Source: Byssovorax sp. (lineage in GTDB: Bacteria > Myxococcota_A > Polyangia > Polyangiales > Polyangiaceae). From it: a stretch of DNA of 64,000 nucleotides. The position numbers and the translations under genes were made by a program. The DNA is taken from positions 1-64,000 of the forward strand of contig JANYGI010000032.1 of the NCBI GenBank assembly GCA_025362495.1, read 5' to 3'. Shown in pieces: positions 1 through 64,000 of this stretch (position 1 is the stretch's first letter; each line of letters starts with the position of its first letter). Below the pieces are notes generated by a model, which searched no databases, was not told the origin of the DNA, and was given only the letters and a program-made list of their open reading frames with translations.

Positions 1-1119
1 GGCGAGGCGGTGACCGACGCGGCGATCGGCGTCCGGCACCATGGCGTACGCGGCCTCGCGCACCAGCGCGTGACGGAACACGTACTCGTCCTCGCCGGGG
101 AAGCTCGCGTCCTTGCGGCGAGCGATCATCTCGCCGGCGCAGAGGCGATCGAGCGGCTCGCGCAGCGCTTCCCGCGGCTCGCCCAGCAGCGCCGCGACGC
201 CGCCGCCCCAGAAGATCGGACCGAACAGGCTCGCCGCGCGGAGGATGCGCTTGGCCTCGGGGCCGAGCGCGTCGAGGCGGGCTTGCACCATCCCGAGCAC
301 CGTGTCGGGCAGCGCCTCGCCGGCCCCGTCCACCGTCGCGCGGATCAGCTCTTCCATGAAGAACGCGTTGCCCTCGGCCCGCGCGACGATGCGCTCGACC
401 GCGACCGGATCGACGCCGTCGCCGAGGGCCGCGCGCACGAGCCGTTCGCTCGCCTTGGGCAGCAGCGGGCCGAGGCGCACCAGCTGCGGATCGCGCTCGG
501 ACCACAGGCTCGGGAAGCGCTCGTGGACCTCGGGCCGCGCGAGCGCGACGACGAAGAACGGCCGCTGCGCGAGCGCGCACAGCGCCGCGTCGAGGAACCC
601 GACCGAGGCCACGTCGCCCCAGTGCACGTCCTCGACGACGACGATCACCGGTTGCTTCGCGCACTCGGCGTCGAGCCACTCGAGCCACGCGGCGCGCATG
701 AGATCGCCCGTCAACATCGCGTCACGTCGTGGACTCGGGGCGCCGGCCTTCGCCGATACGCCGGGCACGCCGGCGAGCTCGCCGATCAGCGCGAGCGACG
801 CGGCCGAGACGCGCGGGCCGATCCGCGCGGCGAGCTTGTCGCGCTGCGCCTCGGCGGGCTCGCCGTCGAGCAGCCCCGCGAAGCGCCGGATCGCCGGGGC
901 GATCAGGCCGAACGCCGAGGCCTCCGCGAGCGGGCTCCCGCGCCCGAGCAGCACCTCGGGCCGCGGCTCGACCCGCGCGAGCCGCGCGAGCAGCTCGTAG
1001 CGCAGGCGCGATTTTCCGACGCCGGGCGCGCCCTCCACGATCACCGCGCGCGCCACCGGCTCGCTCGTGCACTCGGCGAACAGCGCCTCCAGGTTGGCGA
1101 GCTCGCGATCGCGGCCCAC
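1..1119 (-). CDS. AAA ATPase domain of a kinase/ATPase-type regulator, partial, runs off left edge
   Basis: The minus strand encodes a STAND/AAA-type ATPase like those fused behind Ser/Thr kinase domains in myxobacteria. In frame I read a GRDRELANLEALF-type entry motif near 1120-1085, a Walker A GAPGVGKSRLR near 1031-1003, and a Walker B VIVVVEDVHW near 645-615. A conserved winged-helix-like segment ending YVFRHALVREAAYAMV lies near 80-38. The reading frame continues past base 1, so the C-terminal half is missing from the window. Upstream it is blocked by an in-frame TGA at 1212-1210, and no kinase domain is present. The GTG at 1119 is the first plausible start, but ribosome-site support is poor. 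I infer a 5'-truncated gene fused by rearrangement to the neighbouring peroxidase-like gene, possibly not expressed. Confidence 0.7.
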   Translation of the reverse strand, partial: MGRDRELANLEALFAECTSEPVARAVIVEGAPGVGKSRLRYELLARLARVEPRPEVLLGRGSPLAEASAFGLIAPAIRRFAGLLDGEPAEAQRDKLAARIGPRVSAASLALIGELAGVPGVSAKAGAPSPRRDAMLTGDLMRAAWLEWLDAECAKQPVIVVVEDVHWGDVASVGFLDAALCALAQRPFFVVALARPEVHERFPSLWSERDPQLVRLGPLLPKASERLVRAALGDGVDPVAVERIVARAEGNAFFMEELIRATVDGAGEALPDTVLGMVQARLDALGPEAKRILRAASLFGPIFWGGGVAALLGEPREALREPLDRLCAGEMIARRKDASFPGEDEYVFRHALVREAAYAMVPDADRRVGHRLA

Positions 1120-1225
1120 GCACGGAGCCGGCTTTCCGATCAGCGTGCGCGGCGCCGGCGTCGCGGGCCGGAGGCCGAGGAGCGATCGATCCCCCGCGGC
1201 GCCCTCGCTTCATCGTTCGAGGCGA

Positions 1226-1244
1226 CACGCAGAAACTCTGCGTG
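1226..1244 (-). promoter_or_regulatory. Candidate bacterial SECIS hairpin after an in-frame TGA
   Basis: On the minus strand the bases CACGCAGA-GTT-TCTGCGTG form a perfect 8-bp stem with a 3-nt loop that starts with G. The loop begins 17 nt after the TGA at 1256-1254. Known bacterial SECIS elements sit just downstream of a UGA-Sec codon and have a short apical loop with a G in its first two positions. The codons forming the stem (GCA, TTT, CGT) are rare choices in this genome, as if the hairpin were selected. Function is inferred. Confidence 0.5.
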
Positions 1245-1253
1245 AGCGGACGT

Positions 1254-1523
1254 TCAATAGAGGCACTGGGAGGTGCGCGCCGCGACCGAGGCGAGAAGCT
1301 CACGCTCGGCCCAGCTCAGCTCGACGCCCTGGTGCATCGTCCCGGTCGCGCCGAAGGCCAGCGCCATCAGCTTCGGATCGAGGCTGTGCGCCCGCTGGAT
1401 CCCCGCCGCACCGCCGTGCGCAGGGCGGTAGGCCGCCGGGATCGGGCGCGCCGCCATCCCCTGATACACCTCGCGCAGCTCCCCCTCGGCGTCGGCGATG
1501 TCGATCATCTGGATCCAGGCCAT
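1254..1523 (-). CDS. Carboxymuconolactone decarboxylase/AhpD-like protein, truncated at its active site or a selenoprotein
   Basis: The product resembles the peroxidase-related CMD/AhpD-like family, which uses a redox CxxC followed by His to reduce peroxides. I start at the ATG giving MAWIQMIDIADAEGELREVY; a GTG at 1568 would add 15 residues. A core motif ELSWAERELLASVAART leads into QCLY, and then the codon expected to be the second Cys is TGA (1256-1254). Reading through TGA gives TSAHAEFLRVASND, the normal continuation with the conserved His, to a stop at 1140. Family members run about 70 residues further, and that part is missing where the neighbouring ATPase sequence begins. It is therefore either a selenoprotein whose 3' end was lost, or a pseudogene with a nonsense mutation. 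No selenocysteine machinery is visible in the window. Confidence 0.6.
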   Translation of the reverse strand: MAWIQMIDIADAEGELREVYQGMAARPIPAAYRPAHGGAAGIQRAHSLDPKLMALAFGATGTMHQGVELSWAERELLASVAARTSQCLY

Positions 1524-1707
1524 GAGCGCAGGATGCCAGGGGACCCGACGGAAAGAAAGCCTCTTCACGGGCGCTCCCCTGGCTCCAGTCGGGCGCTCAC
1601 CGCGCCATCCGGGGTCGGAATCTCTCCATCGTGCCCGATCCTGGATCGGCAGTTGCTCTCATCCATGGACAGCGCACCTCGACGCGCTCGAACCTGGAGA
1701 GTGAGTA

Positions 1708-1998
1708 ATGAACGGTAGATTCAGCCTCGTCCTGATTGGCACTCTCGCGCTCATGGGCGGGTGCGCGGGCCAGGCGCCGCCTCCGCCGCCCGAGCCCCCC
1801 GCGGCGACGCCGCCTCCTCCGCCTCCGCCTCCGCCGGCCGAGCCGCCCACTCCGCCCGGCACGCCTCCTCCGCACCACGGGCCGGGCGCGCTGCCGCCGC
1901 CGCCCGGAACGCCGGGAACTCCCCCGGCGCCGACGCAAGGGCCCTTTGGCGCGCCGCCGCCGCCGTCAAAGACGCCTCAAGGCGCCCCCCCCACGTAG
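1708..1998 (+). CDS. Proline-rich lipoprotein
   Basis: This 96-aa protein has a signal sequence ending in a lipobox (LMGGC, Cys at residue 19), so it should be lipid-anchored outside the inner membrane. The rest is almost entirely Pro, Ala, Gly and Thr in PPPP and TPP runs, with no folded domain. It is probably an extended spacer or wall-interacting tether. A GGAGAG sequence sits 7-8 bases before the ATG. The DNA carries a CTCCGC-type microsatellite that could vary in length. Function is unknown. Confidence 0.7.
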   Translation: MNGRFSLVLIGTLALMGGCAGQAPPPPPEPPAATPPPPPPPPPAEPPTPPGTPPPHHGPGALPPPPGTPGTPPAPTQGPFGAPPPPSKTPQGAPPT

Positions 1999-2187
1999 CC
2001 TCGACACCGGCCGGGCACGTGCCTGGCCCGTGCCCGGCTCGTGCCCGCGGGATCCCGGGCCCAGCACCCCTCGACCCCTGGAAACCATGCAGGATTGCCG
2101 GCCGAGCTCGCCGGTATGCTCCCTGCTGAGGCGTCCTCCTCCCCGCGTCCCCATCGGGCGCGGCTCGACACCACCTGGAGGACACCC

Positions 2188-3570
2188 ATGCTCCGACATC
2201 TCGCCTGGTTACCCGGTGTACTGGCCGCGACGGCCCTCGCGGCCTGCTCCGGCGGCGACGCTCTCGATACCGAGCCTGAAGCGCTCGGCGCCGCCGTGGA
2301 CGCCGTCAAAGGCTCGGCCAGCGCCGGCCAGCACCTCTTCGACAACGCCCTCCCGCACACCAACGGTCGCGCCTGCGCCACCTGCCACACCGAGGCCGAG
2401 CACACCACGCTGCTGCCGGCCAGCGTCGACGCGCGCCTCGCCGCCGATCCCTCGGACCCGCTCTTCAATCCGATCGACGCGGACGATCCCACCGCCGCGG
2501 TGCTCACCTACAATCACGTCCGGGCCGGGCTCATCCGGGTGACCTTGCCGCTCCCGCCCAACGTCGACATCATCGACGCCGCCGGCCAGGTGATCACCAA
2601 CGCTTCTCGCACCGTGTTCGTCTGGCGCGCCGTCCCGTCGATCGAGAACACCGCGCTCACCGCGCCGTACCTCTCCGACGGGCGCGCGACCACGCTGGAA
2701 GAGCAGGCCCTGGGCGCGCTGGAGGCGCACAGCGCGATCACCCACGATCCGCCCGACTCGAAGCTCGACAGCATCGCTCGGTACGAGAAGACCCTCTTCT
2801 CGTCGCCCGGCGTCAAGGCCGTCTTCACGGCGGTGGCCGCGGGGAACGCTCCTCCGGATCCCGATCCGCCCTTTGCCGCGGGCTCGAACGAGGCGGCGGG
2901 CAAAGCCCTCTTCCAGACCACCTGCGCGCCCTGCCACGGGGGCCCCAGCGGCGATCGCATCCTCAATCGCACCGCCCGCGCCCAGCTCTTCTTCGAGCTG
3001 AACCCCGACGGCACGGTGAAGGTCGATGGCAACGGCGCGCCCGTCCTCCGCGCCGATCACCAGCACGACGAGTTCCTCAACATCGGGATCGCCTTCGGGA
3101 CTTACCTGCGCGAGATCCCTCCCGAGCTCGGCGGGATCCCCAACACCTCTGGCCTCTCGTTCCCGCATTACCGGCTCCGCTTCTACACCGACTGTAGCCG
3201 TTCCCACGCGCAGGTGGATTTGCCGCCGCCGCCCGTCGACGCCAACGGCCAGCCCCTGAGCGGGCCGAACTTCGCGCCCCAGCTCTTCTCGGTCGATCCC
3301 GGCCGCGCGCTGATCACCGGCGATCCCGCCGATTTCGAGGGCTTCGACGTCCCTCAGCTCCGTGGGATCTCGCACACGGCTCCGTATTTCCACGATCACA
3401 GCAAGAAGGATCTTCCGGCGGTGCTCAATCTCTACAGCCGCTTCATTCTTCCCCTGGTGCCCGCGCTCAACCTGCCTCCGGTGGTCCCCTCGGCGGGCCC
3501 GGGGCTCCCGCCCGAATCGCTCACGGCCACGCAGAAGGCGCAGCTGCTCGCATATCTGCAGCAGATCTGA
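2188..3570 (+). CDS. Di-haem cytochrome c peroxidase/MauG-like lipoprotein
   Basis: This 460-aa exported protein has two haem-c attachment motifs, CATCH at residues 63-67 and CAPCH at 246-250, the arrangement of the CcpA/MauG di-haem family. A signal peptide with lipobox LAAC (Cys20) predicts a lipid-anchored periplasmic protein. The C-terminal half has LRGISHTAPYFHD, where this family usually places a haem-ligand region, and ends ATQKAQLLAYLQQI as in c-type cytochromes. The family reduces H2O2 or oxidises protein or small substrates; which applies here cannot be read. I chose the ATG at 2188 because it follows a GGAGG by 7 bases and directly starts the signal peptide; upstream in-frame sequence is low-complexity. 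Confidence 0.9.
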   Translation: MLRHLAWLPGVLAATALAACSGGDALDTEPEALGAAVDAVKGSASAGQHLFDNALPHTNGRACATCHTEAEHTTLLPASVDARLAADPSDPLFNPIDADDPTAAVLTYNHVRAGLIRVTLPLPPNVDIIDAAGQVITNASRTVFVWRAVPSIENTALTAPYLSDGRATTLEEQALGALEAHSAITHDPPDSKLDSIARYEKTLFSSPGVKAVFTAVAAGNAPPDPDPPFAAGSNEAAGKALFQTTCAPCHGGPSGDRILNRTARAQLFFELNPDGTVKVDGNGAPVLRADHQHDEFLNIGIAFGTYLREIPPELGGIPNTSGLSFPHYRLRFYTDCSRSHAQVDLPPPPVDANGQPLSGPNFAPQLFSVDPGRALITGDPADFEGFDVPQLRGISHTAPYFHDHSKKDLPAVLNLYSRFILPLVPALNLPPVVPSAGPGLPPESLTATQKAQLLAYLQQI

Positions 3571-4080
3571 GCGCCCCCCGCCGTCACGACCCGTCGATTC
3601 CCACTCACACGTAAATATCCGCCCCTGCCCGGGCGACTCGCGGCGAGCGATCGAATCGTCGACGCCGGAGCCTACCGTCCCAACACCAATGTACCGGCGC
3701 ACGAGAGCGCGACTCACATGCTGCCGCCCGCCGTGTAGGTCCAGGTGATTGACAATCACCCATCCGTGCAGCAGCGCGCGATTTGTGCAGTAGTTACGAG
3801 TACGTACACCTGCCCCGAGGGGCGAGCGGTCCCCACGAATATCGGCTTCAACAGGAATATGGCGACGCTGTCATCTTCACGATCGTAAACAATTCGCACG
3901 TTTGAAATAGGTTGACCGGATAGGCTGAGTCGCAGATAACAGGGCGGTCTTCAGCCAGAGCGCGGCCGCTGCCCCTCTGGAAAATTCGATCGAGAGCCAA
4001 CCTCCCGCCCGGGACACCGCGTGTGTGCACGCGACTGCCTCCCTGTGTCCAGCGCGGGTATCCTGCCGGAGTACACGTCC
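3571..4080. other. Gene-free stretch with one palindrome
   Basis: I see no convincing gene in these 510 bases. At 3744-3760 there is a perfect odd palindrome, GGTGATTG-A-CAATCACC, that contains a TTGACA hexamer (3749-3754) and could be an operator over a -35 box. No good -10 element lies at the usual spacing. The part from about 3860 to 3960 is less GC-rich than its surroundings and may hold the promoter of the protease gene starting at 4081. Confidence 0.4.
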
Positions 4081-5601
4081 ATGTCCACCCCCAAGACCAT
4101 GTCCTCGCTCCGTCACCGTGGCCTCCTCCTCCTCGGCGGCGCCCTCTTCCTCGCGCTGCCCCTGTTCGGCACCGCGAGCTGCGTCGGTTCGCCGGACAGC
4201 GATGGCAACACCGAAGACGAGCGCACCTCGTCCTCCGACGAAGACGCCCTCAGCTCGATCGTGAAGCACCCGCACAAGGCGGTCTGCTCGGACTCCGCGC
4301 CTGGCTTCGCCCACTGCCACGCTCGGATCCGCACCGACGCGACGGGCAACGTCACCGCGCTGGCCACGCCCCAGGGCCTCACGCCCGCGAACATCCAGGC
4401 GGCGTACACCATCCCCGCGGGCGGCTCGTCGGCCACGGTCGCGATCATCGACGCTTTCGACGATCCGAACGCCGAGAGCGATCTCGCCGTCTACCGCGCG
4501 CAGTTCGGGCTGCCCCCGTGCACCACGGCCAACGGCTGCTTCAAGAAGATCAGCCAGATCGGCTCGACCACCTCGCTCCCCAAGGCCGACAGCGGCTGGG
4601 CCGGCGAGATCGCGCTCGACATCGACATGGTGAGCGCCGCCTGCCCGAGCTGCAAGATCCTCCTGGTCGAGGCCAAGAGCTCCTCGATGACCGACCTCGG
4701 CACGGCCGTCAACAAGGCCGCTTCGCTCGGCGCCACCACCATCTCCAACAGCTACGGTGGGAGCGAGGACAGCACGTCGCTCTCGGCGGACTCGCAATAC
4801 TTCAACCACCCTGGAATCGCCATCACGGTGAGCTCGGGCGACAACGGCTATGGGGTCGAATACCCGGCCTCCAGCGCCCACGTCATCGCCGTCGGCGGCA
4901 CCAGCCTCGTCAAGTCGACGGGCAACACCCGCGGCTGGACCGAGGGCGCGTGGGGCAGCGCCGGCAGCGGCTGCAGCACCAAGATCGCCAAGCCGTCCTT
5001 CCAGAAGGACACCGGCTGTGCCAAGCGCATGGTCGCCGACGTCTCCGCCGTCGCCGATCCCAACACCGGAGTCGCCGTCTACAACACCTACGGTGGCTCG
5101 GCCGCCGGCGCGACGGGCTGGGCCGTTTACGGTGGCACCAGCGCCTCGTCGCCAATCGTCGCGGCGATCCTCGCGGCGACGGGCAAGGGCGGAGTCGACA
5201 ACAGCTGGCCTTACGCCAACACCGGCGACTTCTACGACGTGACGACGGGAAGCAACGGGAGCTGCAGCGGCAAGTACCTCTGCACGTCGGTCGCCGGCTA
5301 CGACGGCCCGACCGGCCTCGGCACCCCCAACGCCGCGAAGTTCTCGAGCGGCACCGGCACCGGCGGCGCGGGCGGCACCGGGTCGAGCACCTCGACCACG
5401 GGCTCGAGCACCTCGGCGACGACGGGCGGCGGCGGGAGCACCTGCACGCACGACATCTGCGTCGCGGGCTCGAAGCTCTCGAAGACCTGCGATCCGTGCG
5501 CGGGCGCCGTCTGCGCGGCGGACTCGTACTGCTGCGGCACCAAGTGGGACTCGATCTGCGTGGGCGAGGTCGCCTCGGTCTGCGGCGAGTCGTGCAACTG
5601 A
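4081..5601 (+). CDS. Sedolisin-type (S53) serine-carboxyl protease with Cys-rich tail
   Basis: This 506-aa exported endopeptidase has the S53 catalytic set: Glu176 and Asp180 in GWAGEIALDID, oxyanion Asp254 in SSGDNGYG and Ser354 in YGGTSASSP. Sedolisins act at acid pH. The N-terminus has a signal peptide (RHRGLLLLGGALFLALPLFG) with a possible lipobox Cys34. The usual long prodomain is missing or very short, which is unusual. A Gly/Ser/Thr linker precedes a C-terminal Cys-rich module with CDPCAGAVCAADSYCC, a type common on myxobacterial secreted proteins. The ATG at 4081 has CGGAG 9 bases upstream; the ATG at 4099 is an alternative. It likely digests prey or environmental protein. Confidence 0.88.
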   Translation: MSTPKTMSSLRHRGLLLLGGALFLALPLFGTASCVGSPDSDGNTEDERTSSSDEDALSSIVKHPHKAVCSDSAPGFAHCHARIRTDATGNVTALATPQGLTPANIQAAYTIPAGGSSATVAIIDAFDDPNAESDLAVYRAQFGLPPCTTANGCFKKISQIGSTTSLPKADSGWAGEIALDIDMVSAACPSCKILLVEAKSSSMTDLGTAVNKAASLGATTISNSYGGSEDSTSLSADSQYFNHPGIAITVSSGDNGYGVEYPASSAHVIAVGGTSLVKSTGNTRGWTEGAWGSAGSGCSTKIAKPSFQKDTGCAKRMVADVSAVADPNTGVAVYNTYGGSAAGATGWAVYGGTSASSPIVAAILAATGKGGVDNSWPYANTGDFYDVTTGSNGSCSGKYLCTSVAGYDGPTGLGTPNAAKFSSGTGTGGAGGTGSSTSTTGSSTSATTGGGGSTCTHDICVAGSKLSKTCDPCAGAVCAADSYCCGTKWDSICVGEVASVCGESCN

Positions 5602-5612
5602 CCTTTCGTTGA

Positions 5613-5626
5613 CGCGCCCGGGCGCG
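5613..5626. terminator. GC palindrome after the protease gene
   Basis: CGCGCCCGGGCGCG is a perfect 14-bp palindrome 12 bases after the stop at 5601. It could end or slow transcription, but no T-tract follows. Confidence 0.3.
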
Positions 5627-5687
5627 AACGGCGCCCCCGCTCGAATCTCCGCACCGCCCGACCGCGCGCTCGGTTTATCGTGAGCCG

Positions 5688-7535
5688 ATGCGCGCTGCTC
5701 GCCTCCTCGGTCTCGCCTCCCTCACCCTCGCCTTCGCCTCCTGCAGCTCGGACCCCACGACGCCGAAGCCGCTGCCCGACGCCGGACCGCCGGACGCCGG
5801 GCCGGAGTGCCCCTTCGACGCCGGCGCGCCCGAGGTGATCGCCGATCCCGCGATCCACACCCCGCGCTGGGCCTTCGAGCCGTGGATATCCAAAGACATC
5901 TCCACCGGGGCGGACACCTACGACTTCGTCAAGGGGTTCCGCGATCGCGACATCCCCATCGGCGCTGTCGTCCTCGATAGCCCCTGGGAGACGAACTACA
6001 ACACGTTCATCCCCAACCCGTCCCGCTACCCTGGCTTCGAGAAGCTGGTCAGCGACATGCACGCCGACGACGTGCGCGTCGTCCTCTGGATCACCCAGAT
6101 GATCAACAACGTATCGTACGATCTGGAGATGGGCGGCGACGCCTACCCCGGGCCCGCTCCGAAGTTCGAAGAGGGCCAGACGTGCAAGTTCTTCGTCGAC
6201 GATGGCTCGACGTACCCCTGGTGGAAGGGCTCGGGCTCGGCGATCGACTTCTTCAACCCGAACGCCGTCTCGTGGCTCCACGCGCAGCAGAACGCGGTGC
6301 TCGACATGAGCATCGACGGCTGGAAGCTCGACTTCGGCGACAGCTACGTGCGCATCGATCCGGTGCCGACCTTCGCGGGCTCGGTCACCCATCAGGCCTA
6401 CTCCGAGGCCTATTATCGCGACTACTATGCTTACGGCGTCCACCGCCGCGGCCCGGATTTCCTCACGATGGTCCGCGCCTGGGACAAATCGTACGATTTC
6501 GACGGTCGGTTCTTCGCGCGCAAGGAGCACGCGCCGGTGGCCTGGATGGGTGACAACCGCCGGGACTGGGTGGGTATCGTCGACGCCCTCGACGAGATGT
6601 TCCGCTCTGCCGCCGCGGGCTACGTCGTCGTCGGCTCCGACATCGGCGGGTATCTCGATCGCGACGACACCGATCTCACGGCGCCGAAGCTCCCTCTCGA
6701 CGAGGTGGTGTTCGCGCGCTGGACGGCGCTCGGCGCGCTCTCCCCGTTCATGCAGCTCCACGGCCGCGCCAACATCACCCCGTGGACCTTCCCGCAGAAG
6801 ACCGACGAGCTCGTCACGAGCTACCGTTACTGGGCCAAGCTCCATCACGAGCTGGTGCCGTTCCTCTTCAGCGCCGCCGAGGAGGCCTATGCGAAGGGTC
6901 CTGGCCTGATGCGCCCGATCGGCGCCGAGGCGGCGTGGGCCGGCGATTACCGCTACATGCTCGGCGACGCCTTCCTCGTCGCGCCCCTGCTCGACGGCAC
7001 CGGCAAGCGATCGATCCCGCTGCCGGCGGGGCACCTCTGGTACGACTGGTGGGCTCCCCTCGCCGACGGGCTCGCCGGCGGACAGACACTCTCCGCCTAC
7101 GACGCCAGCGACCTCCAGCGATTCCCGCTCTTCGTGGCGTCGGGCGCCATCGTGCCTCTCAACGCCGACGACGCTGCGATCGGGCTCGGCAGCGCGGCCT
7201 CGGCCAAGGCGCTCACGGTGCTGGTCTATCCCGACGCCAAGGCCTCCACCTTCGCGCTCCACGAGGAGGACGGCGCCGTGACGACGCTCGGCGCGTCGAG
7301 CCAGGGCCCCGGGGCGACTGTCACTCTCTCACGCACGCTCCGCACCACCTACGTGCGCGTCCGCTCCGACTCGGCGGCCGTGGCGGTGAAGATCGACGGG
7401 GCGACCGCGCCTGTCGCCGCCTCGCGCGCCGCACTCGACGCCGCGGCCTCGGGCTGGTTCACCGAGCCGGAGACGCGCTCGACCTGGATCAAGGTGCCTG
7501 TCGGCCCGGGCGCCCGCACGATTGTGGTGCTCTGA
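5688..7535 (+). CDS. Glycoside hydrolase family 31, secreted
   Basis: This 615-aa lipoprotein-like enzyme (signal peptide ending SLTLAFASC) has a GH31 (beta/alpha)8 barrel. DGWKLDFGD holds the predicted nucleophile Asp215, and MGDNRRDW holds the likely acid/base Asp289. GSDIGGY and MQLHGR are further family motifs. GH31 enzymes are retaining alpha-glucosidases, alpha-xylosidases or sulfoquinovosidases; the substrate cannot be decided. The barrel starts soon after a short Asp/Pro linker, so the usual N-terminal beta-sandwich is reduced, while a C-terminal beta-sandwich (from about residue 440) is present. Its neighbour at 7593 encodes a glycan-binding-like protein, fitting carbohydrate scavenging. 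Confidence 0.88.
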   Translation: MRAARLLGLASLTLAFASCSSDPTTPKPLPDAGPPDAGPECPFDAGAPEVIADPAIHTPRWAFEPWISKDISTGADTYDFVKGFRDRDIPIGAVVLDSPWETNYNTFIPNPSRYPGFEKLVSDMHADDVRVVLWITQMINNVSYDLEMGGDAYPGPAPKFEEGQTCKFFVDDGSTYPWWKGSGSAIDFFNPNAVSWLHAQQNAVLDMSIDGWKLDFGDSYVRIDPVPTFAGSVTHQAYSEAYYRDYYAYGVHRRGPDFLTMVRAWDKSYDFDGRFFARKEHAPVAWMGDNRRDWVGIVDALDEMFRSAAAGYVVVGSDIGGYLDRDDTDLTAPKLPLDEVVFARWTALGALSPFMQLHGRANITPWTFPQKTDELVTSYRYWAKLHHELVPFLFSAAEEAYAKGPGLMRPIGAEAAWAGDYRYMLGDAFLVAPLLDGTGKRSIPLPAGHLWYDWWAPLADGLAGGQTLSAYDASDLQRFPLFVASGAIVPLNADDAAIGLGSAASAKALTVLVYPDAKASTFALHEEDGAVTTLGASSQGPGATVTLSRTLRTTYVRVRSDSAAVAVKIDGATAPVAASRAALDAAASGWFTEPETRSTWIKVPVGPGARTIVVL

Positions 7536-7592
7536 CGGAAAGAGCGGTCGATGGGCTTTGACGGCGCCGGATGGATTGGCGATAACGTGATC

Positions 7593-8555
7593 ATGAAGAG
7601 CGCGAGCCGGCGACGATCGATCCTTGGACTCTGCGTGGTGCCCGCGCTGCTCCTCGCGGCGTGCGGTGGAACGGAGGCACCGTCGGGCTCGAGCGCCAGC
7701 AGCACCGGCGCCGGCGGAGCCACCATCAGCAGCGGCTCGACCGGCGGCGCGAGCGCGACGACCGGCTCTGCCGCGACGACGACCGCGGGGACCGGCGGCG
7801 ATCCCGGCACCAGTTCCAGCAGCAGCAGCAGCAGCAGCACCGGCGGAGGTCCGATGGGGTGCACCGGACTGCCACTCTGCGACGACTTCGAATCGGCCGT
7901 CGCGGGCGCCGCGCCCGACGCCACGAAATGGGCCGTCGTCTCACCGAGCTGCGCGGGCACGGGCACAGTGACGGTCGACGGCACCGTGGCGCACAGCGGC
8001 TCGCAGTCGGTGAAGGTCACCGGCAAAGGCGGCTACTGCAACCACGTGTTCCTCGCCAACACGGCCGCTCCGGTCGCGATCGGCAAGCTGATGTACGGCC
8101 GCTTCTTCCTCCGCATCCAGGACGCGCTCGGCCAGGGACACGCCACGTTCCTCACCATGAAGGACACCGCGGACGGCGGCAAAGACCTCCGCCTCGGCGG
8201 TCAAAACCAGGTGATGATCTGGAATCGCGAGTCGGACGACGCCACCCTCCCCGTGTTGAGCCCCACCGGCACCGCGCTCAGCGTCAGCCCCTCCACGCAG
8301 GCCTGGCACTGCATGGAGTTCATGGTCGACGGCAACGCCGGCCTGATGCAAACGTGGATGGATGGTACCGAGGTCGCCGGCCTGCACGAGGACGGCGTCC
8401 CCACGCCGGACATCGATCAGCAGTGGTTGAACAAGGCCGGCTGGAAGCCGAGCATCGCCGACTTCAAGCTGGGCTGGGAGAGCTACGCCGGCCAGGACTT
8501 GACGCTCTGGTTCGACGACGTGGCCCTGGGCCCGGCGCGGATCGGTTGTAATTGA
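7593..8555 (+). CDS. Lipoprotein with a polysaccharide-lyase/Cip1-like beta-sandwich domain
   Basis: This 320-aa protein has a signal peptide with lipobox LLAAC, then about 70 residues of Ser/Thr/Gly linker including a run of nine Ser. A globular domain follows from about residue 95 (LCDDFESAV). It resembles the concanavalin-like fold of Cip1 and polysaccharide-lyase proteins, with GRFFLRI, FMVDGNAGLMQTWMDG and LWFDDVALG motifs. Such domains bind or cleave polysaccharides; catalysis is not shown. It starts 57 bases after the GH31 stop and may be co-transcribed. I chose the ATG at 7593 because it directly begins the signal sequence; an in-frame GTG lies two codons upstream. Confidence 0.75.
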   Translation: MKSASRRRSILGLCVVPALLLAACGGTEAPSGSSASSTGAGGATISSGSTGGASATTGSAATTTAGTGGDPGTSSSSSSSSSTGGGPMGCTGLPLCDDFESAVAGAAPDATKWAVVSPSCAGTGTVTVDGTVAHSGSQSVKVTGKGGYCNHVFLANTAAPVAIGKLMYGRFFLRIQDALGQGHATFLTMKDTADGGKDLRLGGQNQVMIWNRESDDATLPVLSPTGTALSVSPSTQAWHCMEFMVDGNAGLMQTWMDGTEVAGLHEDGVPTPDIDQQWLNKAGWKPSIADFKLGWESYAGQDLTLWFDDVALGPARIGCN

Positions 8556-8572
8556 GGCGGTAGACGGCGAAT

Positions 8573-8642
8573 CCGCCCTCCGGAGGCAAACAGGCACTCT
8601 GGAGGGCGGCGTCCTGTCGGTTGGCCTCCAGCGCTGGAGGCC
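8573..8642. terminator. Two hairpins between convergent genes
   Basis: CCGCCCTCC (8573-8581) pairs with GGAGGGCGG (8601-8609), and GGCCTCCAGCGCTGGAGGCC (8623-8642) is a perfect 20-bp palindrome. They lie between the + gene ending at 8555 and the minus gene ending at 8649, so they likely terminate both. Confidence 0.6.
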
Positions 8643-8648
8643 TGTCAA

Positions 8649-9569
8649 TCACGGAGCGGGGAGCTTCACGGTGCTGCTCGCGAGGCTCACGGCGGTCTGC
8701 GACATCAGCCGACCGTTGATCGACGCGCCCGTGCCCATCGTGATCGAGGCCTTGCCGAGGATGACGCCCTCGGTGTGCGACGTCGTCCCGAGATCGACGT
8801 TGCCGGCCACCTGCCAGAAGATGTTCTTGGCCTGCGCGCCCCCGATCAGGGTGACGTGCTTGGCCGCGCTCATCGTGAGGTTACCCGAGATCTGGAAGAT
8901 CCAGACGTCGTTCGCCGCGCCCGAGATCGTGAGATCCGCCGGGATGGTCACCGACGAAGTCCACTTGTAGAGGCCGGGCACGATCGTGAGCCCTCCGATG
9001 GTCCCGGCGCCCAGATCGAGGCCATCCGGCGTCGGGCGGCTCGCCGCGTCCGTGTAGGCCGTCTGCATGTCACTCACTGCCGTGGTGAGGTTGATCGGCG
9101 TCGGCGGATCGTTGTCGGCGGCGAACACCGCCCCTGTCACCTGCGCTGACGTCCACATCGTGCCCATCTTGGTCATCGAGAACCCGGTGACGAAGGTCGC
9201 GGCCGCCGGGCTCAACCCGAGATTGCCAGTGATCGCCGACGTCGGGACGTTGGCGATGGCCGACTTGGCGAGGATCACGTAGTTTCCGGCCGCGCCGAGG
9301 AGCACGGGAGCAGGGCCCTTGTGCGGACCGGGATCCACGGGTGAACCACCCGCGCCGCCCGTCCCCGAGGTGGCCCCGGATCCACCCGCGCCGCCCGCCC
9401 CGGTGACACCGGTGCTCTCGGTGCCTCCGGTGGTGGTCGTGGTGGCGGTGGAGCCTCCGGCGGCGCCGGTGACCGAGTCCCCGCCGCAGGCCGCGGTGAG
9501 CAGAGCGAACGGGACGACAGCGGCGAACCAGGCGACGTTGCGAAGAAAAGACAGTGATCGTAGCATCAT
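8649..9569 (-). CDS. DUF3494 ice-binding-type lipoprotein
   Basis: This 306-aa protein has lipobox LTAAC (Cys28), an 80-residue Gly/Thr/Ser linker and one DUF3494 domain (from GPAPVLLGAAGNYVILAKS to the end). This is the right-handed beta-helix seen in bacterial, fungal and diatom ice-binding proteins. Typical family motifs visible are ITGNLGLSP, GLTIVPGLYKW and VWIFQISGNLTM. In many bacteria of temperate soil DUF3494 proteins have no shown antifreeze role and may act as surface adhesins. The second of two ATG codons follows AAGGA by 6-9 bases. It lies downstream of a paralogue on the same strand. Confidence 0.85.
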   Translation of the reverse strand: MMLRSLSFLRNVAWFAAVVPFALLTAACGGDSVTGAAGGSTATTTTTGGTESTGVTGAGGAGGSGATSGTGGAGGSPVDPGPHKGPAPVLLGAAGNYVILAKSAIANVPTSAITGNLGLSPAAATFVTGFSMTKMGTMWTSAQVTGAVFAADNDPPTPINLTTAVSDMQTAYTDAASRPTPDGLDLGAGTIGGLTIVPGLYKWTSSVTIPADLTISGAANDVWIFQISGNLTMSAAKHVTLIGGAQAKNIFWQVAGNVDLGTTSHTEGVILGKASITMGTGASINGRLMSQTAVSLASSTVKLPAP

Positions 9570-9623
9570 CAAGTATCCTTGGTCAATCCAGGCTGGTTGA
9601 AGCGCGCTCGACAGGCACCCGGG

Positions 9624-9718
9624 GTCTGGCCGAAAATCGGCCAGACTCTTCCCGGTCACACGGGGAGGCAAGCTGCCTCCGCACCCCCGCTTCGCGGCTG
9701 ACCGAAAGACGGTCAGCC
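9624..9718 (-). repeat. Three tandem perfect hairpins between the ice-binding genes
   Basis: Three perfect stem-loops lie in 95 bases. They are a 9-bp stem at 9696-9718 (directly after the upstream gene's stop), a 7-bp stem at 9664-9680 and a 10-bp stem at 9624-9646 with an AAA loop on the + strand. None has a T-tract. They may end transcription of the upstream paralogue, stabilise its mRNA end, or set the ratio between the two proteins. Confidence 0.6.
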
Positions 9719-9720
9719 AC

Positions 9721-11025
9721 TCACGGCGCGGGCGTCGTCACCTTGTTGGTGGCGAGGTTGACCGCCGTTTGCGCCAGGAGGCGGCCATTGATCGACGCCC
9801 CCGTACCCAGCTTGATCGACGTCTTCGAGAGGATGATTCCCTCGGCGTGCGAGGTCGTCCCGAAGTCGACGAGGCCGGTGACCTGCCAGACGATGTTCTT
9901 GGCCTTCGCGCCGCCAATCAGGGTCATCTTCTTGTCCGAGCTCATCACGAGATTGCCGTTGACCTGGAAGATCCAGGTGTCGTTCGGCGCGCCCGAGAGG
10001 GTGATATCGGTCGGGATCGTCACCGAAGAGGTCCACTTGTACAGGCCGGGGACGATCGTCAGCCCACCGATGGTTCCGGCGCCCAGGTTGAGGGTATCCG
10101 GGGTCGGCCGCCCGGCAGCGTCGGTGTACGCCGTCATCATGTTGAGGACGGCCGTCGTCAGGTTGATGGGCGTGGGAGGATCATTGTCCGCCGCGAACAC
10201 CGAGCCGACAACCTGCGCCGACGTCCACTTCGTACCCACCTTGGTCATCGAGAACCCGGTGATGAAGCTCGCGGCGGCCGGGCTCAACCCGAGATCACCG
10301 GTGATGAGCGAGGTCGGGACGTTGCTGATCGCCGACTTGGCGAGGATCACGTAGTTTCCCGCCGTGCCGAGGAGCACGGGCGCAGGCCCCTTGGGCAGGA
10401 CCGCGCCGGTGGTGAAGCTCCAGCTGTAATCCATCGCGAGCTTGTTGCCGGCGAGGTCCGCCGAGGTGGTCTTGACCGTCGCGGTGTACGTCGTGGAGAA
10501 CGCGAGGTCGGCCGTGGGATTGAGCGTCGCGACGTTGTTGGCGTAGGACACCGAAGCAGGGATGACGACCGCTCCCTGCTTGAGGAGGAACGTCGCTGAA
10601 GTGATCGTGAGCGGATCCATCGCTTCGCTGAACTGGGCCGTGATCACGGAGTTGGCCGCCACGCCCTGTCCCCCGGTGACGGGGTCGGTCGACACGACGG
10701 TCGGAGGTGTGGTGTCCGGCACGACGGGTGAGCCGCCCGCTCCGCCCATGCCCGTCGAGGTCGAGCTCGAGGTCGAGGTCCCGGCGCCCCCCGCTCCCGT
10801 GACGCTCGACGTCGTCATCCCCGCCCCGCCGGCGCCACCCAGGCCACCGGCGCCGCCCGAACCGCTCGCGCTCGACGTGCTCGGATCCATCCCCGTCGAC
10901 GCTGTCGTGTCGGTCAGCGGCGGCGGCAGGATCTGGCCTCCATCGCAGGCCGCGACGAGGATAGCGAGCGGGAGGAGGGCGGCGAGCGTAGCGTTGATTC
11001 GAAGGGAAGAGGCGGATCGAAGCAT
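9721..11025 (-). CDS. DUF3494 ice-binding-type lipoprotein with Ig-like (Big_5) domain
   Basis: This 434-aa lipoprotein (lipobox LVAAC, Cys27) has a Ser/Thr/Gly linker and then a bacterial Ig-like SbsA/Big_5 domain at about residues 105-205. The domain starts DTTPPTVVSTDPVTG and contains FSEAMDP. A C-terminal DUF3494 beta-helix closely resembles that of the gene at 8649. The Ig-like domain probably spaces the beta-helix away from the membrane. The ATG at 11025 follows AAAGGAC by 5-6 bases and starts the signal peptide, so longer starts are rejected. The pair looks like a tandem duplication with one copy having gained or lost the Ig module. Whether either binds ice is unknown. Confidence 0.87.
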   Translation of the reverse strand: MLRSASSLRINATLAALLPLAILVAACDGGQILPPPLTDTTASTGMDPSTSSASGSGGAGGLGGAGGAGMTTSSVTGAGGAGTSTSSSTSTGMGGAGGSPVVPDTTPPTVVSTDPVTGGQGVAANSVITAQFSEAMDPLTITSATFLLKQGAVVIPASVSYANNVATLNPTADLAFSTTYTATVKTTSADLAGNKLAMDYSWSFTTGAVLPKGPAPVLLGTAGNYVILAKSAISNVPTSLITGDLGLSPAAASFITGFSMTKVGTKWTSAQVVGSVFAADNDPPTPINLTTAVLNMMTAYTDAAGRPTPDTLNLGAGTIGGLTIVPGLYKWTSSVTIPTDITLSGAPNDTWIFQVNGNLVMSSDKKMTLIGGAKAKNIVWQVTGLVDFGTTSHAEGIILSKTSIKLGTGASINGRLLAQTAVNLATNKVTTPAP

Positions 11026-11323
11026 GGAGTGTCCTTTGGACTTGGGATGAGTCATCGCGACGACACGCGGCGTATTTGCCGCGACTCGCCCCGTTGATTC
11101 CCGCGCTCGCATCGACGTTTTCATCGCGCGACCGCGAGGAGGAACGTCAGTATTTGAGACCAGCGCGGACCAGCCGCTCACGACTGAGCAAGAACTCGAC
11201 CACATAAAAACCCTGTGGCGCGGCGGCGCCTCGGGAGCAGGCGACTTCGGCTCGACCTCAAATGCGCCTCACCTGCGACACATCTGCGCGACATCGAGCG
11301 ACTCACGATCGCCGGAAAACGGC

Positions 11324-12277
11324 TCAGCCGCGTCGCAGCGCCTCGCCCGGCTGAATCCGGCCCTCGGCGATGGCCTGCACGTAGGGTGGCGCAGCGCCCT
11401 TGCGCAGCGCCTGGATATCGCCGCGCATCGTCAGCGCGTCGGGATAACGCTGCGTCTTGCCGAAGGCCAGGGCACGATTGACGACGGCGTCGACGAACCC
11501 GGCCCCGGTCGCCAGCGCCGGCGCCTGCCGGGTCGCCGCAGCGATCAGGAGGCTCGCGTCGATGAGGTCCCCGTGGATACCGTCGCCGGAGATCAGGTGA
11601 AACATCGTTGCACCGAGCGAGAAGAGATCCGCGCGACCGTCGATCTCGCGGACGGAGCCAATCGCCTGCTCCGGCGCCATGTACTGACAGCTCCCCATGG
11701 CGGTGCCGGTCTTGGTCCGCGTCTTCTCCGGCAGCGCCGTGCCCTCGGGGAGCTCTTCGAGGACGCGGGCGATCCCGAAGTCGATCACCTTCAGGCATCC
11801 ATCGTTGCCGAGGTGGAGGTTCTCGGGCTTCAGATCCCGGTGGATCACGCCGTACGCGTGCGCCACGACCAGCACGGCGAGCACCTGATCGGCGAGCCAG
11901 AGCACCTGACCGACAGGCAACCTCCCCATGCGGGCCAGGCGGTCCCACACCGTCTCTCCGTCGAGGAGCTCCATCACCAGATAGGCGACGCCGTCGTCGG
12001 TGACGCCCGACTCGTAGATCTGGGGAAGGCCTTGGCAGAGCGGTCCGACCGCCGTCAACGCCGCTCCGATCGGCCCCTCGCGCAGGAAGCGCGTGCGGAG
12101 CTCCTCCACGCCGTGGAGATACGGGTGGAGGATCTTCACGGCGGCGGTGAAACCGTCGCTGCGGCGCCCGAGGAAGACGCTCGCCATCCCGCCGATGCCG
12201 AGCACGCGCTCGAGCCGCCAGGAGCCCATCTGTGCACCGAGGCGCGCGTTCGCCAGCTCTTCGTCGGGATCCACCAT
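11324..12277 (-). CDS. Soluble Ser/Thr protein kinase
   Basis: This 317-aa kinase has a glycine-rich loop (GIGGMASVF), Lys48 in AAVKIL, the catalytic loop VIHRDLKPEN with Asp148, and DFG at 166-168, so it should be active. The APE region is MAPEQA. It has no membrane segment and only about 50 residues after the kinase fold, unlike most myxobacterial kinases that carry sensory or ATPase tails. It starts 18 bases after the stop of the 1029-aa lipoprotein gene, so the two are probably one operon. A 298-base stretch to the next gene (11026-11323) holds nothing I recognise. Confidence 0.9.
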   Translation of the reverse strand: MVDPDEELANARLGAQMGSWRLERVLGIGGMASVFLGRRSDGFTAAVKILHPYLHGVEELRTRFLREGPIGAALTAVGPLCQGLPQIYESGVTDDGVAYLVMELLDGETVWDRLARMGRLPVGQVLWLADQVLAVLVVAHAYGVIHRDLKPENLHLGNDGCLKVIDFGIARVLEELPEGTALPEKTRTKTGTAMGSCQYMAPEQAIGSVREIDGRADLFSLGATMFHLISGDGIHGDLIDASLLIAAATRQAPALATGAGFVDAVVNRALAFGKTQRYPDALTMRGDIQALRKGAAPPYVQAIAEGRIQPGEALRRG

Positions 12278-12295
12278 GGGGCGTCGCGGAGCCTA

Positions 12296-15200
12296 TCACG
12301 GCCTGCGCAGGCCCAGAGCCACCCTGGCGTGCAGGCTCAGGAGGCCGCTCTTTCCCTGGCCGGAGCCCTCGTGGTCGAAGGCGATCTCGCTCCGGAAGCG
12401 CCCCACGGCGCCGAGCAGCTTGTCCGTGGGCGAGCCCGCGACGGGCAGCTCGGGCCAGACAGGTGCGCTCGCCGAGCCTCGCCGCGGATCGTGGACGCCG
12501 TCGTCCGCCAGCGTCCACTGGCCTCCTTCCGGCGGGACAGGCACGCTCCCCAGATAGGCGAGCCCGAGGGCGCGGATCGCCGCGGGATCTCCGGCCCGAT
12601 CCCGCGCGCCCACCAGCAGCGCCTCGGCGATCGAACGCGACGCCTCGCCCCGCTGCAAGCTCTCCCTCGTGAGGAGCCACGACAGCAGCGTGAACAGCCC
12701 TCCTTGCTTCTCGCCCGCCAGATCGACGACGAGCTGCGATCCCTTCGAGGCCGCCGCCGCGCTCGGGCCGTGTCCGTCGATCAGATCGTCGACCAGCCGA
12801 CGCACGGTGGTCTCGTTGAACGAGGCCACGAACACGCCGCGGCTGAGAGCATAATAGATCTCGATGTCCTTCCGTCGCGCGCCGTCGCGCTCCCGGCCGC
12901 GCTCGACGATGTCGTCGGCGACCGCGATCCGCACGATGGACACGTCGCGCTCCTTGCCCGCGTCGGCCCACTGGATCGCGCCCGGGAGCACGTCGTCGGC
13001 GATGCCGTGCACCGCCGCGAGCGCCAGCGCCGCGCCGGCCATGCTCTTGATCGCGACGGCCACGTAAACCGGGACGCCGGCGAGCGCCTTGATCTCATCG
13101 ACGTGATGACGATCGGCGCCGGGGAGCTCGGGCAAATCGCTCTCCGTCGCCAGCACCGCGTCCGCCAGCGCCGGTCGATCGTCGACGCCGGCCATCGCCC
13201 ACTCACCCAGGAAATCGAGCCCGAAGTCGTGCTTGCCGGCGAAGCCGCGCACGAGATGGGAGAGCTCGCGCCGCACCCGCGCGTCCTGTCCGATGCCGAC
13301 GACGGCCCGCGCTCCGCGCCCGATCGGCGGCGCCTCGACGCGCGCTTGCCCCGCCAGCTCGAGGACCTCGCGGTAGTCGGTCCCGTCGATCAGCGGCACG
13401 ATCCGCAGGTCGGCGGTGAGCGTCGTCCCCGCGGAGGTGGTGTCGACGGCGACGCGTATCGCGGCCGGATCGATGAACGTGCGCCAGTACGTCTCGTAGG
13501 TCCGGCTGAAGCGCTCGTAGGCGTCGCGCTCCGACTCGGTCACGAGGTCGGGCTCCGGCAGATCGAGGAGCGGCGTCAGCGCGGCGGGCGTGCCGAACAT
13601 CGACCGCGCGGCCTCGCCGGGCGTCCACGCGATGGGCTGCCCGCCCCCGTGCTTCAGCTCGTCCTTCGACAGGAGCTTCGCGGCCCACAGCTCGTCGACG
13701 GACGCGGGGCTCCGGCCCGTCGTCCACCCGTACAGCAGCGCCGCGAAGCCCGGCGTCATCAGCTCGGCGAGGGCGATCTGCCGGCGCGCCTCGAGCACCT
13801 TCTGCCGCGGGCCGACCACCTCGCTCACGAAGCGATCGCCCATGAACCCGAGGGCGTCGGCGCGCACCTCGGCGTCGCGCGCCATCAGGTAGGCGAAGTC
13901 TTTCTCGTCGGCGAGCCGCGGTCGCTTGCCCTGGATGGCCTCGACGATGCGCTTGACCGCGCCGAGGCTGTTGGAGACGATCTCCACGTCGCCCACCGTG
14001 GCCCGGTGTTGACGGACGGCGCCGTCGTGCGACGTCGTGATCCGCAGGGTGACGCCCTGGTACGTCGCCGTCGCTACGGCGAGGCTGCCGTGCTCGCGCG
14101 CCCGCGCCGCCAGCGCGCCCGCGAGCCCGGCGTCGAAGAGGGCGCGCTGCTTCACCTGGAAGATCACCGAGACGTCGCTGCCCTCGCGCAGGTACGGATC
14201 GCTGCCGACGAGGGCGACCTGGGCCACGACCTCCTTGCCGAGCGCGCGGGCCAGCGCGGTGCGGCCGAGGCCGAGCTCGGTCTCGTAGCGGGTCGAGAGA
14301 TCGCGCTCCGCGGCGTCACGGTCGAGCGCGCCCACGATCGGCGTCGCCCAGGCGTCGACCTGATCCGAGAGCTGGAAGAGCACGTCGAGATCCGCGGCGC
14401 GCAGGTAGTAGAACTCGGCCGGCACCAGCGCCGCGAGCGGCTCGGCGGGCGCGATCTTGCCGAGCGATTTCGTCAGGTCGGCCCACGGATGCGGCGCCGA
14501 CTTCGGCCCGGCGAGCTTGCCGATCGGGATCGACGCCTTCTCGCGCGCGGCGCGGAGCAGGAGCGGCCGATCCATCTGCAGCGCCTCCTGGATCGACATC
14601 GCGCCGGTCGTCGTGTCCATCAGCTCGGTGAGATCGGTGCGCGTGGGGCGTGCGGCGGTCGGCGCACGCGGGCCCTTCACCGGCGCCTTCTTCGGGTCGG
14701 CGAACACCGCGCCGAGCCGCTCGGCCGCGAACGCATGCCACGGGCTCCGATCGTGACCGCGGATCTCCAGCGCGAGCGCCGACGCCCAGCGGGCGGGGAC
14801 GCCCGCGTCGCTCTTCTTCGTCGCGTCGACCGCGGCGTGGAACCGGAAGCGCTGGCCGGGCTCCTCGCCGTGCGCGGGGAGGAAGATCGATCCGGCGACC
14901 GGCTTTCCCTGCTCGGCGTGGGGCCGCCGGATCCACACTGTCAACTTCGTGGCCCCGCGTTGCCCATCGTCCTCGCCGTGCGGGGAGGATCGATCCACGC
15001 CGACCGCCGCGAAGGCCTGCGGGCCGGAGCCGCCGCCGTCGAGCGCGATCACGATCCGGGACGCCGATCCCCAGCCGCTCGACGACTCCGGGGCGGGAAC
15101 GGTGACCTCGACGGCGATGGTCTCGAACGCCGCGTCGGCGTGGCGGGCCGCGACCTGCCCTTCGATCGCCTGCGCGTGCTCGACGCGCGCGAGGGCGCCG

Positions 15201-15385
15201 GCGCGCAGCTTCGGCACGGGGCCATCGGGCGGCTCGGCGGCGACGACGGCGACCGCGCTGGCCGAGGCGGTCGGCGCGGCGACGGGCAACGTGGGCGACG
15301 TCGTCGGCGCGCCGCAGCCGGCGGGCGCAACGACGAGGGCGAGCACGAGGGCGCGAACGGCGCGACGTGACGTGAGGCTCATCAT
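12296..15385 (-). CDS. Large lipoprotein of unknown function (1029 aa)
   Basis: The protein begins with a signal peptide and a lipobox (VAPAGC, Cys24), then an Ala/Pro/Ser-rich stretch and about 950 residues of mixed alpha/beta sequence with no motif I can assign. Repeated phrases such as DVLFQLSDQVDAWATPIVGAL and GVFVASFNETTVRRLVDDLI recall DUF3352-type proteins that test the variation of an exported value, but this is weak. It is followed 18 bases later by a Ser/Thr kinase gene. The pairing suggests an envelope protein whose state is linked to kinase signalling, although neither protein has a membrane-spanning link. The ORF is long and its codon use matches its neighbours, so it is a real gene. 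Confidence 0.8.
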   Translation of the reverse strand: MMSLTSRRAVRALVLALVVAPAGCGAPTTSPTLPVAAPTASASAVAVVAAEPPDGPVPKLRAGALARVEHAQAIEGQVAARHADAAFETIAVEVTVPAPESSSGWGSASRIVIALDGGGSGPQAFAAVGVDRSSPHGEDDGQRGATKLTVWIRRPHAEQGKPVAGSIFLPAHGEEPGQRFRFHAAVDATKKSDAGVPARWASALALEIRGHDRSPWHAFAAERLGAVFADPKKAPVKGPRAPTAARPTRTDLTELMDTTTGAMSIQEALQMDRPLLLRAAREKASIPIGKLAGPKSAPHPWADLTKSLGKIAPAEPLAALVPAEFYYLRAADLDVLFQLSDQVDAWATPIVGALDRDAAERDLSTRYETELGLGRTALARALGKEVVAQVALVGSDPYLREGSDVSVIFQVKQRALFDAGLAGALAARAREHGSLAVATATYQGVTLRITTSHDGAVRQHRATVGDVEIVSNSLGAVKRIVEAIQGKRPRLADEKDFAYLMARDAEVRADALGFMGDRFVSEVVGPRQKVLEARRQIALAELMTPGFAALLYGWTTGRSPASVDELWAAKLLSKDELKHGGGQPIAWTPGEAARSMFGTPAALTPLLDLPEPDLVTESERDAYERFSRTYETYWRTFIDPAAIRVAVDTTSAGTTLTADLRIVPLIDGTDYREVLELAGQARVEAPPIGRGARAVVGIGQDARVRRELSHLVRGFAGKHDFGLDFLGEWAMAGVDDRPALADAVLATESDLPELPGADRHHVDEIKALAGVPVYVAVAIKSMAGAALALAAVHGIADDVLPGAIQWADAGKERDVSIVRIAVADDIVERGRERDGARRKDIEIYYALSRGVFVASFNETTVRRLVDDLIDGHGPSAAAASKGSQLVVDLAGEKQGGLFTLLSWLLTRESLQRGEASRSIAEALLVGARDRAGDPAAIRALGLAYLGSVPVPPEGGQWTLADDGVHDPRRGSASAPVWPELPVAGSPTDKLLGAVGRFRSEIAFDHEGSGQGKSGLLSLHARVALGLRRP

Positions 15386-15511
15386 TGCACGGTAGCCTGG
15401 ATCAGCGCCCGTCTGTGGACCTCCGCGCCGACACGACCCGACGCGTGCCCGCGCGCCCCGGCGAGATCGCTCTAGGCGAAGCGAGGGAGATCCATTAACG
15501 CTCTCGATCCC

Positions 15512-15991
15512 ATGATGACCAACAAAACCCTCCTCGCCGCGGCCCTTTCACTCACGTTCGCGGCGGCCGCGTGCAGCTCCAGCGGCACCTCCACCACCAG
15601 CACCGGGAGCGGCGGCAGCGCCGGCACCGGCACCACCGCCGCGACGACCGGCGGCGCAGGCGGCGGCCCCGTGGCCCCCGCAGCGTCATGCGTGCAGCAA
15701 GGCGGCAAGGGCAACGACATCGGCGTCGGCGAGTACTGCACCCCTGGCGGCGGCGAGTGCGCCGCCTTCGACAAGGCCGGCCTCTGCCTCGCCGACGTCG
15801 GTCAGGACCAGTGGTGGTGCACGCGCATCGGCTGCAAGGTCGACGCCGACTGCGGCACGGCGGCGCACTGCCATCTCGATCCCGCCGGCGCCGGCTGCGT
15901 CCCCGACAAGTGCGAGATGGGCACCAGCAGCTCGTCGGGCTCGGGCTCGAGCAGCGCCAGCACGGGCACCGGCGCGGGCGGTTCGAAGTAG
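15512..15991 (+). CDS. Cys-rich small lipoprotein
   Basis: This 159-aa lipoprotein has lipobox AAAAC near residue 21 and a 35-residue Gly/Thr/Ser linker. A compact domain with about ten Cys (CVQQGG, CTPGGGEC, CLADVGQDQWWC, GCKVDADCG, CHLD, GCVPDKC) is followed by a second Ser/Gly tail. The Cys spacing is like the disulphide-rich surface modules common in Polyangiales lipoproteins. Function is unknown. It is divergent from the large lipoprotein gene at 15385, so both promoters lie in the 126 bases between them. Confidence 0.75.
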   Translation: MMTNKTLLAAALSLTFAAAACSSSGTSTTSTGSGGSAGTGTTAATTGGAGGGPVAPAASCVQQGGKGNDIGVGEYCTPGGGECAAFDKAGLCLADVGQDQWWCTRIGCKVDADCGTAAHCHLDPAGAGCVPDKCEMGTSSSSGSGSSSASTGTGAGGSK

Positions 15992-16007
15992 GTAGTCGCG
16001 TCGAACG

Positions 16008-16035
16008 GCGCTGACCGCGAGAGCGCGGTCAGCGC
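16008..16035. terminator. Strong hairpin between convergent genes
   Basis: GCGCTGACCGCG, loop AGAG, CGCGGTCAGCGC: a perfect 12-bp stem between genes ending at 15991 (+) and 16096 (minus). It likely terminates both directions. Confidence 0.65.
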
Positions 16036-16095
16036 GGGGCGGGTGGCAGCGGTGCGCGGCGACCGGCGCGGAGCAGGTCAGTCGCGCCGCTGGCT

Positions 16096-17025
16096 TCACG
16101 GCGTCGGGGGCACGTTCACGCAGCCGTTGAGCGACTCGTACGGCGTGTAATAGAAGACGAACGAGCACATCTCGTTGGCGGTGCTCTCGCCGTAGGCGAG
16201 GCTGGTGTCGCCGGTGTTGTCGTAGGTGCAACCGATGTTGATCGTGTCGGTCTTGCTCACGTGGAAGCTCTTCGGGACCGTCGGCTGATTGTCGAAATTC
16301 CACCCTTCCTGAAAGAGCATCTCGGCGCCCGGCGCAGCGCCGCGCGTGACCTGGATCGATTTGCCGTGCTGGTGCATGTGGCCGAACACCGCGAAGACAT
16401 CCATGTCGACGCCGACGTTCGGGCAGCTCATCGCCTGCGCAACGTCCTTGCCGTGGGCGGGGATGTCGAGGTTACGGTTGTCGAAGCCGAACATGCCAGC
16501 CTTCTTGAGCGAGGTGTCCTTGCTGGTCTCGAAGACGATCGTCGCCTTGTCTTCGACCGGATCGGGGCCAGCGTTGAGCAGGTGGAGCTGGACGAGGATC
16601 TGCTGGTGCGGGAGCAGGTGGAAGGCCGCGCCGTCCGGCGCCTTCAGCGTGCCGCTCTCGACGCCACCGCCGTAAAGAGGGATCCAGTTCGCGCGGACCA
16701 GCTCCGGGCAATCGAAGGCACCGTCGGGCTCGGCCGACAGGGTGTAGTAGATGCCGAGGTGGTGAGTCGCCTTGCCGTAGATCGGCGAGATCTGCTTGAC
16801 GATCGTGGCCACGTCGCTGTCGAGGCGCGTAGTGAAGCACATGTAGCGCCGCTCTTCGCCGGGCTTGAGGGTGTAGCTCGAGGTGTCGAAGCGGATCTCT
16901 GCGGCCTTGGTCCCCGCGTCCGCCGCCGGGATGGGCGTCGTCTCGTCGCCTCCGTTGCACGCGAGGAGCGAGGATGAGACGAGCAGAGCGAGGGCGAGGG
17001 CGAGGGTCGGTGTGGGGCGCATCAT
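16096..17025 (-). CDS. PHM-type copper type II monooxygenase-like lipoprotein
   Basis: This 309-aa lipoprotein (Cys23) resembles the two-copper core of peptidylglycine/dopamine monooxygenases. All expected ligands can be matched: His88-His89 in KATHHLGIYY and His148 in LVQLHLLNAG for one copper, and His216, His218 in GHMHQHG and Met286 in NEMCSF for the other. These enzymes use ascorbate and O2 to hydroxylate C-H bonds. Bacterial homologues are poorly studied, so the substrate is unknown. The length suits a protein holding only the catalytic core plus signal peptide. Two ATG codons start it; either fits. Confidence 0.78.
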   Translation of the reverse strand: MMRPTPTLALALALLVSSSLLACNGGDETTPIPAADAGTKAAEIRFDTSSYTLKPGEERRYMCFTTRLDSDVATIVKQISPIYGKATHHLGIYYTLSAEPDGAFDCPELVRANWIPLYGGGVESGTLKAPDGAAFHLLPHQQILVQLHLLNAGPDPVEDKATIVFETSKDTSLKKAGMFGFDNRNLDIPAHGKDVAQAMSCPNVGVDMDVFAVFGHMHQHGKSIQVTRGAAPGAEMLFQEGWNFDNQPTVPKSFHVSKTDTINIGCTYDNTGDTSLAYGESTANEMCSFVFYYTPYESLNGCVNVPPTP

Positions 17026-17210
17026 CCCCGGAGGTTCGAAGGGCCGGGGCGAGGAGTCAAGAGCATGTTTGGCGCGTCACGGTTCGATCGGCGCGGTCGG
17101 CCGCGAAGCTCCTCTCCCAGCGAGCGTGGTGCCGCGATGCGGCATTGACGCCCCCGCTCGCGCCACCCGTGATCGCCTGGGCCGCGCACCCCTCATGGTC
17201 CGCCCTCCAT

Positions 17211-17229
17211 CCTGGATCAATCCTGATCC
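17211..17229 (+). promoter_or_regulatory. Palindromic motif upstream of the M23 peptidase gene
   Basis: CCTGGATCAATCCTGATCC contains GGATCA-N4-TGATCC, an exact inverted repeat, about 100 bases before the peptidase start. A 16/19 match lies at 52606-52624, 92 bases before the lysozyme-lectin gene. It could be a shared operator; this is inferred. The 304-base gap 17026-17329 holds no other clear feature. Confidence 0.4.
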
Positions 17230-17329
17230 GTCTTCAGTCCAATCGCACCTCGGCCGCGGGTGATTTCCCCCGGATCCCGCGGAAACGCCGCCTTCCTGCC
17301 GCGACGGTTCCGCTGGCCAACGAATTGCG

Positions 17330-18373
17330 TTGACTGAGGTCGCCATACCCGACTCCTCCGACGAAATCGACTTCGAAGGACCGACGCTGAGGCCCTCGAC
17401 CGGGGGCGTGGCGGCTCCTCCGCCGGGGCCCGCGCATCACCCGCCAAAGCACCCTGCGGCGCATCCTCCCGAGCACCACCCGACGCCGACGCACCCCACG
17501 CTGGTGTTTCCGCTGTTCCAGCCGCCGCTCGACAGCTATCGCACCGGCGGCCGGTACTTCGGCGCTCCGCGGACAGGGCGCCTCCACGCCGCGTGTGATC
17601 TGCTGAACCCGTACCAGGCGAAGATTCGCGCGGTCGCCGACGGGGTCGTCATCCAGTCTCCGTACGACTTCTACCTCGGGACCAACGCCCTCGAGATCCA
17701 TCACCCCAGCGTGGGCACCATTCGTTACGGCGAGATTGACCCGTACCGGACAGTGCACCTCAAGGGCGGGGATCACGTGCGCGCGGGCGACGTGATCGCC
17801 CACGTGGGGCGGCTCAATGGCACCGGCGCGTCGATGCTGCACTTCGAGCTCTACAGCGGCAAGGGGACCGGGCAGCTCACCGTCTTCAGCCACCAGCCCT
17901 ACGAGCGCCGGTGGGATCTGGAGAACCCCACCTCGTTCGTCGATCGGCTGCTGAAGTACCACTTTGGCCACTCGTCCGGAGAAAGACCATCACGATGCGT
18001 AACCTCGTGCTTCAGCTCGCGTCCGGCGACGAGCTCTCGGTCCGTCACTTCTCGATCCTGGAGTCGATCTCCTCGGCGTTCACCATCGATCTCATCGCCC
18101 GCGGGCGCGACGACGTCGATCTGCGCGGCGCCGCGGGACACCACGCCTCGTTCCAGCTCAACACCGATCACGGGAGCCGGATCTGGACGGGGGTGTGCGC
18201 CAGCATCAGCCAGACGCGGGTCGAGCCGGAGGGGCTCTCGACGTACTCGCTCCGGCTCGCTCCCGCGCTGTGGATGCTCACGCACCGGCGCAATCACCGG
18301 GTCTTTCAGCACCTCTCCGTGCCGCAGATCGCGAAGAAGCTCCTCCACGACTGGAAGATCGAGCCCGCGTTGA
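17330..18373 (+). CDS. M23-type peptidase, candidate peptidoglycan endopeptidase
   Basis: Residues 60-213 form a LytM/M23 peptidase domain: HAACD (His86, Asp90) matches the HxxxD zinc motif, and MLHFEL (His171) matches the usual HLHFE. M23 enzymes cut peptide cross-links of peptidoglycan. Residues 1-58 are Pro/His-rich, and there is no signal peptide, so export would need another route. The start is a TTG with no strong ribosome site. From about residue 213 to the stop the ORF overlaps the vgrG-like reading frame by some 380 bases and loses family resemblance. The true stop may have been lost by a small indel near 17970. The adjacent vgrG fragment suggests delivery by type VI secretion, which is inference. 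Confidence 0.75.
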   Translation: MTEVAIPDSSDEIDFEGPTLRPSTGGVAAPPPGPAHHPPKHPAAHPPEHHPTPTHPTLVFPLFQPPLDSYRTGGRYFGAPRTGRLHAACDLLNPYQAKIRAVADGVVIQSPYDFYLGTNALEIHHPSVGTIRYGEIDPYRTVHLKGGDHVRAGDVIAHVGRLNGTGASMLHFELYSGKGTGQLTVFSHQPYERRWDLENPTSFVDRLLKYHFGHSSGERPSRCVTSCFSSRPATSSRSVTSRSWSRSPRRSPSISSPAGATTSICAAPRDTTPRSSSTPITGAGSGRGCAPASARRGSSRRGSRRTRSGSLPRCGCSRTGAITGSFSTSPCRRSRRSSSTTGRSSPR

Positions 18374-18670
18374 AGATGCAGAGCAAGCTCTCCTTGCTCG
18401 AGCACCGGGTCCAGTACGGCGAGACCGACTACGACTTTCTCCGCCGCCTCCTCGTCGAGGCCGGGATCTCGTTCTATTTCGACACCGACGATCACGGCAA
18501 GACCCGGCTCGTCCTCTCCGATGCTCCGCAGTCGAACCCGCCGCACCGCGAGGCGCCGGTGCCGTTTCACCGCGACACGAGCAACGCCGGCGACCACCGT
18601 CGCGCTGCGCGTCGCCGCCCTCGCCCGCGTGCTGCCGCGGCCCCGCGCGCGACAAGGGAGCCTCGCCTGA
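17995..18670 (+). pseudogene. Truncated VgrG (type VI secretion spike) N-terminus
   Basis: From the ATG at 17995 (preceded by GGAGAAAG) about 200 residues match the first domain of VgrG/gp27. Visible motifs are RNLVLQLASGDELSVRHFSI, LWMLTHRRNHRVFQHLSVPQIAKKLL (in part) and QYGETDYDFLRRLLVEAGISFYF. At about 18590 the match stops in this frame. The next frame reads TVALRVAALARVLPRP for a short way and ends at TGA 18668-18670, 10 bases before the RNase Z gene. Complete VgrG proteins are 600-1000 aa, so the spike and C-terminal domains are gone. It is most likely a decayed gene left when the rnz block was joined here; no other type VI genes are in the window. Confidence 0.75.
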
Positions 18671-18679
18671 GCCACATTC

Positions 18680-19597
18680 TCAGCGCTTCGGCACCGCGAC
18701 GCGCTCCAGATCACGCGCCACCACCACGTCGCGGAACACCCGCCCTGCCTCGACGCCAAAGCCCTCGAGCGAGGGATAGCGCTGCGAGAAATGCGTGAGC
18801 ACGAGGCGCTTGGCCCCGGCCTCCACGGCGAGAGTGGCCGCCTGCTCTGCCGTCATGTGACCGTGTGCGTGGGCCTCTTCGGCCTCGCTCGCCAGGTAGG
18901 TCGACTCGCACACCAGGAGATCGGCGCCGCGCGCCAGCTCCGACGCTCCGGGGCAAGGACGAGTATCCATCACGAACGCGAACGACTGGCCTGGACGAGG
19001 GACGCTGACGTCCTCGACCGTCACCGTCTTCCCGTCGATGACGAGGTGCCCCGCCGTCAACAGATCACGGATGAGCGGGCCGCGCACCCCGGCGCGCTCC
19101 AGGGCCTCGGGGAGCATGCGCTGTCCGGCGTCCTCCTCGAGGCGGAGGCCGAAGCAGTCGACTCCATGATCGAGCGGGGCCGCGAGGAAGCGCGCGGATC
19201 CGGCGCGGCCGATCTCCATGGCGCCGCTCCCCGCGGGGATCGGGCGCGGCACGAGGTGCGCTTGATCGTGATAGATCGACGCGTAACGCAGGCGCTCGAA
19301 GAAGCACTGTCCGCTGGCGGGGTAGAAGATCTCGATCGGGTGCGCCACGCGATCGAGCGAGATGCGCTGGATGACGCTCGAGAGGCCAAGGCAGTGATCG
19401 CCGTGGAAGTGGGTGACGAAGATGTGGGTGATCTGGCTCGCGGCGAGGCCGACGTGCGTCATCTGGCGCTGCGTCCCCTCGCCCGGATCGATGAGGATCC
19501 CGAGCTCGTCCCAGCGCAGGAACGCGCCGTGGTGGTTGCGCGCGCGCGTGGGGACCTGGCTGGCGGTCCCCAGGATGATCACCTCTCGGCTCGACAT
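18680..19597 (-). CDS. rnz: Ribonuclease Z
   Basis: This 305-aa metallo-beta-lactamase-fold nuclease removes 3' trailers from tRNA precursors. The zinc motif FVTHFHGDHCLGL is complete, and LIDPGEGTQRQM and ESTYLASEAEEAHAHGHMT are typical RNase Z motifs (the latter with a conserved HxH). The C-terminal LTHFSQRY is also diagnostic. I chose the ATG at 19597, which follows AAGAAG closely and gives MSSREVIILGTASQVPT, the usual RNase Z N-terminus; the frame stays open upstream but that sequence belongs to the next gene's shadow. Length is normal for the family. Confidence 0.93.
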   Translation of the reverse strand: MSSREVIILGTASQVPTRARNHHGAFLRWDELGILIDPGEGTQRQMTHVGLAASQITHIFVTHFHGDHCLGLSSVIQRISLDRVAHPIEIFYPASGQCFFERLRYASIYHDQAHLVPRPIPAGSGAMEIGRAGSARFLAAPLDHGVDCFGLRLEEDAGQRMLPEALERAGVRGPLIRDLLTAGHLVIDGKTVTVEDVSVPRPGQSFAFVMDTRPCPGASELARGADLLVCESTYLASEAEEAHAHGHMTAEQAATLAVEAGAKRLVLTHFSQRYPSLEGFGVEAGRVFRDVVVARDLERVAVPKR

Positions 19598-19668
19598 GAG
19601 CTTCTTGATACTCCGCCCGGCGCCGCGGGGCCTCGAAATGAAATCGAGGCCGATGAACGGTCCGCCTG

Positions 19669-20361
19669 TCAGCGCCGCGGACGGAGCGGCGTCGGCGCGG
19701 GCGTCGCGTGCGGCGGGGGCGAGTACGCGCCGGGCGTCGACGAATAGTCGTGCTCGCGCGGGAGCTGGAGCATCGATCCCGGCGCCCAGTAGGCGAAGCC
19801 GGCGATGGCCATTCCACCGCCGAGCAGCACGGCGAAGGGGGCCCAGCTCTCGGTCGTCATCCACTTCGATCCGGGGCGCGCGCCCGTCCGGTTGGCCTGC
19901 GCGAGGCTCTGCGCGAACGCCTCGTTGGTGCAGAGCACGTCGCCGCTGGTGCTGCGGAGGAAGATGGCGTCGCCGCGCGCGGTGGCGGGCGCCGCGGGCA
20001 GCGGCGGGCGCGTCACCAGGGCGAGCCCGATGGCCGCGGGGATCGCCAGGATCGCCGCGACGATCTCCCGGATCGGGAGCTCGACGAACACGTTGGCGAA
20101 GGCGAACGCGAGGGCGCACGCGCCGCCGATCATCATCGCGCCGAGGAACACCAGGAGGCCGCGCACTCGCTCCTTCGCGGCTCGCTGCGCGCACGCGGTG
20201 CAGTACGGGAAGCTCATCGTGAGCGTCGTGCGGATGTTGCCGCTCTTCGACGTCGCCTGGACCTTGATCTCGGTCTCCTTCGGACCGAGGCAGCTCGCGC
20301 AGCGCGAAGGGGTGCTGTAGCTCGGGGACGGTAGATGGACGATCCAGCCTTTGACGCTCAC
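19669..20361 (-). CDS. Membrane protein with two N-terminal CxxC pairs
   Basis: This 230-aa protein starts with a soluble region holding CASC and CTAC pairs that could bind zinc. Two adjacent hydrophobic helices follow (about residues 68-90 and 96-115), then a soluble loop, a third hydrophobic segment (about 175-192) and a Pro-rich tail. I do not recognise a family. It lies 71 bases upstream of rnz on the same strand and may share its transcript. The Cys pairs surround a short beta-rich stretch, as in small zinc ribbons fused to membrane proteins. Confidence 0.7.
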   Translation of the reverse strand: MSVKGWIVHLPSPSYSTPSRCASCLGPKETEIKVQATSKSGNIRTTLTMSFPYCTACAQRAAKERVRGLLVFLGAMMIGGACALAFAFANVFVELPIREIVAAILAIPAAIGLALVTRPPLPAAPATARGDAIFLRSTSGDVLCTNEAFAQSLAQANRTGARPGSKWMTTESWAPFAVLLGGGMAIAGFAYWAPGSMLQLPREHDYSSTPGAYSPPPHATPAPTPLRPRR

Positions 20362-20427
20362 GCTCTTCTCCTCACGATGGCGGGAGTGTAAGCGCGAGCG
20401 GCCCCCTGGCTCAAGCGAATGTGTGCG

Positions 20428-21501
20428 TCATTTCTTCAGCGACCACCGCTGGTCCTCGCCGCCCTGGCAGTCCCATTGCTCGATCTGGGCGTCGCTGTCC
20501 TGGCTCTTGCCGGTGAGGTCGAGGCAGCGGCCAGAGTGCTTGGCGCGGAGACGCGTCACGCCGCCGCTCTCGACCGTGAAGCCCTGGTTGTCGCCGCCCG
20601 AGCAGCTCCACAGCTGGATGCGCCCGCCGTTTTCCTGGCTCGATCCGGTGACGTCGAGGCATTTCCCCGATCCGCGACTGACGATCTGGTGGTAACCGTC
20701 GGCGCGCTTGACGAAGCTCCAGCGCTGGTTGTCCCCGCCCTGGCACGGGTGGGCGACCACCGCGGCGCCGTCGGTCGCGCCCCCACCCGCGATCTCGAGG
20801 CACTGGTCGTCGAAGCGGTTGACGACGAGGCCGTCAAGGCCCGTGTCGTAGGCCAGACGAACCCCGTCGATGTCACTCTTGCTGAGCTTGCCATTGCCGT
20901 TGTACGCCGGGTTGCAGTAGTTCATGACCGAGCCGAGGTCCCAGCTCCCGACCACCAGATCGCCGTCGCCTCCCTGGGTCTCGGCAGAGCAGTCGCCGGG
21001 CTTGTCCTTGCGGTTCTGCTCGTGGGCGAAGCCGAGGGCGTGCCCGAACTCGTGCGCTGCTATCGAGCGAATGCAGAACTCTTCCTGCCCCCTGCAGCCC
21101 GGAGACCACGAGTTGAAGGTGAAGTTCAGCACCATGCCGGCGTCGACTCCGTCGATCTGGTTGCCAAGCCCCTTCGTGTGCGGCCCCGCGTCGGCGATGT
21201 GGAGACGGATACCCGACGAGCTCGCGGCGCACGCCTGCCAGCCGGTGAAGTGAACCGACGAGACCGCGTCCCACGTCTTCGCGATCTGGTCCTCGACCCA
21301 GCCCCGCTCCGCGGCGTCGTCACCGGGGTTCTCCCAGCAGACGGGGATGTTCTTGTTCTGCCAGAGGGTGCTCGACGCGGCGTAGATCGCCTCGGGGTCG
21401 GTGTCGGTGGCCTCGGGGGCAACGCCGGTATCGGCGGGGGAACAGGCCAGGAGGGCGCTCGCGCCGGCGCAGAGCCCAGTGATTCGCATCCAGGTCGTCA
21501 T
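20428..21501 (-). CDS. Astacin-like metalloprotease with ricin-B lectin domain
   Basis: This 357-aa exported protein (lipobox ALLAC, Cys20) has a metzincin zinc site HEFGHALGFAHE (His150, Glu151, His154, His160) and a Met-turn SVMNY with Met193. The Glu after the third His is the astacin signature. Residues about 222-357 form a ricin-type beta-trefoil with three repeats, each ending in a QRW- or QGF-like motif (GGDNQRWSF, GGDNQGFTV, GGEDQRWSL). The lectin probably docks the protease on glycans of prey or polymer. The ATG at 21501 follows GGAGAAC; an in-frame ATG four codons later is possible. Confidence 0.9.
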   Translation of the reverse strand: MTTWMRITGLCAGASALLACSPADTGVAPEATDTDPEAIYAASSTLWQNKNIPVCWENPGDDAAERGWVEDQIAKTWDAVSSVHFTGWQACAASSSGIRLHIADAGPHTKGLGNQIDGVDAGMVLNFTFNSWSPGCRGQEEFCIRSIAAHEFGHALGFAHEQNRKDKPGDCSAETQGGDGDLVVGSWDLGSVMNYCNPAYNGNGKLSKSDIDGVRLAYDTGLDGLVVNRFDDQCLEIAGGGATDGAAVVAHPCQGGDNQRWSFVKRADGYHQIVSRGSGKCLDVTGSSQENGGRIQLWSCSGGDNQGFTVESGGVTRLRAKHSGRCLDLTGKSQDSDAQIEQWDCQGGEDQRWSLKK

Positions 21502-21712
21502 CTCGTTCTCCTCGGGGGCCCGCTCGGGGCGTGGGGCGGAGACCCGGGGAGCCCGCGTCGAAGCGAGCTCCCGGCCTCATCGCTCCACCGCACGATATCA
21601 GCGAGCGTGAAGGCGAGGTGTGCCGACGGGAGAAGTTGGTTTGCAGACCCACGGTATCGCCGTGAAATGGCGGGAATCCCGGGAGCGAGGCTCGACCGGA
21701 TCGCGCCGGGGC

Positions 21713-22222
21713 TCACCGGATCTCGGCGAGGGTGTCGACCAGCTTGTCGGGACCGACGAACTCGGTGAAGCGAGCCTGTTCCGTCCCGTCGGCGTCGAGG
21801 ACGACGACGGTCGGCAAACCGATCACGTGATACCGGTCCTTGATCGCCGCCACGCCCGGCTCCTCGTCGTCGGTGCAATCGATCTTCGCCTTGACGAAGC
21901 GGTGAGTGGCCGCGATGAAGCGCGGGTTGGCGTAGGTCTCGCGCTGCAGCTCTTTGCAGGCGCCGCACCACTCCGCGGCGAAATCGAGGAGGATCGGCCG
22001 ATGCTCGCGGCGCGCGAGCGTGATGGCCTCGGACTCGGAGTGGTACCAGTTGCGGTCTTCCCTCGGCGCCGGAGGCGCGGGCGAGCGCGTGGCCTCATCG
22101 GCAGGCAGCGCCGAGAGGGGGATCACGACCGTCGGGGCGATGGGCGCGGCGGGCGACGAGGTGCAGGCGGGCGCGAGGGCGAGCATCGAGACAGCGACGA
22201 TCCATGAAGCGCGGGTGGACAC
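21713..22222 (-). CDS. Thioredoxin-like lipoprotein
   Basis: This 169-aa protein has a signal sequence with lipobox near LALAPAC, a short linker and a thioredoxin fold with active site EWCGACKEL. The fold is of the DsbD-gamma/thioredoxin_7 type (ILLDFAAEWCGACKELQRET, later GLPTVVVLDADG with the cis-Pro). It should act in the envelope as a disulphide reductase or isomerase. I start at GTG 22222 because it begins the signal peptide (VSTRASWIVAVSMLALAP); an ATG at 22345 would add 41 residues of unrelated Arg-rich sequence. Confidence 0.8.
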   Translation of the reverse strand: MSTRASWIVAVSMLALAPACTSSPAAPIAPTVVIPLSALPADEATRSPAPPAPREDRNWYHSESEAITLARREHRPILLDFAAEWCGACKELQRETYANPRFIAATHRFVKAKIDCTDDEEPGVAAIKDRYHVIGLPTVVVLDADGTEQARFTEFVGPDKLVDTLAEIR

Positions 22223-22415
22223 GCGACGGAGCCTATCCGAAAACGAGCGGACCGTGGGGGCCGCGCGCCCTCCGCGAACGAGCTTGCGTGAGGCCGGGGA
22301 AATGTGGAACGTGTCGCGACAGCGGGCTCGCGCCCGGGCCGCCACGTGTCAGGCTGTCGGCCCCAACCCCGCGGATCTCCTGACGATCGACGCCACCGCC
22401 CCCGAGGACTCGCCC

Positions 22416-23210
22416 ATGGATCTGAAGCTCACCGACAAACGCGCTCTCGTCACGGGCTCCACCGCCGGCATCGGCCTCGCGATCGCCCGCGCGCTGGCCG
22501 CCGAGGGAGCGATCGTGACGCTCAACGGTCGATCGAAGGGCCGAGTCGACGCGGCCGTCGCCGGGGTGAAGGCGGCCATTCCGACGGCGCGGATCGCCGG
22601 CGTGGCGGCCGATCTCGGCACCCAGGCCGGGTGCGACGCGCTCGTCGCCGCGGTGCCCGCGACCGATATCCTGATCAATAACCTCGGCATCTTCGAGCCG
22701 AAGGCGTTTGCGGAGATCACCGACGCCGACTGGCTCCGCTTCTTCGAGGTCAACGTGCTCAGCGGGATCCGCCTCTCGCGGCACTACCTCGAGGGGATGC
22801 GGCGCGCGAGCTGGGGTCGGATCCTGTTCATCTCGAGCGAGTCCGCGGTGCAGATCCCCGCCGAGATGATTCATTACGGCATGACGAAGACGGCGCAGCT
22901 CGCCGTGGCCCGCGGCCTCGCCGAGACGACGGCGGGCACCGGTATCACCGTCAACAGCCTGCTTCCGGGGCCGACGCAGTCCGAGGGAGTGGGCACGTTC
23001 GTGGGACAGATGGCCGCCGCGCGCGGCGTCGACTTCGCCACAGTGGAGCGCGAGTTCTTCGCCAGCGTCCGGCCGAGCTCGCTCTTGCAGCGATTCGCCA
23101 CCGTCGACGAGGTCGCGAGCATGGCGGTGTTCCTGAGCAGCCCGCTCGCCTCGGCCACCAACGGCGCGGCGGTCCGCGTCGATGGTGGGGTTATCCGGGC
23201 CATCGTGTAG
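22416..23210 (+). CDS. Short-chain dehydrogenase/reductase
   Basis: This 264-aa classical SDR has the NAD(P) motif TGSTAGIG (residues 13-20) and NNLGIF for the NNAG site. The catalytic Ser is in FISSESA, and Tyr and Lys are in YGMTK. The SDR end motif [19 protein letters not shown] is present. An Arg after the second strand (NGRSKGR) hints at NADPH use. The ATG at 22416 follows a GAGG by 8-9 bases. The stop is 5 bases before the hydantoinase-type gene, so the two form an operon and may act on related substrates. Confidence 0.9.
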
Positions 23211-23215
23211 ACTCG

Positions 23216-26200
23216 ATGCCTCTCCCCTCGCCTCGCTGGCAATTCTGGATCGATCGCGGCGGCACCTTCACGGATCTCGTGGCCAGGCGCCCCGACGGCG
23301 CGCTCGTGACGGCCAAGCTGCTCTCGGAGAACCCGGAGCAGTACGCGGACGCCGCCGTCGAGGGTATCCGGCGTCTCCTCGGGCTAGCGCCTGGACAGGC
23401 CATCACGGAAGGCCAGGTCGAGCACGTCAAGATGGGCACCACCGTGGCCACCAATGCGTTGCTCGAGCGCCGGGGCGATCGCACCGCGCTGGTGATCACC
23501 CGCGGCTACCGCGACGCGCTGCGCATTGCCTACCAGAACCGACCACGGCTGTTCGATCGGCACATCGTGCTCCCTTCCTTGCTCCACGAGCGGGTGATCG
23601 AGGCCGACGAGCGCCTCGACGCCCACGGCGGAGAGGTCGAGCCGCTCGCGACAGCCCCGCTGCAAACGGCCCTGGAGCACGCGTTCGCCGACGGTATCCG
23701 CGCCTGCGCCGTCGTTTTCATGCATGGATATCGCCACGGCGCGCACGAGCGCGCGGCGGCCGAGATCGCCCGCACCGTCGGGTTCACCCAGGTGTCGGTC
23801 TCGCACGAGGTGAGCCCGCTGATGAAGCTCGTCGCGCGCGGTGACACCACCGTCGTCGATGCCTATCTCTCGCCCATCCTGCGTCGTTATGTCGAGCAGG
23901 TCGCGGCGCAGATGCCCGGAGTGCCACTCTACTTCATGCAGTCGAGCGGCGGCCTTTCGCTCGCCTCTCGCTTCCAGGGCAAGGACGCTATCCTCAGCGG
24001 GCCGGCCGGCGGCATCGTCGGGATGGTGCACACCGCGCGATCGAGCGGCCATGATCGAGTGATTGGCTTCGACATGGGGGGCACGTCGACCGATGTCTCG
24101 CACTTCGCCGGCGAGTACGAGCGCGCCTTCGAGACCGAGGTCGCGGGGGTGCGCGTGCGCGCTCCGATGATGGCCATTCACACCGTCGCGGCCGGCGGCG
24201 GCTCGATCCTCGGCTTCGACGGTTCGCGGCTGCGCGTGGGCCCGCGGTCGGCCGGCGCCAGCCCCGGACCGGCGTGCTACCGCCGCGGAGGCCCGCTGAC
24301 GATCACCGACGCCAACGTGGCTCTCGGCAAGATCCAGCCAGGGCTCTTTCCTCACGTGTTCGGCCCGCGCGGCGACGCGCCGATCGACCGAGAAATCGTG
24401 CTCGAACGCTTCGAATCGCTCGCGGCCGAGGTGCGCGCGTCCGGCGCGGCGACGCCCCTCACGAGCGAGGCGCTGGCCGAAGGGTTCGTGCAGATCGCCG
24501 TCGCGAGCATGGCCAACGCGGTGAAGAAGATCTCGGTGGCGCGCGGGCACGACATCACCGGCTACACGCTCCAGTGCTTCGGCGGCGCGGGCGGGCAGCA
24601 TGCCTGTCTCGTGGCCGACGCCCTCGGGATGAGCCGGGTGTTCGTCCACCCGCTGGCCGGCGTCCTCTCGGCCTACGGGATGGGCCTGGCCGACCAGACT
24701 GCCATTCGCGAGGCAGCGCTGGAGCTGCCGCTCGACGACGCGGGCGTCGCGGCGGCGGACGCGGCGATGGCGCTCCTCGGTCACCAGGCCTCGGCAGAGA
24801 TCGTCCTTCAAGGCGTCTCGCCGGAGCGCGTGCGGGTGGTCGAGCGGGTGCGCGTGCGCTACCAGGGCACCGACACCGCCCTCGTCGTCGCGCGCGGCGA
24901 CGCGGCGGCGATCCGCGCGGATTTCGAGAGTGCCTATCGACGTCGCTTTGCCTTCCTGATCCCGGGCAAGGCGCTGATCCTGGAGAGCGTCTCGGTCGAG
25001 GCCGTCGGATCCGGCGAGATCGCCGAGGAGGGCGCGGGAAAAGCTTTCGCCCATCGGCCCACGGCCGGCGCCACGGCCCGGATGTACGTCAATGGGGCGT
25101 TCTGCGACGCGGCCCTGCACCGGCGCGAGCAGCTCTTGCGAGGCGCGGAGATCGACGGCCCGGCGATCCTCGCCGACGACCACGCCACCACCGTCGTCGA
25201 GCCGGGCTGGCAGGCGCGGATCACCGCCCGCGATCATCTGGAGATCACGCGGGTAACCCCCGTGGAAAAGCACCTCGCCGCGGGGACCGCGGTCTCGCCC
25301 GTGACGCTGGAGGTGTTCAACAACCTGTTCATGAACATCGCCGAGCAGATGGGGCTATGCCTCCAGAACACGGCTCACTCGGTGAACATCAAGGAGCGCC
25401 TCGACTTCTCGTGCGCTCTCTTCGACGCCGAGGGGAACCTCATCGCCAACGCGCCGCACATCCCCGTTCATCTGGGCTCGATGAGCGAGTCGATAAAGAC
25501 GGTGATCGCGCGCAACCCGGGGCGCAGGCCCGGCGACGTCTTCGTTCTCAACGATCCTTATCATGGCGGCACGCACCTGCCGGACGTCACCGTCGTCAGC
25601 CCGGTGTGGGACGAGGCGGCGACTGCCGTGCTCTTCCACGTGGCCTCACGCGGGCACCACGCCGACATCGGGGGGATCACGCCGGGCTCGATGCCGCCGT
25701 TCTCGACGACGATCGCCGAAGAAGGGGTGTTGATCGATACCGTGAAGCTGCTCGAGGAAGGACGCCTGTGCGAGGCCGAGATCCTCGGCTTGCTGGGCGC
25801 CGGGGCCTTTCCCGCGCGCAACCCGGCGCAGAACCTGGCCGACCTGCGCGCGCAGCTCGCCGCCAACGAGAAGGGGGCGCAGGAGCTCCGCGCCATGGTG
25901 GCGCGCTACGGCCTCGCGACCGTCGCAGCGTACATGAAGCACGTGCAGGACAACGCCGAGGAGAGCGTGCGTCGGGCGATTGCCCGGCTCGATCCCGCGC
26001 TGCTGTCGGGAGGTCGCTTCACGCTCGCGCTCGACAGCGGCGCGATCATCGCCGTGGCGATCACCATCGACCGCGCCAGCCGCTCGGCGGTCGTGGATTT
26101 CACGGGCACATCGGCGCAGCAGCCCGACAACTTCAATGCTCCACGCGCGGTGACGATGGCGGCCGTGCTCTACGTCTTCCGTACCCTGGTGGACGACGAC

Positions 26201-26896
26201 ATCCCGCTCAACGCAGGGTGCTTGAAGCCGATCGAGATCATCCTCCCCGAGGGGTCGATGCTCAACCCGCGCTCCCCGGCGGCCGTGGTCGCGGGCAACG
26301 TCGAGGTCTCGACCTGCGTCACCAACGCTCTCTACGGCGCGCTGGGGATCCTGGCGTCGAGCCAGCCGACGATGAACAACTTCACCTTCGGCGACGCAGA
26401 GCATCAGTATTACGAGACCATCGCCGGCGGCTCGGGCGGCGGGATCGAGCTCGACGCGCCGGGCGACGCCGGGCCACGCGGCTTCGCGGGCACTTCCGTG
26501 GTCCAGACGCACATGACGAACTCGCGGTTGACGGATCCCGAGGTCCTCGAGCTGCGGTTCCCGGTGCGCCTCGAGCGCTACGAGATCCGCGCGGGATCCG
26601 GCGGCAAAGGGCGCTTTCCGGGGGGCGACGGCGGCACGCGGGTGGTGCGCTTCCTCGCCCCGATGACGGCCTCGATCCTGGCCAATGGTCGGTCGACGGC
26701 GGCGTTCGGGCTCGCGGGCGGCAGCGCGGGAGAGCCCGGTCGCAACTACGTGGTTCGCGTCGACGGGTCGGTGGAAGAGCTCTCGCACCGCGGAACGGCG
26801 GAGATGAACGTCGGTGATCGGTTCGTGATCCATACGCCGGGCGGGGGCGCCTACGGAACGCCGGTCCTCGGTCGTCCAGGGAGCGACGGAAGTTGA
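23216..26896 (+). CDS. Fused HyuA-HyuB hydantoinase/5-oxoprolinase family enzyme
   Basis: This 1226-aa protein joins a HyuA half (about residues 1-690) to a HyuB half (about 700-1226), the layout of eukaryotic-type 5-oxoprolinase. HyuA shows [29 protein letters not shown] and [13 protein letters not shown], the ATP-binding ASKHA-like motifs; HyuB shows [29 protein letters not shown] and GGTRVVRFL. The family opens cyclic amides such as 5-oxoproline or hydantoins with ATP. Fusion and full length favour 5-oxoprolinase, but substrate is not certain. It follows the SDR gene by 5 bases. Confidence 0.92.
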
Positions 26897-26947
26897 CCAT
26901 CGATCGCTCGACGTCGGCGGCCTGCTCTTCGGCGCTGACAGGCGAGC

Positions 26948-27058
26948 TACCCGAGCCACGACACCACGGGAAAGAACCTCACCGCCGCCGAGGCCAGGTC
27001 GCTCACCAAGGCAGGCATCGACGTGGTGGCCAACCGGGAGTGGGAGAGAGAAGCCCCG
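26948..27058 (+). pseudogene. Relic of a DUF1906-type glycoside-hydrolase-like domain
   Basis: Read from 26948, one frame gives YPSHDTTGKNLTAAEARSLT and then KAGIDVVANREWE. These match the core of DUF1906 (Rv2525c-like) domains, where the chain reads roughly RYY-S-TTGKNLT-EARALTAAGI-VV-V-EW. Only about 35 codons remain, with no start and no continuation, so it is a small gene remnant. It lies just after the HyuA-HyuB stop and before another degraded gene. Confidence 0.45.
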
Positions 27059-27064
27059 TGCGGC

Positions 27065-27984
27065 TCACAGCGAGGCGACGTAGGCGGCGAGCGCCTCGCG
27101 ATCCCCGCTGGAGAGCTGCCGGGTGTGCCCCATCTTCCCATCCATCCCGAGGATCAGCTCCGCGAGCGTCGCATAGCGGCCGTCGTGCAGGTACGGCGCG
27201 GAGCGGGAGATGAAGCGAAGAGAGGGCGTATCGAAGCCCGGGGGCCCGGACCAGCTGTCGAAGCTGGTCTTGACGTCGTGGCGGGCGTGGTCGGTGGTCT
27301 CATCGCCGAGGTGACAGCTGGAGCAGCCCACCGCGTCGTCGTGAAAGAGCTCTTCGCCCCGCGCGAGGCGGGGATCAGGCGGGAATCGAGCTCCGGCGAG
27401 AGCGCCTGATGCGCCGCGATGGGGACGGCGGACGGCGCGGGGGTCATCTCGCCCGGGGTGCCGCCGAGCGGAAAGAGGCTGAGCACGCCGTCGAACTGTG
27501 ACCACGCGACGGCGCGTGAGGCCTCGCGATCGACGGCCACGCCGCGCGGCCCCGGGGCCACCTTCCAGCGACGGAGCACCTTGCGGAGCGGGGCCGTGGC
27601 GCGCGCGTCGTAGGCCACGATCTCGTCGCGACCGAGGCAGGCTACGAGCAGCTCGCCGTGGGCTTCGTCCATCGCCGCGCCGCGCGGAAGCAGGCAATCC
27701 TGGGCGCCGAACTCGCCGTGGAGAGAGTGGGTGATCCGCTGGGTCGCCGGATCCAGAGTGGCAATCTCGCTGGAGACGCCCGGGATGGTCCGGGTGGTGC
27801 CGCCGTAGAGCTTGCTGAACTCGAACACCGGCTGCGGCGCGGCGAGCACCAGCGGCGCGAGGACGCAGCCCGTGACAGACCCCCGCTCCGGCAGCGGCCC
27901 GACGCGCCCGAGGGGGCGCCGGCAGGAGCGCCAGTGTTCGTCGAGCTCGGACACGAAGAGACCGGTTTCGGCAGGTCGTGTCAT
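27065..27984 (-). pseudogene. Frameshifted c-type cytochrome with YVTN-like propeller segment
   Basis: The upstream part (from 27984) encodes a propeller-like segment (RAVAWSQFDGVLSLFPLG, GPRGVAVDREASRA) down to about 27385. There the sense continues in another frame as DPRLARGEELFHDDAVG and CSSCHLGDETTDHARHD, a haem-binding CxxCH module. That frame ends YATLAELILGMDGKMG, then a normal cytochrome tail (GDREALAAYVASL) with its stop at 27065. A single-base loss near 27377-27392 would explain the break. The N-terminus, with signal peptide and probably a first haem site, is also missing. Related intact proteins are di-haem peroxidase-like. Confidence 0.7.
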
Positions 27985-28038
27985 CGACGAAGCCGTGGAG
28001 TGATGACGTCGCCCCCTGGGAGCGAGCCTGCGCCCTCG

Positions 28039-28821
28039 CTACGCCCCGTCGTCCACGTCCTCGTCGGGGGTCGGAAACCGCAGCAGCGCCGCGTCGCGGA
28101 GCGGCGCCGGCAGCGCCGCAACCGCGCGCGCCACCGCCGTCATCGAGACCGGGAAATTGATCTCGGCCGGGTGACTCCCGAGCTTCGCGAGGATGAGATC
28201 GGCGGCCTCGTCGGACTCCAGCGCGAGGGGCATTGGCTTCTTCAGGTGGGCAGTCATCTCGGTCCGCACGAAGCCGGGGTGAATGCAGGTGACGGCGACG
28301 CCGGTACCGCGCAGATCGAGCCGTATCGACGCCAGGAACATGCTGAGCCCGGCCTTGCTCGCGCCGTAGGCGCCGACGCCCGGAAAGGGGGCCAGCGCGC
28401 CCACCGAGCTCACGCCGACGAGGTGACCGCGGCGGCGCTTCACCATCTCGGGGAGCACCGCGCACAGCGTCGCTATCGCCCCGTTGAAGTTGATGAGGCA
28501 GAGCTGGCTTATCCGCTCCCAGCGGAGCCGCTTGGCGTCGATGGCGCGCCCGATACCCGCGTTGGCCATGACCAGATCGAGGCCGCCAATCTCGGCGTCG
28601 ACGGCGCGGATCGACGCGACGGTGCGCTCGGTGTCGGCGACGTCCATCTCGACGACGCGGGCGCGGCCGCCGGCGCTCCGGATCTCGGCGGCGAGGGCCT
28701 CGAGCTCGGGCACACGGCGCGCGCAGAGCACCACCTCGGTTCCCCCGCGCGCGAGGCTCCTGGCCACGCTCCGGCCCATCCCGCTCGAAGCCCCGGTGAT
28801 CAACGCTGTTCGGTAGTCCAT
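28039..28821 (-). CDS. Short-chain dehydrogenase/reductase
   Basis: This 260-aa classical SDR has TGASSGMG for cofactor binding, NAGIG, a catalytic Ser in VSSVG and YGASKAG for Tyr/Lys. ARRVPELEALAAEIRSAGG after the second strand carries Arg, pointing to NADP(H). HPGFVRTEM is the usual PG motif. The C-terminal extension, PLRDAALLRFPTPDEDVDDGA, is a little longer than typical. The substrate cannot be inferred. It is unrelated in position to the SDR at 22416 and separated from the cytochrome relic by 54 bases. Confidence 0.88.
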   Translation of the reverse strand: MDYRTALITGASSGMGRSVARSLARGGTEVVLCARRVPELEALAAEIRSAGGRARVVEMDVADTERTVASIRAVDAEIGGLDLVMANAGIGRAIDAKRLRWERISQLCLINFNGAIATLCAVLPEMVKRRRGHLVGVSSVGALAPFPGVGAYGASKAGLSMFLASIRLDLRGTGVAVTCIHPGFVRTEMTAHLKKPMPLALESDEAADLILAKLGSHPAEINFPVSMTAVARAVAALPAPLRDAALLRFPTPDEDVDDGA

Positions 28822-28923
28822 CTCGGGGCGAGACTACACGAGCCTCCCGCGAAGGACAGGCCTCCGCGCGGCTCGCGCCGACGCCGGCCCGGTGATAGCG
28901 TCGACGGCGAAAGAGCGCCCAAA

Positions 28924-30135
28924 GTGTCGATCACCGCCCCCGAGCTGCGCTGCGACCACGCTGGCTCCGGCGCCCGCTCTCGTGCCCTCACCTTGCTCCG
29001 GCTCCCGCTCCTCGCCGGCGCGCTGCTGCTCACTGCTTGCCCTCTGCCGCTCGCCACGGTGATCCCGCCGAGCGCCGTCAGCGCCACCACGCGCTATTCG
29101 AGCCCCAAGTACTCCGATCCTGCCGAGTGGCTCTGTCGCCCGGATCTCCCCGCGAGCCGCTGTCGCGCCGATCTGGGCGCCACCGAGATCCGCCCGGATC
29201 ACTCGCGCGCTCCCGCTCCTCACGTGGCCGCCGCCTCGACCAAGGTCGATTGCTTCTACGTGTATCCCACCGTCGATCTCGACGCCGTCCCGGGGAATCA
29301 CACCGATTTCTCCGATCTCGGCCCGATGACGAACGCCACGCTCGCGCAGGCCGCCCGGTTCAGCGAGGTCTGCGACGTCTATGTCCCGCTCTACCGCCAG
29401 ATCACGATAGGCACGTACATCTTCCCCGGCGCCCGCCGCGAGCAGCGCCTCGAGATCGCCTTCTCCGACATCGCCGACGCCTTCGCGCACTACCTCGGCC
29501 AGCACAACCGCGGCCGCAAGATCGCGCTGATCGGCCACTCGCAGGGCGCAGAGATGGTGGTGCGGCTCCTCCAGCGCTTCTTCGATCACGATCCGGCGCT
29601 GCGCGAGCGCCTGCTCATCGCCATGGCCATCGGCGGTCGGGTCGACGTGCCGAAGGGCAAGCTCGTCGGAGGCACCTTCGAGAGCGTGCCAGTTTGCTCG
29701 ACGCCGGACGAGCTCGGGTGCGTGATCGCGTATCGCACCTACCGCGCCGGAGGCAAGGTGTCGACAGCCCTGGGCGCGCCGCCGGCTGGCAGCGAATCGG
29801 CGTGCGTGAACCCGGCGAGCATCGACCGAAACGAGCGGCACGCCCTCTCGCGCACGTATTTCCCGGTGACCGGGAGATCAGGCGGGGCGCTCGCGGGCAT
29901 CGAGGGCGTGACCACACCGTTCGTGCTCTTCCGCGACCTCTATGCAAGTCAGTGCCTCGACGGCCCCGAGGGCACTCGCTACCTGGGGATCACCACCGCG
30001 GCCGGCGAAGCGGGGCCGCTCGATCTCGAGGACGCGCGGCTCAACACGGCGCTCGGGCTGCACGTGCTCGATCTCCAGCTCCCGCAGGGAGACCTCATCG
30101 ATCTCGTCAAGCGCCGGGCCGCCGCGCTGCCGTGA
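28924..30135 (+). CDS. DUF3089 alpha/beta-hydrolase-like lipoprotein
   Basis: This 403-aa exported protein has a signal peptide with a lipobox near ALLLTAC and a DUF3089 domain. The opening DCFYVYPTVDLD and the nucleophile elbow IALIGHSQGAEM (Ser in GHSQG) show an alpha/beta-hydrolase fold. DUF3089 proteins are thought to act as lipases or esterases, with no firm substrate. I start at GTG 28924: it is the last good start before the signal sequence, and no upstream in-frame sequence looks coding. A 102-base divergent region separates it from the SDR at 28821. Confidence 0.85.
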   Translation: MSITAPELRCDHAGSGARSRALTLLRLPLLAGALLLTACPLPLATVIPPSAVSATTRYSSPKYSDPAEWLCRPDLPASRCRADLGATEIRPDHSRAPAPHVAAASTKVDCFYVYPTVDLDAVPGNHTDFSDLGPMTNATLAQAARFSEVCDVYVPLYRQITIGTYIFPGARREQRLEIAFSDIADAFAHYLGQHNRGRKIALIGHSQGAEMVVRLLQRFFDHDPALRERLLIAMAIGGRVDVPKGKLVGGTFESVPVCSTPDELGCVIAYRTYRAGGKVSTALGAPPAGSESACVNPASIDRNERHALSRTYFPVTGRSGGALAGIEGVTTPFVLFRDLYASQCLDGPEGTRYLGITTAAGEAGPLDLEDARLNTALGLHVLDLQLPQGDLIDLVKRRAAALP

Positions 30136-30140
30136 CGCGC

Positions 30141-30156
30141 GCGGAAGGCCTTCCGC
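30141..30156. terminator. Palindrome after the DUF3089 gene
   Basis: GCGGAAGGCCTTCCGC is a perfect 16-bp palindrome 5 bases after the stop at 30135. It may be a terminator; no T-run follows. Confidence 0.45.
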
Positions 30157-30322
30157 CGCTGCCTCCCGAGCCCCGCGACCTTCGAGCCGCCCGATGGCCC
30201 CGCGCCGGCGTGAACCTGCTCGAGCGTGAAAGAAGCGGCACACACGCCGGCCCGAGCTCGCGATCGTGACATAGCGTCAGTTGACGGCGCGCGACGCTCC
30301 GGGCCATCTTGCCCGACCCCCC

Positions 30323-31453
30323 ATGGTCGAAGCCCGCGAGAGCATCGCGAAGATCCTCGTCGTCGACGACAACGAGCAAAACCGCGCGCTCGTCGAGGCC
30401 ACGCTCGAGGGCGAGGGGCACGCGCTCCTCCTGGCCGCGAACGGCGAAGAGGCGCTGCGCTTGTTCGAGCAGCGCCAGCCCGACTGCGTGCTGCTCGACG
30501 TGCGGATGCCGGGGCTCGACGGCTTCACGGTATGCACGCGGATCCGCGATCTCCCCGGCGGCAAGGAGGTCCCGGTCCTCTTCCTGACGGCGCTGCGCGA
30601 CGTCGAGACGTTCGATCGCGCGCTGCTCGTGGGCGCCGACGATTTCCTCACGAAGCCGATCCGACCGACGGAGCTCGTCGTCCGCGTCAACACTGCGCTC
30701 AAGCTCCGCCGCATGAGCGCCGACCTCCGCGATCACTACGCGCTGATCCGCCGCCAGCGCGACGATCTCATGCGGCTCGCGCTCCAGAAGGACCTGCTGA
30801 TGGCCTTCGTGATCCACGATCTGAAGAACCCGATCGGCGCCATCGATCTGTTCGCGCAGCTGCTGGTGCGCGATCCGCTGTTGCCCGGCGAGGCGCGCGA
30901 GACGGCCGCGGACATTCGCTCCGCGACGCGGCAGCTCATGCGGCTCATCCACAACCTGCTCGACATCAGCAAGAGCGAGGAGGGCAAGCTCGTGGTGCGG
31001 CGCACGCCGATCAACCTCGGCGCGCTCGTGGGCGAGGTCCGCGAGACGTTCGAGGCCCAGGCGCGGGCCGCCGAGGTGACGCTCGAGACGACCGTCGAAG
31101 GGCTCATGCTCGCGGCCGACGAGGGTCTGCTCCGGCGCGTGCTCGAGAACCTGATCGACAACGCCATCCGCCACGCTCCCCGGCGCAGCGCGGTCCGCGT
31201 CGGCGCCGAGCGCGGCGACGGGAGCACCGAGCTCCGCGTCATCGATCGGGGCGAGGGTATTCGACCCGAGATGCGCGACAAGATCTTCGACCGCTTCGTG
31301 CAGCTCGACCGCGAGAACCCGGCGAGCCGATCGGGGCGGGGCCTCGGGCTCTCGTTCTGCAAGCTCACCGTCGAGGCCCACGACGGCCGCATCTGGGCCG
31401 AGGACGCCGCGCCGGGCACCAGCATTTGCATGAGTTTCCCCGATGTTCCGTGA
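30323..31453 (+). CDS. Receiver-histidine kinase fusion protein
   Basis: This 376-aa soluble protein begins with a receiver domain (acidic pair Asp15/16, phospho-acceptor Asp59 in LLDVRMPG, Lys111 in LTKPI). A coiled region follows, then a HisKA domain with His165 in FVIHDLKNP and an HATPase_c domain with NLIDNAIRH and GRGLGLSFCKL. A receiver in front of a kinase means it is probably switched by phosphorylation from another kinase. The ATG at 30323 is preferred over a TTG at 30281. Its last codons overlap the start of the next kinase gene by 11 bases, which indicates translational coupling. Confidence 0.92.
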   Translation: MVEARESIAKILVVDDNEQNRALVEATLEGEGHALLLAANGEEALRLFEQRQPDCVLLDVRMPGLDGFTVCTRIRDLPGGKEVPVLFLTALRDVETFDRALLVGADDFLTKPIRPTELVVRVNTALKLRRMSADLRDHYALIRRQRDDLMRLALQKDLLMAFVIHDLKNPIGAIDLFAQLLVRDPLLPGEARETAADIRSATRQLMRLIHNLLDISKSEEGKLVVRRTPINLGALVGEVRETFEAQARAAEVTLETTVEGLMLAADEGLLRRVLENLIDNAIRHAPRRSAVRVGAERGDGSTELRVIDRGEGIRPEMRDKIFDRFVQLDRENPASRSGRGLGLSFCKLTVEAHDGRIWAEDAAPGTSICMSFPDVP

Positions 31454-33419
31454 AGCGCTCGCCGACGATCCAGGCGACGTGCTCTACCGCCAGCTGCTCG
31501 AGGCGGCGCCAGACGCGATGGTGATCGTCGACGAGCGCGGGACGATCCAGCTTGTCAACGCGCAGACCGAGGCGCTCTTCGGCTACGCGCGCGCGGAGCT
31601 CCTCGGTCAGCCCGTCGAGATCCTGATCCCGGAGCGCTTCCACGCCGCGCACCCGGCGCACCGCCACGGCTTCGTCACGGCGCCGAAGCTGCGGCCGATG
31701 GGCTCGGGGCTCGCGTTGACGGGGCGCCACAAGGACGGCTCCGAGGTCGCGATCGAGGTGAGCCTGAGCCCGCTGCACACGACGAAGGGCGTCGTCGTCT
31801 CCGCCGCGATCCGTGACATCCGCGAGCGCCGGAAGATGGAGTCCACGACGACGCTCGCCTCGGACCGCCTGCGCAGCGCCGTCGAGAGCATCGAGGACGC
31901 GTTCGCCCTGTTCGACGCCGAGGATCGGCTGGTGCTGTGCAACAGCGCCTACCGCGCCGCGCTGCCGCAGAAGCTCGACGGCCCCGCGGTCGGCGTCGGC
32001 TTCGAGCCGCTGCTCGACGGGATGCTCGCCGAGGGGATGTTCGACCTCGGCGACGAGCCGCGCGAGGCGTTTCACGCGCGTCGCCTCGCGTACCGGCGCG
32101 AGCCGAAGGGCTCGATCGAGGTCACGACTTCGGACCACCGGAGCTGGCGCATGACCGATCGGCGCACCGCCGAGGGGGGATTCGTCACGACGATCTGGGA
32201 CGTGACCGACGACGTGCACCGCGAGGCAGAGCTGCTGAAGGCGCGGGCCGCCGCCGAGGCCGCGAGCGCCGCCAAGAGCGAGTTCCTCTCGTCGATGAGC
32301 CACGAGCTGCGCACCCCGCTCAACGCCATCCTCGGCTTCGCCCAGCTCCTCCAGCGCGACAAGAAGACGCCGCTCTCGCCGCGGCAACGAGGCATGACCG
32401 ACCAGGTGCTCCGCGGGGGAGAGCACCTGCTGCGCCTCATCGATGACGTGCTCGATCTGGCGCGGATCGAGACGGGCGGAGTCTCGCTCTCGACCGAGCC
32501 GGTCAGCGTCTCCGGCGTCCTCGCCGAGGTGAAGACGACGCTCGCTCCGATGGCCGAGCGCGCCGGCATCGAGCTGACGATCGCGCCTGTCCCCCTGGAT
32601 TTACCGATGATCCTGGCGGACCGGACCCGCTTTGCGCAGATCCTGATGAACTACGGATCGAACGCGATCAAGTACGGCAAGAGCGGTGGTCGGGCCGTGT
32701 TCGAGGTGAAGCTCACCCTCGCGGCGCGGGTGCGCGTGACCCTCGCCGACGACGGGATCGGGATCCCGGAGGACAAGCAAGGGAAGATCTTCCAGCCGTT
32801 CCACCGCGCGGGCCAGGAGACCGGACCGATCGAGGGTACCGGGATCGGGCTCAGCATCACCAGGCGCCTCGCCGAGATGATGGGCGGTCACGTCGGCTTC
32901 CGGAGCGTCGTCGGTGAAGGGTCCGAGTTCTGGGTCGAGCTGCCCGCGCACACGACAGCCCACGACGCGGGGATCGAGGGGCAGCGCGCCCCGGCCCCTA
33001 TCGCCTCGTCGCTGCAGGAGGGCGACGGCCCGCGCATCGCGGTGGTGTACGTGGAGGACAACCCGTCCAACATCGCCTTCATGCAGGAGCTCGTCGCCGA
33101 TCTCGAGCGCGTCGAGCTGATCACGGCGCCGACCGCCGAGATCGGGATCGAGCTGATCCGCGCGCGCCTCCCCGGCGTGGTCCTCATGGACATCAACCTG
33201 CCTGGCATGAGCGGCTTCGAGGCGCTGCGGCGCCTGCGCGAGTGGCCCGAGACGCGCGACATCCCCGTCATCGCCCTCAGCGCCGCGGCGATGACGCGCG
33301 ACCGGAAGCGCGCGGAAGAGGCGGGGTTCTTCCGCTATCTGACCAAGCCAGTCCGCGTGGACGAGCTGCTCCGAGAGCTCGAGGCGCTGCTCATGCCGGA
33401 CGCGTCGCCGCCGCGCTGA
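31443..33419 (+). CDS. PAS-containing hybrid histidine kinase
   Basis: This 658-aa soluble protein has two PAS domains (about 12-130, with VDERGTIQLVNAQTEALFGY, and about 145-265, with LFDAEDRLVLCNSAYR). HisKA follows with His287 in SSMSHELRTPLNA, then HATPase_c (NYGSNAIKYG, GTGIGLSITRRLAEMMGG) and a C-terminal receiver with Asp583 in LMDINLPG and LTKPVR. Its start overlaps the previous kinase by 11 bases, so the two proteins are made together and could exchange phosphate, one being receiver-first and one receiver-last. The 3' end overlaps the convergent ABC exporter gene by 85 bases. Confidence 0.93.
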   Translation: MFREALADDPGDVLYRQLLEAAPDAMVIVDERGTIQLVNAQTEALFGYARAELLGQPVEILIPERFHAAHPAHRHGFVTAPKLRPMGSGLALTGRHKDGSEVAIEVSLSPLHTTKGVVVSAAIRDIRERRKMESTTTLASDRLRSAVESIEDAFALFDAEDRLVLCNSAYRAALPQKLDGPAVGVGFEPLLDGMLAEGMFDLGDEPREAFHARRLAYRREPKGSIEVTTSDHRSWRMTDRRTAEGGFVTTIWDVTDDVHREAELLKARAAAEAASAAKSEFLSSMSHELRTPLNAILGFAQLLQRDKKTPLSPRQRGMTDQVLRGGEHLLRLIDDVLDLARIETGGVSLSTEPVSVSGVLAEVKTTLAPMAERAGIELTIAPVPLDLPMILADRTRFAQILMNYGSNAIKYGKSGGRAVFEVKLTLAARVRVTLADDGIGIPEDKQGKIFQPFHRAGQETGPIEGTGIGLSITRRLAEMMGGHVGFRSVVGEGSEFWVELPAHTTAHDAGIEGQRAPAPIASSLQEGDGPRIAVVYVEDNPSNIAFMQELVADLERVELITAPTAEIGIELIRARLPGVVLMDINLPGMSGFEALRRLREWPETRDIPVIALSAAAMTRDRKRAEEAGFFRYLTKPVRVDELLRELEALLMPDASPPR

Positions 33420-35203
33420 CCCGCTCCCGGCTCGTGCTGACGCCGGTGCATCTCGGCGTAGAGCCCGCCCGCGGCGACGAGCGACGCGTGGGTGCCTCGC
33501 TCCACGATCCTCCCGCCGTCGACGACGAGGATCTGATCGGCGCGCCGGATCGTCGAGAGGCGATGGGCGATCACGAACGTCGTCCGACCGACGAGCAAGC
33601 GCCCGAGCGCCTCCTGGATCAGGGCCTCCGACCTCGTGTCGAGGCTCGAGGTCGCCTCGTCGAGGATCACGATCCGCGGGTCCGCGAGGAGCGCCCGCGC
33701 GATCGAGATGCGCTGTCGCTGCCCGCCCGAGAGCCGCACGCCGCGCTCGCCGATCAGGGCGTCGTGGCCGCCCTCGATCGCCTCGGCGAACTCGTCCACG
33801 CGCGCGCTCCGCGAGGCCGCGAGGATCTCGTCGCGCGTGGCGCCGGGGCGGGCAAACGCGATGTTGTCGAGGATCGATCCCTCGAAGAGGAACGTCTCCT
33901 GGAGCACCACGCCGAGCTGCGCGCGGTACGGATCGAGGCGCGCCGTCGCGAGGTCGACGCCGTCGACGCGGATCACGCCGGCCGTGGGAACGTAGAACGA
34001 GGCGAGGAGGCCGGTGATCGTCGACTTGCCCGCGCCCGATGGGCCGACGAGCGCCGTCACCGTCCCGGGCTCGGCGCGGAACGACACGTCGTGGAGCACC
34101 GGCTTTCCCGGCGTGTAGGCGAAGTCCACGTGCTCGAAGCGCACCTCGCCGGCGATCGGGCCGATCGACGCCAGGCGCCGCGGATCGGCGTTCTCCCGGG
34201 GCTCGCGGAGGATCTCGCGCGTGCGCTCGAGGCCTCCGAGCGCCGTCATCACCACCGTCCCGATCGCCGCGATCTGCAGCGCCGGCGCGGCGAGGTAATT
34301 GAGCAGCACGGTGACCGTGAAGAAGCCGCCCAGCGTGAGCGTGCCGTCGAGGATGTACCGGACGCCGACGTAGATCACGACGGCGTTGATCAGGCCCCAG
34401 AGCACCGTCGTCGCGAGGCTGACGCGCGCCGAGAGCGCGACGGTCTCGCGGGTGTTGTCGAGCAAGCGCGCGTTGCCGTCGGCGAAGATCACCTCTTCGC
34501 GCGCTTCGGCCCGGTAGGTCTTGATCACCCGCACGCCGCCCAGCGCCTCCAGGAGCCGACCGTGGATGTCGCCTTCGATGACGCTCCGCTTCCACGATAT
34601 CTCGCGGATGCGCTGCGTGCCGGCGCCGGCGATCGTCGCGGCGACGGTGACGCAGATCAGCGAGAGCGCGGCGAGCCGCACGCTGAAGTGAGCCATCACG
34701 GCGAGGGAGAACGCGGCCGTCATCAGCGTCCCCACGAAGCCGAGCAGGCCGAGGCCGATCAGGTCCTGCACGCCGGCCACGTCGTTGTGGATGCGCGACC
34801 CGAGCGTGCCGCTCTTGTGGGTGTCGTGATAGAGCAGCGGCAGCCGCATGACGTGCGCGTGGAGCTTGCCGCGCAGCTCGGCCGTGAGGCGCTGGCTCGC
34901 CTCGGAGAACAGCAGCGTGAGCACGTGGGAGATCCACGCTTGCAGCGCTGTCGCGGCGGCGACGGCGATCACGATCGGGAGCAGCAGATCGACGCGGCGC
35001 GCGCCGAGGACGTCGTCGATCACCACCTTCATCGCCGCGGGCGCGACGAGCGTGGTCGCGCGCACCACGCCCATCAGCACGACGCCCAGCGCGAGCGTCC
35101 CGCGGCGCGGCGCGAGGAGGGCCACCACGTCGGGCCAGATCCCCCGGAGCCGCTCCAGGCGGCGGCGATTGGCAGGCGCCGGCGCTCGGGTGGTGGGGTT
35201 CAT
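33335..35203 (-). CDS. ABC exporter, fused membrane and ATPase domains
   Basis: This 622-aa half-transporter has a type-IV (MsbA-like) membrane domain over residues 1-320 with about six hydrophobic segments. An ATPase with Walker A GPSGAGKSTI, signature VRLSGGQRQRISIARA, Walker B IVILDEATSSLD and H-loop VIAHRLSTI follows. Such proteins export lipids, peptides or drugs as dimers. The last 45 residues are Ser/Thr-rich and extend over the convergent kinase gene, so the true end could have been extended by loss of an earlier stop. The ATG at 35203 is chosen; one at 35224 would add seven residues. Confidence 0.9.
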   Translation of the reverse strand: MNPTTRAPAPANRRRLERLRGIWPDVVALLAPRRGTLALGVVLMGVVRATTLVAPAAMKVVIDDVLGARRVDLLLPIVIAVAAATALQAWISHVLTLLFSEASQRLTAELRGKLHAHVMRLPLLYHDTHKSGTLGSRIHNDVAGVQDLIGLGLLGFVGTLMTAAFSLAVMAHFSVRLAALSLICVTVAATIAGAGTQRIREISWKRSVIEGDIHGRLLEALGGVRVIKTYRAEAREEVIFADGNARLLDNTRETVALSARVSLATTVLWGLINAVVIYVGVRYILDGTLTLGGFFTVTVLLNYLAAPALQIAAIGTVVMTALGGLERTREILREPRENADPRRLASIGPIAGEVRFEHVDFAYTPGKPVLHDVSFRAEPGTVTALVGPSGAGKSTITGLLASFYVPTAGVIRVDGVDLATARLDPYRAQLGVVLQETFLFEGSILDNIAFARPGATRDEILAASRSARVDEFAEAIEGGHDALIGERGVRLSGGQRQRISIARALLADPRIVILDEATSSLDTRSEALIQEALGRLLVGRTTFVIAHRLSTIRRADQILVVDGGRIVERGTHASLVAAGGLYAEMHRRQHEPGAGQRGGDASGMSSASSSRSSSSTRTGLVR

Positions 35204-35372
35204 GGAATTGGCCGGGCGCTGCACTCGGATCTGCCCGCGGAGGCCGATCGCGGCGAGGCTACCGCCGCGCGCGCGAACGCGTCAACATCGCGACCGACGC
35301 CGATGAGCTGGCATGACGCTGCACGCTCCGGAGTGATCGCGGGGGTTGCCCGCACCGACGCGGCGCGACGCT

Positions 35373-36689
35373 TCATTTCAAGGCGTCTCCCACCGCCGAT
35401 CGCAGCTCGGCCGCCCGGAAGGGCTTGGACAGGCGCGGGTTCGGGACCCGATCCAGGAACGATTGCGCGGACTCGTTGAAGGCGCCGCCGGTGACGAAGA
35501 TCATGCGCCGGGCGAGCGACGGACTCGACTCCATCAGCGCCGCATGGACGTCCATGCCTGTCATCCCGGGCATCATCAGATCGCACACGACGACGTCGAA
35601 CCGCTCGCCGGCGGCGATGCGGGCGAGAGCGTCCTTGCCGTCGTTGACGACGACGACGTCGTGCGCAGCGAGCGAACGGGCGGTGATCTTCGCGACGAGC
35701 GCGTCGTCGTCGATCACGAGGACCCGCGCGCGGCGGGTCGGGCTGGCGGGCGGGGCCGTGGAGCCACCGACCGCGCCGGGGCTCGGCGGGGCGCCGGACG
35801 TGGGCGGGAGCGTGACTCGAAAGCACGAGCCCACGCCGACCTCGCTCGTGACGAGGATGGTTCCGCCAAGGGACGTCACGATACCGTGGCAAATGGAGAG
35901 GCCGAGTCCGGTGCCGGCGCCGACTGGCTTCGTCGTGAAGAAGGGATCGAGAATGCGGCCGCGGAGCTCGGCCGAGATGCCTGGCCCGTTGTCGTGGAGC
36001 TCGACGACGGCCCGGCCCTCGGCGTCGGTGAAGGTGACAATCTGGATGAGGTTGCGCTCGACGTTACCCTCGGGCATCGCCTGCGCGGCGTTGACCAGGA
36101 GGTTGATGAACACCTGCCCGAGGCGGCCCTCGTCGGCGTCGACGAGCGGGACGGGACCGATCGTGGTGTCGAGGCGCGCCCGGAAGCGAAGCTCGTTGTT
36201 GGTCATGCGCGCGGCGATCGCGACGGCGCGGCGAACGTCGACCGGCGCGCGCCGTTCTTCGTCGCTGCGCGAGAGCGATCGCAGGCTGTTGACGATGGCC
36301 CGGATCCGCTCCATGCCCTCGCGGATCTCGGTCACCATGGTCGCCATCTCCTCGCGCTGCGCGCCGGAGAGGCTGGCGGGGCGTTCGAGGATGCTACCCA
36401 TGCTCTCGAGGTTGAGAGAGACGTAGGCCAGAGGGTTGTTGATCTCGTGAGCCACGCCGGCGGCGAGCGTCCCCACCGCGGCGAGCCGCTCGTTGAAGGC
36501 CAGCTGCGTCTGGATGTCCTTGATCCGCGTCACGGCCTCTTGCTCGGCGCGGACGGCGGCCTCGGCGGCTTTCTTCGCGGCGAGCAGCTCGCTCTCGTAG
36601 AGGTGGCGGCGGTGCATCGCGAGGAAGGCACAGGTGCTGACGAAGCGGCCCTGGTGCTCGCGGCGCACGGCGTTGAGCAGCACCGGCAC
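35373..36689 (-). CDS. Hybrid histidine kinase with 5'-truncated PAS region
   Basis: This 438-aa protein has a coiled segment (about 30-65), HisKA with His81 in GVAHEINNPLAYV, HATPase_c (NLLVNAAQAMPEG, GTGLGLSICHGI) and a receiver with Asp in VCDLMMPG and LSKPFRAAEL. The sequence before the GTG start still reads AEEVSLSFRPASGADVPVLL, the last strand region of a PAS domain. The frame is closed by a TGA at about 36826, so most of that PAS domain is missing. It looks like a gene that lost its 5' end, and expression may rely on a weak start. It lies 169 bases upstream of the exporter gene on the same strand. Confidence 0.8.
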   Translation of the reverse strand: MPVLLNAVRREHQGRFVSTCAFLAMHRRHLYESELLAAKKAAEAAVRAEQEAVTRIKDIQTQLAFNERLAAVGTLAAGVAHEINNPLAYVSLNLESMGSILERPASLSGAQREEMATMVTEIREGMERIRAIVNSLRSLSRSDEERRAPVDVRRAVAIAARMTNNELRFRARLDTTIGPVPLVDADEGRLGQVFINLLVNAAQAMPEGNVERNLIQIVTFTDAEGRAVVELHDNGPGISAELRGRILDPFFTTKPVGAGTGLGLSICHGIVTSLGGTILVTSEVGVGSCFRVTLPPTSGAPPSPGAVGGSTAPPASPTRRARVLVIDDDALVAKITARSLAAHDVVVVNDGKDALARIAAGERFDVVVCDLMMPGMTGMDVHAALMESSPSLARRMIFVTGGAFNESAQSFLDRVPNPRLSKPFRAAELRSAVGDALK

Positions 36690-36829
36690 GTCGGCGCCGG
36701 ACGCCGGCCGGAACGAGAGAGAGACCTCTTCGGCCCGCCCGCGTAGGAGCGGCTCGTCGCGTCCGCGTCGCAGTATCGGCGGGTCCCGGAAAAACTGGAG
36801 AGAAAATCGCCGGTCTCACCTTATTTTCT

Positions 36830-37518
36830 TTCGTCGGGCCGGGTACGAGGTCGAGGAACAGGGCAATGCGAGCCTCCGCGGGCATCCACGCGGTCGCGAA
36901 AGTAACGCAACGTGAGTTTTACATCGACGGAGGAGCGATGGGCTCTTCGCGAGATCACTTTGGTTGATAGGCCACATGCATTCACGGGCGCTCGCCGACG
37001 AGGCCGATACCGCGGCAAGTGGATGGGCCGGAACGACAGACAACCTGGCTCAGGCGCGCATGGCGAGCAGGCCACCCGTTCTTGATGGCATTTCACCTGG
37101 CCGCATCGGGATCATCCGCTCCGGGGACTGGCTTGCCTGAACGCGCGCGCGAGGGACTGAAGAGGCCGTTCTCGGGCTGCACGCGCGAGAGCGAGAGCGA
37201 GAGAGGATGCCGCGGGCGCGAGCACCGTGGAGGACTTCGAGGAGGCGTGGCTCGAGGCGCACGGATCGCTCGGCGTCGTCTCGGCGCGCGATGAAGACCA
37301 CGACCGCACCGGCGCTCTCCCACCTGGGACTCGACGATGAGCATGCGCCCGTCGTTCGCGGCCTGCGTCGTCCCGCGGTCGAAGACGGAGACGCCGCAGA
37401 AGGTGGCGATCCCGCAACCCCTTCAGGTGCCAGGTGCCAGGTGCCGCCCTGCCAGGCTCCGCGCCGGCGAAATGCCAGGGCGGAACCTTTCCCCCTGACG
37501 AGATCGTCGAAAACTTCG
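36830..37518. other. Gene-poor stretch with a coding relic
   Basis: I see no intact gene here. Minus-strand bases 37404-37315 read GIATFCGVSVFDRGTTQAAN and then DGRMLIVESQVGE. The sense continues with a frame change as AGAVVVFIARRDDAERSVRL and EPRLLEVLHGA to about 37219. It has the look of former protein-coding sequence, but I cannot name a family. A GAGAGC-rich simple run lies at 37187-37207 and a heptamer repeat at 37424-37444. Confidence 0.3.
37424..37444. repeat. Three exact copies of CAGGTGC
   Basis: The heptamer CAGGTGC occurs three times in tandem, followed by a further CGCC. It lies in the gene-poor stretch 75 bases beyond the 3' end of the tRNA gene. It may be part of a small dispersed repeat; only one site is visible here. 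Confidence 0.55.
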
Positions 37519-37592
37519 CGCGCCACACAGGATTCGAACCTGTGGCCTACGGCTTCGGAGGCCGCCGCTCTATCCAGCTGAGCTAGTGGCGC
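37519..37592 (-). tRNA. tRNA-Arg (anticodon CCG)
   Basis: The minus strand folds as a tRNA: acceptor stem GCGCCAC/GTGGCGC, D-arm GCTC-AGCTGGATA-GAGC, anticodon stem GCGGC/GCCGT with loop CTCCGAA (anticodon CCG, codon CGG), and T-arm ACAGG-TTCGAAT-CCTGT. The discriminator base is G, and CCA is not encoded. CGG is an abundant Arg codon in this GC-rich DNA, so the gene is probably important. Confidence 0.95.
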
Positions 37593-37710
37593 TGATTGAT
37601 GCGGCCGGCACCCTACCGACGAAGCGCCATCCGCGCAACCCCGCGCTGACGCTTCACGGACGATCCCGCCCGGCGGCCGCGAAACTTGGCCCCGCACGGC
37701 GGGTTCCGGC

Positions 37711-39384
<1,674 letters not shown>

Positions 39385-39403
39385 GCGAGATCCGGCGGAT
39401 TTC

Positions 39404-39526
39404 ACAGGGAGGCGGGGAGACAGGGAGGTCGGAAGGGATCCAGAGCAGAGTTTTGTTTCTCGGATTTTCCGGACCAAAAGATTCTCTTCTTCTGACTCCG
39501 ATCTGCCCGCCTCCCCGCCTCCCTGT
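39404..39526. repeat. Small inverted-repeat element, MITE-like
   Basis: ACAGGGAGGCGGGGAG at 39404-39419 is exactly complementary to CTCCCCGCCTCCCTGT at 39511-39526. The 91 bases between are much more AT-rich (TTTTGTTTCTCGGATTTTCC, for instance) than the surroundings. The element sits between two convergent genes. It could be a miniature mobile element or a long bidirectional terminator stem. Confidence 0.5.
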
Positions 39527-39547
39527 AATAAATTCCGACTCTCCTCT

Positions 39548-41644
<2,097 letters not shown>

Positions 41645-41789
41645 GATTCAAGTCGTACCAACCAAGGCCCGTCTAGAGAAGCCCTGCGTGGCCCGCTGCA
41701 GCGGAATAAGCGCGGTCGACCTGGCCGCGAGAGGCCCGCTCGGCAAAATGCGATAGTATCCCGCCCGGTTGCTGCTCTGTCGTGGGCGG

Positions 41790-42152
41790 ATGGCCGCTTT
41801 CCCCATGAAGACCCTGCTTTACAGTCTGCTGTTCGCGCTCAACCTCGGGCTCCCGCTCGCGGTGCAGATCTGGGACCGACGGCGCCTGACCTCGCGGCAG
41901 CGCGCGCGATCCTGGAACGGGGCGAGCTGGGGTTCGGCGCTCTATGTGGCCGGGCCACTCTCGATGATCGCCTGGGCGTGGGTGACGCGAAACGAGTGGA
42001 CGCGCTGGCGACAGGACGGGCTCGGCGCCGCGCTCGGCCGGAGCGCGCTGGTGCTGGCCGCGGGGCTCGGCGTGGCGGCGCTGCTCTATGCGATCGCGAT
42101 CGGGGCGGTGACCGGGCTCGCCGCGGCGCTCGGGCTGCCCGATCTGGGCTGA
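41790..42152 (+). CDS. Small membrane protein
   Basis: This 120-aa protein has three hydrophobic segments (about residues 8-24, 46-62 and 80-112), with a charged loop (WDRRRLTSRQRARSWNG) between the first two. I do not recognise it. It lies divergently from the EF-G-like gene and converges on the kinase gene ending at 42162, only 9 bases away. ATG codons at 41769, 41790 and 41805 are possible; 41790 is chosen as a compromise without a strong ribosome site. Confidence 0.65.
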   Translation: MAAFPMKTLLYSLLFALNLGLPLAVQIWDRRRLTSRQRARSWNGASWGSALYVAGPLSMIAWAWVTRNEWTRWRQDGLGAALGRSALVLAAGLGVAALLYAIAIGAVTGLAAALGLPDLG

Positions 42153-42161
42153 CGCCCGCGG

Positions 42162-43496
42162 CTACTCGGCGAGGGCCGCTTCGGTGATCGCCACGGTGTC
42201 AACGTCGTCGCGCGGCGTCCACGCGGAGACACAGGCGATCGCCCCGCCGACGACGGCGCGGCGCTCGCCCGAGTGGAGGATGGCGGCGTCGACGTGGACG
42301 CAGACGTTGGGGTGGATGCGCGGATCCGGGAGCGCGCGCGCGACGATCGCGCCGTGGATCGCGCTCGCGAGCTCGATCGCGCCGAGGCGCAGCGCGCGTG
42401 ACGCGGGGCCGCGCTCCGGGAGCGGGAGGACGCCGAGCACCTGGTTGCCGGTCGCCGACGCCACCGAGAAGCCGCCGGCGCGGAGCCGCTCTTCCGCGAG
42501 ATCGAGGACGCGGCCGAGATCGGCCACGAGCGCGTCGTCGACCTCGTCGTCGCGGCAGCGGACGCGCACGTCGAGGTGGATCCCCACCGCCTCGACGACG
42601 CTGTCGCTGAGGCCGGGGATCGGCGATCGCCCCGCCGCGCGCTCGAGCGCGTCGAGGAACGACGAGGCCGAGTCGAAGCGGTGCTCGGGCAGCTTCTCCA
42701 GCGCGCGCAGCACCACGGCGTCGAGGGCCGTCGAGACCGGGCCGCGCTGGCTCGGGCGCGGCGCGGGCACCTCGAGGTGCTGGCGCGCGAGCTCCGACGA
42801 GTCGAGCGCCTCGAACGGGAGGCGGCCCACCAGCATGCGGTAGAGCAGCACGCCGAGCGCGTACACGTCGGCGCGCGCGTCGACGTCGGCGCCGAGGATC
42901 TGCTCGGGCGCCATGATCGTCGGCGTGCCGATCAGGCGCCCCGCCGAGGTGAGGCCGCTCGCGCTCCGCTCCGGCATGGCGAGCTTGGCGATGCCGAAGT
43001 CGAGCAGCTTCACCCGGCGCGGCGGCCCGGGATCGACGGCGACGTTGCTCGGCTTCACGTCGCGGTGGACGATCCCGGCGGCGTGCGCCGCGCCGAGCGC
43101 GGAGCAGAGCGGCTCCAGGATCTCCAGGGCCTCGTCGGGCGACAGGCGCTGTCCCGGCGCGAGCATCGTGTCGAGGGTCGGGCCGCGCAGGAGCTCCATC
43201 GCGTAGAAGGGGCGGCCGTCGTCGAGGGTGCCTATGTCGAAGATCTGCACGATGCCCGGGTGCTGGAGGAGGTTGACGACCTCGACCTCGCGGACGAAGC
43301 GCTCGACCATCCGCGGCGAGGTGGCGAGCATGCCATGGAGCACCTTCACCGCCGCAGGGTGATACGCGATGCGGTGATGCGCGCGGTACACGGCGCCGCA
43401 TCCACCTTTGGCGAGGTAGGCGTCTATGACGTAGTCGCCGGCGCGATCGCCGGGGACTAGCTGGCCCCTTTGCGCGGCTTCACCGGCGAGCTGCAT
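42162..43496 (-). CDS. Ser/Thr protein kinase with degenerate cyclase-like C-terminus
   Basis: This 444-aa soluble kinase has GGCGAVY, Lys51, IVHRDVKPSN and LLDFGIAKL, so its catalytic core is complete. Residues about 310-444 look like a class III nucleotidyl-cyclase homology domain that has lost its metal and base motifs. Compare VCVHVDAAILHSGERRAVVG with the family HxG-v-GGxxN-AARL region. Such domains may bind or signal without catalysis. The ATG at 43496 follows GGAG by 8 bases and gives MQLAGEAAQRG. It is divergent from the large kinase/ATPase gene, and the 277 bases between (43497-43773) hold both promoters. Confidence 0.88.
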   Translation of the reverse strand: MQLAGEAAQRGQLVPGDRAGDYVIDAYLAKGGCGAVYRAHHRIAYHPAAVKVLHGMLATSPRMVERFVREVEVVNLLQHPGIVQIFDIGTLDDGRPFYAMELLRGPTLDTMLAPGQRLSPDEALEILEPLCSALGAAHAAGIVHRDVKPSNVAVDPGPPRRVKLLDFGIAKLAMPERSASGLTSAGRLIGTPTIMAPEQILGADVDARADVYALGVLLYRMLVGRLPFEALDSSELARQHLEVPAPRPSQRGPVSTALDAVVLRALEKLPEHRFDSASSFLDALERAAGRSPIPGLSDSVVEAVGIHLDVRVRCRDDEVDDALVADLGRVLDLAEERLRAGGFSVASATGNQVLGVLPLPERGPASRALRLGAIELASAIHGAIVARALPDPRIHPNVCVHVDAAILHSGERRAVVGGAIACVSAWTPRDDVDTVAITEAALAE

Positions 43497-43773
43497 GCGA
43501 TGTTCTCCGGAGTTCTCGAGCCCCGCCTCCCGTGATGAGCCTGCGCACCGCACGACGTTATCGGCCCCGCGCGGCGAGCGATATCAGTGCATTCCTGATT
43601 ATTGCTGAAACAATCCGCCATTGCGCGTCGGCACGTTTGCCACGTCGGTTTCGCCATCGCGTGTACCAGTCGGCGGCGGTCGAGTGGTAGAGTGTTGACG
43701 ATTCTACGTGCTGGCGTGGCCTCGGGGCCGGGGCTCGAGGCGGAGCGCGCGGGGGGCAGTGAAGCGCAGAGCG

Positions 43774-46700
43774 ATGGTTCCGGAACCCGAGCAAGACACC
43801 GATCCCATCGGCCTGACGGCGTCGTCGGCGCGGTGTCGCGCCTGCGGTCGGCGCGTCACGGGATCGGGCTGCCCGGTGCATGGCCCCGCGTCGTCCGCGT
43901 CGCGGGCCGAGGCGTCGCACGTCGAGACGGCGGGGCACCCTTCCTTTCCCGGCTACCGCGTGACGCGGCTCCTCGGGCGCGGTGGGTTCGGGCTGGTGTT
44001 CGAGGCCGAGCCCGTGAACGACGGTCCCCCGGTGGCCATCAAGATCGCGCGATCCGATCGCCCCGACGCCGCGTCGCGGCTCCTCGCCGAGACCGACGCG
44101 CTGATCGCCGTCGGGCCGCCGCACGTGCCCGAGGTGCTCGGTCGCGGCGCGCTCCCCGACGGGACGCCGTTCGTGGTGATGGAGCGCCTCGACGCGCCGA
44201 CGCTCGCGGATCGGCTGCTGATCCAGGCCGGCCCGATGCCCCTCGGCGAGGCGATCGCGCTGGTCCAGTCCACCCTCGTCGCCCTCGCGGCCATCCACGC
44301 GCGCGGCTTCGTGCACCGTGATCTCAAGCCCGAGAACGTGTTCATCGACGCCGCGAACGAGGCGAAGATCGTCGACCTCGGCCTGGTGTTCGCCGTGCGC
44401 GATCCGGAGGCGACGTCGATCGACGGCGCGAGCTCGGAGCGCACGATCGAGGGCTCGGCGCTCGGCACCGCCGAGTACATGGCGCCGGAGCAGTGCGAGG
44501 GCCTGACCGACGTCGATGCGCGGACCGACATCTACACGGTGGGGGTCCTGCTCTACGAGCTCATCGCGGGGAGGCCGCCGTTCTGGGGGCCGCCCGCCGT
44601 CGTGCAGCAGTGTCACCGCGGGCAGCGCCCTCCCCGGCTGTCGGGCCTCATCCCCGTGCCGCCGTCGCTCGAGGCCGTCGTTCATCGCTGCCTCACCAAG
44701 GATCGCGACGAGCGCTACGCGAACGTCGAGGTGCTCCGCGACGCTCTCGGCGAGTGCGCGCGCGAGGTCGATCGCGTGCTCACACCGACCACGATCTTCC
44801 TGCCGCCGCACGATCTGGAGCCGCTGAGCGACGCGCCCGGTCGGCAGTCGCGCCCCCCGGACTCCACCGCCACGCCGTCGGGCCGCGAGCGACGCCGCGT
44901 CGGCATCATCCATTTTCGCTCGCAGGTCGACGTGATCGCCGTGCAGCGTCGGCTGCTCTCGCTCGGCGCCGAGCTGGCGTACACGTCGGGCGATCGCTTC
45001 GTCGCCATCTACAGCCACGAGGTCGGCGACAACCCGGCGCGGCGCGCTCTCCGCGCGGGGCGCGAGCTGGTGAAGGCCGGCCTGTGCGAGCGGGCGCTGG
45101 TGGATCTCGCGCCGGTCTCGGTGCAGGTGCGCCCCGACGGCGGGCGACGCTTCTGGAGCCCGCTCTTCGCGCAGCCCAGCCGCTTCGCCGCGCCCGACGA
45201 TCCGGGCGGCGTCTTCGCGACGATCGAAGCCGCGGCGGCGATCCCCGAGCTCGCGGGCGGCGTGCCCTCGGCGCGCGGCTGGGTGAGCACCGAGGGCGTC
45301 CTCGCGGGGGTGCGATCCGATCCGCACAGCGGCTCGCTCGACGGCCGCGCGCTCGTCGGCCGCGACGCCGTGGTCGCGGCCTTGATCTGGAGCGCGCGGC
45401 GCACGGTCGCGCGCTCGATGTCCTCGGCCGTCGTGGTGATCGCCGAGGCCGGCCACGGCAAGAGCCACCTCGGCCAGGTGCTGCTCGACCAGCTCGGCGC
45501 CATCGATCTCCGCGCCGAGGTCATCGATCTGCGCGCGCGGCCGCCGGACTTCGGCGACGCCGATCGCACGCTGCGCGAGCTGCTCCAGCGCGCGATCGGC
45601 GTGCCCTCCGCCGTCCCGCCCGGCGCGGCGCGCGCGCTCCTCGAGCAGCGCCTCGGCCCGGAGCGGAGCCCGCTCGACACCGCCATCCTGGCCTTCTCGC
45701 TCGGGTGGATCGGCGCGACGGCGCCCGCGCTCCGCGCCCTCGCGACGGCCCCCGGCGCGCTGCGCCCGGCCATGGCCACGTCGGCCGGCGAGGCGCTGCG
45801 GACGCGCGCCCGACGCGGCCCGATCTTCGTGGTGCTCGACGACGCGCACAACGCCGACGAGACGACGCTCGCGGCGCTGGAATACGCCGCGCTCGCCGAG
45901 GCCGGCGCGCCGATCTGGATCTGCGCGCTCGGTCGCCCCACGTTCCACGACGCGCACCCCACGTGGGGAGATCGCGCTGCAAACCGCGAGATGCACCGCC
46001 TCGGCCCGCTCGATCCCGGCAGCGCCGCCGACCTCTGCCGCAAGCTGCTCCTGCCCGCCGAGAGCGTGCCCGAGCCCGCGGTCGCGCACCTCGTCGCGCG
46101 GACGCAGGCCGTGCCGCTCCTGCTGGTCGAGCTCGTGCGCGGCCTCAAGCGCGCCGGCGTCGTGCGCCGCCACCCGCGCGGCGAGTCGTGGTTCCTCGCC
46201 ACGGACGAGCTCGATCATCTCCCTGATTTGCCGCTGATCGAGTGGCTCGCGCAGGCCGAGATGGACCAGCTCTCGCCCTCGCTCCGGGCCCACGCGCGCC
46301 TCGTCGCGCTGCTCGGCGGCGACGCCACCAGCGCCGAGATCGACGGCGTGCTCCGGCGCCTCGATCAGAGCGGCGCGGCCAGCGACGTCCCGCTCGACGC
46401 GCGCGTGGGGACGCGGCGGTTGCTCTCCGCGGGGCTGCTCGTCCAGCACCGCGAAGGGCGGATCGGCTTCCGTCACGCCCTCGTGCGCGAGGCGATCGCC
46501 GCCGGCACACCGCTCGCGCCCGCGCTGCGGATCCACCTCGCCGCGGCGGAGTACTACCGCGACGCGCACGCCATCCCGGAGGAGCGCCGCCTGCTCCAGC
46601 TCGCGTCGCACGCGGCGGCGGCGGGCCTCGGCGCGATCGCCGAGAGCGCCTACCTCAAGCTCGCCGAGTCGGCGCAGGCGCGCCACGCCTACCTCGAGGC

Positions 46701-47958
46701 CGAGCGGCTCTACACCGGCGCGATCGCCGCGATGACGGCGCAAGCCGCGGTGGATCCCGCGAGCGGAGGGCCAGCCGCCGTCAGCAGCGGGCGCGCGATG
46801 GTGCCTCGTCGTGGACGCGGCCGCATGCGCCAGCGCCTCGGCCGCTACGACGACGCGCTCGCCGATTTCGCCGTCGCCCGCGAGCTCGCCAGCGCCGCCG
46901 ACGAGGCCACCGCCGAGGTCGAGATCCTCCTCGACGAGGCCACGGCGCTCGACTGGATGAACGACTACGCTCGCTCCGAGGTGCGGGTCATCGCGGCCGA
47001 GACGCTGGCCCGCGAGCGCGGCCTCGCCTCGCCGGCGATCGAGGCCAGCCTGCTCCTCGCGCTCGGCCGATCGCGCCACCGCTACAGCCGCGAAGACGAG
47101 GCCGCGCCGCTGATCGAGCTCGCCGCCGAGCTCGCCCTCCACCTCGGCGACGAGGGCTACGAGACCCGCGTCGTCGCGCTCCTGATGCTCGGCTTCATCA
47201 ACCAGGGCACGGGGCGCCTCGACGACGCCGCGCGCGTCCTCGACGAGGCCGTGGCGATCACCGAGGCCCACCAGGATCGCTTCCACCTGTTCTCCGCCGT
47301 CAACAACCGCGCGATGCTCCGCGGGTGCCTCGGCGACAAGGCCGGGATGATCGCCGGGTTCAACCGCGTGCTCGCCCTCGCGCGCGAGCTCGGGCACCCC
47401 ATGCTGGAGATCGTCGGCCACTACAACCTGGGCGAGTTCCTCTTCCTGATGGACGATCTCGAGGCCGCAGAACCCCTTGTTTTCAGGGCGATCGAGCTCG
47501 AGGTCGCGCGCGCCGGCGCCGAGTCGCGCGCGGTGATCCACCTGCTCGGCGCCCGCTTTCACCTCTACCGCGGCGACGCGGCCGCCGCGCGCGCCGTGGC
47601 CGTGCGCCTGCGCCGCGAGAGCGACGCCGCGAACGCCGCGGGCACGCCCGATCCGCTCCAGGTCCCCTCGGAGGGCGTGCTCTGCGCGATGATCGATCTC
47701 GCCACGCGCGACGCCGACCAGGCCGAGTGGGATCTGCTCGAGCGTCAGTCGGCGGTGTTCTCGGTCGGTCAAGAGCACATCGAGGTGCTCGAAGCGCGCG
47801 CCCTCGCGGCGCTCCGCCGCGGCGACCTCACGGCGGCGCGGGCGCAGCTCCTTCGCGCGATCGAGGCCGCCGGGCGCATCCCCAACGTGATGGGCGACCG
47901 GCTTCGACGCGCCCTCGCCGCGACCTCGACCGAGACCTCGACCTCGACCTCGACCTGA
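43774..47958 (+). CDS. Ser/Thr kinase-cyclase-like-AAA ATPase-TPR protein
   Basis: This 1394-aa soluble regulator has a zinc-ribbon-like N-terminus (CRACGRRVTGSGCPVHG), a kinase (FVHRDLKPEN, Asp183; DLG instead of DFG, Asp201) and a degenerate nucleotidyl-cyclase-like segment (about 390-500, RVGIIHFRSQ, GDRFVAIYS). An AAA/STAND ATPase (Walker A EAGHGKSHL with Lys563, Walker B VVLDDAHNAD) and about 600 residues of TPR-like helices follow. DLG for DFG occurs in active kinases, so activity is likely. This layout, seen in myxobacteria, suggests a large oligomeric signalling switch. It ends in a STSTST tail from a hexamer repeat. The ATG at 43774 is chosen; an upstream ATG at 43708 lacks support. 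Confidence 0.9.
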   Translation: MVPEPEQDTDPIGLTASSARCRACGRRVTGSGCPVHGPASSASRAEASHVETAGHPSFPGYRVTRLLGRGGFGLVFEAEPVNDGPPVAIKIARSDRPDAASRLLAETDALIAVGPPHVPEVLGRGALPDGTPFVVMERLDAPTLADRLLIQAGPMPLGEAIALVQSTLVALAAIHARGFVHRDLKPENVFIDAANEAKIVDLGLVFAVRDPEATSIDGASSERTIEGSALGTAEYMAPEQCEGLTDVDARTDIYTVGVLLYELIAGRPPFWGPPAVVQQCHRGQRPPRLSGLIPVPPSLEAVVHRCLTKDRDERYANVEVLRDALGECAREVDRVLTPTTIFLPPHDLEPLSDAPGRQSRPPDSTATPSGRERRRVGIIHFRSQVDVIAVQRRLLSLGAELAYTSGDRFVAIYSHEVGDNPARRALRAGRELVKAGLCERALVDLAPVSVQVRPDGGRRFWSPLFAQPSRFAAPDDPGGVFATIEAAAAIPELAGGVPSARGWVSTEGVLAGVRSDPHSGSLDGRALVGRDAVVAALIWSARRTVARSMSSAVVVIAEAGHGKSHLGQVLLDQLGAIDLRAEVIDLRARPPDFGDADRTLRELLQRAIGVPSAVPPGAARALLEQRLGPERSPLDTAILAFSLGWIGATAPALRALATAPGALRPAMATSAGEALRTRARRGPIFVVLDDAHNADETTLAALEYAALAEAGAPIWICALGRPTFHDAHPTWGDRAANREMHRLGPLDPGSAADLCRKLLLPAESVPEPAVAHLVARTQAVPLLLVELVRGLKRAGVVRRHPRGESWFLATDELDHLPDLPLIEWLAQAEMDQLSPSLRAHARLVALLGGDATSAEIDGVLRRLDQSGAASDVPLDARVGTRRLLSAGLLVQHREGRIGFRHALVREAIAAGTPLAPALRIHLAAAEYYRDAHAIPEERRLLQLASHAAAAGLGAIAESAYLKLAESAQARHAYLEAERLYTGAIAAMTAQAAVDPASGGPAAVSSGRAMVPRRGRGRMRQRLGRYDDALADFAVARELASAADEATAEVEILLDEATALDWMNDYARSEVRVIAAETLARERGLASPAIEASLLLALGRSRHRYSREDEAAPLIELAAELALHLGDEGYETRVVALLMLGFINQGTGRLDDAARVLDEAVAITEAHQDRFHLFSAVNNRAMLRGCLGDKAGMIAGFNRVLALARELGHPMLEIVGHYNLGEFLFLMDDLEAAEPLVFRAIELEVARAGAESRAVIHLLGARFHLYRGDAAAARAVAVRLRRESDAANAAGTPDPLQVPSEGVLCAMIDLATRDADQAEWDLLERQSAVFSVGQEHIEVLEARALAALRRGDLTAARAQLLRAIEAAGRIPNVMGDRLRRALAATSTETSTSTST
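47934..47957 (+). repeat. GACCTC hexamer repeat at the gene end
   Basis: Four tandem copies of GACCTC form the last codons (TSTSTST) of the large kinase gene. Copy changes would only lengthen or shorten the tail in frame. Confidence 0.6.
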
Positions 47959-48507
47959 TCAGCCGCCGCAGATGAAGTGAACGCCGGTCGCGCCGGTCTT
48001 CGCCGCGACCTCGAGCGCCGTGCCGCAGTGGTTCAGGCGGAGCGGCGAGTCGGCCTGCGCGGCCGGGAGAACGCGACCGAGGCACGCGCCGGCGATGCAC
48101 GCCACGTCGACCGCGGGCGCCACGCAGTCGGTGCAGGCCACCGCGCAGTAGGGCCACACCGCGCTCGCCTTGTCCGCCTGCGACGCGGCGACGACCTGCA
48201 CCTCGGAGAGGCACGGGCTCACGATCACGCAGCAGTCGCTGCTGGTCTCGCACGCGCCCGGCGTCGCCGTGAGCTGCTTCCACCCGTCTTCGTCGCCGGA
48301 GCACTTCGGCGCGGCGGCGTCGATGTCGAGATCGACAGAGCCGCCCGCGCCTCCGCTGCCGCTCCCGGTGCCCGTGGCCGAGCTCTCCGAGCCCCCCGCG
48401 CCGATCACGATGGGCCCGCTGCTGGTCGACGAGCTGGAGCACGCGCCGACGACGCCCAGCAGCGGCAGCGAGATCACGACGACGTGGATCGGGTGAAGGT
48501 GCATCAC
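47959..48507 (-). CDS. Cys-rich lipoprotein
   Basis: This 182-aa lipoprotein has lipobox VVGAC, a Gly/Ser/Thr linker and a domain with about eleven Cys (CSGDEDGW, CETSSDCCVI, CLSE, YCAVACTDC, CIAGAC, HCG, FICGG). The Cys pattern suggests a disulphide-bonded extracellular module like others in this window, but no family is recognised. Its stop codon begins right after the stop of the convergent kinase gene, with no spacer. It is divergent from the FG-GAP lipoprotein gene at 48630. Confidence 0.75.
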   Translation of the reverse strand: MMHLHPIHVVVISLPLLGVVGACSSSSTSSGPIVIGAGGSESSATGTGSGSGGAGGSVDLDIDAAAPKCSGDEDGWKQLTATPGACETSSDCCVIVSPCLSEVQVVAASQADKASAVWPYCAVACTDCVAPAVDVACIAGACLGRVLPAAQADSPLRLNHCGTALEVAAKTGATGVHFICGG

Positions 48508-48629
48508 GAACGCTGACCTCGGCGCGAAGCGAACACGAAGAAGGACCTCGACTCTACACCGGACGCGCCGAGCCCGCGAGGCGCGCGCCGTGGTTCCCCG
48601 CCTTTCACTCCGGGGATAGCATCGCTGCC

Positions 48630-51167
48630 ATGGCCAGACGACGCAACGAACAGTGGTGGATCGCAGGGACGCTGCTCGCGCTCGGAGCAGCGAGCACGGC
48701 GCCGGGGTTCGGGTGCGGTGGCTCGAGCACCGCGGTCACGACCGAGGCCACGTCGTCGAGCGGCGCGGGCGGCGCGGGCCACGGCGGCCAGGGCGGCCAG
48801 GGCGGCTCGATCCTCGTCGGCCCGGGCAGCGGCGGGGCCGGCGGGAACTCCGTCGCGTGCACCGTCCCGTGCGACGCCGCGAAGGAGGTCTGCTCGCACG
48901 GCGTCTGCGTCCCGATCCTCCCGTGCAAGACCGACAACGACTGCGCGAACGACACCACGTGCGTGCCGCAGAAGGGCTGCGAACCGTGGGACGGCATGAC
49001 GCCCGCGCACGATCCCTCGTGCGTGAACGTGATCGCGCCGGGGATCCTCTCGCCCCGGGTGAAGTGCGAGTTCAGCACCGCGCCGCCGGGCGACCCGTTC
49101 CCGGGCCACGTCGACGTCCAGGGGACGCCGATCGTGATCAACTTCAACCACCCTTCGAGCGCGGGGCCGCCCAGCATCGCCGCCTCGTTCACGGCGACGG
49201 TGGTCAACGACTACACCGAAGATCTCGGCGTGATCCGCGTGCTCAAGGGCACGGACTGCTCGCTCGAGGCGAACCTCGGCGGCGTCGATCTCGACGGCGA
49301 TACCGTGCCTGATTACACGGTATCGTCGGCGTCGCTCGCGGCGGGCGATCTCGACGGCGACGGGTCGGCGGAGATCGTGGCCTATGGCAGCGACGGCGCG
49401 ACGCTGGCGTTCACCCGCAAGAACGGCGCGTGGGGGCTGCTGTGGAAAGCGGCCTATCCCGCGGGCGCGCCGTGGGCGCCATGCGCCGCCAACCACCGCT
49501 GCTCGCTCGGCTGGGCCGGCCCCGCGATCTACGATCTCGACGACGACGGCCTCCCCGAGGTGGTGCGCGAAGGTGTCGTGTTCGGCTCCGACGGCAAGCT
49601 GAAGTCGCTCGCTCCCGCGACCTACGCCAGCTACTCGCAAGGCCTCTTCTCGGTGGTGGCGAACCTCGATCAGGATCCCGCGGTCGAGCTCACCAACGGG
49701 GAGAGCATCTGGGAGTGGCAGGGCGGCGCGTGGGTGCAAGACCCTGCGTTTCCCGGGGCTTCCGCGTCGGCGCCGGGCCATGTCGCGATTGCCGACTTCG
49801 GCGCGTACGGGGCGGGCGTGCCGGCGAACAACCCGGAGATCGTCGTCGTGCGGTCCAGTCAGGTGATGGTCTATGCCATCGATGGCACCTTCGCGCAGCC
49901 GCCGGTACCGGTGCCCGGCGCGGGCGGCGGCGGGCCTCCTACGGTGGCCGACTTCGACGGTGACGGCCTCCCCGAGGTCGCCGTGGCGGGGCAGGCGTAC
50001 TACACGATATACGATATCGACTGCGGCCCGAACCCGCGGCCCGGCGGCAAGTGCTTGCCTGGCAAATGCGACTTCCTCGGGCCGGGCGTCGACTGCCCCG
50101 CGCAGGGGTACATCGCCTGGTCGCGCGACTCGCAAGACCTCTCGTCGAACGTCACCGGATCGAGCGTGTTCGACTTCGAGGCCGACGGCACCAGCGAGGT
50201 GGTCTATGCCGACGAGTGCTTCGTGCGCGTCTACAACGGCAAGAGCGGCGAGGTGCTCTTCAGCCAGTACCGCTCCTCGTGCACCTGGTACGAGAACCCG
50301 ATCATCGCCGACGTCGACGGGAATTTCCGCGCCGATCTCATCACCCCCTCGAACAAGGCCTGCTCGCCCACGGGCGACGGGATCGATTGCAAGATGCTCG
50401 ACGCCAACGGGGTCGATACCCTGTTTGCGGGCCTGCGCTGCCAGACGGGCGCCGACTGTGTCTCGGGGGCCTGCGACGCGGGGCTCTGCCGCTGCACGGC
50501 GAACGCGCAGTGCTGCGGGGCGATGACGGACGCGGCGTGCCTCGAGGAGGGCTACAAGTGCGCGCCGCCGCCCGCGGGCACGGCCGGCGCGGGCGACACC
50601 TGCCGCGCCGCGCACCCGCACGGCGTCTCGGGGATCCGCGTCTACTCCGACGCCAACGACAAGTGGGTCCGCTCGCGCACCGTGTGGAATCAGCACCAGT
50701 ATTCGGTCACCCACATCAACGAGGACGGCACCGTCCCGAAGACGAGCGCGTGGGTGAACAACTGGGACTCTCCGGGCCTCAACAACTTCCGCACCAACGT
50801 GCCTGGCACGCAGAACGGGCTCGCGACGGGCGACACCACCGCGGGCGCGTCGGACCAGTTCTCGTGCCTCAGCGGCAGCGTCACGCTCACCGCGCCTGTT
50901 TGCAACCGCGGCGCCGATCCCATCGGCGCGGGGCTGCACGTGGGGTTCTACGTCGGCGGAGCGTCGGTGTGCTCGACGAAGACGACGAAGGCGCTCGCGC
51001 CGGAGGAGTGCGAGATCGTCGCCTGCGCGTGGGCCACGCCGCCGACCAGCGAGGGAGCCGCCGTGGATGTGACGGTGTTCCCCAACGACGATGGCGCCTA
51101 CGCGGAGTGCAAGAGCGGTAACAACAAGGGCACCGTACACCAGGTGTTCTGCAAGCCCGCGGGCTGA
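48630..51167 (+). CDS. FG-GAP/VCBS repeat propeller lipoprotein
   Basis: This 845-aa exported protein has a signal peptide with a Cys near GFGCG (residue 29), a Gly-rich linker and an EGF-like Cys cluster (VCSHGVCVPILPC). A beta-propeller of FG-GAP repeats follows, with calcium-binding phrases GDLDGDGSAEIV, YDLDDDGLPEVV, ADFDGDGLPEVAV and ADVDGNFRADLI. A second Cys-rich part (CVSGACDAGLCRCTANAQCC) and a C-terminal CARDB-like beta domain (from about residue 740) complete it. It resembles myxobacterial surface proteins that bind other proteins or glycans through the propeller; no catalytic site is seen. Confidence 0.82.
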   Translation: MARRRNEQWWIAGTLLALGAASTAPGFGCGGSSTAVTTEATSSSGAGGAGHGGQGGQGGSILVGPGSGGAGGNSVACTVPCDAAKEVCSHGVCVPILPCKTDNDCANDTTCVPQKGCEPWDGMTPAHDPSCVNVIAPGILSPRVKCEFSTAPPGDPFPGHVDVQGTPIVINFNHPSSAGPPSIAASFTATVVNDYTEDLGVIRVLKGTDCSLEANLGGVDLDGDTVPDYTVSSASLAAGDLDGDGSAEIVAYGSDGATLAFTRKNGAWGLLWKAAYPAGAPWAPCAANHRCSLGWAGPAIYDLDDDGLPEVVREGVVFGSDGKLKSLAPATYASYSQGLFSVVANLDQDPAVELTNGESIWEWQGGAWVQDPAFPGASASAPGHVAIADFGAYGAGVPANNPEIVVVRSSQVMVYAIDGTFAQPPVPVPGAGGGGPPTVADFDGDGLPEVAVAGQAYYTIYDIDCGPNPRPGGKCLPGKCDFLGPGVDCPAQGYIAWSRDSQDLSSNVTGSSVFDFEADGTSEVVYADECFVRVYNGKSGEVLFSQYRSSCTWYENPIIADVDGNFRADLITPSNKACSPTGDGIDCKMLDANGVDTLFAGLRCQTGADCVSGACDAGLCRCTANAQCCGAMTDAACLEEGYKCAPPPAGTAGAGDTCRAAHPHGVSGIRVYSDANDKWVRSRTVWNQHQYSVTHINEDGTVPKTSAWVNNWDSPGLNNFRTNVPGTQNGLATGDTTAGASDQFSCLSGSVTLTAPVCNRGADPIGAGLHVGFYVGGASVCSTKTTKALAPEECEIVACAWATPPTSEGAAVDVTVFPNDDGAYAECKSGNNKGTVHQVFCKPAG

Positions 51168-51256
51168 TCCCACCGCGAGAGATCGCTCCCCCCGCCGGCG
51201 CAGCCGCGCCGCGCGGGGTTGCAATGCCCGCGCGGCGCGGCGATAAGGCCCGCCTC

Positions 51257-51919
51257 ATGAGCCTCCCCACCCTCACGTATTTCTCCTCGCGCGGCCGCGC
51301 CGAGCTCCTCCGCCTCGTCTGCGCCGAGGCCGGCGTCGCCTACGAGGAGAAGCTCCTCGGCGTCTACCACCCTGTCGACAAGACGCCGGCGTTCAACGCC
51401 CTCAAGGCCACGGACGTGCTCCCGTTCGACGCCGTGCCGGTGTGGGAAGAGGCCGACGGCTTTCGCCTCGCGCAGAGCGACGCCATCGTCCGGCACGTCG
51501 CCCGCGAGCACGGCCTGTACGGACACGGCACCCGCGAGGCCGCGCGCTGCGACATGATCTTCGCGAGCGTGGACGAGGTGCGGACGGCCCTCCGCGCGAT
51601 CGTCGCCGCCGCTCCCGAGAAGCGCGGCATCATCCGCGACGAGCTCGCGCAAAGCATCCTCCCGCGCTGGCTCGCCCATTTCGAGAAGCTGCTGGTGCTC
51701 AACGGCGACGGTCGCGGCTTCATCGTCGGCGCGGGCGCCACGTTCGCGGACGTGGCGCTCTTCGTGATGTTCGAGAACATCACCGACAACGGGCTCGGCG
51801 CCGCGTACGCGCTCTGCCCGGCGCTGACGGCCCACGCCGAGCGGATGGCCGCGCGCCCCGGCATTGCCCGTTACCTCGCCTCGCCGCACCGCTTCCCGGT
51901 GCAGCTCTTGCCGCGCTGA
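51257..51919 (+). CDS. Glutathione S-transferase, sigma-like
   Basis: This 220-aa cytoplasmic protein starts LTYFSSRGRAELLRLVCAEAGV, the thioredoxin-fold opening of sigma/alpha-type GSTs, in which Tyr8 (in TYF) is the likely catalytic residue. LPFDAVPVWE holds the cis-Pro and QSDAIVRHVAREHGLYG the Ser of the glutathione site. The C-terminal helical domain (GFIVGAGATFADVALFVMFENI) is complete. The ATG at 51257 follows AAGG and is preferred to the ATG at 51224. GSTs conjugate or reduce electrophiles; partner genes give no hint of substrate. Confidence 0.88.
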   Translation: MSLPTLTYFSSRGRAELLRLVCAEAGVAYEEKLLGVYHPVDKTPAFNALKATDVLPFDAVPVWEEADGFRLAQSDAIVRHVAREHGLYGHGTREAARCDMIFASVDEVRTALRAIVAAAPEKRGIIRDELAQSILPRWLAHFEKLLVLNGDGRGFIVGAGATFADVALFVMFENITDNGLGAAYALCPALTAHAERMAARPGIARYLASPHRFPVQLLPR

Positions 51920-51986
51920 TCACCTTCCCGCGCGCCGCGGCGATCGTGCTATCGAGGCCACGGACAGCGACCCCACGAGGTTCATC

Positions 51987-52454
51987 ATGAGCGTACGACC
52001 CATCCCGGACGGCTACCACACGATCACGGCGCAGCTCGCCATCGACGGCGCGGCGAAGGCGCTCACCTTCTACGAGAAGGCCTTTGGCGCCACGGTGCTC
52101 GACCGCGCCATGGACCCGAGCGGCGCGAAGATCTGGCACGCTGCGGTGAAGATCGGCGACTCGATCATCTTCGTCAACGACGTCTTCCCCGAGATGGATC
52201 CCACCGCGAAGCAGAGCGTTTCGAACCTGTGGCTCTACGTCGATGACGTCGACGCGTGGTTCGAGCGCGCCGTCGGCGCCGGGGCCAAGGCGGGGATGCC
52301 GCCGGCCGACATGTTCTGGGGCGATCGCATGGGCCAGGTGACGGACCCCTTCGGCCAGAAGTGGACGATCGCCATGCACGTGAAGGACATGACGCCTGAA
52401 GAGATGAAGCAGGCCGATGACGCGTTCAAAGCGGGGATGAAGAAGCAGGGCTGA
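51987..52454 (+). CDS. VOC (glyoxalase/PhnB-like) protein
   Basis: This 155-aa protein has the paired beta-alpha-beta-beta-beta units of the VOC superfamily, close to PhnB-type proteins: AKALTFYEKAFGATVLDRA, WHAAVKIGDSIIFVND and DRMGQVTDPFGQKWTIAMH. The last includes the Glu/Asp-Pro-Phe-Gly turn typical of the family. Metal ligands are only partly kept, so activity is uncertain. The C-terminal KDMTPEEMKQADDAFKAGM is a common PhnB-like tail. The ATG at 51987 follows GAGG. It lies 67 bases after the GST gene and could share its transcript. Confidence 0.88.
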   Translation: MSVRPIPDGYHTITAQLAIDGAAKALTFYEKAFGATVLDRAMDPSGAKIWHAAVKIGDSIIFVNDVFPEMDPTAKQSVSNLWLYVDDVDAWFERAVGAGAKAGMPPADMFWGDRMGQVTDPFGQKWTIAMHVKDMTPEEMKQADDAFKAGMKKQG

Positions 52455-52605
52455 GCGGACTGCCGAGCCCGCGGTCGCCGACTGGCGCTGTGCGGCCGCG
52501 ACCGGGTCGCAGCTTTGCCATAGCTGACCGCCTGACGCCGGGGTCTCTCCGGCGCGCTCGACGTGACCGTGCCTTCCAGCTCCCATGGATCAGGCGCCCA
52601 CCCCA

Positions 52606-52624
52606 CCTGGATAAATTTTGATCC
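52606..52624 (+). promoter_or_regulatory. Palindromic motif upstream of the lysozyme-lectin gene
   Basis: CCTGGATAAATTTTGATCC matches 16 of 19 bases of the motif at 17211-17229 and keeps the GGATnA-N4-TGATCC inverted repeat. It lies 92 bases before the ATG at 52717, within an AT-rich stretch that could hold the promoter. Confidence 0.4.
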
Positions 52625-52716
52625 ATCTCTGACGCGCGCTCCGGCAAATCGCCTCGTTTTCCCGACGATCCACGCATGGCCTCAACCTTGCTCAAGGGTC
52701 TGCTCGGAGGACGACG

Positions 52717-53682
52717 ATGATTACCCTGACCAATCTCACGAGCCACTTCATCAAAGCCGCTGCGGTCATCGCGCTGGGCAGCATGGTCACCGGGTGCGTC
52801 GTCCAGAGCGCGGACGATACCAGCGGAGAAGACTCCGAGGACAGCAGCGACGCGCTCACCTCCAACGAGAAGACGGCTTACGAGTTCTTCGTCGCCAAGG
52901 GGCTGAAGAACTTCCAGTCGGCGGCCGTCGTCGGCAACCTCATGCAGGAGTCGAGCGTGAACCCGGCCGTGGCCCAGTACGGCGGCGGGCCCGGGCGCGG
53001 CATCGCGCAGTGGTCCGTCGGCGGTCGGTGGGACCACGACGGCAGCGACAACGTCGTCTGGTACGCCAACAAGCACGGCGAAGGCGCCAAGACGCTGCAC
53101 CTGCAGCTCGAGTTCGTCTGGTACGAGCTCACCACCTTCTCGGGCTATGGCCTCTCGTCGCTCAAGTCGTCGAGCAACATCACCTCGGCCACCGTCGATT
53201 TCCAGGACAAGTTCGAGGGATGTGGCCAGTGCGACGAGGGGAACCGCGTCCACTACGCCAAGCAGGTCCTCGCGGCCTATGGCTCGGAGGCCCCGCCGAA
53301 GCCCTCGAAGCCCACGCAGCCCCTCCCCTCGAAGCCCGCCGTCTGCGGCGTGTTCAAGCCCGGCCAGGGCCTCGGCCCCGAGCAGGACGTGAAGTCCTGT
53401 GATGGTCGCTTCGAGCTGATCATGCAGAACGACGGCAACCTGGTGCTCTACATGGAGGGCAAGGCCCTCTGGGCGACTGGCACCAACGGCCACGACGGCT
53501 ACGCGATGGTGATGCAGAGCGACGGCAACTTCGTCCTCTACAACCCCTACGAGAAGGCCCTCTTCGCCTCGGGCACCAACGGCCACTCCGGCTCGACCCT
53601 CCACGTGCAGAACGACGGCAACCTGGTCGTCTACAGCTCGACCGGCCACGCCCTCTGGGACTCGGGTACCTACGGCCACTGA
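52717..53682 (+). CDS. Phage-tail-lysozyme lipoprotein with mannose-lectin domain
   Basis: This 321-aa exported protein has a lipobox MVTGC (Cys27) and an acidic Ser/Asp linker. A phage tail lysozyme (Phage_lysozyme2) domain lies at about residues 48-195 (YEFFVAKGLKNFQSAAVVGN, LMQESSVNP with the likely Glu, GRGIAQWS). Residues 212-321 are a bulb-type mannose-binding lectin with three QxDxNxVxY-like sites (MQNDGNLVLY, MQSDGNFVLY, VQNDGNLVVY). I infer a peptidoglycan-degrading enzyme that docks on mannose-type sugars, useful in predation. The ATG follows GGAGG by 6 bases. Confidence 0.88.
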   Translation: MITLTNLTSHFIKAAAVIALGSMVTGCVVQSADDTSGEDSEDSSDALTSNEKTAYEFFVAKGLKNFQSAAVVGNLMQESSVNPAVAQYGGGPGRGIAQWSVGGRWDHDGSDNVVWYANKHGEGAKTLHLQLEFVWYELTTFSGYGLSSLKSSSNITSATVDFQDKFEGCGQCDEGNRVHYAKQVLAAYGSEAPPKPSKPTQPLPSKPAVCGVFKPGQGLGPEQDVKSCDGRFELIMQNDGNLVLYMEGKALWATGTNGHDGYAMVMQSDGNFVLYNPYEKALFASGTNGHSGSTLHVQNDGNLVVYSSTGHALWDSGTYGH

Positions 53683-53703
53683 GCCTCGCTCGGCGACGCA
53701 GGC

Positions 53704-53725
53704 GAGGTGGACCTGAATCCACCTC
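53704..53725. terminator. Hairpin between convergent genes
   Basis: GAGGTGGA, loop CCTGAA, TCCACCTC: a perfect 8-bp stem between the genes ending at 53682 (+) and 53760 (minus). Confidence 0.6.
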
Positions 53726-53759
53726 ACCGCGTCCGTCTACCTTCTGCCGCCCGAGAGCG

Positions 53760-56183
53760 TCAGTTGATGCCCTTCGTGGCGCAGAAGCCGTTGACGCACA
53801 GGTTGGTCATGTCGCAGCAGTCGGCGGCCGTCGTGCACTTCTCCTGGGGCATCGAGCAGTTGCCGCCGGGGGGCGTGTTGGAGCACACCAGGGCGCCGCC
53901 CGGGCCATTGGGCTCGCAGTAGCCGTTGCAGCACTGGTCGCCGGTCGCGCACGACTGGCCATCGGGCTTGCACGGATCGAGCACCCAGAAGCCGCGCGCG
54001 TTGCCGGCGAGGAGCTCTTGCGCCGGGACGTAGAAGGCCGGGTGGCTCGGATCGGTGCCCGGCGGGACGCCCTGCGTGAACATCCCGTTCTGGATCGAGC
54101 CGATGTCGACGGCCGCCACCCAGAGCTTCTTGGTGGTCGTATTCGCGAGCGTGGTGGCGTCGTAGTCGCGGGGATCGCTCTGCCACGGGTCCGTCGTGGC
54201 GACGTTGCCGTAGAGCCGTCGGCTGGTGAAGACCACCCAGGCGTAGCCGCCGGAGACCACCGGGTTGACGGTGGGCTCGTAATTGAGGCTCGTATCGGCA
54301 GCGTGGTTGTTCGGCCCCGTCGGCAGGTACGACGTCGTCCCGCCGGCGTCGAAGCCGTTGAGGGCGTCGAGCGACACGGCCGTGCCCGTCTTGAGATCGG
54401 ACCACCAGATCTGCGCCTGGGCCTTGTGCCAGGTGTTGTAGCGGTGGTTCGAGGCCACGGTCTGATAATGATAGACGACACCGTCGTTGGTGGGGAAGAA
54501 GGAGGGGAATCCAGCGCGCTTGTTCGCGTCCCCCGCGGGCATGGTGGCGAGCACCTTGAGGTTGGAGAACGAGAGCGTCGCCACGTCGAAATCGAGCGCG
54601 ACGAGCTGCGTTCCATTGCCGTTGACGCCGCCGATCGAGCCGCCGAGGAAGTCGAACGCGACGTGCTTGCCGTCGGGCGAGAACGTCGGCGTGCCCGCCT
54701 GGAGATTCGCGGGGATACCGGTGACGGCGAGAGGCGTCGGCGACGTCGGCGGGAAGGTGTAGAGCCGGCTCGCCGGGGCCGCGGAGGCGAGATCGGCCGT
54801 GTTGGTGAGCGCGAGCTTCCCGTCGGGCGAGAGGCCGGCCCAGCCAAAGAGGCTATCGTAGCCGGTCAGCGACGTCTCGGCGTTGGCGTTCTTGAGGTCG
54901 TAGGTCGACGTGCGCGCATAGGACTCGCCGTGCTGCACGATGAGGCGGCTCCCGTCGGACGCGACCACGTGGCAGACGCGACAGCCGGTGTTGCTGCCGA
55001 GCGGGCCGGCCGTGCCCGCGACGACCGAAGGTGCGGTGGCGCCCCCGGCGATGCTGAGGACCGCCGCGCCGAATTGAGGCCCGTTGTTGTACGACGGCTC
55101 GAACGAGTTCTGCACGAGGTGCGTGCCATACGAGTTGTAATAGACGGTGCCCGCGAGGCGCCCCGGCGCCACGTTCCAGGTCTCGGTGATGGGCCCGTAG
55201 GCCATGCCGCCCTGAGCGACGGTGAGCTTCACGGTGAGCTGATCAGGCTGGTTGTTGGCCGTCAGCCCGCCAGCGCTGTTGGTCGCCATGTCCCACACGT
55301 CTTGCGGGATGGGGTGGCGGATGAACTTGCCACCGGTCTGCGCCAGGATCGCCGGGCGCGCGAAGGTGCCTTTCCACGTGAACGATCCGCTGGTGGTCGC
55401 GAGCTCGATCTGGATGGCGTCGGCGTCGCCCGGCATCCAGCTCCACATCAGGAGAGGAGCGAGCATGCCCCGCGGCCAGACCGTCTTGTCGTAGGGATAC
55501 ACGAGCGTGAGGCCCTGCGCCGTCCCGGTGCCGCTCGGGGCCCCGAGGGCGGTGAGCGTGGGAATGTCGGTGACGCCGGGGCCGAGGCCCTCGCCGCCGA
55601 CACCGCCGATGCCGCCGCCGGCCGTGAGCTCGGGTAGCGTGGTGGCGATCTGCACCGCCTCGGAGGGAATGGCCGGGTTCGAGCCGTTCTGCCCGGCCGT
55701 GAGCTTCACCATGATCTGACGCTTCAGCGTCATGCCGTTGAGGCCGCCCTGAACGGTGGCCAGGCCCCCTGTCGTGCCCGAGGGCGTGAAGACGGCGGCG
55801 GTGGCCGGGGCGGCCGGGATGGTGCCGAGATCGCCGCGATCCACCGTCCAGCCGGCCTTGATCGGGTTGCCATCGAGCGTGGCCGTGTAGCTCACCGTGG
55901 GAGTCGACTGGCCGGCGACGACGGTGATCGTCTGGAGAGGCACAGGCTGGATGTCGAACCCCTGCATGGTGCCGCCCTGCCCGGTTCCCGCGGACGTCGT
56001 GAAGACGTCCCCCGAGCCGCCACCCCCGAGCGCGCCGCTGCCGGCGCTGGAGCTCGACGATCCCGCGGGCGCGCCGCCGGTCCCCGGCGTGATCCCGCCG
56101 CCGCCACCGCACGAGGCCACGGTCGCCGCCGCGACGACTGCAATCCCGAGAGCGGAGCCCAGGCGAACTGGAAGTATGCTCAT
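53760..56183 (-). CDS. PD40-propeller lipoprotein with a CxxCH site
   Basis: This 807-aa exported protein has a lipobox TVASC followed by Gly/Ser linker, Ig-like N-terminal parts (about 65-190) and a central region with CRVCHVVASDGS, a possible haem-c or metal site. A PD40-type beta-propeller (LSPDGKLALTNTADLA, FSPDGKHVAFDFLGG, FPSFFPTNDGVVYHY) and a C-terminal Cys-rich module (CCNGYCEPNG, CTTAADCCDMTNLC) follow. Similar proteins in Polyangiales have no assigned function. The ATG at 56183 directly starts the signal peptide, so a 46-residue longer start is rejected. Confidence 0.8.
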   Translation of the reverse strand: MSILPVRLGSALGIAVVAAATVASCGGGGGITPGTGGAPAGSSSSSAGSGALGGGGSGDVFTTSAGTGQGGTMQGFDIQPVPLQTITVVAGQSTPTVSYTATLDGNPIKAGWTVDRGDLGTIPAAPATAAVFTPSGTTGGLATVQGGLNGMTLKRQIMVKLTAGQNGSNPAIPSEAVQIATTLPELTAGGGIGGVGGEGLGPGVTDIPTLTALGAPSGTGTAQGLTLVYPYDKTVWPRGMLAPLLMWSWMPGDADAIQIELATTSGSFTWKGTFARPAILAQTGGKFIRHPIPQDVWDMATNSAGGLTANNQPDQLTVKLTVAQGGMAYGPITETWNVAPGRLAGTVYYNSYGTHLVQNSFEPSYNNGPQFGAAVLSIAGGATAPSVVAGTAGPLGSNTGCRVCHVVASDGSRLIVQHGESYARTSTYDLKNANAETSLTGYDSLFGWAGLSPDGKLALTNTADLASAAPASRLYTFPPTSPTPLAVTGIPANLQAGTPTFSPDGKHVAFDFLGGSIGGVNGNGTQLVALDFDVATLSFSNLKVLATMPAGDANKRAGFPSFFPTNDGVVYHYQTVASNHRYNTWHKAQAQIWWSDLKTGTAVSLDALNGFDAGGTTSYLPTGPNNHAADTSLNYEPTVNPVVSGGYAWVVFTSRRLYGNVATTDPWQSDPRDYDATTLANTTTKKLWVAAVDIGSIQNGMFTQGVPPGTDPSHPAFYVPAQELLAGNARGFWVLDPCKPDGQSCATGDQCCNGYCEPNGPGGALVCSNTPPGGNCSMPQEKCTTAADCCDMTNLCVNGFCATKGIN

Positions 56184-56372
56184 GCGGCAAATATAAAGGG
56201 TCGGTGCGCCGCGCATCAAGAAGGATCGCCGCGGGAGCACGACTTTCGCTGCTGTCGTCCGCGATTCGCGGTCCGACCTGCAATTCCCTTGCAGCCGATC
56301 CGGGAGCCAGGCGACGAACACCTCGCCGCGCGAGCGCCGTTCGACGGTTCCTTTCGGCCGAACAGCGTCGCG

Positions 56373-57914
56373 TCAACCACCCATGGCCGGATGTTCGCCG
56401 CGCGTAAACCACCTCGCCGCGGCCCGGGTGACGGCCTCGGGATCGGGAGTCGTGTCGCTCGCCCAGGCCACGAATCCATCGGGGCGCACCAGCAGCGCGG
56501 TGAGGCCGAGGCGGTCTCGCGCGTCACTGGCCACGTACCTGACGCGCTCGCCCCAGAGGCCATCGAGCGCGCTCAGCGACGCTTGTCGACCGAAGTCCAG
56601 CAGCAGTCCGTGTCCAGCGCGGAGCAGCGTGCCAGTCTTCGTTCCATCCTCCAGCTCGAAGTCCGGGCAGCTACGGCCCACCAGCGGGTGCTCCTCGCCG
56701 AGATCGTAGCGGAGGGACACGCCCCAGACCCGCTCCGCGAAGTAGGTCGCGCCGTCGCGCGTGGCGATCAGATCGCGGAGGACGGCCTGGAGCGCGCGGG
56801 CCTGTCGGTCGGGGCGCATCGACGCGACCTGGGCGCGAGTCCAGTCGAGGATGCGCGCCCCGACCGGGTGCCGCTCCGTGGTGTAGCTGTCGAGCAAGCC
56901 TTCGGGGGCATCGCCCCGGATCGTCGCGGCGAGCTTCCACCCGAGGTTCATTGCGTCTCCGAGTCCGAGATTCAAGCCCTGTCCGCCGAGCGGTGAATGG
57001 ATGTGCGCGGCGTCGCCGGCCAGCAGCACCCGTCCCTTGCGGTAGGTGGTGGCTTGCTTGGAGCGGTCGGTCCAGGTCGAGGCGAGGATCACCGCATTGA
57101 CGGTCACGTCGGTGCAGGACACTCGCCGCAAGACCGCCTGCACGTGCTCGCGCGTGAGCGGCTCGACGCGATGGAGTGCGCCGCCGTCGAAGTCAGCGAG
57201 CGCGAACACCCCCGGCTGCCACTGCGTGTACATACCGGCGCTGGTGGAGTGACGGCCGAGGGGGAGCTGCGAAGGATCGGCGAGCTCGACCTGGATCGAG
57301 TAGCCCGTGAGCTCGGGCTCGGTGCCGACGCTCTCGAAGCCACCGTGCTTGCGGACGGTGCTGCGGCCGCCGTCGCAGCCCACGAGCCACCGCGCGCGGA
57401 GGCGCTCTCCGCCGGAACGAACGGTGGCCTCGTCGTTTGAAGACTCGAAGTCGTCTACTCCCTGGCCACGCCGGATCTCGATGCCGAGAGAGAGCGCGTG
57501 AGCCGTGAGGACGCGCTCGATGTGCTCCATTTCGCTCACCATCTGGGTGTCGGCAGGGCCCGGGAGTCGGTACGTCCAGCGCGACGTATCGATGTTGCGG
57601 TGATCGAACTGGAGGCCCGCGAAGTGGCCGGCCGGCCCGCGACGCGGTGATCCGGACTCCGCGGATCCAGATCGCCACGGGCCAGGGGCACCGTCACCAG
57701 GGTGGGATGCGATCTGTTCCAGGAGGCCGCGCCGGTAGAATGCCTCCATGCTCGGACCCCAGAGCCCGCGCATTCCGAACGGGAGCCGCTTCAGGGGTGA
57801 GCTCGGATCCTCGAGCCGTTCGAGGACCAGCACAGAGAGCTTCGCGAGCCGGAGCTCGCAGGCCAGGAACAGGCCAACCGGGCCGGCCCCGGCGATGATC
57901 ACGTCGTGAACCAT
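56373..57914 (-). CDS. FAD-dependent aromatic hydroxylase (PheA/TfdB type)
   Basis: This 513-aa flavoprotein has the GxGxxG motif (IIAGAGPVGLFLACEL), the DG motif GCDGGRSTVRK and the GD motif LLAGDAAHIHSPLGGQGLN. A C-terminal thioredoxin-like domain (about 395-513) is typical of the phenol-hydroxylase/polyketide-hydroxylase group. These enzymes add one O from O2 to an aromatic ring using NAD(P)H. The substrate is unknown. It lies 39 bases downstream of the TetR gene on the same strand, so the repressor and this enzyme are probably one operon. Confidence 0.92.
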   Translation of the reverse strand: MVHDVIIAGAGPVGLFLACELRLAKLSVLVLERLEDPSSPLKRLPFGMRGLWGPSMEAFYRRGLLEQIASHPGDGAPGPWRSGSAESGSPRRGPAGHFAGLQFDHRNIDTSRWTYRLPGPADTQMVSEMEHIERVLTAHALSLGIEIRRGQGVDDFESSNDEATVRSGGERLRARWLVGCDGGRSTVRKHGGFESVGTEPELTGYSIQVELADPSQLPLGRHSTSAGMYTQWQPGVFALADFDGGALHRVEPLTREHVQAVLRRVSCTDVTVNAVILASTWTDRSKQATTYRKGRVLLAGDAAHIHSPLGGQGLNLGLGDAMNLGWKLAATIRGDAPEGLLDSYTTERHPVGARILDWTRAQVASMRPDRQARALQAVLRDLIATRDGATYFAERVWGVSLRYDLGEEHPLVGRSCPDFELEDGTKTGTLLRAGHGLLLDFGRQASLSALDGLWGERVRYVASDARDRLGLTALLVRPDGFVAWASDTTPDPEAVTRAAARWFTRGEHPAMGG

Positions 57915-57953
57915 GGTGTCTTCTCTGCTCGGGTGGTCGGGGATGTCGCCGGA

Positions 57954-58562
57954 TCAGCCGCTCGCTGCCAGTCCGTGAACGGCCGCAAAGCCACGATCGA
58001 TGAGCGCGATGAACTCGGCGTTGGCCTTCTTCACCGAGCCTCCGCGCTCGAAGACGCGGATCGCTTCGCCGTAGGCCGTGCGCCACGTCAGCACGATCAT
58101 CCCGGCGACGAGCCGCGCGCGGCCGTCGGGCTTCGGACCGGCGAGCAGCGACGCGAGCCCCTCGGTCGCCTCGTCTCCGATCTCGTGGACGCGCGCCTTG
58201 AGCGACGGGCTCCCCGCGACGACGCGCCACCAGCCGACCGTCTGGCTGTCGATGCGCGCGAACGGGTGCTTCTGCTCGCCCAGGCTATCGACGAGGCGGC
58301 GGAGCGCGTCGATCGGTGACTGCCTTTCTGGCCGCTCGCCGACGGCCTCGCGCAGGAGCCGCTTCACGTCGTCATCGCGGTCCAGGAAGAGGTCCTCCTT
58401 GCGCGCGAAGTAGTTGAACACCGTTGGCTTGGAGACGCTCGCGGCGGCGGCGATCTCGTCGATCGTCACCGCGTCGAAGCCGCGCGCGAAGAACAGCCCC
58501 GTCGCGACGTCGGAGATCCGCTGCCTGGTCTCGCGCTTCTTGCTCTCGCGGAGGTCACCCAT
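57954..58562 (-). CDS. TetR-family regulator
   Basis: This 202-aa regulator has an N-terminal TetR helix-turn-helix (RQRISDVATGLFFARGFDAV, then TIDEIAAAASVSKPTVFNYF) and an all-helical ligand domain. It probably represses itself with the downstream hydroxylase and the divergent monooxygenase at 58631, through the inverted repeat at 58573-58620. The ligand may be the substrate or product of these flavoproteins. I use the ATG at 58562; ATG codons at 58571 and 58601 are also in frame, the last of them inside the palindromic region. Confidence 0.92.
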   Translation of the reverse strand: MGDLRESKKRETRQRISDVATGLFFARGFDAVTIDEIAAAASVSKPTVFNYFARKEDLFLDRDDDVKRLLREAVGERPERQSPIDALRRLVDSLGEQKHPFARIDSQTVGWWRVVAGSPSLKARVHEIGDEATEGLASLLAGPKPDGRARLVAGMIVLTWRTAYGEAIRVFERGGSVKKANAEFIALIDRGFAAVHGLAASG

Positions 58563-58572
58563 GGGTTGCATC

Positions 58573-58620
58573 TTAGACCGAGATAAACATTTTACTAGCA
58601 AAAAATTTTATCGAGTCTAA
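58573..58620. promoter_or_regulatory. Divergent promoter/operator with inverted repeat
   Basis: TTAGACCGAGATAAA at 58573-58587 and TTTTATCGAGTCTAA at 58606-58620 form an imperfect inverted repeat (TTAGAC arms exact) around a very AT-rich core. It lies between the TetR gene and the + strand monooxygenase gene. This is the expected position for a TetR operator overlapping both promoters. Confidence 0.65.
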
Positions 58621-58630
58621 CATTCGCGGC

Positions 58631-59932
58631 ATGTCGACCGACGTCACCTCCTCGAAGCCTCCCCTGCGCGTCCTGATCAGCGGAGCGGGCATCGCCGGGC
58701 CCACGCTGGCGTGGTTCCTGGCGAAGACCGGCGCCCGCGTCACCGTCGTCGAGAAGAGCCCCTCGATCCTCCCCCACGGGCAGAACGTCGACATTCAAGG
58801 CAGCGCGCGGGTCGTCATCGCGAAGATGGGGCTCACGGATCGCGTTCGAGAGTGCAACACCACGGAGAAGGGCACTCGATTCATCGATCCTGAGGGGCGG
58901 CCCTTCGCTCTGTTTCCTGTCAAGAAAGGGTCGTCTGCCAGCCTCACCTCGGAGTACGAGATCCTCCGGGGCGATCTGGCCGCCCTGCTCTACCAGGCCA
59001 CGAAGGACCATCCGAGCGTCGATTACCTGTTCGGCACCCCGATCAAGGAAGTCGTCTCGAACGACGCGGACAGGGTCGAGGTTCGGTTGAGCAACGGGGA
59101 GGTGCGCGACTTCGACCTCCTGGTCGCGGCCGACGGACAGTGGTCGAAGGTGCGGAAGCAATGCTTCCCGCCGGCGTCCGTCGAGGTTGTCGACAAGGGC
59201 ATGTACGCCGTCTACTGGACCATCCCGCGCCTGCCCGGTGACAACGACTGGTGGAACATCTACCAGGCGCTCGGATCGAGGCTGATCACCCTCAGGCCCG
59301 ATCCCCACGGCACCATCCGGGCGATGTTCACGTTCATGCCCCGCGGCGAGACACAGAAGCAGGCCTGGCGAGAGGCCTCCCGGGGCGACAGGAAGACGCG
59401 CGCGAGCCTCGTGAAAACCGAGCTCGCCGGGGCGGGATGGCAGGCGCAAAGGCTCGTGGACGCGCTCGACCAGGCGCCGGACTTCTACTTCCAGGCGGTC
59501 CAGCAGATCAAGATGGCCAGATGGTCCAGCGCGCGTGTCGTCTGCCTGGGAGATGCGGCCTACGCCCCGACGCCGCTCACCGGAATGGGCACGTCGCTGG
59601 CCATCGTCGGCGCGTACGTCCTCGCAGGGGAGCTGAGCAAGCTCGCGGCCGGCGAGGATCCTTCAAGGGCGCTCGATGCGTACGAGCGCGCCTTTCGCCC
59701 CTTCGTCGAGGAGACCCAGAAGCTCCCCTTCTTCGTTCCATCCATCGCGCATCCCGTGACGGCGTGGCAGCGGCGGCTGTTCCGGGCCTTCGCGGCGTCA
59801 GTGGCCAGGATCGCGGCGATTCCGTGGGTGCTGAGCAGGCTCCACCACGACGACGACGAAGACTTCCCGTTGCCGCGCTATCCGCGCTTCGAGGACCGGG
59901 AAGAGGGCTTTGCGTCGAGCGCCGGAAAGTAG
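58631..59932 (+). CDS. FAD-dependent monooxygenase (TetX/PHBH-like)
   Basis: This 433-aa flavoprotein has VLISGAGIAGPTLAWFL, the dinucleotide-binding motif, VAADGQWSKVRK (DG motif) and VVCLGDAAYAPTPLTGMGTS (GD motif), matching group A single-component monooxygenases such as TetX. The substrate pocket cannot be read, so drug inactivation is only one option among many. The C-terminal segment after residue 370 (RAFAASVARIAAIPWVL) is hydrophobic and may sit near the membrane. Its promoter appears shared with the TetR gene, so it should be induced by the TetR ligand. Confidence 0.9.
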   Translation: MSTDVTSSKPPLRVLISGAGIAGPTLAWFLAKTGARVTVVEKSPSILPHGQNVDIQGSARVVIAKMGLTDRVRECNTTEKGTRFIDPEGRPFALFPVKKGSSASLTSEYEILRGDLAALLYQATKDHPSVDYLFGTPIKEVVSNDADRVEVRLSNGEVRDFDLLVAADGQWSKVRKQCFPPASVEVVDKGMYAVYWTIPRLPGDNDWWNIYQALGSRLITLRPDPHGTIRAMFTFMPRGETQKQAWREASRGDRKTRASLVKTELAGAGWQAQRLVDALDQAPDFYFQAVQQIKMARWSSARVVCLGDAAYAPTPLTGMGTSLAIVGAYVLAGELSKLAAGEDPSRALDAYERAFRPFVEETQKLPFFVPSIAHPVTAWQRRLFRAFAASVARIAAIPWVLSRLHHDDDEDFPLPRYPRFEDREEGFASSAGK

Positions 59933-60162
59933 ATGGGGAAACGCGCGCTGCGGGGGCCTGCCGGTGGAGACCGTGGGCTGCCCTCCTCGTTGACATGTCC
60001 GTTTTTTCCAATCAGGGGGCGCGGGCGCGTGCCATCAACACTCCAGGACTCATCTCCGATCGACGCCGCGGGGCACGATGTCGGGGCGCGCACACGAGCG
60101 CTGAACGATCGACGCCGGGCAGCAGCGCGGGCTTGAACGGCCACACGAGAGGCGTAAAAGTG

Positions 60163-60954
60163 ATGTCCGTGGCCACAGCACTCGATCCCCCTGCCCTCGC
60201 GTTCGCGCGCTTCGTCGAGGATGTTCGCGCGGTGGCGTCGCCTCCCGGTCAGGCGTTCGAGGGCGTGCGGCTCCCCGACGGCAGGACGACCCTCGTGTTT
60301 CGCGCGCACGAGGGCGAGCGCACGGGCGATCTGTGGGTCGCGGGGCCGGGGACGCGCGCGAAGTTCAAGCACGTGACCGGCATCGCGCGGGTGGTCTCTC
60401 TTCGCTTCAAGCCCGGTTGGTCAGCGCCGTTTCTCGGTGTGGCCGCGAGCGAGCTCACCGATCGGAGTGTCCCCCTCGAGGACATGTGGGGTCGCGCCGC
60501 GGGCGATCTCTGCGCGGAGCTCCTCGCCGCGAAGAGACGCGCCGACGCGACGAACAGGCTCGCCGAGGCGCTCGCGCGACGGGGCGTGAACGCCGTCGAG
60601 ACGTCGTCAGGGCAGCTCACGCGGCGCGCGGTGCGGCTGCTCGAAGGCGGCGAGATCCGGGTGGAGAGCGTCGCCTTCCGACTCGGCGTCACGGCGCGCC
60701 ACCTGCGCCGCGCGTTCGCCGAGAACGTCGGTATCGGCCCCAAGGAGTTTGCGCGCGGCGTCCGGCTGAAACGCGCCCTCCACCTGGCCGAGACGTCGTG
60801 TGACTGGGCCCGCGTCGCCGCGGACGCGGGGTATTACGATCAGGCGCATCTCATCGCCGATTTCCGGCAGCTCGTCGGGCTCACCCCCGGTGCGTATTTC
60901 AAGCGCGCGGGCGCGCGGATCAGCCCGCCGGGCGCGGCAGCGGTCGAGGCCTGA
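60163..60954 (+). CDS. AraC-family regulator
   Basis: This 263-aa regulator has a C-terminal AraC DNA-binding domain with two helix-turn-helix units: GGEIRVESVAFRLGVTARHL with RRAFAENVGIGPKEF, and ETSCDWARVAADAGYYDQAH with LIADFRQLVGLTPGAYF. The N-terminal half resembles the DUF6597-type sensing domain of transcription factors that respond to small molecules (TTLVFRAHEG, GPGTRAKFKHV). The reading frame is open far upstream, but only the ATG at 60163, preceded by GAGAGG, gives a sensible start. It may control the upstream monooxygenase; the 230 bases between hold nothing else I recognise. Confidence 0.88.
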   Translation: MSVATALDPPALAFARFVEDVRAVASPPGQAFEGVRLPDGRTTLVFRAHEGERTGDLWVAGPGTRAKFKHVTGIARVVSLRFKPGWSAPFLGVAASELTDRSVPLEDMWGRAAGDLCAELLAAKRRADATNRLAEALARRGVNAVETSSGQLTRRAVRLLEGGEIRVESVAFRLGVTARHLRRAFAENVGIGPKEFARGVRLKRALHLAETSCDWARVAADAGYYDQAHLIADFRQLVGLTPGAYFKRAGARISPPGAAAVEA

Positions 60955-61036
60955 AGCGGCAGAAGGCTCTCCCGTCCATGCGCGTGAGAGCGGCCCGCGG
61001 CGCCGACGCACTCCCGACCGCGGGACGCTGGCGACT

Positions 61037-61591
61037 CTACTTCTCGATGCGGATCGCGTGAACCGACGCGAGCAGGCCGCGCGCCTTCTTGCGATTGGCA
61101 AGGTGGGTCTGGGTCCAGGCGAGGACCTCGAGATCGGGGCCGTAGATCAGCGCCTGATTCATCCGGAACTGCTGCGTCGTGTCGTCGCAGGTCACCTCGA
61201 AGGCGTTGTCCGGGACCGCGAGATCCGCCAGGTGATTGGCGTACTGCACGCACTTTTTCCCGAAGGCGCGGGTGGCGTAAGAGTCGATCCAGATGGTCGT
61301 CTTCGTCTCTTCGGGCACGTAGGAGACGGTGAAGGGCCAGCCCGGCTCCGTAGGCAGGTTGCAGACCCAGCGCGTGTCCTCGGCCGCGCAGGTGTAGCCG
61401 TTCTGCTGGAGGATATCGATGACGACCTGGCCAGGAGTGCGGTTGTCGACGATCTGCACCGCGGGGGCCTGGGCGCCCGGCCCGTCCACGGGGAGCGTGT
61501 AGGCGGCGGTCTTTGGCTGGCGCGGGTGATGGTGACACCCGGACGAGAACGCGAAGAGGACGGCGAGAGCAGCGAGGCGCGAGGGGTTCAT
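61037..61591 (-). CDS. Lipoprotein of unknown function
   Basis: This 184-aa protein has a signal peptide ending FSSGC (Cys19) and then a His-rich start, HHHPRQ. The mature part has four Cys (YTCAAED, WVCNLP, KKCVQY, EVTCDD), probably forming two disulphides, and mixed alpha/beta sequence without known motifs. No catalytic site is visible. It converges with the AraC gene, ending 82 bases after it, and is divergent from the small protein gene at 61756. Confidence 0.75.
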   Translation of the reverse strand: MNPSRLAALAVLFAFSSGCHHHPRQPKTAAYTLPVDGPGAQAPAVQIVDNRTPGQVVIDILQQNGYTCAAEDTRWVCNLPTEPGWPFTVSYVPEETKTTIWIDSYATRAFGKKCVQYANHLADLAVPDNAFEVTCDDTTQQFRMNQALIYGPDLEVLAWTQTHLANRKKARGLLASVHAIRIEK

Positions 61592-61755
61592 CGGGCGCGG
61601 ATGCTACGTGAAAATGGCGGGTGATCGCCACCATTCTCTGCGGCGCCGCATCTCCGGACGGGCGCCGCTCTTCCATTGACGTCGGGACGTCGAGCAGTGC
61701 ATGGCTGAGGGGGGCTGCGGTGCGGCGGTGGGGCGCTCCCGGGAGACAAGGTACG

Positions 61756-62010
61756 ATGAAGACCCTCGATGAAGTAAGCGCCCGCGCGGAGATCAGCTGG
61801 AACGTCTGGGGCCCGAACTCGGGCGGCGTGATCGTGGTCTTCTTCCACGAGGGGAAGCTCTATACGTACTACGGCGGTGACGCGCGGCCGGCGGACGACG
61901 ACGCGCCGAACCCGGTGGAGGAGACGATCGAGGAGTACGCGCGCGAAGGCTACGGCGGCGACAAGGAGGTGCTCGCCTGGCTGCGCGCGACGGGGCGTCT
62001 TTCGGCTTGA
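61756..62010 (+). CDS. Small acidic protein of unknown function
   Basis: This 84-aa protein (MKTLDEVSARAEISWNVWGP) is acidic at its C-terminal half, with DARPADDDAPNPVEETIEEY. A beta-rich core reads GGVIVVFFHEGKLYTYYGGD. I do not recognise a family. The ATG at 61756 follows GGGAGACAAGG and is clearly better than an upstream ATG at 61621, which would add 45 residues of poor coding character. It could be a small immunity-like or structural protein; this is speculative. Confidence 0.65.
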   Translation: MKTLDEVSARAEISWNVWGPNSGGVIVVFFHEGKLYTYYGGDARPADDDAPNPVEETIEEYAREGYGGDKEVLAWLRATGRLSA

Positions 62011-62053
62011 GCGCGAGCGGCGAACCATCGGCTCGACGGGACCACCAGCAGCC

Positions 62054-62581
62054 ATGTTCATGCTTCGCAGTCGATCCAGGGCGAGTCAGGAGGGTTCGAC
62101 GTCACCCCGCCGGTGGACGGTGAGTGCGAGGCTCTGCGCGGGTGGCCCAGGGGCGCTGCCGGAGCTGAGGGCGGCAAGAATTCGAGTCCTGGGGTTATCG
62201 CGCTCCACGGGACGGAGGGCGCTTCGCGTCGCGCTGCTGGCGTCTTTCCTGGGTTTGGCGGGCTGCAATCCCACGGTGAATGTGGCGGCCACGTCGGGGG
62301 GATCTTCCACCGGAGCGGCCTACGACCCTTGTTACGACCAGAAGACTCCCGAGAGCTGCGTCGGGAAATGTAGCTTCGTGTTCGTCGGCGACTGCGATGG
62401 ACACGAACCTCTCGGGTGCTTCGGCGCTGCGCCCGAGTGCACGCTCGACGCGGATTGCCACCCGGAGCAGTCGTGCGTCGAGAGGAAGATCGCCCCCTGC
62501 GTGCTCCCGGCGCCGACAGGTGGTGGGATTTGCGACTCGTGCTTCGATACCCGACGACTCTGCTGGCCGCCGGCATCATGA
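62054..62581 (+). CDS. Cys-rich lipoprotein
   Basis: The mature domain starts at a lipobox LGLAGC near residue 75 and has about eleven Cys (DPCYDQ, SCVGKC, DCDG, CFGAAPEC, DCHPEQSC, CVLP, CDSC, LCWPP), resembling small disulphide-rich surface proteins. The region before the signal sequence is unusually long and Arg/Ser-rich. The true start may therefore be downstream of the ATG at 62054, for instance a GTG near 62120. Its 3' part overlaps the minus-strand gene at 62332-63264 by 250 bases, which is too much for two conserved genes. Confidence 0.55.
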   Translation: MFMLRSRSRASQEGSTSPRRWTVSARLCAGGPGALPELRAARIRVLGLSRSTGRRALRVALLASFLGLAGCNPTVNVAATSGGSSTGAAYDPCYDQKTPESCVGKCSFVFVGDCDGHEPLGCFGAAPECTLDADCHPEQSCVERKIAPCVLPAPTGGGICDSCFDTRRLCWPPAS

Positions 62582-63264
62582 TGCCGCGCAACGGTCGAAT
62601 GGCGCACGCCCGATGCTGCGCGGAGATCCCGATCGACGTTCAGGGCCACGGCTCGTCGGGTCGAGCGGGGATGATCTCCTGGGCGCCGGTTCGCAGGTTC
62701 AACCGAGGGGGATTCGGATTTGAACTCATCGAAGAGGTCGCCGGCCGCGCCGACGAAGACCGCGATGTCCGGTCGGCAGAGCGCCTGGAGAACCTCCCAC
62801 GCCGCGCGTGTCTCCTCGAGCAGGACCTCGTTGACGAGGATCAGCTCGGGGGTGAAGTCGAGGCCCGCGAGGTCGGGGCGGCCGATTGGCAGGCTCTGGA
62901 ATTCGGCCGGGAGCAGCGGCACTTTGACATCGACCAGGCCCACAATCGCTTCGGAGGCCGTCGTCGCCGGGTCCTTCCAGTCCTCGGTCCAGGCGTGGGC
63001 GGCGATTGGAAAGCGATAGGCGGCGTCATCGCCGTGCAGTGTGATCTCGAGCTGGCGGATGCGGTCGTCTGACGAGGCGAGCGAGAAGACCTCGGCCAGG
63101 GACTTCCGGTAGCGTTCGCGGACCGGATCGAACGAGCGGAGGACGAGCTCGCGCGTCAACTGCGGCAGTGGCACGAAGGGAGTGTTCTTGCGAGCGGGTC
63201 GATTGCCGACCTCGTAGAGGAAGATCGCTCCGAGCAGGAGCGCGAGCAAGGTAGTCAGGTGCAT
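62332..63264 (-). CDS. Membrane-anchored protein of unknown function, C-terminus doubtful
   Basis: The first 190 residues look real: a single N-terminal membrane segment (LTTLLALLLGAIFLYEV), then a soluble domain (SLAEVFSLASSDDRIRQLEI, AFQSLPIGRPDLAGLDF-like stretch, FVGAAGDLFDEF). After about residue 195 the sequence turns Arg/Pro/Ser-rich and overlaps the convergent lipoprotein gene, so the original 3' end was probably lost and the frame reads on into foreign sequence. The start lies 9 bases before the downstream end of the nuclease gene block, so the two share a strand and perhaps a transcript. I cannot name a family. Confidence 0.55.
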   Translation of the reverse strand: MHLTTLLALLLGAIFLYEVGNRPARKNTPFVPLPQLTRELVLRSFDPVRERYRKSLAEVFSLASSDDRIRQLEITLHGDDAAYRFPIAAHAWTEDWKDPATTASEAIVGLVDVKVPLLPAEFQSLPIGRPDLAGLDFTPELILVNEVLLEETRAAWEVLQALCRPDIAVFVGAAGDLFDEFKSESPSVEPANRRPGDHPRSTRRAVALNVDRDLRAASGVRHSTVARHHDAGGQQSRRVSKHESQIPPPVGAGSTQGAIFLSTHDCSGWQSASSVHSGAAPKHPRGSCPSQSPTNTKLHFPTQLSGVFWS

Positions 63265-63273
63265 ACCGGGTCG

Positions 63274-64000
63274 TCACGAGAGCACGTCGGCTGCCGTCTT
63301 CGCGCCGAAGACGCTATCAATCCAGCGGTCGAGCGTCGTCACGCTCGTGCAGGCCTGGATGAGGGCGTGGTCGCCGTCGGTGACGGCGATACCCGCGCGC
63401 GCGAGGAGGCGGAGGAGCGTGTCGCGCCGCCCCTTGATTTCGCCTTCGACGTGGCCTTCGGCCTGGCCCTCGACCCACCGGGCCTCGGCGATGACGAGCA
63501 CTTGCTGGATCTCGTCTCTCACCTTCTCGTAAGCGTCGAGCTCCTCTTGCGTGAACGTGGCTTTGTTGGCGAGCATGAGCGCTTCGCGGTACACCACGGG
63601 CAAATCCGGCGGGACCTCCGTCAGCTCGGCGCGTGGACGAAGAGCCAGGCCCATTGAGAAGCGCCGCTGTCGGGCCGGCGCGGTGGCAGCTTGGGCAGCT
63701 CCAGGAATGCATACTGGACTTGCAACAGACCCGAGTTGCCCGAGCCGCGCTCGGTCATGTTCCAGCGGCTCAGCATCGGTACCGGGGCGAGCCCGAGCGC
63801 CTTTTGCGTCGCGTCGGGCCAGATCTCGAAGTCGCAAATGGAGATCGCGACCACGTCGGTCAGCGTGTCGGACCACTTGCCGCTCCTGAGCTGACCCGCG
63901 TAAGCCTTGCACGCATTGTAGACGACGCGGTTGACGAAGCCGGGATGGTGGATGAGCTGCATCTCGACGACGAAGGTCGTCCCCGCCCGGTCCTTGCAGC
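63274..64000 (-). pseudogene. Rpn/PDDEXK-type nuclease, frameshifted and running off the right edge
   Basis: From the right edge one frame reads CKDRAGTTFVVEMQLIHHPG, the typical PD-(D/E)XK core of Rpn-family (transposase_31-like) nucleases with its E-x-Q, then VQYAFLELPKLPP. At about 63632 the sense jumps to another frame, ELTEVPPDLPVVYREALML, continuing with a coiled tail (EGQAEGHVEGEIKGRRDTLL) to the stop at 63274. One missing base explains it. The family is thought to promote recombination or DNA cleavage. Sequencing error cannot be excluded. The 5' end is outside the window. Confidence 0.7.

Follow-up and report, generated by a model that had tools for sequence, protein, structure and literature searches.

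AhpD-like selenoproteins with a CxxU motif are known in bacteria from a Sargasso Sea family (PMC1088965), from GOS (PMC2398784) and from a 2026 catalogue (PMC13188914), as far as the available text of these sources describes them, and the initial annotation of the present locus was right to regard such proteins as established. According to the available part of the catalogue, a bacterial SECIS element has a loop of 3-9 nt, a stem of 4-16 bp, a G in the first two loop positions, a distance of 16-37 nt from the UGA, and an energy of -7.5 kcal/mol or lower (PMC13188914). In human Sestrin2, the accessible text describes an active first domain with Cys125, Tyr127, and His132, an altered second domain, and a reaction in which the first Cys attacks first (PMC4674687). 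The bacterial Sestrin analogues in the accessible part of PMC11429811 have the degenerate domain first or carry cysteines in both domains. The window, that is, the whole 64,000-nt stretch of DNA analysed here, contains a truncated member of the known CxxU AhpD-like kind. It agrees with the described AhpD-like selenoproteins (TIGR01926), as far as the sources describe them, in having CxxU at the same place and a SECIS element behind the UGA, but differs in that its intact homologues add a second, degenerate AhpD-like domain and in that the window copy is truncated. What is added to the known kind is its presence in Polyangiaceae, an almost unchanged SECIS element, a two-domain form with the Sestrin order, and a fresh remnant. 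No paper on myxobacterial selenoproteins was found among the titles and abstract starts of the open-licence literature.

The gene fragment is encoded on the minus strand. Its frame starts with the ATG at 1523 (MAWIQMID...SQCLY, or MAWIQMIDIADAEGELREVYQGMAARPIPAAYRPAHGG...LSWAERELLASVAARTSQCLY), reaches an in-frame TGA at 1256-1254, and continues after QCLY-TGA with TSAHAEFLRVASND (TSAHAEFLRVASNDEARAPRG...). The remaining N-terminal part of the AhpD/CMD-like selenoprotein gene occupies 1212-1523 (104 codons), and the frame from the ATG through a second in-frame TGA (1142-1140) spans 1140-1523, so that a read-through product would end there at 127 residues. The initial annotation had given this span correctly without stating a strand, and its observation that QCLY is followed by a TGA at the second active-site position holds. 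The TGA at 1254-1256 is the predicted selenocysteine codon in the second position of CxxU. As read from the sequence, TGC at 1263-1265 encodes the first Cys of the CLYU motif, and CAC at 1242-1244 encodes the His of the CxYUxxxH motif and also forms the opening bases of a hairpin. On the opposite strand, a small, very proline-rich, lipoprotein-like open frame adjoins the fragment (1708-1998, plus strand).

The fragment belongs to the CMD family PF02627 (25.6 bits; cut-off 23), which also matched two other genes of the source genome, both without stops. It scored 34.7 bits with TIGR01926 (peroxid_rel), below the cut-off of 81.8 because it is truncated; three scanned full-length homologues reached 137-141 bits, in two stretches. 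The AhpD-related selenoprotein model NF041238 (AhpD_rel_CFYUT) resembles the present proteins in its CFYUT motif and related profile. However, the fragment scored 35.9 bits and the three full-length homologues 64.9-80.1 bits against a cut-off of 175, and the Sec domain matched positions of about 215-338 of the 357 in the model, so that this domain is C-terminal there and N-terminal here. Membership in NF041238 was rejected by both score and domain order.

The putative SECIS hairpin, CACGCAGA-GUU-UCUGCGUG, is located at 1226-1244 on the minus strand. As the initial annotation had described, its 8-bp stem is perfect and its 3-nt loop starts with G; it begins 9 nt past the TGA, with the loop at 17 nt, and has an energy of -10.8 kcal/mol. 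It agrees with all four published conditions in the available text of PMC13188914 (a loop of 3 nt opening with GU, a stem of 8 bp, 17 nt from the UGA, and -10.8 kcal/mol). The codons within it are atypical, as had also been pointed out, with shares of their synonymous sets of 7.8% (GCT), 4.5% (GCA), 11% (CGT), and 23% (TTT), counted on three window genes and eight homologous genes with the hairpin codons included. None of 200 dinucleotide shuffles of the hairpin alone was equally stable, whereas the hairpin with its flanks (46 nt) was unremarkable (z -1.2; 25 of 200 shuffles equally stable). When the codons of the peptide were resampled, some 8-bp SECIS-like hairpin arose in 9596 of 200000 versions, and one at exactly the place seen in the window in 51 of 200000; such a structure is favoured when AHAEFLR is written in GC-rich codons, which is why the single-copy hairpin is not extreme. 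Among three genes of the window, 46 of 1523 codons were followed by a SECIS-like hairpin of equal stability; in a control set limited to the window fragment plus three full-length homologues out of the seven, this was the case for 70 of 1032 codons. At the -7.5 kcal/mol line, the background in the same two sets was 163/1523 and 202/1032 codons. An Rfam scan of window positions 1100-1600 gave no match up to an E-value of 1. The hairpin in a single copy is weak evidence, and its weight comes from conservation between genomes.

The TGA might be read as a plain nonsense mutation or a sequencing error in a decaying Cys-type gene, with the hairpin as a by-product of the peptide and its GC-rich codons. 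The truncation of the window copy is in keeping with such decay, as is the appearance of a hairpin alone, by chance, at some percent of sites. The comparison between genomes points the other way. The fragment had matches in 11 of the 108 genomes of the family, and eight of these form one group consisting of the window copy and seven full-length copies, to which the fragment is 61-65% identical over 104 residues. All seven full-length homologues, five of which are from Minicystis rosea DSM 24000, Polyangium fumosum DSM 14668, and three Polyangium sp., carry TGA at this codon. The eight close copies are not independent, and five of them belong to one genus. The remaining three matches comprise two genomes with TGA (G049 and G039) and one with Cys (G044). 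A wider search of the phylum covered 377 genomes drawn evenly, with at most five candidates scored per genome; among the best 30 loci, which were read, 24 had TGA at CxxU and 6 had Cys at the same position. The UGA thus stands at a conserved redox position that is occupied by Cys in other homologues. Three more copies that match both domains (L057-L059), from another family of the same class, have TGA, so that all ten two-domain copies found (seven in the family and these three) carry it.

No second copy was detected in the source genome, either with the window fragment, which was significant at the window place only, or with a two-domain profile at 1e-10. Five genes or fragments beside the CMD part in the window had no match in ten homologue stretches (E 1e-5), and the gene neighbours in five relatives, compared by eye, differ from those in the window. 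No partner gene could therefore be named.

The hairpin itself is conserved at the nucleotide level. The same 19 nt are found in the window copy and in all seven full-length close homologues, and the seven hairpin codons are fixed in 8/8 copies, whereas outside the hairpin a single codon is used in 11 of 36 degenerate columns with an invariant amino acid (Fisher p 0.001). Across Myxococcota, the published SECIS model, as given in the available text (-7.5 kcal/mol), was reached by 29 of 30 TGA copies and by none of the seven motif-bearing Cys copies among the scanned loci. The exception is L042, which misses the energy line at -5.8 kcal/mol. For L065, L067, and L070, the top score went to another hairpin, which lies 36-37 nt from the UGA. 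In alignment A5, which holds 22 TGA rows (18 distinct), the stem of the window hairpin is paired in 91.7% of cells, compared with 35.7% over the seven Cys rows. Six TGA copies with a differently placed hairpin or motif (L043, the second L061 gene, L074, L079, L080, and L081) are counted within the 30 of the model comparison but left out of A5. Repeats were also omitted, namely L040 and L041 (same as L036 in these 31 nt), L066 (same place as L042), and L084-L086 (same places as L057-L059). Two stem pairs have changed on both sides, from C-G to G-C in four distinct rows and from C-G to U-A in one. Of 500 shuffles for the TGA rows, 1 reached the observed percentage of pairing and the covariation score, 24 reached the count of two-sided pair changes, and 417 reached the count of pair types, a measure that is no better than shuffles. 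Covariation in the SECIS stem is real but small. A second SECIS type occurs in the same protein family, with a 7-bp stem (CGACCTC/GAGGTCG) and a 6-nt loop 24 nt from the UGA (L043:1311-1352, L074:1744-1785, L079:1750-1791, L080:1741-1782, and L081:1756-1797).

The source assembly (10.8 Mb, 240 contigs, 96.6% complete) contains selA, selB, selC, and selD, all above their cut-offs. The tRNA-Sec gene (selC) scored 70.3 bits (cut-off 47), and its anticodon was given as tca by ARAGORN. The same contig carries selB in a 665-aa frame (270.6 bits; cut-off 242.25), and selA was found in a 479-aa frame (460.9 bits; cut-off 267.9) and selD at 317.7 bits (cut-off 125). The selD gene (L046:1531-1593) is itself a predicted selenoprotein gene, with an in-frame TGA within GGGUARK and, behind it, a SECIS-like hairpin (-9.2 kcal/mol) with the loop GUC, 27 nt from the UGA. 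Within the family, 34 of 108 genomes have selC at 60 bits or more, a line that was our own choice at a gap in a list made with stricter filters; these include all eight members of the group, G049, and G039. The same 108-genome search gave no selC match in G044, which has the Cys copy. The Sec-machinery search covered genomes other than G444, G442, and G372. Weaker tRNA-Sec model matches (at most 49 bits) are clustered at G000:C14:37665-42543, perhaps as a tRNA gene array.

The TGA and hairpin shared with seven full-length genes, the full set of sel genes, the rare codons retained in the hairpin, and the lack of such a hairpin in the seven Cys homologues all speak against a nonsense mutation or a sequencing error; with TGA and hairpin conserved, that reading was rejected and has next to no probability. 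The initial annotation had proposed that the TGA is recoded, or was in an ancestor, and the same observations support this. It had suggested a search for sel genes, for full-length CMD homologues with TGA, and for aligned U/C positions, all of which were found, and it had named missing sel genes together with Cys homologues and an unconserved hairpin as the signs of a nonsense mutation; the genome shows the opposite, down to its own selD with a TGA in frame. The UGA position, the SECIS element, the sel genes, and their conservation are read directly from the sequences. The TGA of the window copy is best regarded as a selenocysteine codon by descent, because the sel genes are present, TGA and hairpin are conserved, and the hairpin is absent in Cys homologues.

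From the same data we infer selenocysteine insertion, peroxidase-type chemistry, and which residue attacks first. In the intact gene, SelB carrying Sec-tRNA would bind the hairpin 17 nt behind the UGA, and selenocysteine would be inserted in place of termination. The intact protein probably acts in thiol/selenol redox chemistry, as a peroxide-reducing enzyme or a related one, through a Cys-x-Tyr-Sec-x-x-x-His active site in which Sec and the Cys three residues upstream may form a selenenylsulfide during the reaction.

The window copy ends within its catalytic domain. Homology to the selenoprotein stops at about 1208, and homology to another gene starts at 1192, which places the junction at 1192-1208 on the minus strand. 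The adjoining part of a gene (1-1191, minus strand) has an AAA_16 ATPase domain (PF13191, 55.3 bits), lacks its N-terminal half, and runs off the contig start. Beginning at 1192, the window shares 76% identity over 192 nt with the interior of a 1361-aa Minicystis frame (L088), the product of which is 65% identical to that of the window gene and the upstream part of which reads, by eye, like a protein kinase. In the Minicystis record (16.0 Mb), the counterparts of the two joined genes are found at 15.45 and 5.95 Mb. Measured against the Minicystis protein, the fragment has lost about 228 of 332 residues. The initial annotation had suspected a relic with some 70 C-terminal residues missing; the relic stands, as a gene cut and joined to another gene, whereas the loss is much larger. 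A rearrangement appears to have cut the gene about 15 codons past the UGA and joined it to the interior of the kinase/AAA-ATPase-type gene, which would have removed the remainder of the catalytic domain together with the entire second domain.

Alternatively, the gene could be intact in the organism and the truncation an assembly error at a chimeric contig end. An error of this type is possible at a junction this close to the contig start (1.2 kb) and in an incomplete assembly, and the undecayed state of the kept part would agree with it. On the other hand, the missing 228 C-terminal residues had no match in the source genome at an E-value of 10, and a search there for the missing half of the kinase/AAA-ATPase-type gene gave only paralogues of 32-36% identity. 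The two ends of a chimera usually remain in an assembly, and neither missing half was found elsewhere in this one, so a real deletion or rearrangement is favoured and an assembly error is unlikely. Many full-length paralogues of the kinase/AAA-ATPase-type gene are present in the source genome.

The kept part shows no decay, with changes in 3 of 48 columns fixed in intact copies; the same kind of comparison gave 6 of 54 for Minicystis and 14 of 62 for L037. The break is therefore probably recent, although an undecayed fragment would also fit a copy that is still in use. Such a copy might be expressed as a short selenopeptide with a use of its own, as its start, frame, UGA, and SECIS element are intact and have changed no more than in full-length copies; if still expressed, it would yield a 127-residue peptide with a foreign tail. 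This is very unlikely, because the tail past 1208 is foreign and, in a model of the Minicystis protein (mean pLDDT 61.4), the catalytic-domain helices at 122-136, 143-151, and 156-177 lie beyond the break. Because neither the remainder of the catalytic domain nor the second domain is left, the window copy is most probably a non-functional remnant of recent origin. Taken together, the sequence data make it highly probable that the window holds the first third of an AhpD-like (CMD-fold) selenoprotein gene that was cut by a rearrangement and is now likely such a remnant.

The seven full-length copies have 332-342 residues. Their first AhpD-like domain carries C-x-Y-U-x-x-x-H; judged by eye from the alignment, neither CxxC nor CxxU occurs in the matching region of the second domain of any copy. 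An AlphaFold2 model of the Minicystis protein, built from six sequences, was of middling confidence. The top VIA-align match was human Sestrin2, which aligned along both domains (Z 14.2; rmsd 5.5 over 255 and 5.2 over 248 residues), ahead of single-domain AhpD-like proteins (Z 9.7-12.6), although some helical models without clear relatives also reach a Z near 14. In Foldseek, Sestrin2 ranked 13th (E 0.028), behind single-domain AhpD-like proteins, and a sequence profile search gave Sestrin-2 at E 0.04-0.07. The Sestrin family PF04636 scored 17.4 bits in L037, below its cut-off of 29.4, and the other scanned proteins were unlisted. Given the middling confidence of the model, the structural match to Sestrin is a lead only.

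As far as the accessible text of PMC4674687 goes, the intact homologues share with Sestrin2 two AhpD-like domains, with the motif in the first and none in the second, and the C-x-Y-x-x-x-x-H spacing. They differ in having Sec where Sestrin2 has Leu128, and in a sequence match that is under the Pfam cut-off and found in one homologue only. The sequence support is below the cut-off, and therefore a likeness of architecture is claimed rather than membership. In contrast to the bacterial Sestrin analogues in the accessible part of PMC11429811, the Sec domain comes first and the degenerate domain second. The intact relatives may tentatively be considered a subfamily of bacterial selenoproteins whose domains follow the Sestrin order, in which the motif-less C-terminal domain might bind a ligand or partner; we hold this to be possible but somewhat doubtful.

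The two-domain form with this order bears on the origin of Sestrins, and if the likeness reflects kinship and not convergence, a two-domain AhpD with Sec would serve as a model of the stage that preceded them. Ordinary gene calling halts at UGA, so such genes stay hidden. The present loci offer nucleotide-level SECIS evidence that myxobacteria probably use AhpD-type selenoproteins, and the window appears to have caught a selenoprotein gene soon after breakage, with the Sec machinery still present. The intact gene is available in the cultured species M. rosea DSM 24000 and P. fumosum DSM 14668. A further arrangement of CxxU genes occurs in a distant member of the Myxococcota (L061:1654-2594, G194:C4), in which two CMD/AhpD-like genes stand in tandem, one with CFYU and the other with CEFU.
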